A DNA stretch of 64,000 nt from Desulfobacterales bacterium (GTDB taxonomy: Bacteria; Desulfobacterota; Desulfobacteria; Desulfobacterales; JANQIE01): positions 1-64,000 of the forward strand of contig JANQIE010000071.1 of assembly GCA_028282295.1 (NCBI GenBank), written 5' to 3'. The notes beneath the pieces are model-generated. The model made no database searches, was not told the DNA's origin, and was given only the letters and a program-made list of their open reading frames with translations. Position numbers and translations under genes: made by a program. This document shows, piece after piece, positions 1 through 64,000 of this stretch; within the stretch, counting starts at the first letter, position 1, and every line of letters begins with the position of its first letter.

Positions 1-1410
1 CCGGTGTCGCCGCGTTGGGAAGTCAGACCGATCAAGACAAAGGACGATTATTACTATGTCACCGTCTCGCGCGCGACCGGCGAGGGCGCCGGGTTTTCGC
101 GAGATGCCGGCATGGATGATATTCGTCAGAAATTCAAACAGACCATAGTAAATAATTGGAATGCCATTATAAGAGGCGAAAATGTACTCCCGGTCGATCC
201 GGCAACCAGAAATGCCGCTCAAGCCCTGGTAGATCACATTGATTCGCTCGGTGATATTCGTTTTGGAAAAATTACAGAAAATCAGGGGGTAGAATTAAGG
301 CGATTGATTCACAATCTGGATGCTGTGAAAACTTCTTTCCCATCCAGCCTGATACCATTGCCAACCATGGCGACATTGATCGACATAGCGGAACGTTTCC
401 CGAAAATCATTGGAACCCCTCATAATAATTTGAGGAGTTTATTTCAGAAAATAAAACTCAATCAAATTGTTACCGCATCCCCGCATACGGCTGATGGACG
501 ATATGCTCTCAGTTATATTTTGTTCAGGAATTTTTGGAGAGCATTCAGTGATAACGATATCAGCATGGATGATGCCAGGAATTTTTTTAATGCCGTTAAC
601 CCCGACGGTATATACCTTCCTCGTTTCAAGCGGTTTAAGGAACAGATGAACACCGGCATGATTGATTTGATCGCAAGAGATAATCAATTAAGAACTGCTT
701 TCAGCAATTTGACGATCGCTCAGCAGCGCAACCTGGGTGTTTTGGATTATGCGGCCCAATCGTTTGTAAACAGAATGGCCGAACTTATGGATGATGTTGT
801 GCGAGACACGCTTAGGCGTAACGGCCTTCCTGATCCTGAAATTTTTGGCATGACGGGGCCGCTCATCAAAAAGATAGAATTTGTGGACGGTAACAGCCAA
901 GGCGGTTTTCATATTCCGAGTCAGGTTTTAACGCTTAATAAATTGTTACAAAACAATAGTGCGGCATTCGCTGCTGCCGCGTTTCATGAGGGATTTGGCC
1001 ACGGTGTCATGGCATTTTTGCGTAAATATGTCGACACGATCGCCGATGCTACCCGGAAAATGGACAACAAAGGAAAAGTTAAAAAATTAATTTCACAACT
1101 TTCAAGCCGGAAAAGAAAGATGCGGCGAATTTTATCCGATGTTCGTGACAATGAATTGTTCAAAAGTCTTTATCAGCAGTCCCGCTTGACCGGTTCGAGT
1201 GATTATCGTGGCGCAATATCTGAAAAAAATTTAAGCGATTTTATGGATCATATGTTTGCTCCAGGTGATACGATTGGCGGCATACCACGTGATACCTTAA
1301 AGCAAATATTGGGTTACCGGGCTTATATTCAATCTCTAAACGAAATCGATGCCCAGTATACATCGGCACGCATTTTAACCGAAACACCCATGTTTTTTCC
1401 GGATGGGTGA
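1..1410 (+). CDS. Hypothetical protein, probably 5'-truncated by the window edge; contains an HEGFGH motif
   Basis: Frame is open to the window edge; ORF 4..1410 starts at GTG without a visible RBS; motif AAFHEGFGHGVMAFL. Confidence 0.6.
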   Translation, partial: PVSPRWEVRPIKTKDDYYYVTVSRATGEGAGFSRDAGMDDIRQKFKQTIVNNWNAIIRGENVLPVDPATRNAAQALVDHIDSLGDIRFGKITENQGVELRRLIHNLDAVKTSFPSSLIPLPTMATLIDIAERFPKIIGTPHNNLRSLFQKIKLNQIVTASPHTADGRYALSYILFRNFWRAFSDNDISMDDARNFFNAVNPDGIYLPRFKRFKEQMNTGMIDLIARDNQLRTAFSNLTIAQQRNLGVLDYAAQSFVNRMAELMDDVVRDTLRRNGLPDPEIFGMTGPLIKKIEFVDGNSQGGFHIPSQVLTLNKLLQNNSAAFAAAAFHEGFGHGVMAFLRKYVDTIADATRKMDNKGKVKKLISQLSSRKRKMRRILSDVRDNELFKSLYQQSRLTGSSDYRGAISEKNLSDFMDHMFAPGDTIGGIPRDTLKQILGYRAYIQSLNEIDAQYTSARILTETPMFFPDG

Positions 1411-1435
1411 TGTGTCGGTGTGCCGGTGGTGCAGG

Positions 1436-3055
1436 TTAATTCTCCCTGTACAACATTTCGGCGTAATACCGGCTGACCGGATCCAGGGTTTTGAAGGGGG
1501 CGGCGGCGTTGTTGTTTTTGGCGGCGATTTGGGCGCGCAGGTCGCCGGCGATGGTTTTGCCGAGTTGGACGCCGAACTGGTCAAAGGGGTTGATGCCCCA
1601 GATGAAGGCTTCGTAAACGGTTCGGGCTTCATAAAATGCCAGCAGGCCGCCGACGCTTTCCGGGGTCAGGTCGTCCAGGATCAGGGTGGACGAGGGCCGG
1701 TTGCCGTCGAATTGTCTGGCGGGATCGGGATCGCTTTGGCCCAGGGCCAGGGCCATGGGCTGGGCGATGAGGTTGGCCCAGAGTTCCTGGTGGTTGGTGA
1801 CGCCTTTGGAGTGATTCCGGTACTGGGTGTACTGGGGATTGACCACGCCGATGAAATCGATGGGGAAGGGGCGGCCTTGATGGGCCAGTTGGAAAAAGGA
1901 ATGTTGGGCGTTGGTGCCGGGTTCGCCGAAGATGATCGGGCCGGTGGTGACGTCCAGGCGTTCGCCCCGGGCGGTGACGGCTTTGCCGTTGCTTTCCATG
2001 TTCAGTTGCTGGACGTGGGGGGCGAGTTTGCTTAAAGGCGACGCATAGGGGATGACGGCTTGGGCGGGGTAGCCGAGAAAGTTGTGGTTCCAGACCGAGA
2101 GCAGGGCGGCGATGAGCGGCAGGTTGGCGTGCGGGGGGGCTTCGGCGGCATGGCGGTCCATGGCTTCGGCGCCTTTGAGCAAGGCTTCGAACCGGTGCCA
2201 GCCCAGATAGAGGCTCAAGGGGACGCCGCCCACGGCCGAGGTGACGCTGTAGCGGCCGCCGATGAAGTCGAACATGTGAAAGGCGGCCAGGACCGGATTG
2301 GACGGGTCGTCGCCGGGACTGCCCTGGGCGGTGACGGTGACGATGTGGTGGGCCGGGTCGAGGCGGTGGTCTTGCAGGTAGGCGTAAATCTGGGCGGTGT
2401 TGGCCAGGGTTTCGGCGGTGGTGTAGCTTTTGGAGATCACGATCCAAAGGGTGTGGACCGGGTCGATGGTGTCGGCGATGGCCCCGAAATTATGGATGTC
2501 GACGTTGGCGAGATAGTGCAGGGCGATTTTTTTGTCGGCGTAGGCGGCCAGAGCGGTGGAAACGAACTCGGTTCCCAGGTAGGAACCGCCGATGCCCACG
2601 ACCACCACGTGGGTAAAGGGCCGGCCGTCGGCAGCGGTGATGCGGCCTTGGTGCAGTTTGGCGGTAAAGGTGCGGATTTTTTCGCGCACGCTGCGGATTT
2701 CGGACATGATGTCCTGTCCGTCCACGGTTATTGCGTCGTCGTCGAAGCGGCGGGCGGCGGTGTGCAGGGCGGCGCGGTGTTCGGTGGTGTTGACGATGGC
2801 GCCGGAGACCATTTGAGCAAAGCGGGTTTTGAGCTGCCGGTTTTCGGCGAGTTCGAGCAGATGGCCCAGGGTTTGCGCGTCGATCCGCTGACGTGAGAAA
2901 TCGAAAAACAGGCGTTCGGTTTGCAGGGAGAAGTTCTGCAACCGGTCTTGATCCGCCAGCAGGCGGCGCAGGTGGTTTTCAGGCCGGTTCATGGCCTTGG
3001 CACAGGTTGCCAATGTTTTCCAGACGGGCAGTCGGCTTAATTCGAAAGTTTGCAT
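1436..3055 (-). CDS. pgi: Glucose-6-phosphate isomerase
   Basis: 539 aa; VVVGIGGSYLGTEFV, VISKSYTTAETLAN, FDFIGGRYSVTSAVG and NQHSFFQLAHQG-type PGI motifs. Confidence 0.95.
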   Translation of the reverse strand: MQTFELSRLPVWKTLATCAKAMNRPENHLRRLLADQDRLQNFSLQTERLFFDFSRQRIDAQTLGHLLELAENRQLKTRFAQMVSGAIVNTTEHRAALHTAARRFDDDAITVDGQDIMSEIRSVREKIRTFTAKLHQGRITAADGRPFTHVVVVGIGGSYLGTEFVSTALAAYADKKIALHYLANVDIHNFGAIADTIDPVHTLWIVISKSYTTAETLANTAQIYAYLQDHRLDPAHHIVTVTAQGSPGDDPSNPVLAAFHMFDFIGGRYSVTSAVGGVPLSLYLGWHRFEALLKGAEAMDRHAAEAPPHANLPLIAALLSVWNHNFLGYPAQAVIPYASPLSKLAPHVQQLNMESNGKAVTARGERLDVTTGPIIFGEPGTNAQHSFFQLAHQGRPFPIDFIGVVNPQYTQYRNHSKGVTNHQELWANLIAQPMALALGQSDPDPARQFDGNRPSSTLILDDLTPESVGGLLAFYEARTVYEAFIWGINPFDQFGVQLGKTIAGDLRAQIAAKNNNAAAPFKTLDPVSRYYAEMLYREN

Positions 3056-3376
3056 TTGCTTTCCTGTGAGCGTGTCAATGTTAAAGGTTAATATCGTTTT
3101 GATTCTGGATCCCGGCGTTCATTATCCGGTTATTTTCCAAATGCGATTGTTCTGGTAAAAAATAAATCTCTAGGGTTAAATGTCTACGCTACACGTCTCG
3201 GGTTTTTGACGGGATGCGCAAAGCAACATAAAGCAACATGATTGGGCGTGACGATACTTCATGGCCGGCTCCGGGGTCAATCGTCTATCGCTTCAAGTGC
3301 CGGGGTAACCGCATTTGACATTCGTCCGGATGGTGGGCACGGCCCACCCTATGCCGAGCGGATGGGGGAGCATTTA

Positions 3377-5665
3377 ATGCGTCTGGCTAAAGTAATCACG
3401 ATTACCGGAATCGTGCAAGGGGTCGGCTTTCGGCCGTTTGTTTATAATCTGGCCCGTGAGCAGGGGCTGGGGGGCTGGGTGCGCAACGACACCGCCGGTG
3501 TGACGCTTTGGGTGGAAGGGCCGTCGCCCGCGCTGGCGGTGTTTGAGCGGACGCTTGCGACAGGGGCGCCGGTGCAGGCGGTTGTTTTTGAGATTGCGGC
3601 CAGGGCGGTTGAACCGCGTGGTTTGGAAGAATTTGAAATTCGCAAAAGCGCTGAACAGGCAGATCAGTTCGTGCCGATTTCACCGGAGGTGGCCACGTGC
3701 GCCGACTGTGTGCGCGAGTTGTTCGATCCGGCGGATCGCCGTTATCGGTATTCGTTTATCAATTGCACCAACTGCGGACCGCGCTTTACGATTGTCGAGG
3801 ATATTCCCTACGATCGACCGCTGACCACCATGGCGCCGTTTGCCATGTGCGCGCAATGCCGTGCGGAGTACGACGATCCGGGCAACCGGCGCTTCCATGC
3901 CCAGCCGAATGCCTGCCCGGTCTGTGGTCCGCGGCTTGAGTTGTTGGATCAATCCGGCAATCCGGTGCCGTGCGCGGATGTTGTCGGTGCGGTGATCGAG
4001 CGTCTGCGTCAAGGCCGGATTGTGGCCATTAAAGGTTTGGGCGGTTATCATCTGGCCTGCGATGCACAAAACGATAAGGCGGTCAAGACGTTGCGGGCGC
4101 GTAAATTCAGAGAGCATAAACCGTTTGCCTTGATGGTTGCGGATGTTCAGGCGGCAAGGGCTCTGGGCGATGTGGACCCGGCCGGGGAAGCGCTTTTGAG
4201 CGGCACGGTGCGGCCGATTGTGCTGTTGCGCAGACGACCGGATGCGCCGGTGAGCGAGGCGGTGGCGCCGGGGCAAATGGATCTTGGCGTGATGCTGCCC
4301 TACACGCCGCTGCATCATGTGCTGCTGGCCGAAGCCGGTATGATCCTGGTGATGACCAGCGGCAATATCAGTGACGAGCCGATCGCTTTTCGAGATGACG
4401 AGGCGTTGCGGCGTCTTAATGGGCTTGCCGATTACTTCCTGGTGCACGACCGCCGGATTCACATCCGCACGGATGACTCGGTGGTGCGGGTGGTTGCGGA
4501 CAAACCGCTGGTGCTGCGCCGTTCGCGCGGGTATGCGCCGCATCCGTTGATCCTGCCGTTTGAATTCAAGGCGCCGATCCTGGCTTGCGGGGCGGAATTG
4601 AAGAACACGTTTTGTCTGACACGCAAGCGGTTTGCGTTTCTGAGTCATCATATCGGTGATCTTGAAAATCTGGAGACCATCGAGGCGTTTGAACAGGGGA
4701 TCGCCCATTTTCAACGGATTTTCAACACGACCCCGGCGTGTCTGGCCCATGATCATCACCCGGAGTATTTGGCGACCAAGTATGCCCTGGCCCGCGACGA
4801 CATCCCCAGGATCGGTGTGCAGCACCACCATGCCCATATTGTCGGATGCATGGGCGAGAACAATGTGACCGCGCCGGTGATCGGGGTCGCGTTTGACGGC
4901 ACCGGTTACGGCGATGACGGGCATATCTGGGGCGGGGAGTTTCTGGTGTGCGACGATCGGGATTATAGACGCGCGGCCCATCTGCAATATGTGCCGTTGC
5001 CGGGGGGCGCAAAGGCGATCAAGGAGCCCTGGCGCATGGCGGCGGTTTATCTTCACAAGGTCTTCGGTGACGGCATGTGGGATCTGCCGCTTGCGTTTGT
5101 GCGCGATTTGGATCGCGCGCGGTGGCGCTTGATCGCGCGGATGATTCAACAACAGGTCAACACGCCGCAGACCTCCAGCGCCGGACGGTTGTTCGATGCG
5201 GTTTCAGCCTTGACCGGGATTTGCCGGGAGGCGTTTTACGAAGGGCAGGCGGCCGTTGAACTGGAAATGGCGGCCGGGGATGATGACCGGGTGTACGAAT
5301 TTGATTCCCGTAGCGAAGCGGGTAAAACCGTGGTGCTGCCGGATGCCGTGATTGAAGGAATTGTTGCCGATCTGATTGAAGGGGAGTCCAGGGGGGTGAT
5401 TGCGGCGCGGTTTCACAATACCGTGGCGGCGTTGATCGCGTCCCAGTGTGATCAACTTCGCCGGGAGACCGGCATTACGACCGTGGCGTTGAGCGGCGGC
5501 TGTTTTCAGAACATGCGGCTTACACGGCGGGTCTTGGCGTTATTGACGGCAAACGGCTTTAGTGTTCTGACCCACCGGCACGTGCCGCCCAACGACGGCG
5601 GGCTGTCCCTGGGGCAAGCGATTGTCGCCAACCGCAGGTTGGACACCTCAATTCTCAATTCTTAA
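3377..5665 (+). CDS. hypF: Carbamoyltransferase HypF (start moved from 3242 to the ATG at 3377)
   Basis: Acylphosphatase-like N-terminus GIVQGVGFRPFVYNLA, CxxC zinc fingers CADCVREL / CTNCGPRF / CAQCRAEY / CPVCGPR, YrdC-like and Kae1-like (HHHAHIVGCMGEN) regions. Confidence 0.95.
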   Translation: MRLAKVITITGIVQGVGFRPFVYNLAREQGLGGWVRNDTAGVTLWVEGPSPALAVFERTLATGAPVQAVVFEIAARAVEPRGLEEFEIRKSAEQADQFVPISPEVATCADCVRELFDPADRRYRYSFINCTNCGPRFTIVEDIPYDRPLTTMAPFAMCAQCRAEYDDPGNRRFHAQPNACPVCGPRLELLDQSGNPVPCADVVGAVIERLRQGRIVAIKGLGGYHLACDAQNDKAVKTLRARKFREHKPFALMVADVQAARALGDVDPAGEALLSGTVRPIVLLRRRPDAPVSEAVAPGQMDLGVMLPYTPLHHVLLAEAGMILVMTSGNISDEPIAFRDDEALRRLNGLADYFLVHDRRIHIRTDDSVVRVVADKPLVLRRSRGYAPHPLILPFEFKAPILACGAELKNTFCLTRKRFAFLSHHIGDLENLETIEAFEQGIAHFQRIFNTTPACLAHDHHPEYLATKYALARDDIPRIGVQHHHAHIVGCMGENNVTAPVIGVAFDGTGYGDDGHIWGGEFLVCDDRDYRRAAHLQYVPLPGGAKAIKEPWRMAAVYLHKVFGDGMWDLPLAFVRDLDRARWRLIARMIQQQVNTPQTSSAGRLFDAVSALTGICREAFYEGQAAVELEMAAGDDDRVYEFDSRSEAGKTVVLPDAVIEGIVADLIEGESRGVIAARFHNTVAALIASQCDQLRRETGITTVALSGGCFQNMRLTRRVLALLTANGFSVLTHRHVPPNDGGLSLGQAIVANRRLDTSILNS

Positions 5666-5675
5666 TTGCAGTTTC

Positions 5676-6743
5676 TTAGTTGCAGTTAATCAGGTTGATC
5701 TCGCGCACCGCTGTCTGCATATGCGTCATGACCGCTTCGATTTGCGCGTATTTCAGGCCCAGGGCTTTTGTCGACCGACAGTCGACTTGAATGGTCTCGT
5801 CTTCTTCGTGGGCCTGACAATTCCAATGCGCCAAATCATCGGCCAAATGCAGGATATGGGCGAATTTACCGACCGAGGCCCGCTCCGGTTGGTGATGGTA
5901 GCGGATCGCCAGGGTCAGGTTTTTAGGGAAGTTCCATCGTTCACATATCCAGGCGGCCATTTGGGCGTGATCGAAACCGAGCACCTGTTTTTCGGCGCGC
6001 AGAAAATCGTTTTTGTTTGCTTGTAATATACTTTCCACCAAGTCTTTTCTTTCCACGATATGGGTATCCAGGACGAGTTTGCCCACATCGTGAATGAGCC
6101 CGGCGGCAAAGGCGTCGCTTTCAACGTCCGGATTTTTCATTTTGGCGATGGCGCGCGAGGCAAAGGCCACGGCCAGGGAGTGCTCGAACATGAAGCCCGG
6201 GTCGAGATCGTAGCCTTCAAGATGTTTGTTCAACATGCTGTTGGCACCGGCTACCATGATCAGTTCGCTGATGGTTTTGAACCCCAGGACCACCGAGGCC
6301 CGGCGAATCGAACCGACCTTGCCGGCCATGCCGTAGTAGGCTGAATTAGCGAGTTTGAGCACCAGGGTGGCGATGGCCTGATCCGATTCAATTGCCTGCG
6401 ACAGTTCCTTGAAGCCTTTCTTGGGATCGGTCATGGCTTCCCTGGCTTTTAGAATTATGTGCGGGATCGGCGGTAGATTCTTAAGGTGTTTGAAGATTTT
6501 GGTTTTGAGTTCATCGCCTTTTGGATAGTTGGGGTGTTGGGTTTGCGATTCGTCGACGGTCTGCGAATCGTTGGCCGCCGCTTCTTCGGCCGGTGGATCC
6601 GGGTCGTCGGGCGTGGCCCCGGTTAAATCGAGGTCGATCATTGTTTGGCAGGATGGACACGGAAAAGAGATTTCTTTACCGAAGGGCAGACGCTCATCCG
6701 GTATGTCATAGGCGGATTGACACTGGCTGCATTGCACGTTCAT
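5676..6743 (-). CDS. HDOD domain protein with N-terminal zinc-ribbon (MJ0042-type)
   Basis: N-term MNVQCSQCQSAYDIPDERLP...CPSCQTMI; HDOD motifs LPPIPHIILKAREAM, SAYYGMAGKVGSIRRASVVLGFKTI, AAGLIHDVGKLVL. Confidence 0.85.
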   Translation of the reverse strand: MNVQCSQCQSAYDIPDERLPFGKEISFPCPSCQTMIDLDLTGATPDDPDPPAEEAAANDSQTVDESQTQHPNYPKGDELKTKIFKHLKNLPPIPHIILKAREAMTDPKKGFKELSQAIESDQAIATLVLKLANSAYYGMAGKVGSIRRASVVLGFKTISELIMVAGANSMLNKHLEGYDLDPGFMFEHSLAVAFASRAIAKMKNPDVESDAFAAGLIHDVGKLVLDTHIVERKDLVESILQANKNDFLRAEKQVLGFDHAQMAAWICERWNFPKNLTLAIRYHHQPERASVGKFAHILHLADDLAHWNCQAHEEDETIQVDCRSTKALGLKYAQIEAVMTHMQTAVREINLINCN

Positions 6744-6924
6744 GGCAAAACCTGTAAATCTGTCGTATCTTTAGTTGGTTATCAACCGGGGTTAATTGAA
6801 AATTGGACTTTTGCAAGTGCTCACAACGTCTTTGCTGTTTTTATATCGGCAATAATTTGAATTTATTTAAAAAAATTGTTGTCTTGCGAATCAATCGAAT
6901 CGGTTTGGGCTGCTTGCGTGGTCT

Positions 6925-7566
6925 TTATTTGTTCAAGGTGTTGTAGACGTCGGTGGCAATTTGAGCCGAAGCTGCGGACATGGCCCGGCTCATGGCGGCG
7001 GCCAACGCCTCGGGAGATGGTTGTGTGCATGGGTGTGTGGTCCGATAGGTCTTTTGCAGCAGGATTTGCCGGCTGACATCTTTTTGTTGGGGGTTGGTCA
7101 GCAGAATGCTGATCTCCAACAGGGCAAAATGGCCGTCGGTGGTTTTGCGTTCCACAAATTCTTCCACGTTGCCCTCCAGGCGATGGGTGGCGCGGCCCTG
7201 GTGTTCGGCCCCCAACACCCCTTTGAACAGGCCGCTTTGTTTCAGGTCGCGCACCAGGTGGTAGCCGACCAGATCGCTGGGGGCCGCGTACCATTTGTGA
7301 TAGCTGTAGGCGGTGCGCCGGTAGGGCTGATCGCTGAACAGCATCTGGGTATTTTGGTAAAGGGGGGATGAGCGGAAGCGTTCGATGCGCAGCAGAACGT
7401 CCAGCGGACCGGTGGACGCGGTTGCAGGCGGCGGGTATTCCAGGCTGTACCGCTGAATTTTCAAAGGGGGTTGTTTCAGGTTCAGGTCGACACACCCCAG
7501 GTGCTGGACAAGCGTGAAGATGACGATGATAAGACCGGTTGTTTTCCGGATAGGCTTAAACACCAA
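6925..7566 (-). CDS. ABC-type transport auxiliary lipoprotein (PqiC/ABC_trans_aux-like)
   Basis: Lipobox-like LVQHLGC, YSLEYPPP...RIERFRSSPLYQNTQMLFSDQPYRRTAYSYHKWYAAPSDLV; next to MCE genes. Confidence 0.75.
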   Translation of the reverse strand: MVFKPIRKTTGLIIVIFTLVQHLGCVDLNLKQPPLKIQRYSLEYPPPATASTGPLDVLLRIERFRSSPLYQNTQMLFSDQPYRRTAYSYHKWYAAPSDLVGYHLVRDLKQSGLFKGVLGAEHQGRATHRLEGNVEEFVERKTTDGHFALLEISILLTNPQQKDVSRQILLQKTYRTTHPCTQPSPEALAAAMSRAMSAASAQIATDVYNTLNK

Positions 7567-7578
7567 GGGGGCACCTCG

Positions 7579-8616
7579 CTATCGATCCTGACGGGTTTCC
7601 GGTTGAAGGTCTTTTTGGCGCTGCGGCGCCGGCGGTTGGCCGAATACCAATTGAGAGGGTTGTTCGGCCAATGGCTCCAGGAAACGGTTCATGGCGTCGA
7701 CGGTGCGCGCCAATTGGTCGAGTTGCGTGAGCATATTGCGTTGAAAGTGGGCCAGCCGGTCGTCGGTGTTGTTGATCAACAAGTTACCCTGTTCGATCAT
7801 GCTCGCGGTGCCGGCGACGGTTTGGCGAAAGTCCGCGACAGCTTCTTTGATGCCGGCTTTGTTCTCCGAGACCACTTGATTGAAGTCATCGAGCGTCGTG
7901 TTGGCGCGCGCCACGGTGTCGGCGGCATTTTGAGCCATTTCCCGGAAGGATTCGGACGCCTCTTTGAAAGAGGTCAACATGGCGTTCCAGATTTGCGGGT
8001 CCAGGGCGTTTTCAGCGTTGTTCAAAGCGGCGCGGGCATCTTTGGAGATGTCACGGATGCCGGCGTGGTCCACGGCCTGCCGGATGCTGCCCAATGTGTC
8101 CTTGATTTGATTGGATATGCCCTGAACATCGATGGCAACGATGTTTGCCAGGGCTTTTTCGAGATCGTCGAAGATCACTTTGATGTTGGAGTGGCGGGTG
8201 GCGATGACCGGATACTTGGCCGGAAAATCAATTTTAGGGGAGACATCCGGCATGTCGGCTGTTTTGCGTTCGATTTCAACGAACATGATGCCGGTGATGC
8301 CCACCGACTTGAGTTGGGCGACCATGTCATTTTGTAGCTGCTCGTTGCTCAGGTCCGACTCGATGTTCAACACCACCTGGATCAGGTTGATGTCCGGGGC
8401 CACTCCGATGCTCTCGACCCGGCCGATGGACACGCCGCGGTATTTCACCGGCGAGTCCTTGCCCAACCCCTGGACCGACTCATCGAAATAGGCCACCATG
8501 CGGCGACCCTGCTCCAGGTAGTTGGACATGCCCAGCCAGATTACCACCATTGTGATCACCACCAGGCCAAAGGCGACAAACAGGCCGACGGTAAATTTGG
8601 TTTTCAGTGAAGCCAT
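7579..8616 (-). CDS. MCE/MlaD family substrate-binding protein
   Basis: N-terminal TM then YFDESVQGLGKDSPVKYRGVSIGRVESIGV typical of the MlaD domain; operon context. Confidence 0.9.
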   Translation of the reverse strand: MASLKTKFTVGLFVAFGLVVITMVVIWLGMSNYLEQGRRMVAYFDESVQGLGKDSPVKYRGVSIGRVESIGVAPDINLIQVVLNIESDLSNEQLQNDMVAQLKSVGITGIMFVEIERKTADMPDVSPKIDFPAKYPVIATRHSNIKVIFDDLEKALANIVAIDVQGISNQIKDTLGSIRQAVDHAGIRDISKDARAALNNAENALDPQIWNAMLTSFKEASESFREMAQNAADTVARANTTLDDFNQVVSENKAGIKEAVADFRQTVAGTASMIEQGNLLINNTDDRLAHFQRNMLTQLDQLARTVDAMNRFLEPLAEQPSQLVFGQPPAPQRQKDLQPETRQDR

Positions 8617-8619
8617 GGG

Positions 8620-9387
8620 TTAATTCAGGACACTTGTTTCTGATTGACGGTTGAAAAATCGCCGCACTGCCGGGTTGTCGCTATGGTCGCGCAGTTGTTC
8701 GGGAGAGCCTTCGGCGATAATGCCCTTGGCGTCTTTGGCGAGCATGATGACGCGCTGGGCGACCCTGAAGACGCTGGCCAGCTCATGGGTCACGATAACC
8801 ATGGTGGTTCCCAGGGTCCGGTTGATATCCAGGATCAGCTCGTCGATGCCGGCGGCAGTGACCGGATCGAGACCGGCGCCGGGTTCGTCCAGGAACAGGA
8901 TCTTGGGGCTCAGGGCCATGGCCCTGGCCAGACCGGCCCGTTTTTTCATGCCGCCGCTGATTTCGTGCGGCATGTGATTTTCATAACCGCCCAGGTTGAC
9001 CCGACACAGCCGCAGGCGGACCATTTCTTCGATTTGCGCCGCCGGCAGGCCGGTGTATTCGGCCAGGGGCAGGGCCACGTTTTCTGCGACCGTCATCGAC
9101 CCGAACAGGGCCGCGCCCTGGAACAGGATACCGATTTTTTTGAGTATCTTTGCAAAGGCCGCGTCGCCGCAAGTGCAGATGTCGACGCCGTCGAGCAGTA
9201 CTTTCCCGGCGTGGGGGGGATCCAGCCCCACGATGTGCCGCAGCAAGGTTGTCTTGCCGCAGCCGCTGCCGCCCAGGATCACGAAGATCTCGCCTTCGGC
9301 GACCTGGAAATTGATCTGGTCGAGAATGCGGTCACTGCCGTACTGGGCGATTAGATCTTTAACTTGGATGATGGGCCGATTTGCCAT
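8620..9387 (-). CDS. ABC transporter ATP-binding protein, MlaF-like
   Basis: Walker A GGSGCGKTTLLRH, ISGGMKKRAGLARAMALSPKILFLDEPGAGLDPVTA. Confidence 0.93.
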   Translation of the reverse strand: MANRPIIQVKDLIAQYGSDRILDQINFQVAEGEIFVILGGSGCGKTTLLRHIVGLDPPHAGKVLLDGVDICTCGDAAFAKILKKIGILFQGAALFGSMTVAENVALPLAEYTGLPAAQIEEMVRLRLCRVNLGGYENHMPHEISGGMKKRAGLARAMALSPKILFLDEPGAGLDPVTAAGIDELILDINRTLGTTMVIVTHELASVFRVAQRVIMLAKDAKGIIAEGSPEQLRDHSDNPAVRRFFNRQSETSVLN

Positions 9388-9458
9388 ACACGACCTGATT
9401 GCCGGAACTTGATCTAGTATCGGTATAACCGATCAGGATATAAAGATATTTTTCATGA

Positions 9459-10598
9459 TTACCAGTACGTCCGGATAACTGCGAAAATGGAGTCGAACAG
9501 AATTATCAGAAAAATGCTGGTCACCACCGCCGAGGTGGCGGCATTGCCGACGCTCGATGCGCCGCCACGGGCCTGGAAGCCGCGCAGACACCCGACCCAG
9601 GCGATGATCACCGCAAACACCGCGCTTTTGGACAGTCCCCACAACACTTCGAACAGCGTGAGGCTTTCAAGGGTTTTGCTCATGTAGGTCGTCGCGGTCA
9701 GGTCCAGCATGAACACCCCCACCACCAATCCGCCGAAGATGGCAAACAGATCGGCAATCAGGGTCAGGATCGGCACCACGATAAGAGCGGCCACGATCCG
9801 GGGAATCGCCAGAAACAGGGTGGGGTTGAAGCCCATGCTGAACAGGGCGTCGACCTCCTCGTTGATTTTCATGGTGCCGATTTCCGCGGCAAACGCGCTG
9901 CCGGAACGGCCGGACACGACTATGGCGGTCATGATGGGCCCCAATTCCGACACCATGCTCAGGGCCACCAGCGAGGCCACGTAGACATTGGCGCCGAACT
10001 GCCGCAACTGCACGGACGAGACAAACGCGATGATCAGGCCCATCAGAAAGCTGATCAGGGCGACAATCGGGATGGCGTCGACGCCGGTTTTTTCCATGTG
10101 GTCAAACGCGTCATCCTTGCGGAATGCGCGCGGATGCGCGAATACATGCAAAAAGCAAAGGATCACTGAACCCAGAAAGGAGATCATGTAACGCAAATGG
10201 TCGGCGTTGCGAATGGTGGCATCGCCCAGACGGATCAGGAGATTGTGGCGTTTGCGCCGTTGCGGCAGCTCGCAGCCGGGCAAGCCTTCAAAATCGGCCA
10301 GCTTCAGGATGGCCCGGATTTTGGGGGATGCTTTGGTCAGGGTGATCTGCCGGTTGGATGTTGTGAAGAGATCCTTCAGGTTGTTCAGCAAAAGAGCGCC
10401 GAAATCGTCCAGGTAGTCAACCTGCTCCAAATCGACGGTAAGGTGGGTCTGCTTTTTCAAACGGCGGTCGGCATGCAGCTTTTTGAACAAACGGCCGGTG
10501 TTGTCGACGTCCAGATGGCCGCTGAGCACCAGGACGGCTTTGCCCGCCCCTTGGGGTTGAAGGTTGTAGGTGCATGCCGTTTGTGAGTTTGAAATCAT
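9459..10598 (-). CDS. MlaE-family ABC permease with N-terminal STAS domain (start trimmed from 10640)
   Basis: STAS-like VLVLSGHLDVDNTGRLFKKL...VDLEQVDYLDDFGALLL followed by the MlaE core SELGPIMTAIVVSGRSGSAFAAEIGTMKINEEVDAL. Confidence 0.88.
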   Translation of the reverse strand: MISNSQTACTYNLQPQGAGKAVLVLSGHLDVDNTGRLFKKLHADRRLKKQTHLTVDLEQVDYLDDFGALLLNNLKDLFTTSNRQITLTKASPKIRAILKLADFEGLPGCELPQRRKRHNLLIRLGDATIRNADHLRYMISFLGSVILCFLHVFAHPRAFRKDDAFDHMEKTGVDAIPIVALISFLMGLIIAFVSSVQLRQFGANVYVASLVALSMVSELGPIMTAIVVSGRSGSAFAAEIGTMKINEEVDALFSMGFNPTLFLAIPRIVAALIVVPILTLIADLFAIFGGLVVGVFMLDLTATTYMSKTLESLTLFEVLWGLSKSAVFAVIIAWVGCLRGFQARGGASSVGNAATSAVVTSIFLIILFDSIFAVIRTYW

Positions 10599-10909
10599 AC
10601 CTGCTTTCACAAGTAGTTCATTTTGGTGGGCACGGCCCACCCTACAGTCTGGTGCTGGCAGGCAGGGTGGGCCGTGCGCACGTGGACCATTTCCAAATGC
10701 GGTCGCCCTGGATGTTGTTGGTGATTCGGTTGCGTTACTCAGGCCGACATGGTATGAGCCGCGTTAAAAAATACGCGGGGCCGAATACCGGCTTTTGTGT
10801 TGAATTGAGAATGAAGAATTGAGCATTAAAAAATAAGGTCTGCGTTCATTTTATAACGACATTCATCCACAATTCTTAATTTTTAGTTCGTAATTCTTAA
10901 TTTACATGA

Positions 10910-11101
10910 TCAGCCACCGCGCGTGCAGGAAACGCATCGCACGAGGCTGGCGTGGATCCGATCAAGCGTGGAACAGGAGTCGGCACATTTCGGGAATTGC
11001 TTGGCGTGGTTTTCACATTTTTTACATGGGCTTTTGACGAGGTAGCCGACTTCAAAATCGTATTTGTGTTTGAATTGATATTTACGCGTATCGTATTGCA
11101 C
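10910..11101 (-). CDS. Small Cys-rich protein (63 aa), function unknown
   Basis: KYDFEVGYLVKSPCKKCENHAKQFPKCADSCSTLDRIHASLVRCVSCTRGG: CxxC plus spaced cysteines; GTG start with CAGGA upstream. Confidence 0.5.
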   Translation of the reverse strand: MQYDTRKYQFKHKYDFEVGYLVKSPCKKCENHAKQFPKCADSCSTLDRIHASLVRCVSCTRGG

Positions 11102-11378
11102 GGGTGTTGTTCCTGGTTGCGGCCGGATGCGATTCGGGTATAAATACGTCGTTCTGCCAGCCTTGGTCGTTGATGGTAAGGGCTCTTGTCAATCACTTAA
11201 TAATGGTTAGCATAACCACTTGACGTTCACAAGCAAAACTCAATCAATGTTATCAACCCAAAACTGTAGAGCGGCGTCCCGCCGCGATCTGCATCGGTTA
11301 TTACGTTTTTAATCGGAGCGGGACGCCGCTCCTGCAATGGCATTGAGTTTTTAATTACGATTCAAAAGGGGAGAAGAG

Positions 11379-12149
11379 ATGGAGCTACACCGGAGGTTAG
11401 CGCGTCGCGCATTGGCCCGCATTGTTTTTTTCAATATGTTGACCGCCGGCTTGGCCGGTGGTGCCTGTTTTTTCGCGTTGGCTTTTTTAGGGGAGCAAAC
11501 GGCCGGCTTAAGCGCTTACCATGACACGTTTGCCGAGGTAAAAGCGATCAAGGAGTCGGTCGCGATGATGCAAGGTCAATTCTGGCGGCTGGTCGTGCCG
11601 GTCATTGTCGCGTCATTTCTCCTTCTGGGGCTGATTCAATGGGCCTTTGCCAGGGGCGGTTTCAAGAAACTGGCGACATCCGCCAAGCCTTCCACAAAAA
11701 AATCCGGGAAACCCAAAGCCACCCCCAAACCACAACCCGCCGAGAATCGCGCTGAACGCAAGAACATCGAGCGCCGCACGTTTTTACATCTTTTGGCAGT
11801 GTTGCAGCGCGAGGGCCGAATGATCGATTTTTTTACCGAAGATCTTGACGCTTATGAAGATGCACAGATCGGCGCGGCGGTTCGCAGTATTCAGCAGAGT
11901 TGCCGCAAAACCCTCAAGAAATACATTAACCCCGTGGCGGTGGTCGCGGAGCAGGAGGGGGAGACGATTTCGATTCCCAAGGGCTTTGATCCGAACGCGG
12001 TCCGCTTGACCGGCAAGGTCACTGGTGAGCCGCCCTTTGAGGGGATTGTGCGCCATTGCGGCTGGAAAGCCCGCAAATTTGAACTGCCGCGTCTGACCGC
12101 GACGGACGATCCGAGCATTATTGCCCCGGCCGAGATCGAAGTAAAATAA
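11379..12149 (+). CDS. DUF2760 domain-containing protein
   Basis: TM N-terminus; LHLLAVLQREGRMIDFFTEDLDAYEDAQIGAAVRSIQQSCRKTL; upstream of an Hsp70-like gene. Confidence 0.8.
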   Translation: MELHRRLARRALARIVFFNMLTAGLAGGACFFALAFLGEQTAGLSAYHDTFAEVKAIKESVAMMQGQFWRLVVPVIVASFLLLGLIQWAFARGGFKKLATSAKPSTKKSGKPKATPKPQPAENRAERKNIERRTFLHLLAVLQREGRMIDFFTEDLDAYEDAQIGAAVRSIQQSCRKTLKKYINPVAVVAEQEGETISIPKGFDPNAVRLTGKVTGEPPFEGIVRHCGWKARKFELPRLTATDDPSIIAPAEIEVK

Positions 12150-12159
12150 TCAAATTTAA

Positions 12160-14946
12160 ATGGGGGGAAATTTGGAACTACAGGACAAGCACTACATCAT
12201 CGGCATCGACCTGGGTACCACGAACTCGGCCCTGGCGTATGTCGATTTGAAAGCCGAAACGCAGCCGCCAAAAATCAAACTGTTCAAGATTCCCCAACTC
12301 ACCGGGCCGGGCGAATTTGCGCGCCGCTCGGTCCTGCCTTCCTTTCTCTACATTCCGGGCACCTACGACATGACCCGGGAAGCATTCGCGCATCCGTGGC
12401 CCAAGTCCGAAGACTATTTTGCCGGCGTCCTGGCCCGCGATCAGGGCGCCAAGGTGCCCGACCGTCTGGTGGCGTCGGCGAAAAGCTGGCTGTGTCATCC
12501 CAACGTCGATCATCTCGCCCGGCTGTTACCCTGGGGGAGCGACGACGAGGTCTACAAGGTGTCGCCGGTCCAGGCCACGGCCGCTTACCTGGAGCATATC
12601 AAGAAGGCCTGGAACGGTCTCCAGAAAGATGAGGATGGGCAGTTTTTGGAAAATCAGATCGTCATCATCACGGTACCGGCGTCGTTCGACGAGGTGGCCC
12701 GCGATCTGACTCTGAAGGCGGCCAATCTGGCCGGTTTGACGGATGTCATTTTACTGGAAGAGCCGCTGGCGGCGTTTTACAGTTGGCTGATCAAGCATGA
12801 AAAGAACTGGAGCGATTTTGTCCAACCGAACGAATTGATTTTGATTTGTGATGTGGGCGGCGGCACCACCGACTTTACCTTGATCTCCCTGCAGGCGGTG
12901 GCCGGCGGCAGCCCGCGTTTTGAACGGATCGCGGTGGGCAATCATCTGATTCTCGGAGGAGACAATATCGACATTGCCCTGGCGCGTCACGTCGAAGCAG
13001 GACTTAACCGCCGACAACCTTTGGGGCCTAATCGCTGGAAAGCCCTTTGCCATCAGTGTCGTCAGGCCAAGGAAGTCATTCTGGACGGTCAGGCCGATAC
13101 CCATAAGATAACCCTGGTCGGTGAAGGCAGTAAATTGATCGCCGGCACCATCTCCGCGGATCTGGATCGCGCCGCCGTGGAACGGATTGTGACGGAGCAG
13201 TTTTTTCCGCTGGTTGCACCGGATGCGCCGCCGCTGCAAAGCGAACCGGGCGACACGGCCCAGGGCGGTTTACCTTACGAAGCCCAATCCGCCGTGACGC
13301 AGCATATCGGCCGGTTTCTGGAACAGCACCGCCAGGACGTGCAAACCTTTTTGAACCGCGATGAACCGCAGCCGGATTTCATTTTGTTCAACGGCGGATC
13401 GCTGAAATCAGATCTTGTGCAGGAAAATATCCGTGCATCGATACGTAAATGGTTCGGGCAGCCTGATGCGCAAATGCCCCGCATCCTGCCGAATCCCGAA
13501 CCGGATCTGGCGGTTGCCTTGGGTGCGGCCTACTATGGTCTGGTGAAAACCGGCCGGGGGGTGCGGGTCGGCAGCGGCAGCCCGCGGTCGTATTATTTGG
13601 GCATCGAACAGGACCAAGGCCGGGACGAAGCCCGGGCGATTTGTCTGGTGGAACGGGGGCTGGATGAGGGGACGTCAATTGAATTGGAAGAAAGGGATTT
13701 TGAAGTCCTGACCAATCAGCCGGTCAGTTTCCAGCTTTTCAGCTCCAGTTTCCGGACCGGGGACCGCAGCGGAGATGTTGTGGCCGTGGATGACACCTTC
13801 AGCAGCCTGCCGCCGATTCAAACGGTGGTACAATTCGGCCGGAAGGGGACGCAAAGCCGGTTGCCGGTGCACGTTGAAGCCCAATACACCGAAATGGGGA
13901 CGCTGGGATTATGGTGTCGTTCATTGGCCAGCACCCACCGCTGGCAGTTGCAGTTTCAATTGCGCAAAATGCCGGCGGCCGGCGCACCGGTGATGGAACA
14001 GGCGGTGTTTGACGATGCCGTCCTGGACGCGGTCAAACGGACCGTTCACAAGGCATTCGATTCGCTCGACAAAGATGACCTGACCGGGTTGACCAAAACC
14101 ATTGCGCGGCAAGTGGAGATGCCCAAGGAAAAATGGCCCCTGGGGTTTGTGCGCCAACTGGCCGATCTGCTGATCGAGCTGCGCGCGGTGCGCAAACGCT
14201 CGGCCCTGCACGAAAGCCGCTGGATGAATTTAACCGGCTATTGCATGCGGCCCGGCTTCGGCGACGGCTTTGACGCCCAACGGTTGCGGCAAATCTGGAA
14301 ATTGCACGCCCAGGGCCCGGTGCATGCCAAGCAGGCCCAGGTGCGCAGTGAATGGTGGACCCTCTGGCGGCGGCTGGCCGGCGGGCTGAACCCCGGCCAG
14401 CAGCGTCAGTTTTCGCAGGAGGCCGGTTTGCTGCTGCAACCGAAAAAGGGCGATAAAGCCAAACTTCCGGCGCAGGAACAACTGGAAATCTGGATGGCCC
14501 TGGCCAACATGGAGCGGCTCTATGTCAAGGACAAAATCCGCTGGGGCCGCTATTTTCTGCAACAGATCAAACCGAAAAAATGCAAGCCCCAGCAACTCTT
14601 GTCGCTGGCCCGCCTGGGAGCACGGGAGTTGCTTTACGGTCCCGTGGACCGGGTGATTGGGCCGGATGAAGCCCAAAAGTGGCTGGATACCCTCATGACT
14701 GCGGGTTGGCGCAATCCCAAGCCGGTCGGCCTGGCCCTGGCCCAGTTGGCGCGCAAAACCGGCGACCGTATCCGTGACGTCGATCCGGCTACGGCCGAAA
14801 AAGCGCTGGCGTGGTTGCAAGGCAACGATCTGGAAGCGCCGTACGGCAAATTCATCACCGAGGTCATTCAGGTTGAAAGGCAGGAAGAAGACGCCCGTTT
14901 CGGCGAAGCGCTGCCCAGCGGGATTGTGTTGAAATCTGAAACTTGA
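12160..14946 (+). CDS. Hsp70-like chaperone family protein with long C-terminal extension
   Basis: IIGIDLGTTNSALAYVD, LICDVGGGTTDFTLISL, ILFNGGSLKSDLV actin-fold motifs; 928 aa. Confidence 0.88.
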   Translation: MGGNLELQDKHYIIGIDLGTTNSALAYVDLKAETQPPKIKLFKIPQLTGPGEFARRSVLPSFLYIPGTYDMTREAFAHPWPKSEDYFAGVLARDQGAKVPDRLVASAKSWLCHPNVDHLARLLPWGSDDEVYKVSPVQATAAYLEHIKKAWNGLQKDEDGQFLENQIVIITVPASFDEVARDLTLKAANLAGLTDVILLEEPLAAFYSWLIKHEKNWSDFVQPNELILICDVGGGTTDFTLISLQAVAGGSPRFERIAVGNHLILGGDNIDIALARHVEAGLNRRQPLGPNRWKALCHQCRQAKEVILDGQADTHKITLVGEGSKLIAGTISADLDRAAVERIVTEQFFPLVAPDAPPLQSEPGDTAQGGLPYEAQSAVTQHIGRFLEQHRQDVQTFLNRDEPQPDFILFNGGSLKSDLVQENIRASIRKWFGQPDAQMPRILPNPEPDLAVALGAAYYGLVKTGRGVRVGSGSPRSYYLGIEQDQGRDEARAICLVERGLDEGTSIELEERDFEVLTNQPVSFQLFSSSFRTGDRSGDVVAVDDTFSSLPPIQTVVQFGRKGTQSRLPVHVEAQYTEMGTLGLWCRSLASTHRWQLQFQLRKMPAAGAPVMEQAVFDDAVLDAVKRTVHKAFDSLDKDDLTGLTKTIARQVEMPKEKWPLGFVRQLADLLIELRAVRKRSALHESRWMNLTGYCMRPGFGDGFDAQRLRQIWKLHAQGPVHAKQAQVRSEWWTLWRRLAGGLNPGQQRQFSQEAGLLLQPKKGDKAKLPAQEQLEIWMALANMERLYVKDKIRWGRYFLQQIKPKKCKPQQLLSLARLGARELLYGPVDRVIGPDEAQKWLDTLMTAGWRNPKPVGLALAQLARKTGDRIRDVDPATAEKALAWLQGNDLEAPYGKFITEVIQVERQEEDARFGEALPSGIVLKSET

Positions 14947-14972
14947 AGTTCGATGAAAAGAACCGGTGAGTT

Positions 14973-15047
14973 TCGCGCAGAGGCGCAGAGTTCGCTGAGG
15001 GCGTAAAAAAATAAAAACTCTCTGCGAGTTCTGCGCCTTTGCGCGAG
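14973..15047. repeat. Imperfect inverted repeat between convergent genes
   Basis: TCGCGCAGAGGCGCAGAGTTCGC ... GCGAGTTCTGCGCCTTTGCGCGAG. Confidence 0.6.
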
Positions 15048-15096
15048 CCCCAAGTATCCAGATTTACCCCGAGTTTCAAGTTTCAAATTTCCAGTT

Positions 15097-17307
15097 TCAA
15101 GTTTCCAGGAAACAGCGGTACCGGTGCATGCGGGCCAAAGCTTTGACGGCGCGTTCGGGGGTTTCGTAAAAGATGCCTTTGTATTTGCGATCCTCGATGC
15201 GGTAGACCGTCTGGGAATGTGCGTCGGTGAGCAGGCTGACGCCGATGACCGGCTTTTCGTAGGTTTCCATTAGTTCGGTTAGCTGCTCGATCCATTGTTG
15301 TTCATGCGACGCCAAAAACGCATTGGCCTTGTCGAGAAATTCGCGGGTGTACGTCGGGTCGGCCTGGGCCACCGATTCGGTGAGGCGCTCCAGCAGGATG
15401 CGCCGTCCCAGAATGCCCAAGTTGATCACCGCGTCGCATTGGTCCCACTGCAGCAAGTTTTCGAGCACGGTCAGCGGGATGGCCGGATCGAACTCGCCCA
15501 CAATGTCGATGGGATTGGCCCGGCTCCAGTACGGCGGCAGGATTTTATCGATGGTTGTGACGATATTGTCCGCCAGCAGCGGCACATCCAGGCCGTACCG
15601 GGCGCACAGGTCCGCCGTGACCACCCCCCAGCCGCCGCCAAGGGTCATGATCGCGATCCGGTTGCCGGCGGGCAGCGGCAGGGATGAAAAGGCGGCCGAC
15701 AAATCCAACAGATCCATGGGTTGTTCAACCTTGATGATGCCGGCTTGACGGCAGACCGCCTCGAAAACCGCGGTATCGGTGCTCATGGCGCCGGTATGAC
15801 TGGCCGCGGCACGGTTGCCGGGCGTGCTTTGCCCGCCTTTGAGCAGGATGATCGGTTTTTGGGCGCTGACCCGGCGCGCGCTTTCATAGAAGCGGCGCCC
15901 GTTTTTCACACTCTCCACGTAAAGCATGACGGTGCGGGTTTGGGTATCGACTTCAAAGGCTTCCAGGTAATCCTCGATGGTGATCATGGCTTCGTTGCCG
16001 CTGCCGGCAAAGGCGCGGATGCCGATCCCCTGTTGTTCGGCAAACGCCAGTAGCTGCGTTCCCATGTTGCCGGATTGGGCCACCATGGCGGTGGAGCCGG
16101 CCAGGGGACGTACGTGGCTGCCGGTACAGTAAAGCTGCCGGTGCGGGTTGCAGATCCCCATGGTATTCGGCCCTAGGATTAGGAGTTGCTTTTGGCGGGC
16201 CAGCGCTATCAGCCGCTGTTCAAGTTTTTTGCCGGCCTCGCCGGTTTCACCAAAGCCTGAGCTGATCAGGACCATGTAGCGGATTTTTTTGGCGGCCAGG
16301 TGGGGGATCAGGTCCGTTACCCCTTGAGCCGGGACGGTGACCACCGCAAGATCGATGGTGTCGTCGATGTCGTTGACCGATTTATAAACCTTGCGCCCGG
16401 CAATGGTCCCCCCTTTGGGGTTCACCAGATAGATCGGTCCCGCAAACCCGCTGCCGGCGGTAATGGTGAACAGCATGTGACCCCATTTGCCGAATTGGCC
16501 CGAGGCGCCGACAAAAGCGATGGACCGCGGATGGAAGAGGGCGCCCAGCGCGTTTATATCGACCGAGGGCGTCGCCGAAGTCTCACCGGCAGCAGGGGGA
16601 TTCCGGACAACCAGCGCGTCGACGGCGACAACCTCGCCGGTCGGACGAACGATGAGCGGGTTGATGTCGATTTCAGCCACATCCGGTTGGGTTTCAGCGA
16701 TGTGGGCCAGTTGCCGCAGGATGTCGACCAGCGCTGTACGCCTGACAGGGGGCTCGCCGCGAAAGGCGTCCAATAGTTTTTGCGCCCGGATTTCGGCGAG
16801 CATGTTTTCAGCGTCTTTCCTGGTCAGTGGGGCCAACCGAAAGGTGACGTCGGCCAGTGCTTCGGTCAGGGTGCCGCCCAGACCAAACATGATCACCGGG
16901 CCGAACTGGGGATCGCGGAACATTCCGGCAACAAACTCCCGTTGACCGGTCAAATGCGGTTGAATCAGATAATTTTCCAATGCATTGCCGGCATCGGTTT
17001 GCAAGGCGTCGCAGGCCGTTTCGACGGCGGTTGCGTCGGGCAGGTTCAGATGCACCAGGCCACGCTCGGTTTTATGCAGCAGGGTTGCGCCGTTGGCTTT
17101 CAGGGCAACGGGAAAACCGATTTTCCGGGCCGCGGCGACTGCGCCGGTTTTGGTTGGGGCTGTGATTTCGCGAATCACCGGAATACCGAAACTATCCAGC
17201 AAGGCTTTGGAAGCTGCTTCCGACAAAGCGCCTCGGGGTGGGGTGGGCGTGGAGGGCATACTCTTCTGAACTCCTCTTTGTTCGTTTTTTAAATCGTTAT
17301 CATTCAA
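15097..17307 (-). CDS. Acetate--CoA ligase (ADP-forming)-like acyl-CoA synthetase, ATP-grasp domain N-terminal
   Basis: N-term ATP-grasp GFPVALKANGATLLHKTERGLVHLNL; CoA-binding LFHPRSIAFVGASGQFGKWGHML; ligase-CoA GGGWGVVTADLC. Confidence 0.88.
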   Translation of the reverse strand: MNDNDLKNEQRGVQKSMPSTPTPPRGALSEAASKALLDSFGIPVIREITAPTKTGAVAAARKIGFPVALKANGATLLHKTERGLVHLNLPDATAVETACDALQTDAGNALENYLIQPHLTGQREFVAGMFRDPQFGPVIMFGLGGTLTEALADVTFRLAPLTRKDAENMLAEIRAQKLLDAFRGEPPVRRTALVDILRQLAHIAETQPDVAEIDINPLIVRPTGEVVAVDALVVRNPPAAGETSATPSVDINALGALFHPRSIAFVGASGQFGKWGHMLFTITAGSGFAGPIYLVNPKGGTIAGRKVYKSVNDIDDTIDLAVVTVPAQGVTDLIPHLAAKKIRYMVLISSGFGETGEAGKKLEQRLIALARQKQLLILGPNTMGICNPHRQLYCTGSHVRPLAGSTAMVAQSGNMGTQLLAFAEQQGIGIRAFAGSGNEAMITIEDYLEAFEVDTQTRTVMLYVESVKNGRRFYESARRVSAQKPIILLKGGQSTPGNRAAASHTGAMSTDTAVFEAVCRQAGIIKVEQPMDLLDLSAAFSSLPLPAGNRIAIMTLGGGWGVVTADLCARYGLDVPLLADNIVTTIDKILPPYWSRANPIDIVGEFDPAIPLTVLENLLQWDQCDAVINLGILGRRILLERLTESVAQADPTYTREFLDKANAFLASHEQQWIEQLTELMETYEKPVIGVSLLTDAHSQTVYRIEDRKYKGIFYETPERAVKALARMHRYRCFLET

Positions 17308-17568
17308 TTGAGTTGGCCTTCGGGGTCACGCCAGAACTAACAAATCCTTTTTCCGATAGCAAGTATTGCGGATGGCAGGGTAACCGCATTTGGAAATTTA
17401 GAGCGCAAATCCAGTTAAAACAGCCCTACCCGGCGACACTATCAGCGGGTAGGGTGGGCCATGCCCACCAACTGTTGATAATGAATTTAAAAAAATCAGC
17501 CGAACAGCCGATCTACCTCATAGCCTGTTTTTCAGGACAACTGTCGAGGTGCGCCCATTGTTAAACCG

Positions 17569-20379
17569 ATGCTTGAAGAAACCCTGACACGACATAAAAA
17601 ACGATTCCAACAGTACAATTCCTTTCGTAAGGCGGTGTTTCGCCAATTGACGCCCAAGGAAAGCGATGTTGTGCTGCATCTGGTGCCATGGTTGTTGAGC
17701 GTCAATCATCCCCTTTGCCCGGGTTTCATCCCCGACCTTAAAAAACCATTCAAGATTTACGGCATTGAAAACCAGCCCGAAATCGCCAAGCGCGAGCCGG
17801 AATTCAAGCGGCGTTTCAAGATCATCGACCCCAGTCCGTTGCTGGCTTTGACCGCCCGTTTTTACATGATCCAGGGTCTGTATACCATTGGCAGTGTGGG
17901 GACGGTCAGCCAGACGCCTTTGTCTGATTGCGATATTTGGGTTTGTTACGACCAGCAGGACATCGATCAGGTCGGGTTGCTGCAATTGAATCAGAAAATC
18001 AACCTGGTGAAAGACTGGCTCGACTTGAATCTGCGCATGCCGATCTATTTTTTCCTGTCGAGTATCGATGATATCAAAAAAAATCATTTCGGCAACATGG
18101 ACAGCGAAAGCAGCGGCAGCACCCAGCGTAATATTCTCAAGGAGGAATTTTACCGCACCAGCGTGCTTATCTGCGGCAAGGTGCCGCTGTGGTGGATAGC
18201 GTGTGACGACGGCGGGCTGGAATGCTATGAGCCCGCGTTGACGGCCATCGCCAAGCAGCAATTCGACGGGCGGGACATTATCGACATGGGCAGTATTCAA
18301 GAGGTGCCACGCTATGAGTATTTCGGCAGTGCCCTCTGGCAATTGCACAAATCGCTTACCTTTCCCTTGAAGTCGATTTTCAAAATGATTTTGCTGAAGA
18401 TGCTGCTGCAAACCGCACCCCAACGGCTTATTTGCGATCGGCTGCGTGAGATGGTGCTGGTGCGGTCGAACGGCCGCGGTTTTCCCGATCCCGCGGTATT
18501 TACGATTCACAGTCTGTTTGCCTACTATGCCGGCCGGGGTGATACGGAAACGCTGAAATTTCTCAACGAGTGTTTTTATTTGCGGTGCAACAGCAAATCG
18601 AACCAACGCCAAACCATTATTAAAAACAAACTGTTTGCGCCGTTGTTAAAAAAATACGCCATTGACGCGCGCACCAAGCGTTATTTGGATCGATACGCCC
18701 AATGGGATTTTGGTGCACAAATTTCATTGGGGCACCGGCTGATTGAATTGTTGAGTCAAAGTTACGGCGACATCGCCGCGACCCATTGCGAAGAGGTTAG
18801 CGAGATCGACCAGCAGGAGGTCTCAATTTTGGGCCGCAAAATCGCCGCATGTTACAAACAGAGGCTGGACAAAATCCCGGTACTGCCCAAACCGTCGGGT
18901 GAGTTGAATCTGTCGGACCTGACGTTCAGTTTACAGGATCGCACCTGGTTTGTTTTCGTGGGTACAGATCGCAAAACACCGCTGGTATCCCACAACAATA
19001 TCATGTTTTGCATCGCCTTTATTGTTTGGAACAATCTTTTGGAGCCGGCCCGAATTCGCATGGCCCCCAATTCCTCCAGCGTCACGCTGCAGGAGATTAT
19101 CAATCTGGGCCTGAAAATGCGCGACTTTTTCGGGGTATACGATATTTCCGCCATCGAGTTTACGCATTTTCTCAAGGAAGAGCATCCGACCAAGGTCCTG
19201 GTGTCGGTCAGTTTTGAAAAATCGACCTGGGAAAAGGATATCAACGACTTTGGCGTAATTTATAAGAACAATTGGGGAGAAGGGTACGTAAAGCGGTTTA
19301 GCTCGCCGTATAAACTCGAATCCTTTTTGCGAAAATACAAGGTCGGCGGCCAACAGTTCGAGACGTCCTACTACTTGCAACGCAATTGCATGTCCTACGA
19401 AAAAATCATCGAGCGGACCAAACGGATCATCCAGGTGGGGCAGGGACGGCCGGTGCCGAATCCGGCGCAACCGCCGGCCGAGTTGCAAGAGGATCTGGAT
19501 GTACTTGTTGAACGCCGGGTGCGTCGCCTGAAAAACTATATTTCCCGCATGCCCAGTTTGTCCACCACGGCGACCAAGGTGATCGAGATTTGTAATCGTC
19601 CGACCACTTCGCCCAACGATCTGAACCGGGTGATTTCCCTCGATCCGATTTTGACCGGTCATGTGCTGCGTCTGGTCAATTCGGCGTACCACTATTTGTT
19701 CAATCGGGTCACGTCGTTGACGCGCGCCATCATTATGCTGGGGATCAACACGGTTAAAAACCTGGCCTTGAGTAAAGCCATCTTTGAAATTATCGGCGAG
19801 AAAGAATATTTCCGCGCGTTGAAAATGGATATTTTCTGGACCCATTCGATCACCGTGGGCGTGACCGCCAAATCGATCGCCGCCATCAAAGGCATCCCTC
19901 TGGCCGAGCTGGAAGAATACTTTGTGGCCGGCCTGCTGCACGATTTGGGCAAGATTCCGTTAAACAACCGCTTTCCCGATGAATACTCGCAAGCCCTGGA
20001 GTCGCGGGCAATCGACGACGGTCCCATGCACCGGGCCGAAAACTTGATCTTTGGCATTGATCACTGTATGGTGGGCAAGTTGATCGCCGAAAAGTGGCAA
20101 CTTAACGAAACCATGATGGATTCCCTCGGCTGTCACCATGATTGGCGACAGGCGGGCGAAGAGAACCAGAAACTGGTTTCGATTGTTGCCCTGGCCGATG
20201 CTTACGCCAATAGTTTCGAAAACGGTAACGCGAATACCGATCCACCTGAAAATCCCATCATGAACCGGTTACTTGATGATGTCGATATCGAATGGTCCGC
20301 CCTGCTCGAACTGCGAGGCAGTGTTGAGAAAGAAATTGAAAACGCGAAGGCATTCCTGAACAAAACCAAAAAGCGCTAA
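17569..20379 (+). CDS. Class I adenylate cyclase fused to a C-terminal HDOD domain
   Basis: GSVGTVSQTPLSDCDIWVCYD resembles the class I CyaA catalytic site; C-terminal RMPSLSTTATKVIEICNRPTTSPNDLNRVISLDPILTGHVLRLVNSAYH...VAGLLHDLGKIPL is HDOD. Confidence 0.85.
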   Translation: MLEETLTRHKKRFQQYNSFRKAVFRQLTPKESDVVLHLVPWLLSVNHPLCPGFIPDLKKPFKIYGIENQPEIAKREPEFKRRFKIIDPSPLLALTARFYMIQGLYTIGSVGTVSQTPLSDCDIWVCYDQQDIDQVGLLQLNQKINLVKDWLDLNLRMPIYFFLSSIDDIKKNHFGNMDSESSGSTQRNILKEEFYRTSVLICGKVPLWWIACDDGGLECYEPALTAIAKQQFDGRDIIDMGSIQEVPRYEYFGSALWQLHKSLTFPLKSIFKMILLKMLLQTAPQRLICDRLREMVLVRSNGRGFPDPAVFTIHSLFAYYAGRGDTETLKFLNECFYLRCNSKSNQRQTIIKNKLFAPLLKKYAIDARTKRYLDRYAQWDFGAQISLGHRLIELLSQSYGDIAATHCEEVSEIDQQEVSILGRKIAACYKQRLDKIPVLPKPSGELNLSDLTFSLQDRTWFVFVGTDRKTPLVSHNNIMFCIAFIVWNNLLEPARIRMAPNSSSVTLQEIINLGLKMRDFFGVYDISAIEFTHFLKEEHPTKVLVSVSFEKSTWEKDINDFGVIYKNNWGEGYVKRFSSPYKLESFLRKYKVGGQQFETSYYLQRNCMSYEKIIERTKRIIQVGQGRPVPNPAQPPAELQEDLDVLVERRVRRLKNYISRMPSLSTTATKVIEICNRPTTSPNDLNRVISLDPILTGHVLRLVNSAYHYLFNRVTSLTRAIIMLGINTVKNLALSKAIFEIIGEKEYFRALKMDIFWTHSITVGVTAKSIAAIKGIPLAELEEYFVAGLLHDLGKIPLNNRFPDEYSQALESRAIDDGPMHRAENLIFGIDHCMVGKLIAEKWQLNETMMDSLGCHHDWRQAGEENQKLVSIVALADAYANSFENGNANTDPPENPIMNRLLDDVDIEWSALLELRGSVEKEIENAKAFLNKTKKR

Positions 20380-20426
20380 ACGAATACTTCAATTCTGGTA
20401 TTGCCTGGTGAAAGGCCGGTAAAGAT

Positions 20427-21344
20427 ATGATCGTCAAATTCTGGGGTGTGCGAGGCTCGATTCCCTGTCCGGGGCCACAAACGGTTAAATACGGCGGCAA
20501 CACGGCCTGCATTGAATTGCGGTTTCCGGATATCGATCGGTTCGTGATCATCGATGCCGGTTCGGGAATCCGCGAATTGAGCAATCAAATCATGCGCGAA
20601 GCCAAAACCAGGGGGCCGATCCGGACCGAACTTTTTTTGACCCACACGCACTGGGACCACATCATGGGGTTCCCCTTTTTCACCCCTATATTTACCGAGG
20701 ACGCCCGTATCAAAATTTACGGGCCGGTGGCTATCGACGATAACAGTTTGGAGGAAATTCTGGGCGGCCTGCTGACCTATCGTTATTTTCCGATTCGCCA
20801 AAAGGAGCTGACGTCCCATATCGACTACATCGATCTGCAGGAAGGCCGTTACGATCTGGGCGACGGTTTGCATTTATCGGCCAAATACCTGAATCATCCG
20901 ATCCTGTGCCTCGGCTATCGTTTTTCCTACAAGGGTAAAGTCGTGACAACGGTTTATGACACCGAGCCGTTTCGCAATCTGTTCTGCACTGATCCCACCG
21001 ATCCTTCCTACGACGCGGCCATGGCCCAGGAAGGCGCCGAGGTGGCGGCCGAGGAAAACCAGCGGGTTGAGCGGTTTTTTGCCGACTCGGATCTGATTAT
21101 CCACGATGTTCAATATACCCAGGCCGAGTACGACAATTCGCGAATCGGTTGGGGCCACAGCAGTATCGACCACGCCATTGCCGCCGGTAAACGTTCCAAT
21201 GTCAAACGGCTGGCCTTGTTTCACCATGAGCCTGAACGACCGGACGCGGAGATCGACCAATTGGCCGCGATCCATTGCAGGGCCGGCGACCAGGACGACA
21301 TGGAAGTCTTTTTTGCCCGCGAAGGGATGGAAATAGAAATATAG
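20427..21344 (+). CDS. MBL-fold metallo-hydrolase
   Basis: MIVKFWGVRGSIPCPG...LFLTHTHWDHIMGFPFF...GWGHSSIDHAI. Confidence 0.88.
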   Translation: MIVKFWGVRGSIPCPGPQTVKYGGNTACIELRFPDIDRFVIIDAGSGIRELSNQIMREAKTRGPIRTELFLTHTHWDHIMGFPFFTPIFTEDARIKIYGPVAIDDNSLEEILGGLLTYRYFPIRQKELTSHIDYIDLQEGRYDLGDGLHLSAKYLNHPILCLGYRFSYKGKVVTTVYDTEPFRNLFCTDPTDPSYDAAMAQEGAEVAAEENQRVERFFADSDLIIHDVQYTQAEYDNSRIGWGHSSIDHAIAAGKRSNVKRLALFHHEPERPDAEIDQLAAIHCRAGDQDDMEVFFAREGMEIEI

Positions 21345-21499
21345 TTGCCGAGATGATGAGCCCTCACAACGTGTCAGTCAAGTGAACCTCTTCGGCTTTT
21401 TCGTAAATCGAAATCAGACCGTTTGAAATCCGGATCGGTTTGGAGTATAGATTGCGCTTTTCAATTAACTAACGGCGCAAATCAAGGGTAAGGACTTGC

Positions 21500-21814
21500 A
21501 TGATTGATCTAAAAGGATTTCAAAAACGGTTTTTGCGGGCCGCGGCCCATCAGTTGAAACCGGTTGTGTTGGTCGGACAAAAAGGGCTGACCGGGGCGGT
21601 TTTGGCGAGTATCGAAGAGGCCCTGAATCGACATGAGCTGATCAAAATCAAATTTATCGAAATAAAGGACAAGGCGATCAAGAACGATCTGTTGCATCAG
21701 ATTGTTGAACAAAAGTGTTGCGCCGAAGTAGGCACGGTGGGGCATGTGGCGATTCTGTATCGTCGCCAGAAAGATCCCCGGAAAAGAAAAATCGCCTTAC
21801 CAACCAGGGCCTGA
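21500..21814 (+). CDS. YhbY/CRM-domain RNA-binding protein
   Basis: LKGFQKRFLRAAAHQLKPVVLVGQKGLTGAVLASIEEALNRHELIKIKF. Confidence 0.92.
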   Translation: MIDLKGFQKRFLRAAAHQLKPVVLVGQKGLTGAVLASIEEALNRHELIKIKFIEIKDKAIKNDLLHQIVEQKCCAEVGTVGHVAILYRRQKDPRKRKIALPTRA

Positions 21815-21834
21815 GGATGAGCCCTCTTTTTTTA
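21806..21834 (+). terminator. Putative intrinsic terminator
   Basis: AGGGCctgaggatgaGCCCTcttttttt. Confidence 0.45.
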
Positions 21835-22195
21835 GGCGGGACAATTGCATTTGGAAATTATCCTGGAAGGTCATTGTCGTTTTGATTCGGGACCCCGGCT
21901 TTCGCCGGGGTGACACTTTTCTGGCTTTTATTTCGAACTACCGAATCAGCCGTACTTACGATCAGGGGCTGTCGGGCCAAAATGACCTGAATCCGGGCGC
22001 CAAAGCGTCCATTTCCGGATAGACACGAGATCGTTTATTGCCATGGCTTTTTTAATGTCCTTTCTTTACGACCGAATGGGATTATGTTAAAGGAATACGA
22101 TTTTTTGCGCGAATCCTGAGACGTGAAAGGATAGTGAAAATCAAGATTTATGAATTAAGATTTAAACATTGCGGATGGCGCGCGTTTATATGCTG

Positions 22196-22337
22196 GTGTC
22201 CATCCGGAAATAGTAGGTTTTGGTTCCCGGCAAGGCCCGAGCATTTTTAAAACCGCAGGCATAGCGAGCTATGTCGAGGATTTAAAAAATGCGAGAACGT
22301 CGCCGGGGACCAAAAGATGCTATTTCCGGATGGGCAC
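22196..22337. repeat. GTGTCCATCCGGAAATAG-type palindromic dispersed repeat, copy 1
   Basis: GTGTCCATCCGGAAATAG ... CTATTTCCGGATGGGCAC. Confidence 0.85.
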
Positions 22338-22378
22338 ATGCTGACAGCATACCTTGTTTCTTAATCATTATTGCAAAT

Positions 22379-22554
22379 TGGCGAGAACGCCGCCGGGGAC
22401 CAAAAGATGCTATTAACCCGGCAATGAAATACCTTTAAAAGTGTGATTCCGGCGAGCGCCGGAATCAAGCGTCAATCCTGGATGCCGGATCAAGTCCGGC
22501 ATGACGAAGGCTTACATATTTAGTCGCCGGTTTAATATTTCCGGATGGACACTA
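22379..22554. repeat. Interrupted half-copy of the GTGTCCATCCGG repeat containing another repeat
   Basis: GCGAGAACGCCGCCGGGGACCAAAAGATGCTATT, unrelated palindromic segment, then ATTTCCGGATGGACAC. Confidence 0.65.
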
Positions 22555-22572
22555 ATTCACCAAAGGACCACG

Positions 22573-23046
22573 ATGCGGATTGGACAAGGCTATGATGTAC
22601 ACCAGCTTGTCGAGGGACGGCAACTGATCCTCGGTGGCGTGCCCATCGCGTTTGAAAAGGGGTTGCTGGGCCACTCGGATGCCGATGTTCTGGTGCACGC
22701 GGTGTGTGACGCGTTGCTGGGGGCGGCCGGTCTGAACGATATCGGTCATCACTTCCCTGATTCCGATGCGCGCTACAAAGGGATCAGCAGCCTGAAATTG
22801 CTCCAATCCGTTTGCACGTTGCTGGCTGAAAACGCGTATCGCATCGTCAATATCGACGCCACTGTGTTCGCCCAGGCGCCCAGACTGGCCCCCTACCGCG
22901 AACAGATGCGCGATCAATTGGCTGCCGCCATGCACCTGGCGTGCGGCCGGATCAACATCAAGGCGACCACCACCGAAGGCCTGGGCCCTTTTGGCCGGGG
23001 CGAGGGGATCGGCGCCATGTGCATCGCCCTGCTTCGATCGCTGTAA
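22573..23046 (+). CDS. ispF: 2-C-methyl-D-erythritol 2,4-cyclodiphosphate synthase (start moved from 22501 to 22573)
   Basis: [61 protein letters not shown]. Confidence 0.96.
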
Positions 23047-23095
23047 GGCTACCGCGGATTACCGGATTTAGTGTGTATGGAAAGGGAAATGGAAA

Positions 23096-24544
23096 ATGCC
23101 TATTCGTGTCTATAATACGTTGCAGAAGAAAAAAGAAACATTCGAACCCATCACAAGCGGTAAAGTCCGCATCTATGTCTGTGGTCCCACGGTTTACGAC
23201 TCCTGTCATATCGGCCATGCCCGCAGCGTGGTTGTTTTCGACGTCATCACCCGCTACTTCGAGGCCCAGGGCTACGACGTCACCTATGTTCGCAATTTTA
23301 CCGATATCGACGACAAGATCATCAACCGCGCCCGGGAACTGAATATCGAAACCACCGCCCTGGCTGAAAAATACATCGATGAGTTTTACACCGACATGGA
23401 CGCCCTGAACGTAAAGCGCGCCACCATCGAACCCAAGGCGACCGAGCATATCGACCAGATCATCGGCATCGTGGAAAAACTGATCGCTCAAAACAACGCC
23501 TACGAAGTCGACGGGGATGTCTACTTTGCCGTGGAAAGTTTTGCCGACTACGGCAGACTGTCCGGCCGCCGCCTGGAAGACATGGAGGCCGGTGCGCGGA
23601 TCGATGTTGACAAGCGCAAAAAAAATCCCTTTGATTTTGCCTTGTGGAAAAAAGCCAAACCGGGCGAACCATTCTGGGAAAGCCCCTGGGGACAGGGCCG
23701 GCCGGGGTGGCACATCGAATGTTCCGCCATGAGCTCGAACTATCTGGGGCAGACTTTTGACATTCACGGCGGCGGCAAGGACCTGATTTTTCCGCACCAT
23801 GAAAATGAAATCGCCCAGTCCGAAGCGGCTTCCGGCCATCCGTTTGCCAAGTACTGGCTGCATAACGGATTCGTCAATATCGACCAGGAGAAAATGTCCA
23901 AGTCCCTGGGTAATTTTTTAATGATCAAGGATGTGCTGCAATCCTATCATCCCGAAGCCGTACGGCTGTTTTTACTTTCCAATCACTACCGCAGTCCCAT
24001 CGATTACTCCACCCGGGCCATCACCGAGGCGGAGGCCGGGCTCGACAAATTGTACGCCGCCTTGCAACGTGCCGCCGAGGTTGCGCAGTTGCCCGCCGAG
24101 AGCGACGTGCCGCCGGGCGATACCTGGGCCCGCTTTTGCGAAGCGATGAATGACGACTTCAACACGGCGCGCGGTATCGGTGTGCTGTTCGAAGCGGTGC
24201 GCGAAATGAACCGTATGCTGGACATGGCCGCCAAAACCGGCAAGGCCATCCGGGACGCGGATAAACACCGGCTGGCGGTTATCCGCGCCGACTTGAAAAA
24301 CGCCGGGTCGGTTCTGGGCATTTTCAATCTGGAACCGGCCGATTACTTCGGCCGGAAACAGGATGACGCCCTGAAGCGACAGCAGATCGATCCGGCCCAA
24401 ATCGATCAGCTCGTCGAACAGCGCACAGCAGCCCGCAACGCCAAGGACTGGGACACCGCCGACCGGATCCGCAAGCAGTTGGACGAGATGAACGTGGTCA
24501 TCGAAGACCGGCCGGACGGGACGGTGTGGAAAATACTGTCATAA
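23096..24544 (+). CDS. cysS: Cysteinyl-tRNA synthetase
   Basis: YVCGPTVYDSCHIGHARSVVVFDVI, GWHIECSAMSSNYLGQTFDIHGGGKDLIFPHHENEIAQSEA, KMSKSLGN. Confidence 0.98.
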   Translation: MPIRVYNTLQKKKETFEPITSGKVRIYVCGPTVYDSCHIGHARSVVVFDVITRYFEAQGYDVTYVRNFTDIDDKIINRARELNIETTALAEKYIDEFYTDMDALNVKRATIEPKATEHIDQIIGIVEKLIAQNNAYEVDGDVYFAVESFADYGRLSGRRLEDMEAGARIDVDKRKKNPFDFALWKKAKPGEPFWESPWGQGRPGWHIECSAMSSNYLGQTFDIHGGGKDLIFPHHENEIAQSEAASGHPFAKYWLHNGFVNIDQEKMSKSLGNFLMIKDVLQSYHPEAVRLFLLSNHYRSPIDYSTRAITEAEAGLDKLYAALQRAAEVAQLPAESDVPPGDTWARFCEAMNDDFNTARGIGVLFEAVREMNRMLDMAAKTGKAIRDADKHRLAVIRADLKNAGSVLGIFNLEPADYFGRKQDDALKRQQIDPAQIDQLVEQRTAARNAKDWDTADRIRKQLDEMNVVIEDRPDGTVWKILS

Positions 24545-24574
24545 ACGCGTGCCAATCCGAGATAGAGAAGCATC

Positions 24575-26560
24575 ATGCCGCCATTTACGATCGTTTCCGA
24601 TTTCGAGCCCCGAGGGGATCAGCCCAAAGCCATTGCAACCCTGAGCCGCAACATTGAAAACGGCGCCCAGGACCAGGTTTTGCTCGGTGTCACCGGGTCC
24701 GGCAAGACCTTTTCGGTGGCCAATGTGATTGCCACGGTGCAGCGGCCGACGCTGGTGCTGGCGCCGAACAAAACCCTGGCCGCGCAATTGTACAACGAAT
24801 TTAAAATGCTTTTCCCGCACAATGCGGTCGAGTATTTTGTCAGTTACTACGATTACTATCAACCTGAAGCCTACATCCCGACCAGCGACACCTACATTCA
24901 AAAAGACTCCTCGATCAACGACATGATCGATAAACTGCGGCATTCGGCCACCCGTTCGGTCCTGTCACGCCGGGATGTCCTGGTGGTCGCCAGCGTGTCT
25001 TGTATTTTTGGCCTGGGCGCGCCCGAAGACTACCTGGCCATGCGCATCGACCTGCAGAACGACGAAGAGCTGTCGCGCGAAACCCTGTTGCACAAACTGG
25101 TGGAGATGCAGTACGAGCGCAACGACTTCGATTTTCATCGCGGCGTGTTCAGGGTTCGCGGCGACCGGGTGGAGATATTCCCGGCCTACGAGGAAGAGCA
25201 GGCCCTGCGCATCGATTTTTTTGGCGATCAAATCGAGGGGATTGCCGAAATCGATCCCCTCAAAGGGGATGTGTTGCAGCGCCTGGATGGCGTGACGCTG
25301 TTTCCGGCCAGCCACTACGTGATGCAGAAGCCGACCCTGAAACGGGCGGTCGGAACCGTCAAAAGCGAACTGAAGCAGCGCGTAGCATTGTTCCGCGATC
25401 AAAACAAATTGATCGAAGCGCAAAGAATCGAGGAACGGACCAACTTTGATCTGGAAATGATGCTCGAAATCGGCTACTGCAACGGCATCGAAAACTACTC
25501 GCGCCACTTTACGGGCCGACGCCCCGGCCAGCCCCCCCCGACCCTGCTCGATTACTTCCCCGAAGACTTTCTGCTTTTTGTCGACGAAAGTCATATTGCC
25601 TTGCCGCAGCTCAGGGCCATGTACAAAGGCGACCGGTCCCGTAAAGCGACCCTGGTGGAATATGGCTTTCGTTTGCCGTCGGCCCTGGATAACCGTCCGC
25701 TGAAATTCGAAGAGGTGGTCGCCAAGATCAACCAGACGGTCTATGTCTCGGCCACGCCGGCCGACTACGAAATGGAAAAAGGGGGCGATCAACTGGTTGA
25801 ACAGATTGTCCGCCCCACCGGTCTGCTCGACCCGGCCATTATCGTGCGCAGTGCGAAGAATCAGGTGGACGATCTGTATGACGAGATTGCCAAGCGGATA
25901 AAGCGCCGGGAACGGGTGCTGGTAACCACCCTCACCAAACGCATGGCGGAAGACCTGTCCGAGTATTACGCGGATCTCGGGGTTAAAATCCGGTACCTGC
26001 ATTCGGACATCAGCACCCTTGAACGCATGGATATCATCAGGGACCTGCGCATCGGGCTTTTTGACGTGCTGGTGGGTATCAACCTGCTGCGCGAGGGCCT
26101 CGACATCCCCGAGGTTTCCCTGGTGGCGGTTATGGACGCCGACAAGGAGGGCTTTTTGCGGTCGACCCGTTCGCTGATCCAGACCTGCGGCCGCGCGGCC
26201 CGCAACGCCAACGGCCTGGTGATTTTATACGGCGACAACATCACCGGATCGATGCAAAAGGCGGTGGACGAGACCGTGAGACGCCGCAAGATCCAACAGG
26301 ACTACAACATTGAGCACAAGATCGAGCCGGCAACCATCGAAAAAGAGATTACATCGGTTTTCGAAGACTTGACCTCCCAGGAAGAAACCTCGCTCAAAGT
26401 GGCCGAGGAGCCCACGTCCTACGGCAACACCGATTCGTTGGATAAAATCATCGCCGGTCTGGAGAAAGAGATGACGGCCGCCGCCAAGGCGCTTGAGTTT
26501 GAAAAAGCGGCTGAGCTGCGCGACCGGATCAAGAAATTGCGGGAACTGGTGGTGTTTTGA
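24575..26560 (+). CDS. uvrB: Excinuclease ABC subunit B
   Basis: [64 protein letters not shown]. Confidence 0.98.
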
Positions 26561-26692
26561 GGTTTGAGGTTTGACGTTTGAAACTGGAAACTGGAAACTT
26601 GGAAAAGGGATTCCAGAGTGATTTTGATCGCTTCGCTATGAATTGAAATGCAACCGTTTACGGGGTAGACAATCCACGGACTTATGCTAACT

Positions 26693-26776
26693 AGTGTCCA
26701 TCCGGAAATAGCATCTTTTGGCCCACGGCTGCGTTCTCGCATTGAACCAAAATCTACTATTTCCGGATGGACACTA
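26693..26776. repeat. GTGTCCATCCGGAAATAG-type repeat, short (about 84 bp) copy
   Basis: CTAGTGTCCATCCGGAAATAG ... CTACTATTTCCGGATGGACACTA. Confidence 0.85.
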
Positions 26777-26794
26777 TGCTAACTATGTTTCCAA

Positions 26795-27267
26795 TCAACG
26801 TCATTAACTTAAAACGGTGACCCAGGGCTTTTGCCTGGAGCCGACATCTGTAAGACGCCCTACCGTTGCGGCGAGCCGCCGGAACGGGCAATTTGCGCAT
26901 ATAGGGACATTTCCTGGATTCCCGCCTGCGCGGGAATCCAGGAGATATCGCAAAAATGCCTAGATGTCATTGTCGGGCTTCGACATGCAGTTTTGCTCAC
27001 ATTGTTGTTCATTTTTTCTTAGCTTGTGTCCATCCGGAAATGGTAGATTTTGGCTCAGGCCAAGGCCGCAGCGAGTTTGAAACCGCAGGCGTAGCCTTGC
27101 TACGTCGCAAGAACATGAATGGCTACGCCATTATTTCAAATTCGTGAGAACGCCGGCCTGGGCCAAAAGATGCCATTTCCGGATGGACACTAGCTTGACG
27201 GCTATGGGCTAAAAACCCTGCGCTACATCTCTTCGACTCATCGGATTGTTTAAGTTAATGACATTGA
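26795..27267. repeat. About 470-bp composite intergenic element bounded by TCAAYGTCATTAACTTAA inverted ends; contains a GTGTCCATCCGG repeat at 27025-27192
   Basis: Extended similarity to 42426-42893; inverted termini tcaacgtcattaacttaa / ttaagttaatgacattga. Confidence 0.75.
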
Positions 27268-27283
27268 GTTTCCAATTTCAGTC

Positions 27284-29161
27284 ATGGTGAATCAATCCAA
27301 AGTGGAACAGCAGGCCAAAGCGAAACAGCAGGCTCTGTACGATAAACTGGGCAGCGTGCCCGGTTCACCGGGTGTGTACCTGATGAAAGGGCAGGGCGGC
27401 GAGATTCTGTATGTGGGCAAGGCCCGTAATTTAAGAAAACGGCTCGCGTCATATTTCAAACCTCCGGAAGCCAACTCCGGATTGCATCAGCAGTCAATGA
27501 AAACGACGGTTTTGATCCGCAAGATCGTCGATTTTGAGGTGATCCTCACCGATAGTGAAAAAGAGGCCTTGATTCTGGAGTCCAATCTGATCAAGCGCCA
27601 CCGGCCGCGCTACAATGTGGAGCTGAAGGACGACAAACGATATCCGGTCCTGCGGCTGAACATCAAGGATCCTTATCCCACCCTTACCATTGTGCGTAAA
27701 ATCCAAAATGACGGGGCATTGTATTTTGGTCCGTATACGTCGGCCCAGGCTGTCAGGGAAACGCTGAAAATTATCAACAAGACGTTTCGCTTGCGCAAAT
27801 GCCGCGCGCAGCATCCGAAAAAACGAACGCGGCCCTGCCTGCATTGCCAAATGGATGGATGTCTGGCGCCGTGTTGCCGGGATGTCGATCCGCGCAACTA
27901 CCAGGATATCGTCAACGAGGTGGTTCAGTTCCTCAAGGGGCGCACACCGGATTTGATCGATGCGTTCAAGGCCCGCATGGAAGCTGCCGCTGAGGTGCAA
28001 AACTTCGAGCAGGCCGCGATCCTGCGCAACAAGATGTTTGCTTTGCAAAAAACGCTGGAAAAACAGGTGTTGGTGTCATCGGATTTTGTGGATCGGGATA
28101 TCATCGGCGTTGCGTCGTTCGGTACGGCCAAGCTGGTGATGATTCTGTTTACGAGAGGGGGTAAGTTGATCGGCTCGCGCCAGTTTGCTTTTGAAGAGAC
28201 CATTGCCGAGGATGCCGAACTGCTGCGGACTTTTATTTATCAATACTATGAAAAACAGCCTTTCATTCCCAAAGAGATTATTATCCCGCTCGCCCTGGCG
28301 GAAGAGAATTTGATTGAAGAGTGGCTGCGCGAAAAAAAAGGGGCCAAGGTGACGCTGACCGCCCCCCAACGCGGAGAGAAGGTGCGCATGCTGCAGATGG
28401 CGGTCAAAAACGCCGAGAACGCTCTAAAAGACTGGCTTGTGGACAAAACCGCCAACCGGGACCTTTTGGCACGGCTGCAACGCAAACTGAAACTGGCCCG
28501 GTTTCCCACACGTATCGAGTGTTTTGACAACTCCAATTTAGCGGGCGCCGAACCGGTGGCCGGCATGGTTGTTTTTGAAAACGGTCAACCCCGCAAGCAG
28601 GCGTATCGCAAGTATAAAATCAAACAGGTTGGAGAACAGAACGATTATGCGTACATGCAAGAAGTTTTAACCCGGCGGTTGGGCAAGGGCGATGAGAGTA
28701 AACCGTTGCCGGATCTGTTGATGGTTGACGGCGGTAAAGGACAACTGAATATTGCCTTGGCCGTGTTGGCGAACTTACGCCTTACAGATACGTTTGACGT
28801 CATCGGAATCGCCAAAAAGGATGACGCAAAAGGGGAGCTTCAGGATAAGATCTATCGGCCGGGACGCTCAAACCCGCTTATTCTGAATCGTGACCCGGAT
28901 GTTTTGTTGTTGCTGCAGCGGATTCGAGATGAAGCCCACCGGTTTGCAATTACCTTCCAGCGCAGCCGGCGACGCAAACAATCGCTACGGTCATCGCTCG
29001 ACACCATCGCCGGGATCGGCCCCAAACGCAAGGCGCTGTTGCTGAAACATTTTGGGAGTATCGCCAAAATTCGGCGGGCCACGGTGGATCAACTGAATCA
29101 GGTTGAAGGCATATCAAAGCAAATGGCCGAAACGATCCATATGTCAATCGCACGAAAATAG
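27284..29161 (+). CDS. uvrC: Excinuclease ABC subunit C
   Basis: GSPGVYLMKGQGGEILYVGKARNLRKRLASYF (GIY-YIG), LLMVDGGKGQLNIA, C-terminal HhH. Confidence 0.98.
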   Translation: MVNQSKVEQQAKAKQQALYDKLGSVPGSPGVYLMKGQGGEILYVGKARNLRKRLASYFKPPEANSGLHQQSMKTTVLIRKIVDFEVILTDSEKEALILESNLIKRHRPRYNVELKDDKRYPVLRLNIKDPYPTLTIVRKIQNDGALYFGPYTSAQAVRETLKIINKTFRLRKCRAQHPKKRTRPCLHCQMDGCLAPCCRDVDPRNYQDIVNEVVQFLKGRTPDLIDAFKARMEAAAEVQNFEQAAILRNKMFALQKTLEKQVLVSSDFVDRDIIGVASFGTAKLVMILFTRGGKLIGSRQFAFEETIAEDAELLRTFIYQYYEKQPFIPKEIIIPLALAEENLIEEWLREKKGAKVTLTAPQRGEKVRMLQMAVKNAENALKDWLVDKTANRDLLARLQRKLKLARFPTRIECFDNSNLAGAEPVAGMVVFENGQPRKQAYRKYKIKQVGEQNDYAYMQEVLTRRLGKGDESKPLPDLLMVDGGKGQLNIALAVLANLRLTDTFDVIGIAKKDDAKGELQDKIYRPGRSNPLILNRDPDVLLLLQRIRDEAHRFAITFQRSRRRKQSLRSSLDTIAGIGPKRKALLLKHFGSIAKIRRATVDQLNQVEGISKQMAETIHMSIARK

Positions 29162-29183
29162 GGGACGCCAAAATAGCGTCCCC
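29161..29183. terminator. Hairpin between convergent uvrC and mdh
   Basis: GGGGACGCcaaaataGCGTCCCC, perfect 8-bp stem overlapping the last base of the uvrC stop codon. Confidence 0.45.
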
Positions 29184-29215
29184 GTCGTGAACATGGTCTT
29201 TGTTACAGTTTTCGT

Positions 29216-30193
29216 TTAGAGTAAATCGGCGATCGCCGCTTTTTCATCCACAAGTTCCTTTTCGGTGACGCCCATGCGCTCACGGCTGAACGCGCTGATG
29301 TCCAATCCGCTGACCTCTTTCCATTCGCCGTTTTCACAAACAATCGGCAGGGCGTAGATAATGTCTTCGTCAATGCCGTAGCTGTTGCCGGCGCTATGGA
29401 CCCCCATGCTGACCCATTGGCCGTTGCTGCCCAAGGCCCAATCGCGCATATGGGCAACGGCGGCGGCGGCGGCGGAAGCTGCGCTGGACGCTCCGCGCGC
29501 CTTGATTATGGCGGCGCCGCGCTGCTGAACAACGGGAATAAACTGGTCGACGTACCAGTCATTTTTAACCAGATCGACCGCGGGTTTACCGTCGACGGTG
29601 GCATGGCTGATATCGGGATACTGAGTGGCCGAATGATTGCCCCAGACCACCATTTTTTCGACCTTGGTGGTGTGGCTGTTGGTTTTCGCGGCCAGTTGCG
29701 ACAAGGCGCGATTGTGGTCCAGGCGCATCATGGCGGTGATGTGACGCGGGTTTAGATCCGGGGCGTTTTTTAATGTGATGAGCGCGTTGGTATTGGCGGG
29801 ATTGCCGACGACCAGCACCTTGACGTCGCGGCTGGCGTGCGTGTTAAGGGCCTTGCCCTGCACGGAGAAAATCTCGGCATTCGCCTTCAATAAATCGGAA
29901 CGCTCCATGCCGGGACCGCGCGGGCGGGCGCCCACCAGCAAAGCGTAATCCGTATCCTTGAACGCCGTGGACGGGTCGTCGGTGGCGACAACGCCGGCCA
30001 ATAGCGGGTGGGCACAATCATCCAACTCCATCACAACACCTTTCAACGCTTTCATGGCCGGCGGTATCTCCAGCAGTTGCAGGATAACCGGTTGATCCGG
30101 GCCGAGCATATCGCCGTTTGCAATGCGAAATATCAGCGAATAGGCGATTTGTCCGGCTGCACCGGTAACTGTGACACGTACGGGGGTTTTCAT
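29216..30193 (-). CDS. mdh: Malate dehydrogenase (start trimmed from 30247)
   Basis: [77 protein letters not shown]. Confidence 0.96.
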
Positions 30194-30493
30194 TTTAGGC
30201 ACCTCCTCTAATTTGGGGTGATGGGATGGAAAATGGTTTAAGTCCATTTTTTAGAAAAAGGCTTCATTCAAATCAAAAACACAATTCTTGTCAACAGGAA
30301 ATCAGCGGGCTTCCAAATGGGATCCTTTTGGCCGGTTTGTTAGTGAATAATAAAAAAAATAATATGTTACCGTTCTTTCCAAATTGACATTTTTCGAAAA
30401 AACATGATAAAAATTTAACTTTACAGCCTGAAATTAATAACAATCGCAAAGCACGCCAACACATATGATTGCCGACAACCGACTGAGGTCGCA

Positions 30494-31438
30494 ATGGATT
30501 TAAAAACACGATTGAAGTCCCTCCTTGAAGAAGCGGAGATTTATCGGTCTCAGGGACTTTTTTCCGATGCGAAAACAAAATATGAGGAAGCGGCCAAACT
30601 CATTGAATCGCACGACCAATTGAAACGCAACACCAATCTGCTCAACGCAATTGCAAAAAAAATAAATCTGCTGGAAAACAACTCCCAAAATGTCGAAACC
30701 CTGCCCAAGTCACCTGAAATTCCCGCCAAGGCTCAGGATCTGATCAAAAAACTGTTTTCAAACGGTCAAAAACAAGACGCCGGCAAAGCCGAGCTGGAAG
30801 GGGCCATCGCCCTGGCAAAATTCGGTCAATTTGAACGGGCACTGGTCGAATTCAATAAACTGATGCAAACCGACGACAGTGCGCGTTTCGTTTGCGTCAA
30901 AAACATTTTGCGCTGCCATGTGGAGCTGTCTGATATTGATGAAGCCATCGGGGCTTACCGGCAATGGCTTCGTGACGAGTTTCTACCGCCGGATCAGATG
31001 GAACAGATTCGCCAGTTCCTCGAAAAGTTGTTAAAAACCAAAAAGATTAATCAGATCCTGCCCAAGGCAGGAGGGGAGCCCGAAGTTGAAAACGAGGCGG
31101 CCGGTGGTTCCGAACAGGAAGACGTGCCCAAGGATAAACCCGAAGAGTTTCTGGATATCAGCACCATTGTTTTGGAAATCGATAACGACGAGACCCAGCT
31201 ACCGCCGGTGGAACTGGATGTCAGTTTCCAATCCGGCAACATCATCAGTCTGATTATCGACAAGAAAAACAAGGACCTGATCAATGCATTGAAGGAAGGC
31301 GACCAAATCGACGATATTCAGTTTTATTCCAGCATCGCCATTTTTATGGGCTCGGGCATTATTCAGAGCAAAACCCAGATTGAGTCCGGGCCGAAGCGAG
31401 GTGATTTTAGTGTGGATATTCGCGTAATTAGTACTTAA
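30494..31438 (+). CDS. TPR-like protein of unknown function
   Basis: Helical-repeat N-terminus (LEEAEIYRSQGLFSDAKTKYEEAAKLIE) plus a conserved-looking C-terminal domain; first gene of a signalling-type cluster. Confidence 0.7.
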   Translation: MDLKTRLKSLLEEAEIYRSQGLFSDAKTKYEEAAKLIESHDQLKRNTNLLNAIAKKINLLENNSQNVETLPKSPEIPAKAQDLIKKLFSNGQKQDAGKAELEGAIALAKFGQFERALVEFNKLMQTDDSARFVCVKNILRCHVELSDIDEAIGAYRQWLRDEFLPPDQMEQIRQFLEKLLKTKKINQILPKAGGEPEVENEAAGGSEQEDVPKDKPEEFLDISTIVLEIDNDETQLPPVELDVSFQSGNIISLIIDKKNKDLINALKEGDQIDDIQFYSSIAIFMGSGIIQSKTQIESGPKRGDFSVDIRVIST

Positions 31439-31588
31439 TAACCGCAGGAAGCGATGAGCAAACGTCGCGACCATATTCCGGTTTTTAAATATTGGCAAAA
31501 TGAGTAAGCGGACAAACACCTGAATTTTCTTTCAACGGCACCATGAGTGCGGTTGAAGGAAATCAATTCGCCTGGGAGCTATGGATTT

Positions 31589-32194
31589 ATGGCTGTATTT
31601 AATGCGAAAAAACGAGAAATCGAATGCAAGATCGTCTTTTATGGACCGGGGCGGAGTGGTAAAACCACAAACTTGGAGTATATCTTCAAATCTTACAAAA
31701 AGCAGGTATCCGGTGAAATGGTCTCCATCAATACCGAGGGGGACCGCACCCTGTTTTTCGATTTTTTGCCCATGGGGCTCGGAAAAATAAAGGGGTGCGA
31801 TGTGCGCGTGCAGCTTTACACCGTGCCCGGCCAGGTGAAGTACAGCAGTACGCGTAAACTGGTGCTGCGCGGCGTCGACGGCATCGTGTTCGTGGCCGAT
31901 TCGCTCAAGGTGCGCCGGGAAAAGAACATGCTATCCTTGAAAGACCTGCATAAGAATCTTAAAGAGTATGGAACCAGTATTTTCAAGGTTCCCCTTGTAA
32001 TCCAGTACAACAAGCGCGACCTGCCGGTTCCCCTGATGTCGATCGAACAAATGGAACTCGACTTGAACCGCCAGCTAAAAGTCCCTTCCCATCCTGCCAG
32101 TGCGATAAAAGGAGACGGCGTCGGCATTACTTTAAAGGAATGCTTAAAGTTAACGCTGATATCCCTTCAGAAACAATTGAAATGGACCCAATAA
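31589..32194 (+). CDS. MglA-like small Ras-like GTPase (start moved from 31547)
   Basis: G1 FYGPGRSGKTTNLEYI, G3 YTVPGQVKYS, G4 VIQYNKRDLP. Confidence 0.9.
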   Translation: MAVFNAKKREIECKIVFYGPGRSGKTTNLEYIFKSYKKQVSGEMVSINTEGDRTLFFDFLPMGLGKIKGCDVRVQLYTVPGQVKYSSTRKLVLRGVDGIVFVADSLKVRREKNMLSLKDLHKNLKEYGTSIFKVPLVIQYNKRDLPVPLMSIEQMELDLNRQLKVPSHPASAIKGDGVGITLKECLKLTLISLQKQLKWTQ

Positions 32195-32204
32195 GACTGC
32201 AAGC

Positions 32205-33356
32205 ATGAGCAATTCCGCGGATCTTTCGGGCAGCCTGGGATTTTTGTCCCTGGCGGAAATCCTTCAACTTCTGGGCGCCAATGGAAGTACCGGCGTATTG
32301 CGGCTTCGCAGTCCGTACGCCAAAGGCCCGGCGTTTATATATTTGCAAAACGGCAATCCGATAAACGCGTCCTACAGCACCAAAGTCGGTTTGGATGCGG
32401 CGTTTGCGATGTTCGGATTGACCAAGGGGGATTTTGAATTTGTCCGTCAAAAGGTTCAAATCGAACAAAATATAACCAAAAGCCGCATGGAGATCATCCT
32501 TGATGGGCTGCGAAATCTGGACGAAGGCAAGGTTAAAAAAGCCGGACCGATCGCCATTCGCAAAGAGTCCGGTTCGGCGATTTCCAACGGCCGGCCGGTT
32601 CCCCTGATTAAAGGGCCCCTGATCGATTACATGTATATCGTCGAGGAAGAAACCTATCAGGACGGTGAGAAAATTGTTGAGTCCGGACGTCACGGCAACT
32701 GGGTTTGGGCGATCCTGGAAGGGGCCATCGACATTGTCAAGGACACCCCCAAGGGGCCGGTTACAATCCTGCGGTTGGGCGACGGCGCCTTTGTCGGCAG
32801 CCTGTCGTCTTTTCTGGTGCAAAGCAACGTGCGTAGCGCCACGGCGGTGGCCGTCGGCAATGTGCAGCTCGGTGTTATCGATTCACAACGCATGGCGCGC
32901 GAGTTTGCCATCGTCACCCCCGGTTTCAAGGACATCCTGACGAGCCTGGACAAACGTCTGAAACAGGTGACCCATCGCGCCATGGAGTATCTTAAGAACG
33001 GGCACCACGCCGACAAGCCGCTGAGGAACGCCAAACCGTTGATGAAGCAGGGGGCCAAGGAGACCCGCGCGTTTAAAATAGTAAACGGCGAAATCTCGAT
33101 TGTCCGTGAAACCGCGCAACATCGTATTCTCTTGTCAACGTTGTCAAAAGGCGATTTCCTGGGCAAGGTACCGTTTCTGGATATCGGTCACGAACCCTAT
33201 TCCGCCAGCGTTTTCGCTTCCGAGGATATCAAACTTAGAACGATCGATCCGGAGCCGCTGCACCGGGAATTTCAGCAATTATCGACAACGTTCAGAAATT
33301 TTATCGAATCGGTCGCAACCTGTGTTTCGGCGACAACGAACGTGGCCTGCGGTTGA
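32205..33356 (+). CDS. DUF4388 plus cyclic-nucleotide-binding domain protein
   Basis: N-term DLSGSLGFLSLAEILQLLGANGSTGVLRLRS (DUF4388); EETYQDGEKIVESGRHGNWVWAILEGAIDIV cNMP-binding-like. Confidence 0.8.
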   Translation: MSNSADLSGSLGFLSLAEILQLLGANGSTGVLRLRSPYAKGPAFIYLQNGNPINASYSTKVGLDAAFAMFGLTKGDFEFVRQKVQIEQNITKSRMEIILDGLRNLDEGKVKKAGPIAIRKESGSAISNGRPVPLIKGPLIDYMYIVEEETYQDGEKIVESGRHGNWVWAILEGAIDIVKDTPKGPVTILRLGDGAFVGSLSSFLVQSNVRSATAVAVGNVQLGVIDSQRMAREFAIVTPGFKDILTSLDKRLKQVTHRAMEYLKNGHHADKPLRNAKPLMKQGAKETRAFKIVNGEISIVRETAQHRILLSTLSKGDFLGKVPFLDIGHEPYSASVFASEDIKLRTIDPEPLHREFQQLSTTFRNFIESVATCVSATTNVACG

Positions 33357-33421
33357 CAGGGTCTACAACAATCAACCAAATCGCTTTCCGGGCGGTTTAA
33401 AAAGAAGCTATAAGGACTGAA

Positions 33422-33784
33422 ATGATGGAAAACGACAAAAGACGGCACACTCGAATCAACTCGTTGAATTTATCCTACGTCCTCATCGATGAGAACAATG
33501 AGGTGGTGCGACAGTCCATGGGCAGAACCCTGAACGTATCCGAAACCGGGATTCTGTTGGAAACCCATTTTCCCATCGATACCCGCTACCTGGTACTGCT
33601 TTCGGTTGGATTGGAGAACAATTTAATTGACATCAAAGGCGAAGTTATTTATTCACGTCCAGGTCAAAAGGAACGATTTGAAACCGGTATCAATTTTCTT
33701 GAAATCGACGAACCGGCGTCACAGGTTTTAAAAGCATTCATTAAAGCCTTTCAGGAACATAAAGACAGCCGGCAAGATACCTGA
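33422..33784 (+). CDS. PilZ domain protein
   Basis: MENDKRRHTRINSLNLSYVLID...RTLNVSETGILLET. Confidence 0.85.
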   Translation: MMENDKRRHTRINSLNLSYVLIDENNEVVRQSMGRTLNVSETGILLETHFPIDTRYLVLLSVGLENNLIDIKGEVIYSRPGQKERFETGINFLEIDEPASQVLKAFIKAFQEHKDSRQDT

Positions 33785-34263
33785 TGAAAATCGGGGTGAT
33801 TTCAGATACCCATCTGGCAAAGCCCAATGAAGCCTTGCACCGGATTGCCACCGACGTTTTTGATGACGTGGAGATCGTGCTGCACGCCGGTGACTTGACA
33901 CGCATGGCGATCCTGGACGTGTTTTCCGGCAAAAAAATGTTTGCGGTTCGCGGCAATCGGGACCGCCGGGAGGTACGCGAGAACCTGCCCGCCCAGGAAA
34001 CCATCAGCGTCGATGGGTATCGCATCGGGCTGATTCATGGGTGGGGCGGTGCCCGCAACATCGATGAGCGCATACTGGATCGTTTCGATAAAGTGCATGC
34101 GCTTGTTTTTGGTCACACCCACAAAGCCGCCAACCATATTCATCGCGGGGTGTTGATGTTCAATCCGGGGGCTTTCTCCGGATCGTTTTTATTGGGCCGC
34201 TCACCGTCGGTGGGGGTGCTGACCATTGACGAAGGCATCAGCGGCACCATAATCAAAATCTGA
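33784..34263 (+). CDS. YfcE/MJ0936-family metallophosphoesterase
   Basis: [43 protein letters not shown]. Confidence 0.92.
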
Positions 34264-34298
34264 TCGACCCAAATAAACGAAGTAAAGGAAACCACACC

Positions 34299-35195
34299 AT
34301 GCAAGCTGCTGTTACGTACACAAAATTCCCGACCCTGAAGTTAGTTCAACGCGGTAAGGTTCGCGATGTTTACGATCTGGGCGAACATTTGCTGATGATC
34401 GCAACCGACCGCATCTCTGCCTTTGACGTTGTCATGCCGGACGCGATCCCCGACAAAGGCAAGGTCCTGACCCAGATTTCACTCTTCTGGTTCGAACAGA
34501 TGAAAGCCCTTGTCGACAACCACATCGTTTCCGGCGACGTCAGCCAATTCCCGGAAAGTTGCCAGCCGTATGCCGAGGTTCTGCAAGGGCGCAGCATGCT
34601 CGTAAAAAAAGCCAGACCGCTGACCATCGAATGCGTGGTGCGCGGCTATATCTCCGGTTCGGGATGGAAGTCGTACCAGCAGGACCAGACCGTTTGCGGC
34701 ATAAAACTGCCGGCGGGCCTGAAGCAGTCGGACCGTCTGCCCGAACCGATATTCACGCCGGCCACCAAGGCCGAGCAAGGCGAACACGACATCAATATCG
34801 ATTTTGAAGAAGCCAGCAAACTAGTGGGCCAAGACACGGCTGAAAAAGTCAAAGCACTCAGCATTCAAATTTACCAGCGCGGCTCCGAGTTAGCGGCACA
34901 AAAGGGGATTATCATCGCCGACACCAAATTTGAGTTCGGTTTCTTCGAAGACAAACTTATCCTGATCGATGAGGTCCTGACCCCCGATTCATCCCGTTTC
35001 TGGCCGAAAGACACCTATTCGCCCGGTGGCGCGCAACAAAGTTTTGACAAACAATATGTCCGCGATTATCTGGAAACCGTTGTTTGGGATAAAACCCCGC
35101 CCGGACCGAAATTGCCGGAAGAAGTCATTGCGAACTCACGCGCCAAGTACCTGGAAGCACTCGCCCAGTTGGCCGGCCCCGACTATGCAATTTGA
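34299..35195 (+). CDS. purC: Phosphoribosylaminoimidazole-succinocarboxamide synthase
   Basis: [71 protein letters not shown]. Confidence 0.97.
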
Positions 35196-36156
35196 TACCG
35201 TAGCACTGGACCTTGGCGCCATTGACGCCTCGGTCCGTGATTATCGTATCACGACCCGTGAAGACATTGAACAGCTCGCCGTATCCATCGATAGGGTCGG
35301 GCTGCTCAATCCGCCCATTTTACTTCCCGCATCCGGCAGCTACGTCGTCATAAGTGGCTTTCGCCGCATTGCCGCCTGCCGCCTGCTTGCCGGAACCAGC
35401 ATCCCGGCCCGCGTGATCGATCCGGCATCGCCGCCAAAGCAGTGTGTGCAAATTGCCGTCACGGAAAATGCGCAGCAACGGGCGCTGAATCTCATCGAAA
35501 CGGCACGCGCCCTCGTCCTTTTGAGCGCCCACCACGAAGATCCGCAAGCTCTGCTTGAGGCCGCTTCCGCCTCGGGATTGCCCACCGGCAAAGCGATGAT
35601 CCCCAAACTGCTTCAATTGGATGCCTTGCCCGAAGTCATTAAACAGGGAATTCTGGAAGAATCGATCGCCCTGCCGATCGCCCTGGCGTTGGGCCGTTTC
35701 GATTCGAAGCAAGTGCAAGCCTTCGGCGAACTGTTCCGTGAGTTAAAGGTGGGCTTGAACAAACAGCGTGACATTTTAACCTGGACCACCGAAATCGCCC
35801 GCCGTGAAAATGTCCGGCCAGTCCAGGTTCTCGACGATGCGCGCCGGCAAGCCATCGTAAGTGAACAAACCGCTTCGCCGGTGCGATTGAAGCCTCAAGT
35901 GCTGCGGGAGTATTTACACAAACGCCGCTATCCCAATATCGCCGCATTTGATGGAAGATTTAAAGAAGAAGTTAAACAATTGAAATTGGGGGCCCGGGCC
36001 GATCTGAAACCACCCCCGGGTTTTGAGGGGACTCATTTTTTACTCAGTCTTTGCTTTGAGAGTCTGGAAACATTAAAGGAAGGCTTGAAGGGACTCGACC
36101 AATTAGCAGACAACCCCGCTTTGAGCCGGATTCTGAGTTTAAAAAAACACGTTTAG
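35185..36156 (+). CDS. ParB-like nuclease domain protein overlapping the purC 3' end (start moved from 35026)
   Basis: [55 protein letters not shown]. Confidence 0.8.
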
Positions 36157-36177
36157 CGGATGGAGCCCCCCATCAAA

Positions 36178-36411
36178 TCACCCCGCCCCCAAAAAGGGGC
36201 GCGCCACCAGTTCAAAAAACAAATAGCCGATAAAACCGAAAACCAGGATCATGATCGTATAAATATAATAGGTATTCCATTGGTGCCGCCGCTGATCCTT
36301 GGGATCGTAAAAAATCTTGCGCCCGCATTTATCGCACCACACATGGCTTTTTTCCAAAGCGGCGGTATAGCCGCATTTGCACGTCACGTTCTTGGCCGGC
36401 AAACTCATCAA
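36178..36411 (-). CDS. Small zinc-ribbon plus TM protein
   Basis: CKCGYTAALEKSHVWCDKCGRKIFYDP, then YYIYTIMILVFGFIGYLFFELV. Confidence 0.65.
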   Translation of the reverse strand: MMSLPAKNVTCKCGYTAALEKSHVWCDKCGRKIFYDPKDQRRHQWNTYYIYTIMILVFGFIGYLFFELVARPFLGAG

Positions 36412-36830
36412 TTATCCTTTCCGCCGTCCGAAGCGGCGTTGCGGTCAGTTTTGAAAAATCTCGTCGTCTCCTTAACGAGCAGGTAATAGGTGGACAGGAC
36501 AAAAACAATAATGGTCGCAACCGTTAAAAGGCCCTTGCCGGTTTCACCGGTATAAAAAAAAGAAAAGCTGAACAGCACGTAAATGCCGGCAATACCGATG
36601 TTAAAAAAAATACAAAGCATGCGGGCCCAGTTTTTGATGGTCGCGACAAAGTAACAAATCCCCACCCCAATCGCCACCATCAGAATCATGTTGCGCTGGG
36701 TTTCGCCCTTCAACAGAAAACCGAAATACGCGGCAAAGTGCAGCAACCAGCCGGCCACCAGAAACATAAGGGCGGACCGGACACTGCCCGGATAGGTCTT
36801 GAGCTTTGCAAGTTGCTCAACCATCAGCAT
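36408..36830 (-). CDS. Small integral membrane protein
   Basis: 140 aa, four predicted hydrophobic segments; 4-nt overlap with the downstream gene; RBS-like AGGAGG upstream. Confidence 0.65.
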   Translation of the reverse strand: MLMVEQLAKLKTYPGSVRSALMFLVAGWLLHFAAYFGFLLKGETQRNMILMVAIGVGICYFVATIKNWARMLCIFFNIGIAGIYVLFSFSFFYTGETGKGLLTVATIIVFVLSTYYLLVKETTRFFKTDRNAASDGGKDN

Positions 36831-36855
36831 TCCTCCTGTTTTTTTAAAGCCAATC

Positions 36856-36930
36856 TACTGTGGGAGCGGCGTCCCGCCACGATCAAAAACTGTCAACGCG
36901 CGCAAATCGAGGCGAGACGCCGCTCCTGCA
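36856..36930. repeat. GGAGCGGCGTCCCGCC palindromic repeat
   Basis: GGGAGCGGCGTCCCGCCACGAT ... ATCGAGGCGAGACGCCGCTCCTGC. Confidence 0.75.
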
Positions 36931-37056
36931 CAAGATAATCCAATCATAAATAGCCTTTGAATGTGAATCAATAAAAAATATGAATATTTTTTACTTGACA
37001 AACACAAGATATGAAATGTAAAGCTTTATAAGAAATAAATAACATTCAGCTAAAAA

Positions 37057-37731
37057 ATGGGCATACAGGAACGAAAAGAGAGGGAGCGGGAACGCCGACG
37101 CCAGCAGATCATGGTGGCTGCTAAACGCGTTTTCTCTGAAAAGGGGTTTAGCAAGACCACAATGGAGGATATTGCCCGCCAGGCTGAATTGAGCCCTGGA
37201 ACACTCTACCTGTACTTTAAGAACAAAGACGAGCTTTACGCGTCCTTGTCCCTGCGTATCCTGCAATACCTGCAAATCCGCCTCGACCACGTGGTGTCCG
37301 AACCCCTTTCCCCTGAAAAGAAAATTGCATCCTTAAAGGATGTTTTGTACGACGTTTATTGTTTCGAACCTTTGATCCTCATCAACATGTTTCACCTGCA
37401 GTCGAGTGAAACCCTGAAAAACCTGAGTCCGCGGCTGCTTGGGCAAATCAAGCAGCTTTCCCGCAAAGCACTGGCAACCATCGCCCGAATCTTTGAAACC
37501 GGTATTCGTAGCAAGGTTGTTATCGACCGCCCCCCGTTTGCGTTGGCCGATATTGTTTGGTCGCTGTTTTCCGGCCTTGTGGTCTGGGAAAACAGCAAAC
37601 AGTTTATCAGTAATAAAGATCGTTTAAAGGAAACGCTGGAAGTCGCTTTTGAGATTTTCATCCGGGGCATCGGCACCACGGCAACACCGGAGCCCGGGAT
37701 CGAACCACTTAAGATTAGCGAGCCGGCCTGA
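37057..37731 (+). CDS. TetR/AcrR family transcriptional regulator
   Basis: [52 protein letters not shown]. Confidence 0.93.
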
Positions 37732-37794
37732 CACTCGGCTACAGAGTTCAGTTGTCCCCCTAAAGAAATCGCCCCCGCTCGCTCTGAGCCGGAT

Positions 37795-37942
37795 AGTGCT
37801 CATCCGAAAATGGCATTGTGGGGTGGTCCCCGGCGGCGTACCCGCGTTTTTAAAATCCCCGGCAATAGCCCGCGATGCCTGCGGTTTTTAAAATGCTCGG
37901 GTCTTGCCGGGAACCAGAATCTACCATTTTCGGATGGACACC
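37795..37942. repeat. GTGTCCATCCGG-type repeat, diverged copy upstream of acs
   Basis: gtgctcatccgaaaatggca ... ctaccattttcggatggacacc. Confidence 0.75.
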
Positions 37943-38078
37943 AGCTGAAACAACAGGAAAGGAGGATTATCGGAAAAACAACTACCGCCGGTCAGTCTCG
38001 TTATGTAAACACCTTCGTTCTCATCATTTCGGGGAGGGGGTAACGCAATTAAAACCATAAACCAGAGGAGGACGGGAG

Positions 38079-40112
38079 ATGGCAGAAAAAGAAACAGTCG
38101 AAACCTCAGAAGCTCAAATTGCGGTTCACTGGCAGGAAGAGGGGCTCTATTACCCTTCGACTAAATTTATCGCCCAGGCAAATATGACGGATGAAAAGAT
38201 CTACGATCGTTTCAGCCTGGATAATTTTCCCAATTGTTTCAAGGAATATGCGGATCTTCTGACATGGTATTCCTACTGGGATGAGATTCTGGATACCAGT
38301 GATGCACCTTGTTACAAATGGTTCAAGGGCGGCAAGATCAACGCAAGTTTTAACTGTATCGACCGTCATCTGGCGGAACACAAAAACAAAGCGGCGCTGC
38401 ACTTTGTCCCCGAACCGCTTGAAGAAGGCTACCAGCATATCACCTACCAGGAACTGTTCGTCCGGGTTAACGAATTTGCGGCCTTGTTGAGGGATTTCGC
38501 CGGACTCAAGCGAGGCGACCGAGTAACCCTGCACATGCCGATGATTCCGGAACTGCCGATCACCATGCTGGCCTGTGCCCGTCTGGGGGTGATCCACAGC
38601 CAGGTGTTCGGCGGCTTCAGCGGCCGGGCCTGCGCCGACCGGATCGTCGACTCCGGCAGCCGGGTGCTGATCACGGCGGACGCCTACTACCGCAGCGGCA
38701 GCTTGCTGGATCACAAACAAAACGCCGACATCGCCGTTGATCTGGCCGGCAAGGACGGCCAGAAGGTCGATAAGGTCCTCGTGTGGCAACGCTATCCCGG
38801 CAAAGCCTCGAGCCCGACACCAATGGTCGATGGCCGGGATTTCTTCGTCAACGATCAGCTCAAGGATTTTTACGGCGTCCGGGTCGAACCCGAGAAGATG
38901 AACGCCGAAGATCCGCTGTTTTTAATGTACACCAGCGGCACTACCGGCAAGCCCAAGGGCTGCCAGCACGGCACCGGCGGTTACCTGTCGTATGTCGCCG
39001 GCACCTCGAAATTCGTCCAGGACATCCATCCGACAGATGTTTACTGGTGCATGGCCGACATCGGCTGGATCACCGGCCATTCCTACATTGTCTACGGTCC
39101 TTTGGCCATCGCCGCCTCTTCGGTGATTTACGAAGGGGTGCCGACCTTTCCGGACGCCGGCCGCGCCTGGCGCATCGCCCAGGACCTGGATGTCAACATC
39201 TTCCACACCGCTCCCACCGCCATTCGCGCCCTGCGTAAAATCGGCCCGGACGAACCCGCCAAATACAACTATGAATTCAAACATATGACCACAGTGGGCG
39301 AGCCGATCGAACCGGAAGTCTGGAAATGGTACTACGACGTGGTCGGCAAGGGCAAAGCCGCCATCGTCGACACCTGGTGGCAAACCGAAACCGGCGGTTT
39401 TTTGTGCAGCACGCTTCCCGGCTTGATCGCAATGAAGCCCGGCAGCGCCGGACCCGGCATGCCCGGCATCCATCCAATCGTTTACGATGACGACGGCAAC
39501 GTGGTACCGGCAGGCGCCGGCAAAGCCGGCAACATCTGCATCCAGAACCCCTGGCCGGGGATGTTCCAGACCATCTGGGGAGACCGCGATCGTTTCGTGG
39601 ACACCTATTTCGCGCGCTACTGCAAGGATCCCAATTCCAAGGACTGGCGTGATTGGCCCTACATGACCGGTGATGCGGCCGTGGTGGCCGAAGACGGTTA
39701 TGTCCGCATTCTGGGACGCATCGACGATGTCATCAATGTTTCCGGCCATCGCCTGGGGACCAAGGAGATCGAATCCGCGTCCCTGGTGGTGCCGGAAGTC
39801 GCCGAAGCGGCCGTAGTGCCGGTGAATCACGACATCAAGGGCAAGGAACCGGATCTGTACATCGCGCTCAAACCGGGGATGGACGCCACAGCGGAGCTGG
39901 CCCAGAAGATCTCCGACGCTGTCTGCCGTGAAATCGGCAAGATCGCCAAACCGCGCAAGGTCTGGATTGTCAAGGACATGCCCAAAACCCGGTCCGGTAA
40001 AATCATGCGCCGGGTCTTGGCCGCGCTATCGAACAAACAGGATGAAGGCGACGTCACCACGCTGGCCAATCCTGAAATTGTCGCGGAAATCAAGCAAATG
40101 GTGCAATCGTAA
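38079..40112 (+). CDS. acs: Acetyl-CoA synthetase (AMP-forming)
   Basis: YTSGTTGKPKGCQHGTGGYL, VFGGFSGRACADRI, DTWWQTETGGF, KTRSGKIMRRVL. Confidence 0.95.
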   Translation: MAEKETVETSEAQIAVHWQEEGLYYPSTKFIAQANMTDEKIYDRFSLDNFPNCFKEYADLLTWYSYWDEILDTSDAPCYKWFKGGKINASFNCIDRHLAEHKNKAALHFVPEPLEEGYQHITYQELFVRVNEFAALLRDFAGLKRGDRVTLHMPMIPELPITMLACARLGVIHSQVFGGFSGRACADRIVDSGSRVLITADAYYRSGSLLDHKQNADIAVDLAGKDGQKVDKVLVWQRYPGKASSPTPMVDGRDFFVNDQLKDFYGVRVEPEKMNAEDPLFLMYTSGTTGKPKGCQHGTGGYLSYVAGTSKFVQDIHPTDVYWCMADIGWITGHSYIVYGPLAIAASSVIYEGVPTFPDAGRAWRIAQDLDVNIFHTAPTAIRALRKIGPDEPAKYNYEFKHMTTVGEPIEPEVWKWYYDVVGKGKAAIVDTWWQTETGGFLCSTLPGLIAMKPGSAGPGMPGIHPIVYDDDGNVVPAGAGKAGNICIQNPWPGMFQTIWGDRDRFVDTYFARYCKDPNSKDWRDWPYMTGDAAVVAEDGYVRILGRIDDVINVSGHRLGTKEIESASLVVPEVAEAAVVPVNHDIKGKEPDLYIALKPGMDATAELAQKISDAVCREIGKIAKPRKVWIVKDMPKTRSGKIMRRVLAALSNKQDEGDVTTLANPEIVAEIKQMVQS

Positions 40113-40121
40113 CCAACAGAT

Positions 40122-40154
40122 CGTCCGAAGCCGCCCGGAAAGCGGCTTCGGACG
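40122..40154 (+). terminator. Intrinsic terminator after acs
   Basis: CGTCCGAAGCCGC-ccggaaa-GCGGCTTCGGACG, perfect 13-bp stem. Confidence 0.7.
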
Positions 40155-40386
40155 GCCCCCTTATACCGGCCCGGTCGGATGAATGTGCTTGGCAGAATCA
40201 GACACACGAAGGCACGTCCGACCGGATTGGACAAGTTACAAACCTGGGCATGCTCGACAGGCCGGGTCGGAAAAACCTTAAAGCAAAAGGGAAAGGAGGT
40301 GATACCGGTATCGAGAAAAAGCGATTAGCGAATCAATTTCCGGCTTGCCGGTCAACCTCTTTGAAATTCGATATAGGAGGGAGGAA

Positions 40387-42183
40387 ATGAGCGGAACCAC
40401 TTGGGTTTATATCATGTTAGGCATTTATATTGTCTATTGTTTTTATTGGGGGCTACGGGGTTATTTTACCGAGAAAACCTCCGCCGGCTACGCGATTGCG
40501 GGACGTTCGATTCCGTTTATCGCGTTTTTGATGGCGGCAACGGCGGCCTCATTCAGCGGCTGGACCTTTATCGGGCACCCCGGCCTGATCTGGCGTGATG
40601 GCCTGGCCTACGCGTTTGCGTCATTTTACGTGTTGACCATTCCGATCACCGGTACGTTTTTCTCAAAACGGACCTGGTTGATGGGAAAACGCTACGGCTT
40701 TATCACCCCTGGTGATATGTATGCTTACTACTACAACAACGAAGCCGTGCGCTGGCTGGTGGTGTTTTCAGCATTTTTGTACTCGATGTTTTACTCCGCC
40801 GTTCAGTTGATGGCTTCCGCAGCTTTATTTCACTTCGTGGCGGGCGTGCCCGTGACATTCGGCGCCATTTTCATGGCCTTTATCGTCTGGTTCTACGTCT
40901 GCACCGGTGGTCTGAAAGCCAGTACCTGGGTCGGCGTGCTGCAGTTCGTGCTGCTGGTCGGCGGTATCATTCTGCTCGGCTTTTTTGTCATCACCGCCCC
41001 GGAAATCGGCGGCTGGACGGCATTTAGCCAGAAAGTCCATGCCCTTGACGTGAAAATGCTCGAAGTGCCCAGGGTCATCAATACGGTCGACTTTCTGGCC
41101 GGCGCACCCGGCGAATCGGCCTGGACCGCCGTCATGATCCTGACCTACATGTTCGCCCTGATGGGGATTCAGTCCTCACCGGCGTTCACCATGTGGACCT
41201 TCGGCATCAAATCACCCAAACCCCTGGCCTGGCAACAGGCGTTCATGTCGACCTTTGTCGTCGGGTTCGCCCTGTTCTTCTTCACCGCATTCCAGGGCCT
41301 GGGCGCCAAAATCCTGCAACTGGAAGGCGTCATGCAGTTCACCAAGGACAGTGACGTCGTGCCGTTGCTGATGACCAAGTTCCTGCCACCGTTTGTGCTG
41401 GGCGTTGTCTTTTTGGGCGCCATTGCGGCCATCCATTCAACCGCCGCGCCGTACATCGGCACCGGCGGGTCGATCCTGGTGCGCGATGTTTACTGGCGTT
41501 ATGTCCGTAAACAACAGGCCGGTCATGCCGAGCAAATCTGGGTCAACCGCCTGCTGGCGACCGTGGTGACCATCGCCGCCCTTGCCGTCGGCTTAACGTC
41601 GAAAGCCGCGCTGGTTATCCTGGGAGGGTTGGCAACATCCTTCGGCTTTGTCATGTACGTCCTGTTGCTGGGCGTGCTGTGGGGGGTGCGCATTCCGAGC
41701 ATTGGTGCCGTGCTGGGCGTCTTGTCCGGCATGATTGCGGTGTTCCTGACATTTTATGTCTGGAAATACCCGCTGTCGATGCACTGCGCCTTCTGGGGCA
41801 CCGCCGTCGGTCTGGGCGTGGCCTTTATCTGCCGGGGTCTGGGTTTCAAGGACGATGAAGAAACCATCAAACGCCAGAACGAGGTGCGAACGTTCCTTGA
41901 CGACATCGACGCGCCGAGCGAATCCGGACGTCAATGGCGCGGCGTTATGAAGATCGTCGTTCCGATCTGGTACTTCTTCGCCATCGGCCCGGCCTGTATC
42001 CTGGGCAACAAAGCCTTTTCCTTCGCAGGCTTTACGCCCTTGTGGTCCTGGCAGATCTTCTGGTGGATCCTTGGTATCGTGATGATGTGGGCCCTGTGCT
42101 TCAAAGCCGAGCTGGCCACCACCAACGAAACCCAGATCCAGCGTGCTGAAGTGGAAACCATGACCGTTATCAAGGAAGCGTGA
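40387..42183 (+). CDS. Sodium:solute symporter family protein (start moved from 40345)
   Basis: Multi-TM; YCFYWGLRGYFTEKTSAGYAIAGRSIPFIAFLMAATAASFSGWTFIGHPGL; RBS AGGAGGGAGG. Confidence 0.92.
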   Translation: MSGTTWVYIMLGIYIVYCFYWGLRGYFTEKTSAGYAIAGRSIPFIAFLMAATAASFSGWTFIGHPGLIWRDGLAYAFASFYVLTIPITGTFFSKRTWLMGKRYGFITPGDMYAYYYNNEAVRWLVVFSAFLYSMFYSAVQLMASAALFHFVAGVPVTFGAIFMAFIVWFYVCTGGLKASTWVGVLQFVLLVGGIILLGFFVITAPEIGGWTAFSQKVHALDVKMLEVPRVINTVDFLAGAPGESAWTAVMILTYMFALMGIQSSPAFTMWTFGIKSPKPLAWQQAFMSTFVVGFALFFFTAFQGLGAKILQLEGVMQFTKDSDVVPLLMTKFLPPFVLGVVFLGAIAAIHSTAAPYIGTGGSILVRDVYWRYVRKQQAGHAEQIWVNRLLATVVTIAALAVGLTSKAALVILGGLATSFGFVMYVLLLGVLWGVRIPSIGAVLGVLSGMIAVFLTFYVWKYPLSMHCAFWGTAVGLGVAFICRGLGFKDDEETIKRQNEVRTFLDDIDAPSESGRQWRGVMKIVVPIWYFFAIGPACILGNKAFSFAGFTPLWSWQIFWWILGIVMMWALCFKAELATTNETQIQRAEVETMTVIKEA

Positions 42184-42211
42184 TGCCGCATCCGCTACAG
42201 GAGGTACAACC

Positions 42212-42298
42212 ATGAAGAAAGAAGATTATTGGATGGTCGGTCTCGTTGCGTTTTCAATCCTGTTTACCGCATCGTTTGGATGGGGTTTATGGGGCTAA
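42212..42298 (+). CDS. 28-aa single-TM symporter small accessory protein (absent from the supplied ORF track)
   Basis: ATG...TAA gives MKKEDYWMVGLVAFSILFTASFGWGLWG; RBS ACAGGAGGTACAACC; 28 nt after the symporter stop. Confidence 0.8.
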   Translation: MKKEDYWMVGLVAFSILFTASFGWGLWG

Positions 42299-42310
42299 GG
42301 TGACCAAACC

Positions 42311-42355
42311 GGGTCCGTTTGAAGCCACAGGGGTGCCTGGGTTTTGAACGGACCC
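42311..42355 (+). terminator. Putative terminator of the symporter operon
   Basis: GGGTCCGTT ... AACGGACCC then CCTCTT. Confidence 0.5.
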
Positions 42356-42425
42356 CCTCTTGAAAATCAAGAATTATGAATTGCGGATGAAGGTCATTTA
42401 TAACTGCCGGTTCAGGAGTTGGTAG

Positions 42426-42893
42426 TCAATGCCATTAACTTAAAGACAGTGGCTCAGGGCGTTTGCCTGTAGCCGACGTTTGTAAAACACCCTTACATTG
42501 TGGCGGGCCGCCGGAACGAGCAATTTGCGTATTTAGGGACATTTTCTGGATTCCCGCCTGCGCGGGAATGACGCCTAAACACGACGAGGCAAAACCTCCG
42601 TCGTCATTCCCGCGCAGGCGGGAATCCAGGAGATATCGCAAAAAGGCCGGAGTGTTTTTGTCAAACTTCGACATGCAATTTTGCTCAATTGTTATTCATT
42701 TTTTCTTAGCCTGTGTCCATCCGGAAATAGTAGATTCTGGTTCAGGCCAAGGCCGTAGCGAATTTGAAACCGCAGGCGTAGCCTTGCTACGTCGTAAGAA
42801 CGTGAATGGCTGCGTCATTATTTCAAATTCGTGAGAACGCCGGCCTGGACCAAAATCTACTATTTCCGGATGGACACAAGTTAATGACATTGA
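42426..42893. repeat. Second about 470-bp composite intergenic element with TCAATGCCATTAACTTAA inverted ends; contains a GTGTCCATCCGG repeat at 42713-42878
   Basis: Extended similarity to 26795-27267. Confidence 0.75.
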
Positions 42894-42908
42894 CTGATAA
42901 CTGACAAC

Positions 42909-43024
42909 TCAATACCCTTAACTCAAGACTGTAGGAGCGGCGTCCCGCCGCGATTGGCGTACGTTACGACCATTTTTAATCGCGGCGAGACGCCGCTCCT
43001 ACAGTCTTAAGTTAATGACATTGA
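42909..43024. repeat. GGAGCGGCGTCCCGCCGCG palindromic element bounded by the same TCAATRNCNTTAACT ends
   Basis: tcaataccCttaactcaagactgtaggagcggcgtcccgccgcg ... cgcggcgagacgccgctcctacagtcttaagttaatgacattga. Confidence 0.8.
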
Positions 43025-43202
43025 GTAAAAAAACATTTGTCACCCCGGCGAAAGCCGGGGGACAGAATCTAAACGACAAGATACTTTTTTGCACTCCAAT
43101 TTTAGTCCGGGATATGGTAAATTGACCATAGTTCGGACTTTTTTTCCACTGGCACGGCATACTGAAAACTTAAAAGCTCGCGAATCCGAAAGGATTAGCT
43201 TC

Positions 43203-43595
43203 ATGACGCACAAGATACTGATCGTCGATGACGAGCCGAACATTGTCGTTCCACTTCAGTTTTTAATGGAACAAAACGGTTTCCAGGTGACGGTGGCGGC
43301 AAGCGGTGAAGAGTCGTTGGAGGCAATTTCCAAGTTTCAGCCCGATTTAATTCTACTCGATATCATGCTTCCGGGTATCGACGGCTACGAAGTCTGCGAA
43401 ATCGTACGCCTGAATCCTGAGTGGCGTGACACGAAGATCATTTTTCTTACCGCCATGGGGCGGGACGTCGATATCGCCAAGGGCATGGTCTTAGGCGCCG
43501 ATGACTACATCACCAAACCTTTCTCAAATAAAGAAATCATCGCCAAGATCAAGAATCTGTTGAACAATAACAACAACGATGAAAACGGGCAATAA
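43203..43595 (+). CDS. REC-only response regulator (start moved from 43089)
   Basis: KILIVDDEPNIV, LDIMLPGIDGYEVC, FLTAMG, GADDYITKPFSNKEIIAKI; no output domain. Confidence 0.93.
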   Translation: MTHKILIVDDEPNIVVPLQFLMEQNGFQVTVAASGEESLEAISKFQPDLILLDIMLPGIDGYEVCEIVRLNPEWRDTKIIFLTAMGRDVDIAKGMVLGADDYITKPFSNKEIIAKIKNLLNNNNNDENGQ

Positions 43596-45735
43596 ATTCT
43601 GGTGGTTCGCCGCCATCGCGGTTTTCGTCACCTTTGCCATCCTGTCCGGACTGGGCCTTTTCTTGTGGCACCAACTCGCTCCTGACGATCGCCTGGTCAT
43701 CGTCAAATTACTGCAAAGCCATTTCGGATATGTTTTCGGCGCCCTGGTTTTACTTCTCGCCGCCATCGGTTTTGCCATCGACGGAATTTTTCACGTCTAC
43801 ATTCTCCCCTTAAGCAAACTGGTCGAAGAAACCACCGTTATCTACACCGCCAACCCGAGCCATCGCATCGCGCTGGAAGGCAGCCGCGACATCGTCAACA
43901 TGGCCGACCTGATCAACCGGGAGGCGGATCGTTTTGAGCAACTGCAACGCAATATCCGCGAACAGTCCCAGTTGGCCAGGGCCGAAATCGAATTAGAAAA
44001 AAACATCCTGGCTGCCATCCTGGCCGAACTTCCTGATGCCGTGGTGATCTGCGATATGGACGGCCGTGTGATTCTTTACAACCGGCGCGCCGGTGAAATG
44101 CTTGTCGGCCGGCGGCAAAAAAGTAAAAGTGGCGGCTTCATCGGTCTGGGGCGGTCCATCTTCAACCTGGTCGATAAAAACCTGATTGTGCACGCGCTCG
44201 ATGAAATCGATGCGCAAATCAAGGCGGACGCGCCGACCACGGCATCGAGCTTCGTCACCGGCGGCGCCGGCGACACGCTGCTGCGCACCGAGGCCGTGCC
44301 GGTATTGAACCAACACAAGCACTTGACCGGCTTTGTGCTGTTGATGCGCGACATCACCCAAGCGGTGGCCAACACAACCGCGCAGCATGTCAATATCCGG
44401 TCCGGGATGCAGCAAATCAGGGGCTCTTTGGCCAGCATCCGCTCGGCTATCGAGGCGATCCTCGAATTTCCGGAAATGAACGCCGAACAACTGGGGCGCT
44501 TTCGATCGATTATTCATAAGGAGGCGATCGACCTGAGCCGTGTTTTGGACGGTCAGCACAACGCCTACGCCGACCGGTTGCCGACCCACTGGCCGTTGAC
44601 CCCCATGCTGGCCAAGGACTTGCTGCAAGCGGTCATCCATAAGGCGCAGCAACAATGCCGGGTTCCCTTTGAACTGGAGACCATCGACGAAACCTGTTGG
44701 ATCAAAGTCGACAGCTATTCCACGATTCTGGCCATGCTGTTTGCCATTGACCAAATCATAACCATTGCGGCAATCGACCGTTTTTTCTGCTCCCTGGATA
44801 CCGGCGGGGAATTCGTGCAGTTCAATTTCATGTGGATCGGCAAGCCGGTCAAAATCGAACAACTGCGCAAGTTGGACGACCAACTGGTCGCAATCGGCGA
44901 AGAAGCGTTACCGCTGACGGTGAAAGAAGTACGCGCCTACAACCAGGCGCAAATCTGGACCTCGTCGACCCTTGCCACCGCTGCCGGCACACGATGCTGC
45001 CTGCGCATCTTTTTTCCGGGCCGGCAAGCCGAGGACGTCACATCGCCCCGCACCGCGCCCATATTGCCGCACAGCCGGCCCGAGTTTTACGATTTCGACC
45101 TGTTCAACCAACCCGGCCAGAAACCGGAAGTGGATGGTCTGCGCCTCACCGAGGCGCACTACACCGTTTTCGACACCGAAACCACCGGTTTGGACCCCAA
45201 GGCCGGTGATGAAATTATTTCCGTCGGCGCCGTGCGGATTGTCAACGGGCGCTTGCTGCGCGATGAGCGTTTCGATCAAATCGTCGATCCCAGGCGCCAA
45301 ATCCCGGCCGCCTCGACCAAGGTCCACGGCTTGAACGCCGACATGGTGGCCGGGCAACCGGCGATCGGCCAAGTACTGCCCCGATTTCACAAGTTTTGCA
45401 GCGATACAGTCCTGGTGGCCCACAACGCCGCCTTTGACATGCGCATGCTGCAACTCAAGGAACAAAAGACCGGTGTTCGTTTCGTCAATCCGGTTCTCGA
45501 CACCATGCTGCTGTCCGAGGTGGTGCACCCGGCCCATAAGAATCACAGCATCGAAGCGATTGCTCACCGGCTGGGCGTGAGTGTGATCGGGCGTCATACC
45601 GCCTTGGGGGATGCCATTGTCACCGGTGAAATTTTTCTTAAGCTGATTCCGCTGCTCATCAAACAAGGCATCTGCTGCATCGGCGATGCCCGCGCAGCAT
45701 CGCAAAAAACATACAATGCACGGTTGAAGTACTGA
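43579..45735 (+). CDS. Membrane PAS-domain protein fused to a DnaQ-like 3'-5' exonuclease domain
   Basis: Two N-terminal TMs; PAS-like LAELPDAVVICDMDGRVILYNRRAGEML; C-terminal DEDDh exonuclease VFDTETTGLDPKAGDEIISVGAVRI...VAHNAAFDMRML...GRHTALGDAIVT. Confidence 0.87.
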   Translation: MKTGNKFWWFAAIAVFVTFAILSGLGLFLWHQLAPDDRLVIVKLLQSHFGYVFGALVLLLAAIGFAIDGIFHVYILPLSKLVEETTVIYTANPSHRIALEGSRDIVNMADLINREADRFEQLQRNIREQSQLARAEIELEKNILAAILAELPDAVVICDMDGRVILYNRRAGEMLVGRRQKSKSGGFIGLGRSIFNLVDKNLIVHALDEIDAQIKADAPTTASSFVTGGAGDTLLRTEAVPVLNQHKHLTGFVLLMRDITQAVANTTAQHVNIRSGMQQIRGSLASIRSAIEAILEFPEMNAEQLGRFRSIIHKEAIDLSRVLDGQHNAYADRLPTHWPLTPMLAKDLLQAVIHKAQQQCRVPFELETIDETCWIKVDSYSTILAMLFAIDQIITIAAIDRFFCSLDTGGEFVQFNFMWIGKPVKIEQLRKLDDQLVAIGEEALPLTVKEVRAYNQAQIWTSSTLATAAGTRCCLRIFFPGRQAEDVTSPRTAPILPHSRPEFYDFDLFNQPGQKPEVDGLRLTEAHYTVFDTETTGLDPKAGDEIISVGAVRIVNGRLLRDERFDQIVDPRRQIPAASTKVHGLNADMVAGQPAIGQVLPRFHKFCSDTVLVAHNAAFDMRMLQLKEQKTGVRFVNPVLDTMLLSEVVHPAHKNHSIEAIAHRLGVSVIGRHTALGDAIVTGEIFLKLIPLLIKQGICCIGDARAASQKTYNARLKY

Positions 45736-45752
45736 CCGCAAGGATCAGACCG

Positions 45753-48098
45753 ATGAGTAAACGCGCCTTGGAATTTCTTTCCAGCATACCGCTTTTTTCC
45801 ATGCTTCCCCTTAAAGACCGGGAACAACTGGCCCAAGCGATTACCGAAGAAAAATACCCCCAGGGTACCGTGTTGTCCCGGCAGGGCAAATCGAAAATCG
45901 AAAAAATCCTGCTCGTCAAGTCCGGCGCCCTGGAATTATACTACAACGCCCGGAACAGAAAAATACTAAGCGGCTTGCTCCGGCGCGGCGATGTCTTCGG
46001 CGGCATATCCCTGCTGATGAATGAAGGCATCGCGGTCCGCACCGCCCAGGTCGACCGTGACGCCGCGTTCTATGTGCTGCCCAAACACGTTTTTAAAAAA
46101 GTGTGCGCCCGCCATCGTTTTTTCTACGATCACTTCGTGGAGACCTTCAGCAAACGCATGCTGGACGAATCGTACGCCTCGATCATCGCCAGCGCTCAGG
46201 CGATCACGTTCCTGTCTCATATCCTGCCGTTTTCCTTTTTATCTGAAAAAGAACTTGAACAACTGGCCGATGACGCCGCCATCGTCCTGCACCCCAAAAA
46301 CACGGTTCTTTTTCTACAAGGCCGAAGCACCATCGACCATTTGTATATTATCCAAAAGGGTGCGGCGGAACGTTATTACGAAGAGCAGGACAAAAAAACA
46401 CTGCGCGGCCTGCTGGGCGAGGGGGATATTTACGGCGGCATCTCCATGCTCCTGAATGAATCGATCGCCGTCCGCTCCCTCAAAACCACCGAGGCCACCT
46501 ATTTTTACACAATTTCCAAAAAACGTTTTCTGGAAACCTGCCGGCAGCATGAGGCCTTTTCCGATTTCTTCACCGATACCTTCGGCAAACGGATGCTCGA
46601 CCGCAGTTATGCCGAGATAATCGCCCAAAGCAATCGCCCACGGCTCGACTCGCCGCATTTTTTCAACCAGGCCATTGAGCCGCTTTGCCAAAAAGAGATT
46701 GTCTTTTGCGATGCAACCACCACGATTCAGGCCGCGGCGGAAATCATGAGCCGCCACCGCTGCAGCTCGATCTTTATCCGCAACAACCGGAACGACTATA
46801 TCGGGCTGGTCACCGACAATGATTTTCGCACCAAAGTGATCGCCAAAGGACAAGATACCGCCGCCCCGGTCGCCTCGATCATGAGTGCGCCGCTCAATAC
46901 CATTTCCGGCAGGGCCTTTGTGTTCGAAGCCATGCTGACCATGAGTCAAAAACGGATCAAACATCTGGCTATCGAAAACAGCGACGGAAAGGTGGTGGGG
47001 GTGCTGACCAACCATGATCTGCTGACCGCTCAGGGACAATCCCCCTTTTTTATCATCAATGAAATCGCCGCCGCCCGCACCATCGATGAAATTGCCGAAC
47101 AGCACCGGCGGTTGCCGCGGTTGATCCAGACCCTGATGAACAGCGGGGCCAAGGCCCAGAATGTGACCCGTTTGATTACAACCCTTTCCGACACCGTGCT
47201 GGAGAAAATCATCGCTTGGACCCTGGACGAGATCGGTCCGCCGCCGGTGCCCTTCGTCTTCATGATTCTCGGCAGCGAAGGGCGCAAGGAGCAGACCCTG
47301 AAGACCGATCAGGACAATGCCATTGTTTATCTGGATGTGCCGGAAGGCCCGGACAAGGCGATCGACGCCGAGGCCGCCCGCGACTATTTCCTGGAGTTGG
47401 GCGAAAAGGTTTGTGACCGGCTCGATCATGTTGGCTACGCGTTTTGCGAAGGCGACATCATGGCCAAAAATCCGCGTTGGTGCCAACCGCTGAGCATCTG
47501 GAAGCAGTATTTTGCCGGCTGGATTCATGCCCCCGAACCGGAGCATCTGCTGCGGGCCAGCATCTTTTTTGATTTTCGGTGCGCCTACGGCGACAAGAAC
47601 CTGATGGAAACACTCAACGCCTACCTGAACCGGCAACTCGGAAGCTGGACCGGTTTTTTCCGCCACCTCACGGAAAACGCGTTGCACTTCAAGCCGCCCA
47701 TCGGCTTTTTCCGCAATTTTCTGGTTGAATCCAAAGGCCAGCACCGCAATGCCTTTGACATCAAAAGCGCCATGCTGCCGATCGTCGATTTCGCGCGCAT
47801 CTATGCGTTGCGGCATCGCGTCGCGGAAACCAACACCCTGTCGCGTCTGCACCAGCTATACCTGAGGGATATTTTTACCTGGCAGGAGTACAACGAACTG
47901 CAACACGCCTATGTGTTTTTGATGCAGCTTCGGTTTGCCCGCCAGGTGACGGCCATCGTGGATGAACAGACCGCCCCCAACAATTATGTCAATCCCAAAA
48001 AACTTTCCCGCATCGAGCAGACCATGCTCAAGGAAATTTTTAAACGTATCGAGAAATTTCAGCAAAAATTAGATTTTGATTTTACCGGGCTGACTTGA
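45753..48098 (+). CDS. Dual cNMP-binding, CBS pair, DUF294-type nucleotidyltransferase protein
   Basis: Two cNMP-binding-like repeats, CBS motifs, ILGSEGRKEQTLKTDQDNAIVY nucleotidyltransferase. Confidence 0.87.
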   Translation: MSKRALEFLSSIPLFSMLPLKDREQLAQAITEEKYPQGTVLSRQGKSKIEKILLVKSGALELYYNARNRKILSGLLRRGDVFGGISLLMNEGIAVRTAQVDRDAAFYVLPKHVFKKVCARHRFFYDHFVETFSKRMLDESYASIIASAQAITFLSHILPFSFLSEKELEQLADDAAIVLHPKNTVLFLQGRSTIDHLYIIQKGAAERYYEEQDKKTLRGLLGEGDIYGGISMLLNESIAVRSLKTTEATYFYTISKKRFLETCRQHEAFSDFFTDTFGKRMLDRSYAEIIAQSNRPRLDSPHFFNQAIEPLCQKEIVFCDATTTIQAAAEIMSRHRCSSIFIRNNRNDYIGLVTDNDFRTKVIAKGQDTAAPVASIMSAPLNTISGRAFVFEAMLTMSQKRIKHLAIENSDGKVVGVLTNHDLLTAQGQSPFFIINEIAAARTIDEIAEQHRRLPRLIQTLMNSGAKAQNVTRLITTLSDTVLEKIIAWTLDEIGPPPVPFVFMILGSEGRKEQTLKTDQDNAIVYLDVPEGPDKAIDAEAARDYFLELGEKVCDRLDHVGYAFCEGDIMAKNPRWCQPLSIWKQYFAGWIHAPEPEHLLRASIFFDFRCAYGDKNLMETLNAYLNRQLGSWTGFFRHLTENALHFKPPIGFFRNFLVESKGQHRNAFDIKSAMLPIVDFARIYALRHRVAETNTLSRLHQLYLRDIFTWQEYNELQHAYVFLMQLRFARQVTAIVDEQTAPNNYVNPKKLSRIEQTMLKEIFKRIEKFQQKLDFDFTGLT

Positions 48099-48139
48099 TA
48101 CTGATGTTTTTTTTCGAGCCCTGAACCAAATGGAATAAA

Positions 48140-49240
48140 ATGTCTATCGAACGTTTATATATCGATCGTACCGTCGTTCACAAACCGGCAACCCGTGAAA
48201 TCCAGGACCGGTTTAAGGGACCGGTCCACGTTGTCGACGCGGTGGAAGACGTTTTTGCCGAAATTTCAAACGCCTCGGATCCGGTTGCGGCGGGCAAGCA
48301 GATCCTGCTGTTGACGCAAAACAAGGGGACTTTTGTCAAGGCATGTCCGGGAACACGGGAATATACCTGCTGCGGGTACCAGATCCTGAACGTGGGCACC
48401 TTCTGCACCATGGACTGCGCCTACTGCATTTTGCAGGTTTACTTCCACCCACCGGTATTGCAGTATTTCGTCAATCAGGATGCTATGCTGACCGAGCTGG
48501 ATCAGGTGTTTGCAAAAAAAACCGTCAGCCGGATCGGAACCGGTGAACTGACCGACAGCCTGATTTGGGAAGCCCACACCAGTCTTTCCGAAGTACTTAT
48601 CAACAAGTTCGCCCGACAAAACCATGCCGTGCTCGAACTAAAATCCAAAACCGTCGCCATCAAGCAACTGAAAAATTTGCCCCATCGACACAAAACCATC
48701 ATGGCCTGGTCGCTGAACACCCCGCGCATCATCCGCTCCGAGGAACGGTTCACCGCATCGCTGCGCGCCCGTCTGGAAGCGGCGGCCCAGTGCCGGCAAT
48801 GGGGGTATCCACTCGCCTTTCACTTTGACCCCATGATCATTTATGAAGGCTGCGAACAAGAGTATCGCGCCGTGGTCAACGCGATCTTCGACCACGTGGA
48901 TGCTGACGCAATCGTATGGATCAGCCTGGGCGCCCTGCGCTTTATCCCGGCCTTGAAGAGGGTTATTGAACGACGCTTCAAGGACTCGAAAATTGTCTAC
49001 GGCGAATTTATCAGCGGGCTCGACGGCAAATGGCGCTATTTCAAACCGTTGCGCATGCGGCTGTTTCGGCAAATGGTACGCTGGATCAAAGCAAAAGCGC
49101 CCCAGGTGTGCGTTTACCTGTGCATGGAAGATGACGAGGTCTGGTCCGATGCCTTTGGCTACACCCCCGAAGAGCATGGCGGTCTGGCGCAACTGCTCGA
49201 TGACGCGGCGATCCGTCACTGCAAGCTGACCGGTACCTGA
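48140..49240 (+). CDS. Radical SAM protein, spore photoproduct lyase-like family
   Basis: CPGTREYTCCGYQILNVGTFCTMDCAYCILQVYF (CX3CX2C), RIGTGELTDSLIWE, LELKSKT, SLNTPRIIRSEE. Confidence 0.82.
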   Translation: MSIERLYIDRTVVHKPATREIQDRFKGPVHVVDAVEDVFAEISNASDPVAAGKQILLLTQNKGTFVKACPGTREYTCCGYQILNVGTFCTMDCAYCILQVYFHPPVLQYFVNQDAMLTELDQVFAKKTVSRIGTGELTDSLIWEAHTSLSEVLINKFARQNHAVLELKSKTVAIKQLKNLPHRHKTIMAWSLNTPRIIRSEERFTASLRARLEAAAQCRQWGYPLAFHFDPMIIYEGCEQEYRAVVNAIFDHVDADAIVWISLGALRFIPALKRVIERRFKDSKIVYGEFISGLDGKWRYFKPLRMRLFRQMVRWIKAKAPQVCVYLCMEDDEVWSDAFGYTPEEHGGLAQLLDDAAIRHCKLTGT

Positions 49241-49241
49241 C

Positions 49242-49913
49242 ATGGGCCGCCACATGCATCGTATCGCTTGTTTCGGCCTGGCGTTGGCTGTTTTGTTCGG
49301 CCTTCATGTCATGGGCTACGCCGGCCAGGAGGCCCATGTCCGCTGGGTGATCGACGGTGATACAATCGTGCTGCGCGACGGCCGGCATGTGCGCTACATC
49401 GGCATCAACAGCCCGGAGACGGCCAAAAAGGGCCGTCCCGCGGAACCGTATGCACACGCCGCACGCCGGCTGAATCATCAGCTTGTCCATGGACGCAGGG
49501 TCCATTTGCAATTCGACCAGGAACGCCGTGACCATTATGGCCGCCGGCTAGCCTATGTATTTATGGAAGACGGGCGCATGGTCAACGACCTGATGGTGCA
49601 AAACGGCCTGGCCTATTGTCTCTACCACCATCCGAACACAAAACACCATCAACGTCTGCTTGCATCCCAACAAGCGGCCATGGATGCCGGGGTCGGTCTC
49701 TGGCAGCACCTGAGCAGCAGGGCAGGGCGCTATATCGGCAATCGCCGTTCAAAACGGTTTCACGCCGCCACCTGCCGCTTCGGCAAGCGAATCCGCCGCC
49801 GCTATCGCGTCCTGTTCAACGACGCCCGGCACGCTTTTTATAATGGATATGCGCCGGACAGACACTGTTTGCCCGGCCTGCCGTTAAACCAAAACGGATT
49901 GATGGCCGACTGA
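49242..49913 (+). CDS. Thermonuclease (SNase-like) family protein
   Basis: HVRWVIDGDTIVLRDGRHVRYIGINSPET, LQFDQERRDHYGRRLAYVFMEDGRMVNDLMVQNGLA. Confidence 0.88.
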   Translation: MGRHMHRIACFGLALAVLFGLHVMGYAGQEAHVRWVIDGDTIVLRDGRHVRYIGINSPETAKKGRPAEPYAHAARRLNHQLVHGRRVHLQFDQERRDHYGRRLAYVFMEDGRMVNDLMVQNGLAYCLYHHPNTKHHQRLLASQQAAMDAGVGLWQHLSSRAGRYIGNRRSKRFHAATCRFGKRIRRRYRVLFNDARHAFYNGYAPDRHCLPGLPLNQNGLMAD

Positions 49914-49963
49914 AATCCCTCCGGCTGACCCTCCTTTTTTTTCGATAGCCCTTAAGATTCAGG

Positions 49964-50000
49964 TTTTTCGAACCCCAAATTCAGGTTTTCCCCGATTTAC
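49964..50000. promoter_or_regulatory. Upstream motif, site A (shared with 53454-53509)
   Basis: TTTTTCGAACCCCAAATTCAGGTTTTCCCCGATTTAC. Confidence 0.4.
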
Positions 50001-50175
50001 ATTGGTACCAAAATGTAGCACAACAGGCGGAAACAGAACATGCAGGTTTCATTGCAATCATTTTTGCGCAAGCCCTGAGTACATTAAAAAATTAAGAGAA
50101 CACAAATGCCGTTTTGGCGACGCCCCCTGGAAGTTCGCACACAACGTTGATAATTACCTGACAGGAACCGAATCG

Positions 50176-50330
50176 ATGGGCCGTTCAAAAGAAATAGGCG
50201 GCAAGAGTGGATCCGGTGCCCCCCAAGAAAAACAGGTACGTTGGAGAACAAACCTGAGCAAGACCCTGCGTCAAGACCACAAGACACCGTCGAGGAATCA
50301 TCCGAACAAAAGGCTATAGATGTAGGTTAA
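50176..50330 (+). pseudogene. Decayed, frameshifted duplicate of the calpain-like protein N-terminus
   Basis: MGRSKEIGGKSGSGAPQEKQ then +2 frame LENKPEQDPASRPQDTVEESSEQKAIDVG*, versus intact MSRVKESKNENKTPKAPDKPEARPKEPAKKEAPSRPKTTTMESSEQKANNVKG. Confidence 0.55.
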
Positions 50331-50351
50331 GAGTACTTTAGGAGTAAACCC

Positions 50352-52919
50352 ATGAGCCGCGTAAAAGAAAGTAAAAACGAAAATAAAACCCCAAAAGCGC
50401 CTGACAAGCCGGAAGCTAGACCCAAAGAGCCCGCCAAAAAAGAGGCTCCGTCGCGCCCAAAAACAACGACCATGGAGTCCTCCGAGCAAAAGGCTAACAA
50501 TGTTAAAGGTGCGTCCGCAACCTATGATGCCAAATCAGGAAAGAGAGAAGGCAAGAAAGATCAATCTACGGACACCACCTCCGCGTCGCAGCAAACGAAG
50601 AAAACAGAAACCGCCCCCGCGAAGAGTTCTGACGCCACCAGGCCTGTTGAGCCGACAACCACGGCTAATGAAAAACAACCGGTGAAAACTTCCGCCACAC
50701 CAGCCACCGCAAGCGGCGCGAGCAGCGGTCCGCAAGCGTCATCCACGGCAACCGGCCCCGATTCAACGCAAACCGGTCAAAACGTAACAACGCCGTCGAT
50801 ATCAACCAGCGACACGGGCTCAGCGCAACCAGGGCCAAGCACCGCGACACTGGCCACCGCAAGTGGTACGACCAGCGGTACGACAAGCGGCACGACCAGC
50901 GCTCCGCAAGCGTCATCCACGACAACCGGCCCCGATTCAACGCAAACCGGTCAAAACGTAACAACGCCGTCGGTATCAACCAGCGACACGGGCTCAGCGC
51001 AACCGGGGCCAAGCACAGCGACACCGGCCACCACAAGCGGCACGACCAGTGCTTCGCAAGCGCCATCCACGGTAACCGGCCCCGATTCAACGCAAACCGG
51101 TCAAAACGTAACAACGCCGTCGATATCAACCAGCGACACGGGCTCAGCGCAACCAGGGCCAAGCACAGCGACGCTGATCTCCGCCGGCATCACGGACAGC
51201 GGGCAAGAAGCGCCAACTTCCGTTGCACCGACGAGCGGTACCGACACGGACACAGGCCAACAAGCTGCTACCGCCCCCGCACAAACCCACGGTTTTGTCG
51301 CCAACGCGCAGGCACCTCCGGCTGTGGGCGAACAGCCGAGCAGCTTGGCCGGATTACCGCTATTCGCTCAAGGAAAACATGATTCCCATGTTGTAGATGC
51401 AAACGACATTGCGCAAGGGGATATCGGGGATTGTAATCTTTTGGCGCCGTTAATATCAATCGCAGATCATAATCCGGACATAATACAAGACCTCATCACG
51501 GACAATGGTGATGGAACATGGGACGTGGCATTCCACGAGTTCGATTCACCCTATTCAACCAAGAATGTTTCGGTCATGCTGGATGAGCTAAATGATTGGA
51601 AGGGATCAAATTTGGCGGGTTTGGGTGATCGTGAGATTTGGGTGCGTGTAATGGAGGTGGCCTTTGCGAAACACGCCAATCACGATATCGCAAAAGGCGT
51701 TGATTCGGCACACGTCTTCCAGGCTATTTTAGGAAAGCAGAATACTTATGCACTTGCAATTAATGAACAAAGTTTGAATAATTTGGGATATAGCACTCGC
51801 AGTGGTTTTCACAATCCCATGGTTTATACGCCAGACAGACAACGGTTTCTGGAGATTAACCACTCCTATGGTGTAATCGATTTCAATCCGCAAACACAAA
51901 CATGGTTAATGTCAAACCCATGGGACGGAAATCGAACGTTCACTTTAACGCAAAGTCAGTTGCTGGACTTGGGAGGAGATATTGTTCTGGGGGACGCAGG
52001 TCCACGAAACAACACGCAAGAAGAATATTCTCATGTAGGTGGGTATTGGGAGAAAGTCAAAGGTCCTGCAACAAAAGATACGATTCAAGAGTTGTTTCCG
52101 GAAGTTAATAGAAATCTTCTGGACTGGACTTTCGGAATGGCAACGCAAAACGCCGCGGAAAATTCCATGGGGGTGGCCAAGATTGACGCATCGCGTGCAA
52201 ACGACATGTTGACCCTGAACAATATACTGGCCACCCATCGTACTGATTTCCATAACACCCTGAAGCTATTTGACGGTCCGCAGGGCGGTCGCATCGCCGA
52301 ATTGCGCCAGCGCGGTTTCAAACATGAACAAATCGAACGGTTTGTCGGTGATTTTACGATGCACCCCGGTCTTTTCGACACTAAACTGCTGGATAACATA
52401 ACGCTTAATTTAAAAAAACAGCCCAAGGAAAACTTCATTGATTTGTGGGAGCAGGGGGTGCACGGCCGGAACCTGGCCGTGCTGGCCAATGCCGAGGACG
52501 GTGGTTTGCTCGGTGAGCTGAACAAACGCAAACTCGGCACGCAGTCGCTGGCCACCTTGATCGGTCGCGCTGCCGGCGACGACGTATTACTCGATAATGC
52601 GGAAGTCGATCATCTGCAGGCATTTAATGATACCGCGAGCAAGCGCGCCAATGAGTGGGCTCAGAACCTTATCAGGGAGGACCTGCCGGTGCCGGCAATG
52701 ACCAAGGCCCTGGGCGATTCGGTCGTTGCAGCCATCATCAATGAACGCCACCTGGGCCATGAACGGATCGGGCGAATCGTCAAGTGGGCCTATGACGCTG
52801 CCGGCGGAAATTTGGACACGATGATTCAAAAACTCAACGAATACAACGAAAATGCGAGATCTCAAAAGCGCGGGGCGTTGCGCGCGGCGGTCGACAGCGG
52901 CCAGAATCCATTCACATAG
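50352..52919 (+). CDS. Calpain-like (C2 family) cysteine protease with Thr/Ser-rich tandem-repeat N-terminus
   Basis: Cys box AQGDIGDCNLLAPLISIADHNP; His box LEINHSYGVIDF; Asn box TWLMSNPWDGNRTF; RBS AGGAG. Confidence 0.8.
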   Translation: MSRVKESKNENKTPKAPDKPEARPKEPAKKEAPSRPKTTTMESSEQKANNVKGASATYDAKSGKREGKKDQSTDTTSASQQTKKTETAPAKSSDATRPVEPTTTANEKQPVKTSATPATASGASSGPQASSTATGPDSTQTGQNVTTPSISTSDTGSAQPGPSTATLATASGTTSGTTSGTTSAPQASSTTTGPDSTQTGQNVTTPSVSTSDTGSAQPGPSTATPATTSGTTSASQAPSTVTGPDSTQTGQNVTTPSISTSDTGSAQPGPSTATLISAGITDSGQEAPTSVAPTSGTDTDTGQQAATAPAQTHGFVANAQAPPAVGEQPSSLAGLPLFAQGKHDSHVVDANDIAQGDIGDCNLLAPLISIADHNPDIIQDLITDNGDGTWDVAFHEFDSPYSTKNVSVMLDELNDWKGSNLAGLGDREIWVRVMEVAFAKHANHDIAKGVDSAHVFQAILGKQNTYALAINEQSLNNLGYSTRSGFHNPMVYTPDRQRFLEINHSYGVIDFNPQTQTWLMSNPWDGNRTFTLTQSQLLDLGGDIVLGDAGPRNNTQEEYSHVGGYWEKVKGPATKDTIQELFPEVNRNLLDWTFGMATQNAAENSMGVAKIDASRANDMLTLNNILATHRTDFHNTLKLFDGPQGGRIAELRQRGFKHEQIERFVGDFTMHPGLFDTKLLDNITLNLKKQPKENFIDLWEQGVHGRNLAVLANAEDGGLLGELNKRKLGTQSLATLIGRAAGDDVLLDNAEVDHLQAFNDTASKRANEWAQNLIREDLPVPAMTKALGDSVVAAIINERHLGHERIGRIVKWAYDAAGGNLDTMIQKLNEYNENARSQKRGALRAAVDSGQNPFT
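50731..51180 (+). repeat. Three in-frame tandem repeats within the calpain-like gene
   Basis: CGCAAGCGTCATCCACGGCAACCGGCCCCGATTCAACGC... begins near 50731, 50905 and 51055 (174- and 150-nt spacing). Confidence 0.85.
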
Positions 52920-52921
52920 CA

Positions 52922-53067
52922 TGTGTCCATCCAGAAATAGCATCTTTTGGCCCCCGGCGGCGTTCTCGCATTTTTAAAATCCTCGAAATAGCACGCGATG
53001 CCTGCGGTTTTAAAAATGCTCAGGCCTTGCCGGGAACCAAAATCTACTATTTCCGGATGGACACTAG
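52922..53067. repeat. GTGTCCATCCGG-type repeat starting 2 nt after the calpain-like stop codon
   Basis: TGTGTCCATCCAGAAATAGCATCTTTTGG ... CCAAAATCTACTATTTCCGGATGGACACTAG. Confidence 0.85.
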
Positions 53068-53090
53068 TATGAAAAAAAGGTTATTATCGA

Positions 53091-53233
53091 TTTGATTCTG
53101 GACCCCGGCGTTCGCCGGGGTGACGAAGGTAACTTGTCGTTTTAATCCTGGACCCCGGCTTTCGCCGGGGTGACGGTGTCTGGTCCTGCGTTATTTCGCG
53201 AATCCCGGATCACCCGGCCTTCGCCGAGGTGAC
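53091..53233. repeat. Three successive REP-like GGACCCCGGCnTTCGCCGGGGTGAC units
   Basis: Direct reading: three GC-rich hairpins in a row, the last degraded. Confidence 0.75.
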
Positions 53234-53453
53234 GGTGGATGGTCCTGTGTCAATTGGCGAATCGAACGAAGTTCGTGGCCTGCCTGACGTTTCCGGCACC
53301 AGGATGATAAAAATTCTTCGTTTTTAATTCGAAACAGTTGTCTTGCATGCGCAGCCGTTATTGTGAAAATGTCCATTTTTTCCGCGAGCCTATAACCTGA
53401 CGGCGATGCCCTTGTCCCCTCTTATTTGGCAATTTCACGTCGCATTAAGGAAT

Positions 53454-53509
53454 TTCGAACCCCAAATTCAGGGATTTCATACCTCAAATTCAGGGATTCC
53501 CCGATTTAC
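53454..53509. promoter_or_regulatory. Upstream motif, site B (internally duplicated)
   Basis: TTTCGAACCCCAAATTCAGGGATTTCATACCTCAAATTCAGGGATTCCCCGATTTAC. Confidence 0.4.
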
Positions 53510-53600
53510 TCACTTCCCTTGATTTAATATTAATGAACTCAAAGAGAATTTTATAGGTTCAATGTTAACTTTACTAAATTAATACAAAAGGAGGAACAAA

Positions 53601-54068
53601 ATGGGAGTAAGAAAAACCATGGCAAGCGCAACAGCCAATGCATGGAATATGGGCGGCGGCCCCGCCAGTGCGACCGCCAATGCGGTTGCAGGCGGCGGTG
53701 GTGCCCAAGCCACAGCTAAAGCCAGAGCAGGTGGTGGTGGTGGTGCCCGCGCCGCAGCTAAAGCCAGAGCAGGTGGTGGTGGTGCCCGCGCTGCAGCTAA
53801 AGCCAAAGGCCGTGGCGGTCGCCGTGGCGCCCGTGCCTCCGCCAAGGCAATGGGCGGTGGCGCTCAGGCCCAGGCAAGCGCCAGAGCCAAAGGTCGTCGT
53901 GGTCGCCGTGGCGGTCGCCGTGGCGCCCAGGCAAACGCGCAGGCTCAGAGCAACTTCAGAATGCCCAAGTTTTTCCGTAAAATGATGCAATCCATGCAGT
54001 CATTTTTTGCAAAAAGCAGCGCCAGTGCATCCGCAATGTCGGGAACCGATGCAGGTGATAGCGATTAG
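53601..54068 (+). CDS. Ala/Gly/Arg-rich repeat protein 1 with conserved C-terminal motif
   Basis: RBS AAAAGGAGGAACAAA; C-terminus FRMPKFFRKMMQSMQSFFAKSSASASAMSGTDAGDSD shared with 54335-54775. Confidence 0.85.
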   Translation: MGVRKTMASATANAWNMGGGPASATANAVAGGGGAQATAKARAGGGGGARAAAKARAGGGGARAAAKAKGRGGRRGARASAKAMGGGAQAQASARAKGRRGRRGGRRGAQANAQAQSNFRMPKFFRKMMQSMQSFFAKSSASASAMSGTDAGDSD

Positions 54069-54334
54069 GCACTGACCGTAGTTGCGTCTCTATCATGGGT
54101 TAAGCTGCTCCAAATTTCTTCCACGCCCTCGGCTACCTGTTCGATAATGAAAACCACCGAATTCTGGTAGCCGAGGGATGCAATTGATTTTCTTTCGATT
54201 CTTCCAGGCCGCAGATAAAAAGGACTTCTCCGACTTCTCCGGCGGATTGATCCCAATTTGTCATTTAGTATCTAACGTGAGTTAATTCGATTGAATATTC
54301 TTTTATTTTTAATCACAAAACAAGGAGGAGAGTA

Positions 54335-54775
54335 ATGCGGTGTAAGTGCAATGGACCTAAAGGTGGAATGTTCGAGGGCGGCGCCGCCGCTTCAGCCATG
54401 GCAATGGCTCCCGGATTCGGTGCCAATGCGTCTGCAAAAGCATCCGCCAATGGCGGTGGCCAAGCCGGGGCAGGTGCCGGAATCAATGGCGGCGGTGCAC
54501 GGGCCAATGCCATGGCATTTGGCGGTGGTGCGCAGGCCGGGGCCAGGGCATTTGGTGGTGGTGCGCAGGCCGGGGCCAGGGCATTTGGTGGTGGTGGTCG
54601 TGCCCAAGCTCGCGCCATGGCTAACGGTGGTGGTCAGGCCCAGGCACAAGCCGGCGGCGGATTTCGTATGCCCAAATTTTTTCGCCAAATGATGCAGTTT
54701 ATGCAATCATTCTTTGCAAGTAGTAGTGCTAGTGCCACTGCAATGTCAGGAACCGACGCGGGTGACTCCGATTAA
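54335..54775 (+). CDS. Ala/Gly-rich repeat protein 2 with conserved C-terminal motif
   Basis: RBS AAGGAGGAGAG; C-terminus FRMPKFFRQMMQFMQSFFASSSASATAMSGTDAGDSD. Confidence 0.85.
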   Translation: MRCKCNGPKGGMFEGGAAASAMAMAPGFGANASAKASANGGGQAGAGAGINGGGARANAMAFGGGAQAGARAFGGGAQAGARAFGGGGRAQARAMANGGGQAQAQAGGGFRMPKFFRQMMQFMQSFFASSSASATAMSGTDAGDSD

Positions 54776-54785
54776 ATCCACCCTA

Positions 54786-54854
54786 AGGAGCGGCGTCCCG
54801 CCGCGTTTCGAATAACGCTTCTGTAGCTTTAATCACAGCGGGGCGTCGCTACAG
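54786..54854. repeat. GGAGCGGCGTCCCGCCGCG palindrome; right arm overlaps the stop of the SSS-kinase gene
   Basis: GGAGCGGCGTCCCGCCGCG ... CAGCGGGGCGTCGCTACAGG. Confidence 0.65.
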
Positions 54855-57566
54855 GCTGTTGCCCTTTGGCACGGTAAATGAGAAAACGGCCCCCTGGCCG
54901 GCCTCACTTTTTACCCATATCTTCCCTTTGTGAAATTCGATAATCCGCCGGCTGATGGTTAAGCCCAGACCGGTCCCCACCGGTCGGCCCCGCCGAATAT
55001 CTTTTACTTGCTTAAACTGTTCGAAGATGATTTTTTGATTTTCAGGACTGATGCCGATACCGTTGTCCTTGATATTGATGCGCACATGGTCCGGTGTCTC
55101 GTTTAAGGTGATTTCGATTTTGCCGTTTTGCGGCTCGCAGAACTTCACGGCGTTTGAGATCAGGTTGAGCATCACCTGTATCAAGCGGTCCCGGTCACCG
55201 GGAACGGTCTGGAGTTGCGCCGGCAGGTGCCTGGAAACCTGGATGTTGTTTTCCCGGATCAATTGATGGGTGGCGGCCAGGGCGTCGTCGATGATGTCCC
55301 GTAAATCGATCCAGGTGAACTGCCAATCCATGCGGCCGGATTCGAACTTGTGAAAATCGAGCACCTGGCTGATCAGCCGTGTCAGACGTTCACTCTCCTT
55401 GATGATAATTTCGGAAAAGGTGTTCAGTTTCTCTCTGTCGATGTCCGGGGTGTCGTGAATGATTTCCGACAAGGAGCGTATTGAGGTCAGGGGCGTGCGC
55501 AGTTCGTGAGTAACGGTGGAGATAAATTCGTCCTTGAGTCGATCCAGTTCTTTCAAGCGTTCATTGGCGGCTTTTAACTCGGCAGTGGCTTTTTCCAGTT
55601 CGTGGCTGTACTCGATCACCTGGCGGGTTTCGTCCAGGATGCCCATCACTTCTTCAATCCCCAACGGTTCTTCTTTTACGACCGACGAGACCATGACATG
55701 GGCGGATGCCGATCCAATGGCGCCGGCCAGCATTTTCTCGGCATAGTCGACCAGCCCGGAGTCGGCGACCATTTCTTTCTTCCAGTTGATTTGATGTTGC
55801 TCCGCATACTGGGCCAGTCCTTCCTCGGTTCTTTTTTTGCCTAAAAATCGGCGCAGCAGCGATTTGATCTCGAACACCGAGGCAGTGCCGCGTCTGAAGG
55901 AAGATTCGCCCGGCGCGCCGGAATACTTGTATACATCGACAAACAGCGCCGCCTGGGTGTGCTCGATGGGGCGCACGGGGCCGAACAACGAAACGCCCAC
56001 GTAAGTAGCGACGTTAAAGAGCATGCTCCAGAAAACAGCATGTGAAATGGAATCAAAGCCTTGCAGGCCGAACAATTGATAGGGTTTGAGCAGACCGATG
56101 CCGTAAGGGCCGTCCGCCACGAAACTGTACGGCAGGTGGCCGGCGTGCACCAGGGTCGGCAGGACAAGGGTGTAGAGCCAGATGCCGAAACCGGCCAAAA
56201 GGCCGCACAGCGCACCGGCGCGGGTGCCGCCTTTCCAGAAGATGCCGCCTAAAATCGCGGGGGCAAATTGGGCCACGGCGGCAAAGGAGATCAGACCGAT
56301 GGATACCAGGGCGTAGAATTCTCCGATATAGCGAAAATAGGCATACCCCAGCAGCAGCACGAGCACGATGGCGGCCCGCCGGGTGATGATCAGAAGACTG
56401 CTGTAATCGGTGCGCCGGGCAAATTGAGGGAAGGGGAGACGCAGCAAAATCGGCATGACCAGGTGATTGCTGATCATTGTGCTCAGGGCGACGGTTTCAA
56501 CAATCACCATGCCGGTGGCGGCGGACATGCCGCCTAAAAAAACGAACAGCGCCAAGGCGGTCTGGTGGCGGGTCAGGGGCAGGGTCAAAACGAACGTGTC
56601 GGCATCGACAATGCCGTAGGAAAAATGCAATACCCCGCCAAAGGCCACCGGCACGACGAAAATGTTGATGGCCAGCAGATAAAGAGGAAACAGCCAGATG
56701 GCCTTGTTCAAATGGTCCTCGTTGACGTTTTCAACCACGGCGATCTGAAACTGACGCGGCAGACACAAAATGGCCATCATGGAAAGAAAAATGTAGATAC
56801 CCCAATCGGCCGAATCGCCGCTTTCGGGGGGCGACACAAAGATACGTCGCAGCTCGGGGATCTCCCGGGCCCGGTGCATGATATCCCCGAAACCGTCATA
56901 CATGCCGTAAGTCACGAAAACCCCAACCGCCGCAAAGGCGACCAGTTTAATTATCGATTCAAACGCGATGGCGGCCACCAGCCCCTCATGGCGCTCGGTG
57001 GCTTCCAGATGCCGGGTGCCGAACAAAATGGCAAAAACCGCCAGAATCAGGGCGACATAAAAGGCTGTATCCTGGAACATTGGAAAGTCGGCGAATTTGG
57101 CGGTCATGGAATGAAACGGGTAGCTTTTGAGCAGCAAAAAGCCGACAGCAATCGCCTTGAGTTGCAAGGAGATGTACGGCACCACGCCCAACACGGCGAT
57201 GATGGTGACGACATAGCCCATGGTGGTGCTTTTGCCGTAACGCGATCCGATGAAATCGGCGATGGATGTGATGCGGTGGACCTTGGAGATGCGAATGATT
57301 TTGCGCAGCACCACCCAGCCCAAAGCGGCCATCAGCGTGGGGCCCAGATAGATGGTTAAAAAGCGCGGTCCGCTGCGGGTGGCCAGCCCGACACTGCCGT
57401 AAAAGGTCCAGGCCGTACAATAGACGGCCAGACTAAGGGCGTAGATATACGGATTGCTGATAATGCTGCGCCCGGCATCGGCCCGTTTGTCGCCGTAGTA
57501 GGCGATGGCGAACAACAGGCCCATGTACCCGAAGGAATAAAAAAGGATGGTTTCAGTTGCGAGCAT
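54849..57566 (-). CDS. Sodium:solute symporter-type sensor histidine kinase (CbrA/CrbS-like)
   Basis: N-terminal SSS fold SLAVYCTAWTFYGSVGLA...; HisKA FISTVTHELRTPLTSIRSLSEII; HATPase NLISNAVKFC, DNGIGISPENQKIIFEQF, GTGLGLTISRRIIEFH. Confidence 0.93.
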   Translation of the reverse strand: MLATETILFYSFGYMGLLFAIAYYGDKRADAGRSIISNPYIYALSLAVYCTAWTFYGSVGLATRSGPRFLTIYLGPTLMAALGWVVLRKIIRISKVHRITSIADFIGSRYGKSTTMGYVVTIIAVLGVVPYISLQLKAIAVGFLLLKSYPFHSMTAKFADFPMFQDTAFYVALILAVFAILFGTRHLEATERHEGLVAAIAFESIIKLVAFAAVGVFVTYGMYDGFGDIMHRAREIPELRRIFVSPPESGDSADWGIYIFLSMMAILCLPRQFQIAVVENVNEDHLNKAIWLFPLYLLAINIFVVPVAFGGVLHFSYGIVDADTFVLTLPLTRHQTALALFVFLGGMSAATGMVIVETVALSTMISNHLVMPILLRLPFPQFARRTDYSSLLIITRRAAIVLVLLLGYAYFRYIGEFYALVSIGLISFAAVAQFAPAILGGIFWKGGTRAGALCGLLAGFGIWLYTLVLPTLVHAGHLPYSFVADGPYGIGLLKPYQLFGLQGFDSISHAVFWSMLFNVATYVGVSLFGPVRPIEHTQAALFVDVYKYSGAPGESSFRRGTASVFEIKSLLRRFLGKKRTEEGLAQYAEQHQINWKKEMVADSGLVDYAEKMLAGAIGSASAHVMVSSVVKEEPLGIEEVMGILDETRQVIEYSHELEKATAELKAANERLKELDRLKDEFISTVTHELRTPLTSIRSLSEIIHDTPDIDREKLNTFSEIIIKESERLTRLISQVLDFHKFESGRMDWQFTWIDLRDIIDDALAATHQLIRENNIQVSRHLPAQLQTVPGDRDRLIQVMLNLISNAVKFCEPQNGKIEITLNETPDHVRINIKDNGIGISPENQKIIFEQFKQVKDIRRGRPVGTGLGLTISRRIIEFHKGKIWVKSEAGQGAVFSFTVPKGNSL

Positions 57567-57584
57567 TACACATTATTTACGATT

Positions 57585-57815
57585 TTATTTTGGATAGTGT
57601 CTTTTTTTTATCGAAATTTTGGGTTTGCGGCGCGTGACCAGTACCATCAGAAAAATGAGCAGGCCCCACACCAAAAAAAGATAAAGATAAACCAGCGGAA
57701 TCCCCCAGACCATGCGGTTCAGGTTGGCCAGGGACAGGATGGGGTAATTGAACAGCACGGCGCCGAGCATAAACAAAGCGGCCAGCCGGTACCCTTTGGC
57801 ACGATACCCGATCAT
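57585..57815 (-). CDS. Small two-TM membrane protein upstream of the SSS-kinase (start trimmed from 57872)
   Basis: MIGYRAKGYRLAALFMLGAVLFNYPILSLANLNRMVWGIPLVYLYLFLVWGLLIFLMVLVTRRK; RBS AAGGAG on the minus strand. Confidence 0.75.
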   Translation of the reverse strand: MIGYRAKGYRLAALFMLGAVLFNYPILSLANLNRMVWGIPLVYLYLFLVWGLLIFLMVLVTRRKPKISIKKRHYPK

Positions 57816-57833
57816 TCGGCAAGCTCCTTGGTT

Positions 57834-57942
57834 GGTGTCCATCCGGAAATAGTATATTTCGGCTTCCGGCAAGGCCCGAGAATTTAAAAAATGCGAGAAC
57901 GCCGCTAGCGGCCAAAAGATGCCATTTCCAGATCGACACTAG
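57834..57942. repeat. GTGTCCATCCGG-type repeat, upstream of the 57815 gene
   Basis: GGTGTCCATCCGGAAATAGTATATTTCGG ... GCCAAAAGATGCCATTTCCAGATCGACACTAG. Confidence 0.75.
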
Positions 57943-58050
57943 TTGGATTCGCATTGTGTGGGTGTTTGGTGTTTGAAATGAAATGATAGAGGAATGGCAA
58001 AGGGTTGTCAAATTGAGGCGATGCGCCGGTAATGCGGGGCTTGCGTGTCT

Positions 58051-58178
58051 CCCCGCCATTCCGTCACCCCGCCATTCCGTCACCCCATCACTCCATCACC
58101 CCATCACTCCATCACCCCATCACTCCATCACCCCATCACTCCGTCACTCCGTCACTCCGGCACCCCATCCCCCCCGTC
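58051..58178. repeat. Tandem 8/16-bp repeat (CCATCACTCCATCACC) merging into a REP-like unit
   Basis: ccatcactccatcaccccatcactccatcacc... directly followed by GTCACCCCGGCGAACGCCGGGGTCC. Confidence 0.85.
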
Positions 58179-58311
58179 ACCCCGGCGAACGCCGGGGTCC
58201 AGAATCAAAACGATAACAACCTTATTTATCATTTCTATCAGATTTAATTTGGGCCCATTCGTTGTTTAAAAAACCAAAAAATATTTCTTATTCAAATAAT
58301 CAACAAAAGCC

Positions 58312-58339
58312 TTGCACATTTGCATGGGGCGTCTATAAT
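58312..58339 (+). promoter_or_regulatory. Possible sigma70-type promoter upstream of the MarR gene
   Basis: TTGCAC-16 nt-TATAAT in an AT-rich leader. Confidence 0.4.
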
Positions 58340-58488
58340 ATTTATTTTCAACATATTTAAGGCTTTCCAGGGTGAACAAGGCGTATCAATTTTTATGCAT
58401 TTTTTTTGTACAGAAAACATTTATGTGGCTGTAAAAAAATTTTGATTAAAATCATTTTGTCAAAAATTCTGCTTTGATTTGAGTAAAA

Positions 58489-59022
58489 ATGATGAACGAC
58501 AGCGGGGCAAAACAAGATCCGGCAGGGGCCATCACGTACAATGTGCTGATCGCCATTCGCAAAATCATCCAGTCCATCGCCATGAATTCAAGAAGTTTGG
58601 TCAAACGTGTTGGTCTGACCGGTCCGCAGTTGATGGTGTTGCAGGAGGTCGCCTATGCCGGTGAAGTTTCGGTGGGTGAAGTCGCCAAAGCCATCAGCCT
58701 GAGCCAGGGCACGGTCACCGGAATCCTGGAACGGATGGAAAAAAAAGGACTGGTGACCCGGCGGCGCAGCAACTTTGACCGGCGCCGCGTGCTGGTACAA
58801 ACCACGACCGCCGGCGGACAGTTGCTGGAATCGGCGCCACCGTTGATGCAGGAAGCCTTCGTGGAGCGCTTCAATGGACTGCAGGACTGGGAGCAGACAA
58901 TGATTCTTACCTCCCTGCAGCGTTTGGTCACGATAATGGACGCCCGAGCCATCGAGGCCGCTCCGATTCTGGCCACCGGTACCATCGAAGAATCGGAGAA
59001 AACCATAGAACTCGAAAAATAG
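58489..59022 (+). CDS. MarR family transcriptional regulator
   Basis: LTGPQLMVLQEVAYAGEVSVGEVAKAISLSQGTVTGILERMEKKGLVTRRRSNFDRRRVLV. Confidence 0.9.
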   Translation: MMNDSGAKQDPAGAITYNVLIAIRKIIQSIAMNSRSLVKRVGLTGPQLMVLQEVAYAGEVSVGEVAKAISLSQGTVTGILERMEKKGLVTRRRSNFDRRRVLVQTTTAGGQLLESAPPLMQEAFVERFNGLQDWEQTMILTSLQRLVTIMDARAIEAAPILATGTIEESEKTIELEK

Positions 59023-59050
59023 ATACCAATCGATCTTAAAGGAGGAGAGA

Positions 59051-60637
59051 ATGTCCCGTTTGAAAAAACTGGAACGGATGTTGACACAAGGCAGAATTTC
59101 TCGTCGTGAGTTTATCGCCTATGCATCAGCCGTGGGGTTGACGGCGACCTTGGCCCCGGCGTGGTTGCCGACCAACGTCCGCGCCGCCGGACCCAAGCGC
59201 GGCGGCCGGCTGCGCATGGGGCTCAACGGCGGCGCCACCTCCGACAACCTGGATCCGGGTATCCAACTGGCCGTAATGCCGCAGGTACTGGTTTACGGTG
59301 CGCTGGCCAACTGCTTGGTGGAAATCGACGCCGACGGCCGGCCAATACCGGAACTGGCCGAAAGCTGGGAATCTACCCCGGATGCCAAAAAGTGGATTTT
59401 CAAACTGCGCAAGGGGGTGGCATTTCACGACGGTAAAAGCATGGATGCAGATGATGTGATCTATTCAATCAACTGGCATCGCAAAACCGGCACCAAATCC
59501 GCCGCCAAAGCACTAGTGGAATCGATCCTCAGCATGAAAAAAGAAGACAAGTACACCCTGGTCTTCGAGATGGAGAACGGCAACGCCGACTTTCCCTATA
59601 CCCTGAGCGACTACCATCTGGTTGTCGGCCCCAAGGACACGGATCTTGCCAAAGGGGTTTTCACGGGCGCCTATGTGATCAAAGACTTCGAGCCGGGGGT
59701 GCGCGCCTTTGCCACCCGCAATCCCAATTACTTCAAATCGGATCGTGCCTGGTTTGATGAAGTCGAAATTCTGGGAATCAATGACGTCAACGCCCGCACC
59801 AACGCCCTGAAGACCGGACAGATCGATATCATGAACCGATGCGATCTGAAGACCGTGCATCTGTTCAAACGGATGCGCGGCATCCAGGTGATGCGCCAGG
59901 ACGGCTTCAAACACTTCACATTCGCCATGCGCACCGACACGCCCCCTTTTAACAACAATGATGTACGCCTGGCCTTGAAATATGCGATTGACCGGGAGCA
60001 GATGGTCAAGACGATTTTACGGGGATACGGCCGGGTGGGGAACGACCATCCCATCAGCGTGGCCAACCGGTATCATGCCGGCCATCTGCCGCAGCGGCAG
60101 TACGATCCGGACAAAGCCGGATTTCATCTGAAAAAGGCGGGGCTTGCCGGCGCAACGTTCAAGCTCCATGCCGCCGAGGCGGCATTTAAAGGGGCCGTGG
60201 ACGCCGGCGTGCTTTTTCGGGAGCAGGCTGCCAAGGCCGGCATCACGGTTGATGTGGTGCGCGAACCCAACGACGGCTATTGGAGCAACGTGTGGAAGAA
60301 AAAGCCCTGGTGTGCGGTCTACTGGGGTGGACGCGCCACCGAAGACATGATGTTCTCAACCGCCTATGCCAAGGGCGCGGCCTGGAACGATACCTTTTGG
60401 AACCATGCGCGCTTTAACGAACTGCTGGTGACGGCCAGGGCCGAACTGGACGAGACCAGGCGACGGGCGATGTATGGCGAAATGCAGCAAATCGTTCGTG
60501 ATGAAGGTGGCGTGGTGGTGCCCATGTTCAGTGCCGATCTGGCGGCGGCCTCCGACAAGATCGGACACGCCAAACCGGCGGCCAACTGGGAGTTGGACGG
60601 CTTCCGGGCACCCGAGCGCTGGTGGTTCAAATCATGA
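59051..60637 (+). CDS. Peptide ABC transporter substrate-binding protein (SBP_bac_5), Tat-type signal
   Basis: GRISRREFIAYASAVGLTATLAPAW; ELAESWESTPDAKKWIFKLRKGVAFHDGKSMDADDVIYSI. Confidence 0.93.
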   Translation: MSRLKKLERMLTQGRISRREFIAYASAVGLTATLAPAWLPTNVRAAGPKRGGRLRMGLNGGATSDNLDPGIQLAVMPQVLVYGALANCLVEIDADGRPIPELAESWESTPDAKKWIFKLRKGVAFHDGKSMDADDVIYSINWHRKTGTKSAAKALVESILSMKKEDKYTLVFEMENGNADFPYTLSDYHLVVGPKDTDLAKGVFTGAYVIKDFEPGVRAFATRNPNYFKSDRAWFDEVEILGINDVNARTNALKTGQIDIMNRCDLKTVHLFKRMRGIQVMRQDGFKHFTFAMRTDTPPFNNNDVRLALKYAIDREQMVKTILRGYGRVGNDHPISVANRYHAGHLPQRQYDPDKAGFHLKKAGLAGATFKLHAAEAAFKGAVDAGVLFREQAAKAGITVDVVREPNDGYWSNVWKKKPWCAVYWGGRATEDMMFSTAYAKGAAWNDTFWNHARFNELLVTARAELDETRRRAMYGEMQQIVRDEGGVVVPMFSADLAAASDKIGHAKPAANWELDGFRAPERWWFKS

Positions 60638-61608
60638 TGCAACTGCACAAACCAAACAGCATTGCCGCCCTGGTGGTCAAGCGTATCGGATTGGGGGTGG
60701 TGACCCTTCTGGTGATTTCACTGCTCATTTTCGCAGGTGTCGAGGCCCTGCCCGGTGATCTTGCCCAGGCGGTTTTGGGCCATAGCGCCACGCCGGAAAC
60801 CGTGGCGGCCTTTCGCAAAGAACTAAAACTCGATCTGCCGGCCCATGAGCGCTATGTCGCCTGGCTGGGGGCCTTTGTCAAAGGCGACTTCGGCAACTCA
60901 CTGGCGAACCGGCGACCGGTGGCCGAACTGATCGGCTGGCGTTTTGCCAATACAATTTTCCTGGCGGCCGCAACAGCTCTGATTGCGGTGCCCGTGGCCG
61001 TTGTGTTGGGAATCCTGGCGGCCCTGTATCGCAACACGCTCTTCGACCGTCTGATCTCCATGGCAACCCTGAGCACCATATCGTTTCCCGAGTTCTTCGT
61101 GGCGTACATCCTCATTGCCCTGCTGTCGGTACAAATGGCCGTATTTCCAAGTATCGCCAACGTCAATGCCCAAATGAATCTCTGGCAGAAATTCTACGCC
61201 ATTTTTCTACCCTGTCTGACGCTTGCCCTGGTTGTGATTGCCCACATGATGCGCCAGACACGGGCGGCCATCATCAATATTTTGTCGAGCCCTTTCATCG
61301 AAATGGCCAACCTCAAAGGGCTGCGGCGTCTGCGGGTGGTTGTGCAACACGCCTTTCCCAATGCGTTGTCGCCGGTGATCAACGTTATCGCCCTCAATCT
61401 GGCGTATCTGGTGGTCGGCGTGGTGATCGTCGAAGTGGTTTTTGTCTACCCCGGATTGGGGCAATTGCTGGTGGATTCCGTCTCCAAGCGCGACATCCCG
61501 GTGGTGCAGGCCAGCGGCCTGATTTTTGCCGCTACTTACGTGCTGCTTAACCTGCTGGCCGACGTGTTGTCCATCGTCAGCAATCCCAGACTACGCAACC
61601 CGCGCTGA
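60622..61608 (+). CDS. Peptide ABC transporter permease (DppB-like)
   Basis: GVVTLLVISLLIFAGVEALPGDLAQAVLG; MMRQTRAAIINILSSPFIEMANLKGL. Confidence 0.93.
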   Translation: MVQIMMQLHKPNSIAALVVKRIGLGVVTLLVISLLIFAGVEALPGDLAQAVLGHSATPETVAAFRKELKLDLPAHERYVAWLGAFVKGDFGNSLANRRPVAELIGWRFANTIFLAAATALIAVPVAVVLGILAALYRNTLFDRLISMATLSTISFPEFFVAYILIALLSVQMAVFPSIANVNAQMNLWQKFYAIFLPCLTLALVVIAHMMRQTRAAIINILSSPFIEMANLKGLRRLRVVVQHAFPNALSPVINVIALNLAYLVVGVVIVEVVFVYPGLGQLLVDSVSKRDIPVVQASGLIFAATYVLLNLLADVLSIVSNPRLRNPR

Positions 61609-61627
61609 CGAACGAAAGTGAGGTTTT

Positions 61628-62455
61628 ATGACGGCTGCATTTAAACTGTTGCGTTCAGCGCCTTTCAGTGCACGCCTGGGAACGGGCATGGTGCTCATTA
61701 CCCTCCTGGCGGCCCTGTTGACACCGGTTATCGCGCCCTACGGTGAAACCGAGGTGGTCGGCGATGTCTGGCTGGAGGCCGGCCGGCAGCACCTGGTAGG
61801 GACCGACAACCTGGGCCGGGACATGTTTTCGCGTCTGCTCTACGGTGCGCGCAACACCATCGCCATCGCCTTTGCCATCACGGCCCTTTCCTTTGTCGTC
61901 GGTGTGATGTGGGGATTTTTAGCGGCCGTTGTGGGCGGGTGGATGGATCAACTACTCAGCCGCTGTGTGGATATCCTGATGGCGTTCCCCACCTTGATCT
62001 TCGCCCTTATGGTGCTTTCCGTAGTGGGAACTTCGATTCCGGCCCTTGTGGTCGTCATTGCCCTGCTCGACTCCACGCGGGTATTTCGCCTGTCGCGGGC
62101 CGTGGCCATGGATATTGAAGTACTGGAATTTGTCGAGGCTGCCCGTCTGAGGGGCGAGGGACTCTGGTGGCTCATGCGCCATGAAGTTTTGCCCAATGCC
62201 ATGCCGCCGCTGGTGGCCGAATTCGGCCTGCGGTTCTGCTTCGTATTCCTGTTTATCGCGGCCCTGAGTTTTCTGGGGTTGGGAATTCAGCCGCCCATGG
62301 CCGACTGGGGCAGTATGGTGCGTGAAAATGCCGGCGCCATCACCTTCGGCATTTACACCCCGCTTTGGCCGGCGGCGGCCATCGCCTTTCTGACCGTGGG
62401 CGTCAACCTGATCGTTGACTGGTTCTTGCATCTTGCCAGCGGTTTGGAAGATTAA
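61628..62455 (+). CDS. Peptide ABC transporter permease (DppC-like)
   Basis: HLVGTDNLGRDMFSRLLYGARNTIAIAF; EFVEAARLRGEGLWWLMRHEVLPN. Confidence 0.93.
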   Translation: MTAAFKLLRSAPFSARLGTGMVLITLLAALLTPVIAPYGETEVVGDVWLEAGRQHLVGTDNLGRDMFSRLLYGARNTIAIAFAITALSFVVGVMWGFLAAVVGGWMDQLLSRCVDILMAFPTLIFALMVLSVVGTSIPALVVVIALLDSTRVFRLSRAVAMDIEVLEFVEAARLRGEGLWWLMRHEVLPNAMPPLVAEFGLRFCFVFLFIAALSFLGLGIQPPMADWGSMVRENAGAITFGIYTPLWPAAAIAFLTVGVNLIVDWFLHLASGLED

Positions 62456-62528
62456 TGTTCAGGGCTTACGAAAAAAATATTGGAGGCGCATTACAGCGTC
62501 GTTACCGGTCAAGAAGAGAAGAGATCAT

Positions 62529-64000
62529 ATGAAACCACTGCTTGAGATGAAAGACATCGTCATCGAAGGATGTACCGGTGAGTCCTGGGACCCGATCATC
62601 AAGGGACTTAACCTGACCCTGACCAAAGGAGAGGTTCTCGGATTGATCGGGGAATCCGGGGCGGGCAAATCGACCCTGGGACTGGCCTCCATGGCCTATA
62701 CCCGGCAGGGATGCCGCATCGCCTCCGGCTCCATCGTTTTTGACGGGCAGGAGCTTTTCGGGGCACCGGAGCCCGAAGTGCGCGCCATTCGCGGCGCCCG
62801 CATCGCCTACGTGGCCCAAAGCGCGGCCGCCTCTTTCAACCCGGCCCACCGGCTCATCCGGCAATATACCGAAGGCCCGGTGCAGCACGGACTGATGAGC
62901 ACCGCCGAGGCCGAAAAAAAAGCGGTGGCCACATACGAGCAACTACTACTGCCCGATCCGGAAAATATCGGCTACCGTTTTCCCCACCAGGTGTCCGGGG
63001 GGCAACTGCAACGGGCCATGGTCGCCATGGCCATGAGTTGCCAGCCCGACATCATTATTTTCGATGAACCCACCACGGCCCTGGACGTCACCACCCAGAT
63101 CGAAGTACTGGCCGCGATCAAGGAGATCACGCGTCGTTTCAACACCGCCGCCATCTACATCACCCATGACCTTGCCGTGGTGGCCCAGTTGGCCGACCGC
63201 ATCATGGTGCTGCGGTATGGCGAACTGGTGGAAGAAAACAATGCCCGCGAAATGCTGGAAAACCCCCGCGAGACGTATACGCGCGACCTGCTGGCGGTAC
63301 GCTCCTTCCAAAAACGCAAAAACTTAAAGGCGCCCGATGATGTTGTTTTAAAAATCGAAAGTGTCACCGCCGGCTATACCGGTGACGACAACGTGCTCGA
63401 AAGCATCGACCTTGAAATACGCCGTGGACGCACCGTGGCCCTGGTGGGCGAATCAGGAAGCGGCAAATCGACCCTGGCGCGAGTGATCACCGGCTTGCTG
63501 CCGCCAAACCAGGGGCGCGTGATTTTCAAAGGCAAACAACTTCCTGCGGCCCTCAAAGCCAGAAAACGCAAAGACTTACAGCGCCTTCAGATGATTTACC
63601 AAATGCCCGATACCGCCCTTAACCCCCGTCAGAAAATCCGCAAAATCATCGGCCGACCCCTGAAATTTTACTTCAACCAGAACCGCAAGCAACAGCAACG
63701 GCGCATCCTGGAATTACTGGAGCAGGTCGAACTTCCGGCGGAGTATATCGACCGCTATCCCACGGAACTTTCCGGTGGCGAAAAACAGCGCATCTGCATT
63801 GCCCGCGCCCTGGCCGCCGAACCGGACCTGATCATCTGCGACGAGGTGACATCGGCCCTGGATCAACTGGTGGCCGAAGGTATATTGAAACTACTACTCA
63901 GCCTGCAACGTAAACTGCTGGTCTCCTACCTGTTTATCACCCATGATTTAGCAACAGTAAAAGCCATCAGCGACGAAATAGTTGTGATGCTGCAGGGACG
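62529..64000 (+). CDS. Dual-domain peptide ABC transporter ATP-binding protein, truncated by the window edge (not in the ORF track)
   Basis: ATG at 62529, open to 64000; two Walker A sites ([26 protein letters not shown]) and two signature motifs ([27 protein letters not shown]). Confidence 0.92.

What the first reader, a model, noticed from the sequence alone, without database searches (positions are those of the whole stretch)
53601..54775. Two adjacent paralogous Ala/Gly-repeat proteins with a near-identical 37-residue C-terminus
Both proteins end in FRMPKFFR[K/Q]MMQ[S/F]MQSFFA[K/S]SSASA[S/T]AMSGTDAGDSD, with 33 of 37 residues identical by my alignment. About 17 of the 33 identical residues use different synonymous codons, so the motif looks maintained by selection and not by recent copying. 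The N-terminal parts are diverged low-complexity repeats. Both genes have strong RBSs. I do not recognise this C-terminal motif from any named family. It could be a secretion, sorting, membrane-association or oligomerisation tag (inference).
Basis: partly seen in the sequence, partly recalled or inferred. Interest (0 to 1): 0.9.

Follow-up and report, generated by a model that had tools for sequence, protein, structure and literature searches.

The report
Orphan paired alanine-strand proteins, secretion-linked?
Two neighbouring bacterial genes make sister proteins, seen nowhere else we could search, built of alanine-rich beta-strand repeats, a conserved membrane-seeking helix and an acidic tail; the same rare design recurs in a protein beside the genome's injection-machine (type III secretion) genes, so they are probably exported parts of that system, though this is untested.

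Summary
In detail: ORFs 53601-54068 (P1, 155 aa) and 54335-54775 (P2, 146 aa) share a C-terminus with 33/37 identical residues, 17 of those by different synonymous codons. Both look like real genes. The motif is an orphan: nothing in Pfam, NCBIfam, PDB, 292 order / 395 phylum / 390 class genomes, pattern scans of GTDB and IMG/VR, phages or plasmids. The "tag on repeats" reading is only partly right: the repeats are a regular design too. AlphaFold gives both proteins eight short AxAxAxA strands joined by Gly turns, an amphipathic helix and a disordered acidic tail. Beyond the window, only four of 147 ORFs examined in this genome carry repeated AxAxAxA runs; the same four are among the top five for Met/Gln-rich hydrophobic helices: P1, P2, a 605-aa protein on contig C252 beside two HTHP-motif orphans, and a 331-aa protein on C170, the contig holding the type III secretion genes SctD/J/N/Q/R (SctC/V/U/T lie on C115). 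Best explanation (0.45): lineage-specific T3SS-associated exported proteins that work like harpins or accessory translocators. Main rival (0.27): a silk/amyloid-like matrix protein independent of T3SS. Neither export nor assembly is shown.

The parts
53590..53595 (+). Shine-Dalgarno sequence ggagga of P1 in an AT-rich leader
   Evidence: read directly
53601..54068 (+). P1 gene, 155 aa, pI 12.0, Ala 28% Gly 20% Arg 12%, no Cys
53622..53951 (+). P1 beta-repeat body: eight predicted strands (aa 8-16, 22-30, 35-43, 49-57, 62-71, 77-85, 89-97, 109-117) of AxAxAxA type joined by Gly-rich turns
   Evidence: AlphaFold2 mean pLDDT 72.3, pTM 0.61; three of five models 69-72, the other two 44-45; AxAxAxA excess
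53955..54065 (+). P1 conserved 37-aa C-terminus FRMPKFFRKMMQSMQSFFAKSSASASAMSGTDAGDSD; amphipathic helix aa 123-138 (53967-54014), then disordered acidic tail
54322..54329 (+). Shine-Dalgarno sequence aaggagga of P2 in an AT-rich leader
   Evidence: read directly
54335..54775 (+). P2 gene, 146 aa, pI 11.3, Ala 26% Gly 25%, two Cys near the N-terminus
54389..54658 (+). P2 beta-repeat body: eight predicted strands (aa 19-26, 31-37, 44-51, 56-63, 67-73, 78-85, 91-97, 102-108); 33-nt DNA period in the middle
   Evidence: AlphaFold2 single sequence, mean pLDDT 70.1 in the best model, 46-53 in the other four; repeats
54662..54772 (+). P2 conserved 37-aa C-terminus FRMPKFFRQMMQFMQSFFASSSASATAMSGTDAGDSD; amphipathic helix aa 114-127 (54674-54715), then disordered acidic tail
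50352..52919 (+). neighbour on the same strand: calpain-family (Peptidase_C2) protein with a long Thr/Ser/Pro-rich, presumably disordered N-terminal part; possible substrate of the same system (inference)
   Evidence: PF00648 E 4e-6, above the Pfam cut-off

Best explanation
P1 and P2 are an old tandem duplication of a lineage-specific, probably well translated protein that is exported by this genome's non-flagellar type III secretion system (T3SS) and works outside the cell like a harpin or accessory translocator. Shown: the duplication, selection on the C-terminus, the lack of detectable relatives, a near-complete set of T3SS genes in the genome, and recurrence of the same two-part design in a protein on a T3SS contig. 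Predicted by AlphaFold: the N-terminal body is a row of short alternating-Ala beta strands joined by Gly turns, then a helix. Inferred: the bodies stack into a sheet or fibre; the amphipathic Phe/Met/Gln helix binds a membrane or the growing assembly; the acidic disordered tail keeps the end soluble or is recognised by a partner. Two paralogues with different body charge (about +22 and +7) but one shared end could co-assemble or compete for the same site. Also inferred: the calpain-like and HTHP-motif orphans with long disordered N-termini are substrates of the same system.
For: T3SS: SctV 805 bits against a cut-off of 692, SctR 261 against 208.6, SctC, SctD, SctJ, SctN, SctT over their NCBIfam cut-offs, HrpB1/CdsG-like and weak HrpB2-like neighbours. 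On the same contig as SctD-R lies a 331-aa protein (C170:4129-5127, minus strand) with two Met/Gln-rich hydrophobic helices and GAEAVALASAQ-type alternating-Ala repeats. Of 147 ORFs from 14 stretches of the genome exactly four have five or more AxAxAxA runs (605-aa, P1, P2, 331-aa; 0 of 500 shuffles each), and these four are among the five best for Met/Gln-rich hydrophobic helices. P2's end aligns with FFPGMGRFFKQFMPAASANATAGAQAG of the 605-aa protein (1 of 2000 shuffles as good), which sits in a same-strand cluster with two HTHP-motif orphans. An 18-bp repeat family shared by the window and both T3SS contigs argues they are one genome. P1 and P2 get the same predicted architecture. No cluster of GGGAxAxAxA matches like this one was listed for 291 other genomes of the order.
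Against: P1/P2 are not in the T3SS locus but on another contig; no shared promoter motif was found. The helix and AxAxAxA measures were chosen after seeing the proteins, and some stretches were fetched because of the AxA pattern, so the 147-ORF ranking is not an unbiased test; C170 was fetched for an independent reason. P1's end aligns with a different stretch of the 605-aa protein (27 of 2000 shuffles), and the short FF core alone is not significant (361 and 113 of 2000). No T3SS signal predictor was run. AlphaFold confidence is moderate and uneven between models, and no solved structure resembles the fold. Both proteins are strongly basic, unlike harpins.
Confidence: 0.45

Rival explanations
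1. Surface or matrix protein: P1/P2 form silk-like or functional-amyloid-like beta fibres (like curli or Fap in behaviour) in the envelope or biofilm, with no tie to the T3SS; the C-terminal helix is the anchoring or nucleating end.
For: Regular AxAxAxA strands with Gly turns and 8-strand models; one of the three (insignificant) PDB hits of P1 is the amyloid FapC (E 2.2).
Against: No Sec signal visible in either sequence and no csg- or fap-like genes seen next to them (by reading); no significant structural match; the design recurs on the T3SS contig.
Confidence: 0.27
2. Intracellular basic scaffold: a nucleic-acid- or polyphosphate-binding, phase-separating low-complexity protein (P1 has GRRGRRGGRRG stretches), the conserved helix and tail mediating oligomerisation or membrane recruitment.
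For: pI 12.0 and 11.3, Arg 12% in P1.
Against: P2 lacks the Arg-rich stretches though it keeps repeats and end; the best conserved part is the hydrophobic helix and tail, not the basic part.
Confidence: 0.13
3. Two-component secreted peptide toxin or bacteriocin-like pair with an amphipathic membrane-active helix.
For: Two adjacent paralogues with an amphipathic cationic helix.
Against: No leader peptide, immunity protein or dedicated exporter recognised beside them (by reading); separate leaders and Shine-Dalgarno sequences; the helix is the end of a large patterned body.
Confidence: 0.06
4. Not a real protein: a GC-rich low-complexity repeat that is open by chance in several frames.
For: Other frames of the repeats are open too.
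Against: 17 synonymous codon differences against 4 amino-acid changes in the end, and two strong Shine-Dalgarno sequences.
Confidence: 0.02

Closest known systems
Harpins (HrpZ, HrpN, Hpa1; T3SS-secreted)
   Same: Gly-rich low-complexity protein of a genome with a T3SS, with a short alpha-helix; Hpa1 needs its alpha-helical motif to act as a translocator (PMC6123991); HrpZ2 has a predicted C-terminal pore-lining helix (PMC12854069).
   Different: Strongly basic (pI 11-12) where HrpZ2 is acidic (4.93, PMC12854069); predicted beta body where HrpZ2 is helix and coil; no match to any Pfam or NCBIfam family; secretion untested.
T3SS hydrophobic translocators (YopB/YopD type)
   Same: Hydrophobic or amphipathic helices in an otherwise soluble protein; the 331-aa protein of like design on the T3SS contig has two such helices.
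   Different: No sequence match; P1/P2 have one short helix; they are not in the T3SS locus.
Bacterial functional amyloids (FapC, curli CsgA)
   Same: Imperfect short repeats, strand-turn pattern, predicted all-beta body.
   Different: Ala-X alternation with Gly turns; no Sec signal or export genes seen; no significant structure match.
Silk fibroin-like Gly/Ala repeats
   Same: Alternating small residue in beta strands.
   Different: X positions are Arg, Lys, Gln, Asn, Thr; bacterial; a resemblance of pattern only (own knowledge).

Membership tests
Harpin | secreted through a T3SS | not testable with these tools
   the genome has the T3SS genes; export itself is an experiment
Harpin | glycine-rich | tested here: met
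   Gly 20% and 25%
Harpin | no cysteine, very few aromatic residues | tested here: inconclusive
   P1 has no Cys, P2 has two; aromatic residues 4-8%, most of them in the C-terminus
Harpin | acidic | tested here: not met
   pI 12.0 and 11.3; harpin HrpZ2 is reported at 4.93 (PMC12854069)
Harpin | sequence match to a harpin family model | tested here: not met
   no Pfam or NCBIfam family at E up to 10
T3SS translocator | encoded in the T3SS locus beside a SycD-type chaperone | tested here: not met
   P1/P2 lie on C106, T3SS genes on C115 and C170; no chaperone recognised beside P1/P2
T3SS translocator | membrane-active helix | tested here: inconclusive
   amphipathic helix predicted; membrane binding untested
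Functional amyloid (Fap, curli) | Sec signal peptide plus dedicated outer-membrane exporter | tested here: not met
   no hydrophobic N-terminal signal by reading the sequences, no fap/csg-type neighbours recognised
Functional amyloid (Fap, curli) | cross-beta fibre from imperfect repeats | tested here: inconclusive
   beta repeats predicted at moderate confidence; fibre formation untested

The most novel reading that the evidence does not exclude
A lineage-specific T3SS uses a new class of exported silk-like proteins, alternating-Ala beta-strand repeats capped by an amphipathic helix, to build an extracellular fibre or translocation platform for a set of orphan substrates (HTHP-motif and calpain-like proteins), in place of or beside classical translocators.
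Probability: 0.25. Interest if true: 0.8.

Novelty: new variant of a known kind. Interest (0 to 1): 0.52.

Why it matters
If the link holds, a T3SS in a little-studied environmental lineage carries an unknown class of exported structural proteins and a set of orphan substrates, so T3SS accessory parts can be built from a beta-repeat design not used by the studied systems. If it does not, the pair is still a clean natural example of an Ala-strand/Gly-turn beta repeat with a conserved helical cap, of interest as a self-assembling protein.

Tried and rejected
Motif search for relatives: all hits outside the genome were chance (out-of-frame or unrelated ORFs). The 'FRMPKFFR' of L018 (genome G081) is a 61-aa ORF overlapping a longer ORF in another frame. 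Shared promoter among the P1, P2, 605-aa, 189-aa, 331-aa and 168-aa genes: no better than dinucleotide-kept shuffles (the higher score used weaker nulls). Sigma-54 sites: one spurious hit. Rfam: none at 50-58 kb. Anti-phage and phage families: none. Structure searches: nothing significant. A shared 'MxxVK' start in several orphans was noticed by eye and left untested. A T3SS region of a known sulfate reducer could not be fetched for comparison.

Full report
Observation. The two ORFs, their coordinates and the 33/37 identity with 17 synonymous codon differences are exactly as described. The pair is an old duplication: synonymous sites are saturated by NG86 while only four residues of the end changed. 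Each gene has its own AT-rich leader and strong Shine-Dalgarno sequence, suggesting good translation of each (inference).

The motif is not a widespread tag. Searches of the genome itself, of 292 genomes of the order, 395 of the phylum and 390 of the class, two pattern scans of the GTDB collection, two of viral contigs, phages, plasmids and family libraries gave no relative. Limits: the family of the host genome has only this one genome held, so relatives in unsampled species remain possible, and the collection scans need a near-exact short seed.

Anatomy. The N-terminal bodies are strongly patterned: AxAxAxA runs occur 9 and 7 times where shuffles of the same letters give 0.3 and 0.2. AlphaFold2 gives P1 (with P2 as second row) eight strands of 9-10 residues, a helix at 123-138 and a disordered tail, mean pLDDT 72; P2 alone gives eight strands, a helix at 114-127 and a disordered tail, pLDDT 70 in the best of five models. 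The two predictions agree in architecture, but two of five P1 models and four of five P2 models are poor, and AlphaFold may favour beta repeats for such letters, so the fold is a prediction only. No solved or viral structure matches. The helix is significantly amphipathic.

Same design elsewhere in the genome. A DNA pattern for GGGAxAxA found, besides P1/P2, a cluster on contig C252: a 189-aa Ala/Gly/Pro protein, a 605-aa protein with 31 AxAxAxA runs and an FFPGMGRFFKQFMPAASANATA stretch, and two paralogous proteins (58% identical in the C-terminal domain) with an HTHP motif that resembles JAB/MPN metalloproteases by eye, without a Pfam match. The HTHP profile has five matches in this genome and none in 291 other genomes of the order. 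These proteins have long low-complexity N-terminal parts and some carry a Met/Gln-rich helix; the window's calpain-like neighbour has such an N-terminal part too.

Secretion system. That composition suggested T3SS substrates, so I searched for the machine. SctV scores 805 bits (cut-off 692) on C115 together with SctC, SctU and SctT, and SctR 261 bits on C170 together with SctD, an HrpB1/CdsG-like TPR protein, a weak HrpB2 match, SctJ, SctN and a SctQ-like ORF. The second, weaker matches of both searches (C255, C208) are presumably flagellar FlhA and FliP. On C170, in a run of minus-strand genes, is the 331-aa protein with Met-rich hydrophobic helices and alternating-Ala repeats. Ranking 147 ORFs from all stretches held, the AxAxAxA measure picks out the 605-aa protein, P1, P2 and the 331-aa protein alone, and the Met/Gln helix measure has the same four among its top five. 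The measures were made after the fact and the sample was partly fetched by pattern; C170 was not. The 18-bp repeat GTGTCCATCCGGAAATAG, 14 copies in the window, is also on C170, C115, C252, C194, C4 and C305, so a binning error is unlikely.

Mechanism. I take it as most likely (0.45) that P1/P2 are exported by the T3SS and act outside: beta-repeat bodies assemble, helices bind membrane or partner. By behaviour this would be like harpins, for which an alpha-helical motif is needed for translocator function (PMC6123991), but P1/P2 fail harpin membership on charge and sequence. The chief rival is a T3SS-independent silk- or amyloid-like matrix protein (0.27). A search for a common promoter did not tie the genes together.

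Novelty. An orphan family with a distinctive architecture; the nearest kinds are T3SS accessory proteins and functional amyloids; filed as a new variant of a known kind.

Noticed in passing
window 22009-22552, 26694-26774, 27026-27190, 42713-42877, 52923-53064: Fourteen copies of an 18-bp element GTGTCCATCCGGAAATAG, mostly as inverted pairs 60-150 bp apart, also on other contigs of the genome: REP/MITE-like family.
   Followed up: partly
window 53103-53233, 21893, 43039, 58176: Six copies of the palindromic repeat CCCCGGC(T/G)TTCGCCGGGGTGAC, three in a row just upstream of P1.
   Followed up: partly
L038:6284-8219, L051:532-1986, L055 (C305): Five-member orphan family with an HTHP motif and low-complexity N-terminal parts, not found in 291 other genomes of the order.
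   Followed up: partly
L089:10513-11440 (minus): Two small T3SS-locus proteins end alike (DTMKAIGRTV / DAMKAAGRNF); the 81-aa one is a weak needle-protein candidate (PF09392 E 0.03).
   Followed up: no
window 4-1410: 3' part of a large gene cut by the contig start, with an HEGFGH motif resembling a metalloprotease; possible further substrate.
   Followed up: no
L048:5472-10095 and L089:5398-9573 (minus): Two very large orphan ORFs (over 1500 and 1391 aa); the C170 one has no Pfam match, the C194 one was not searched.
   Followed up: no
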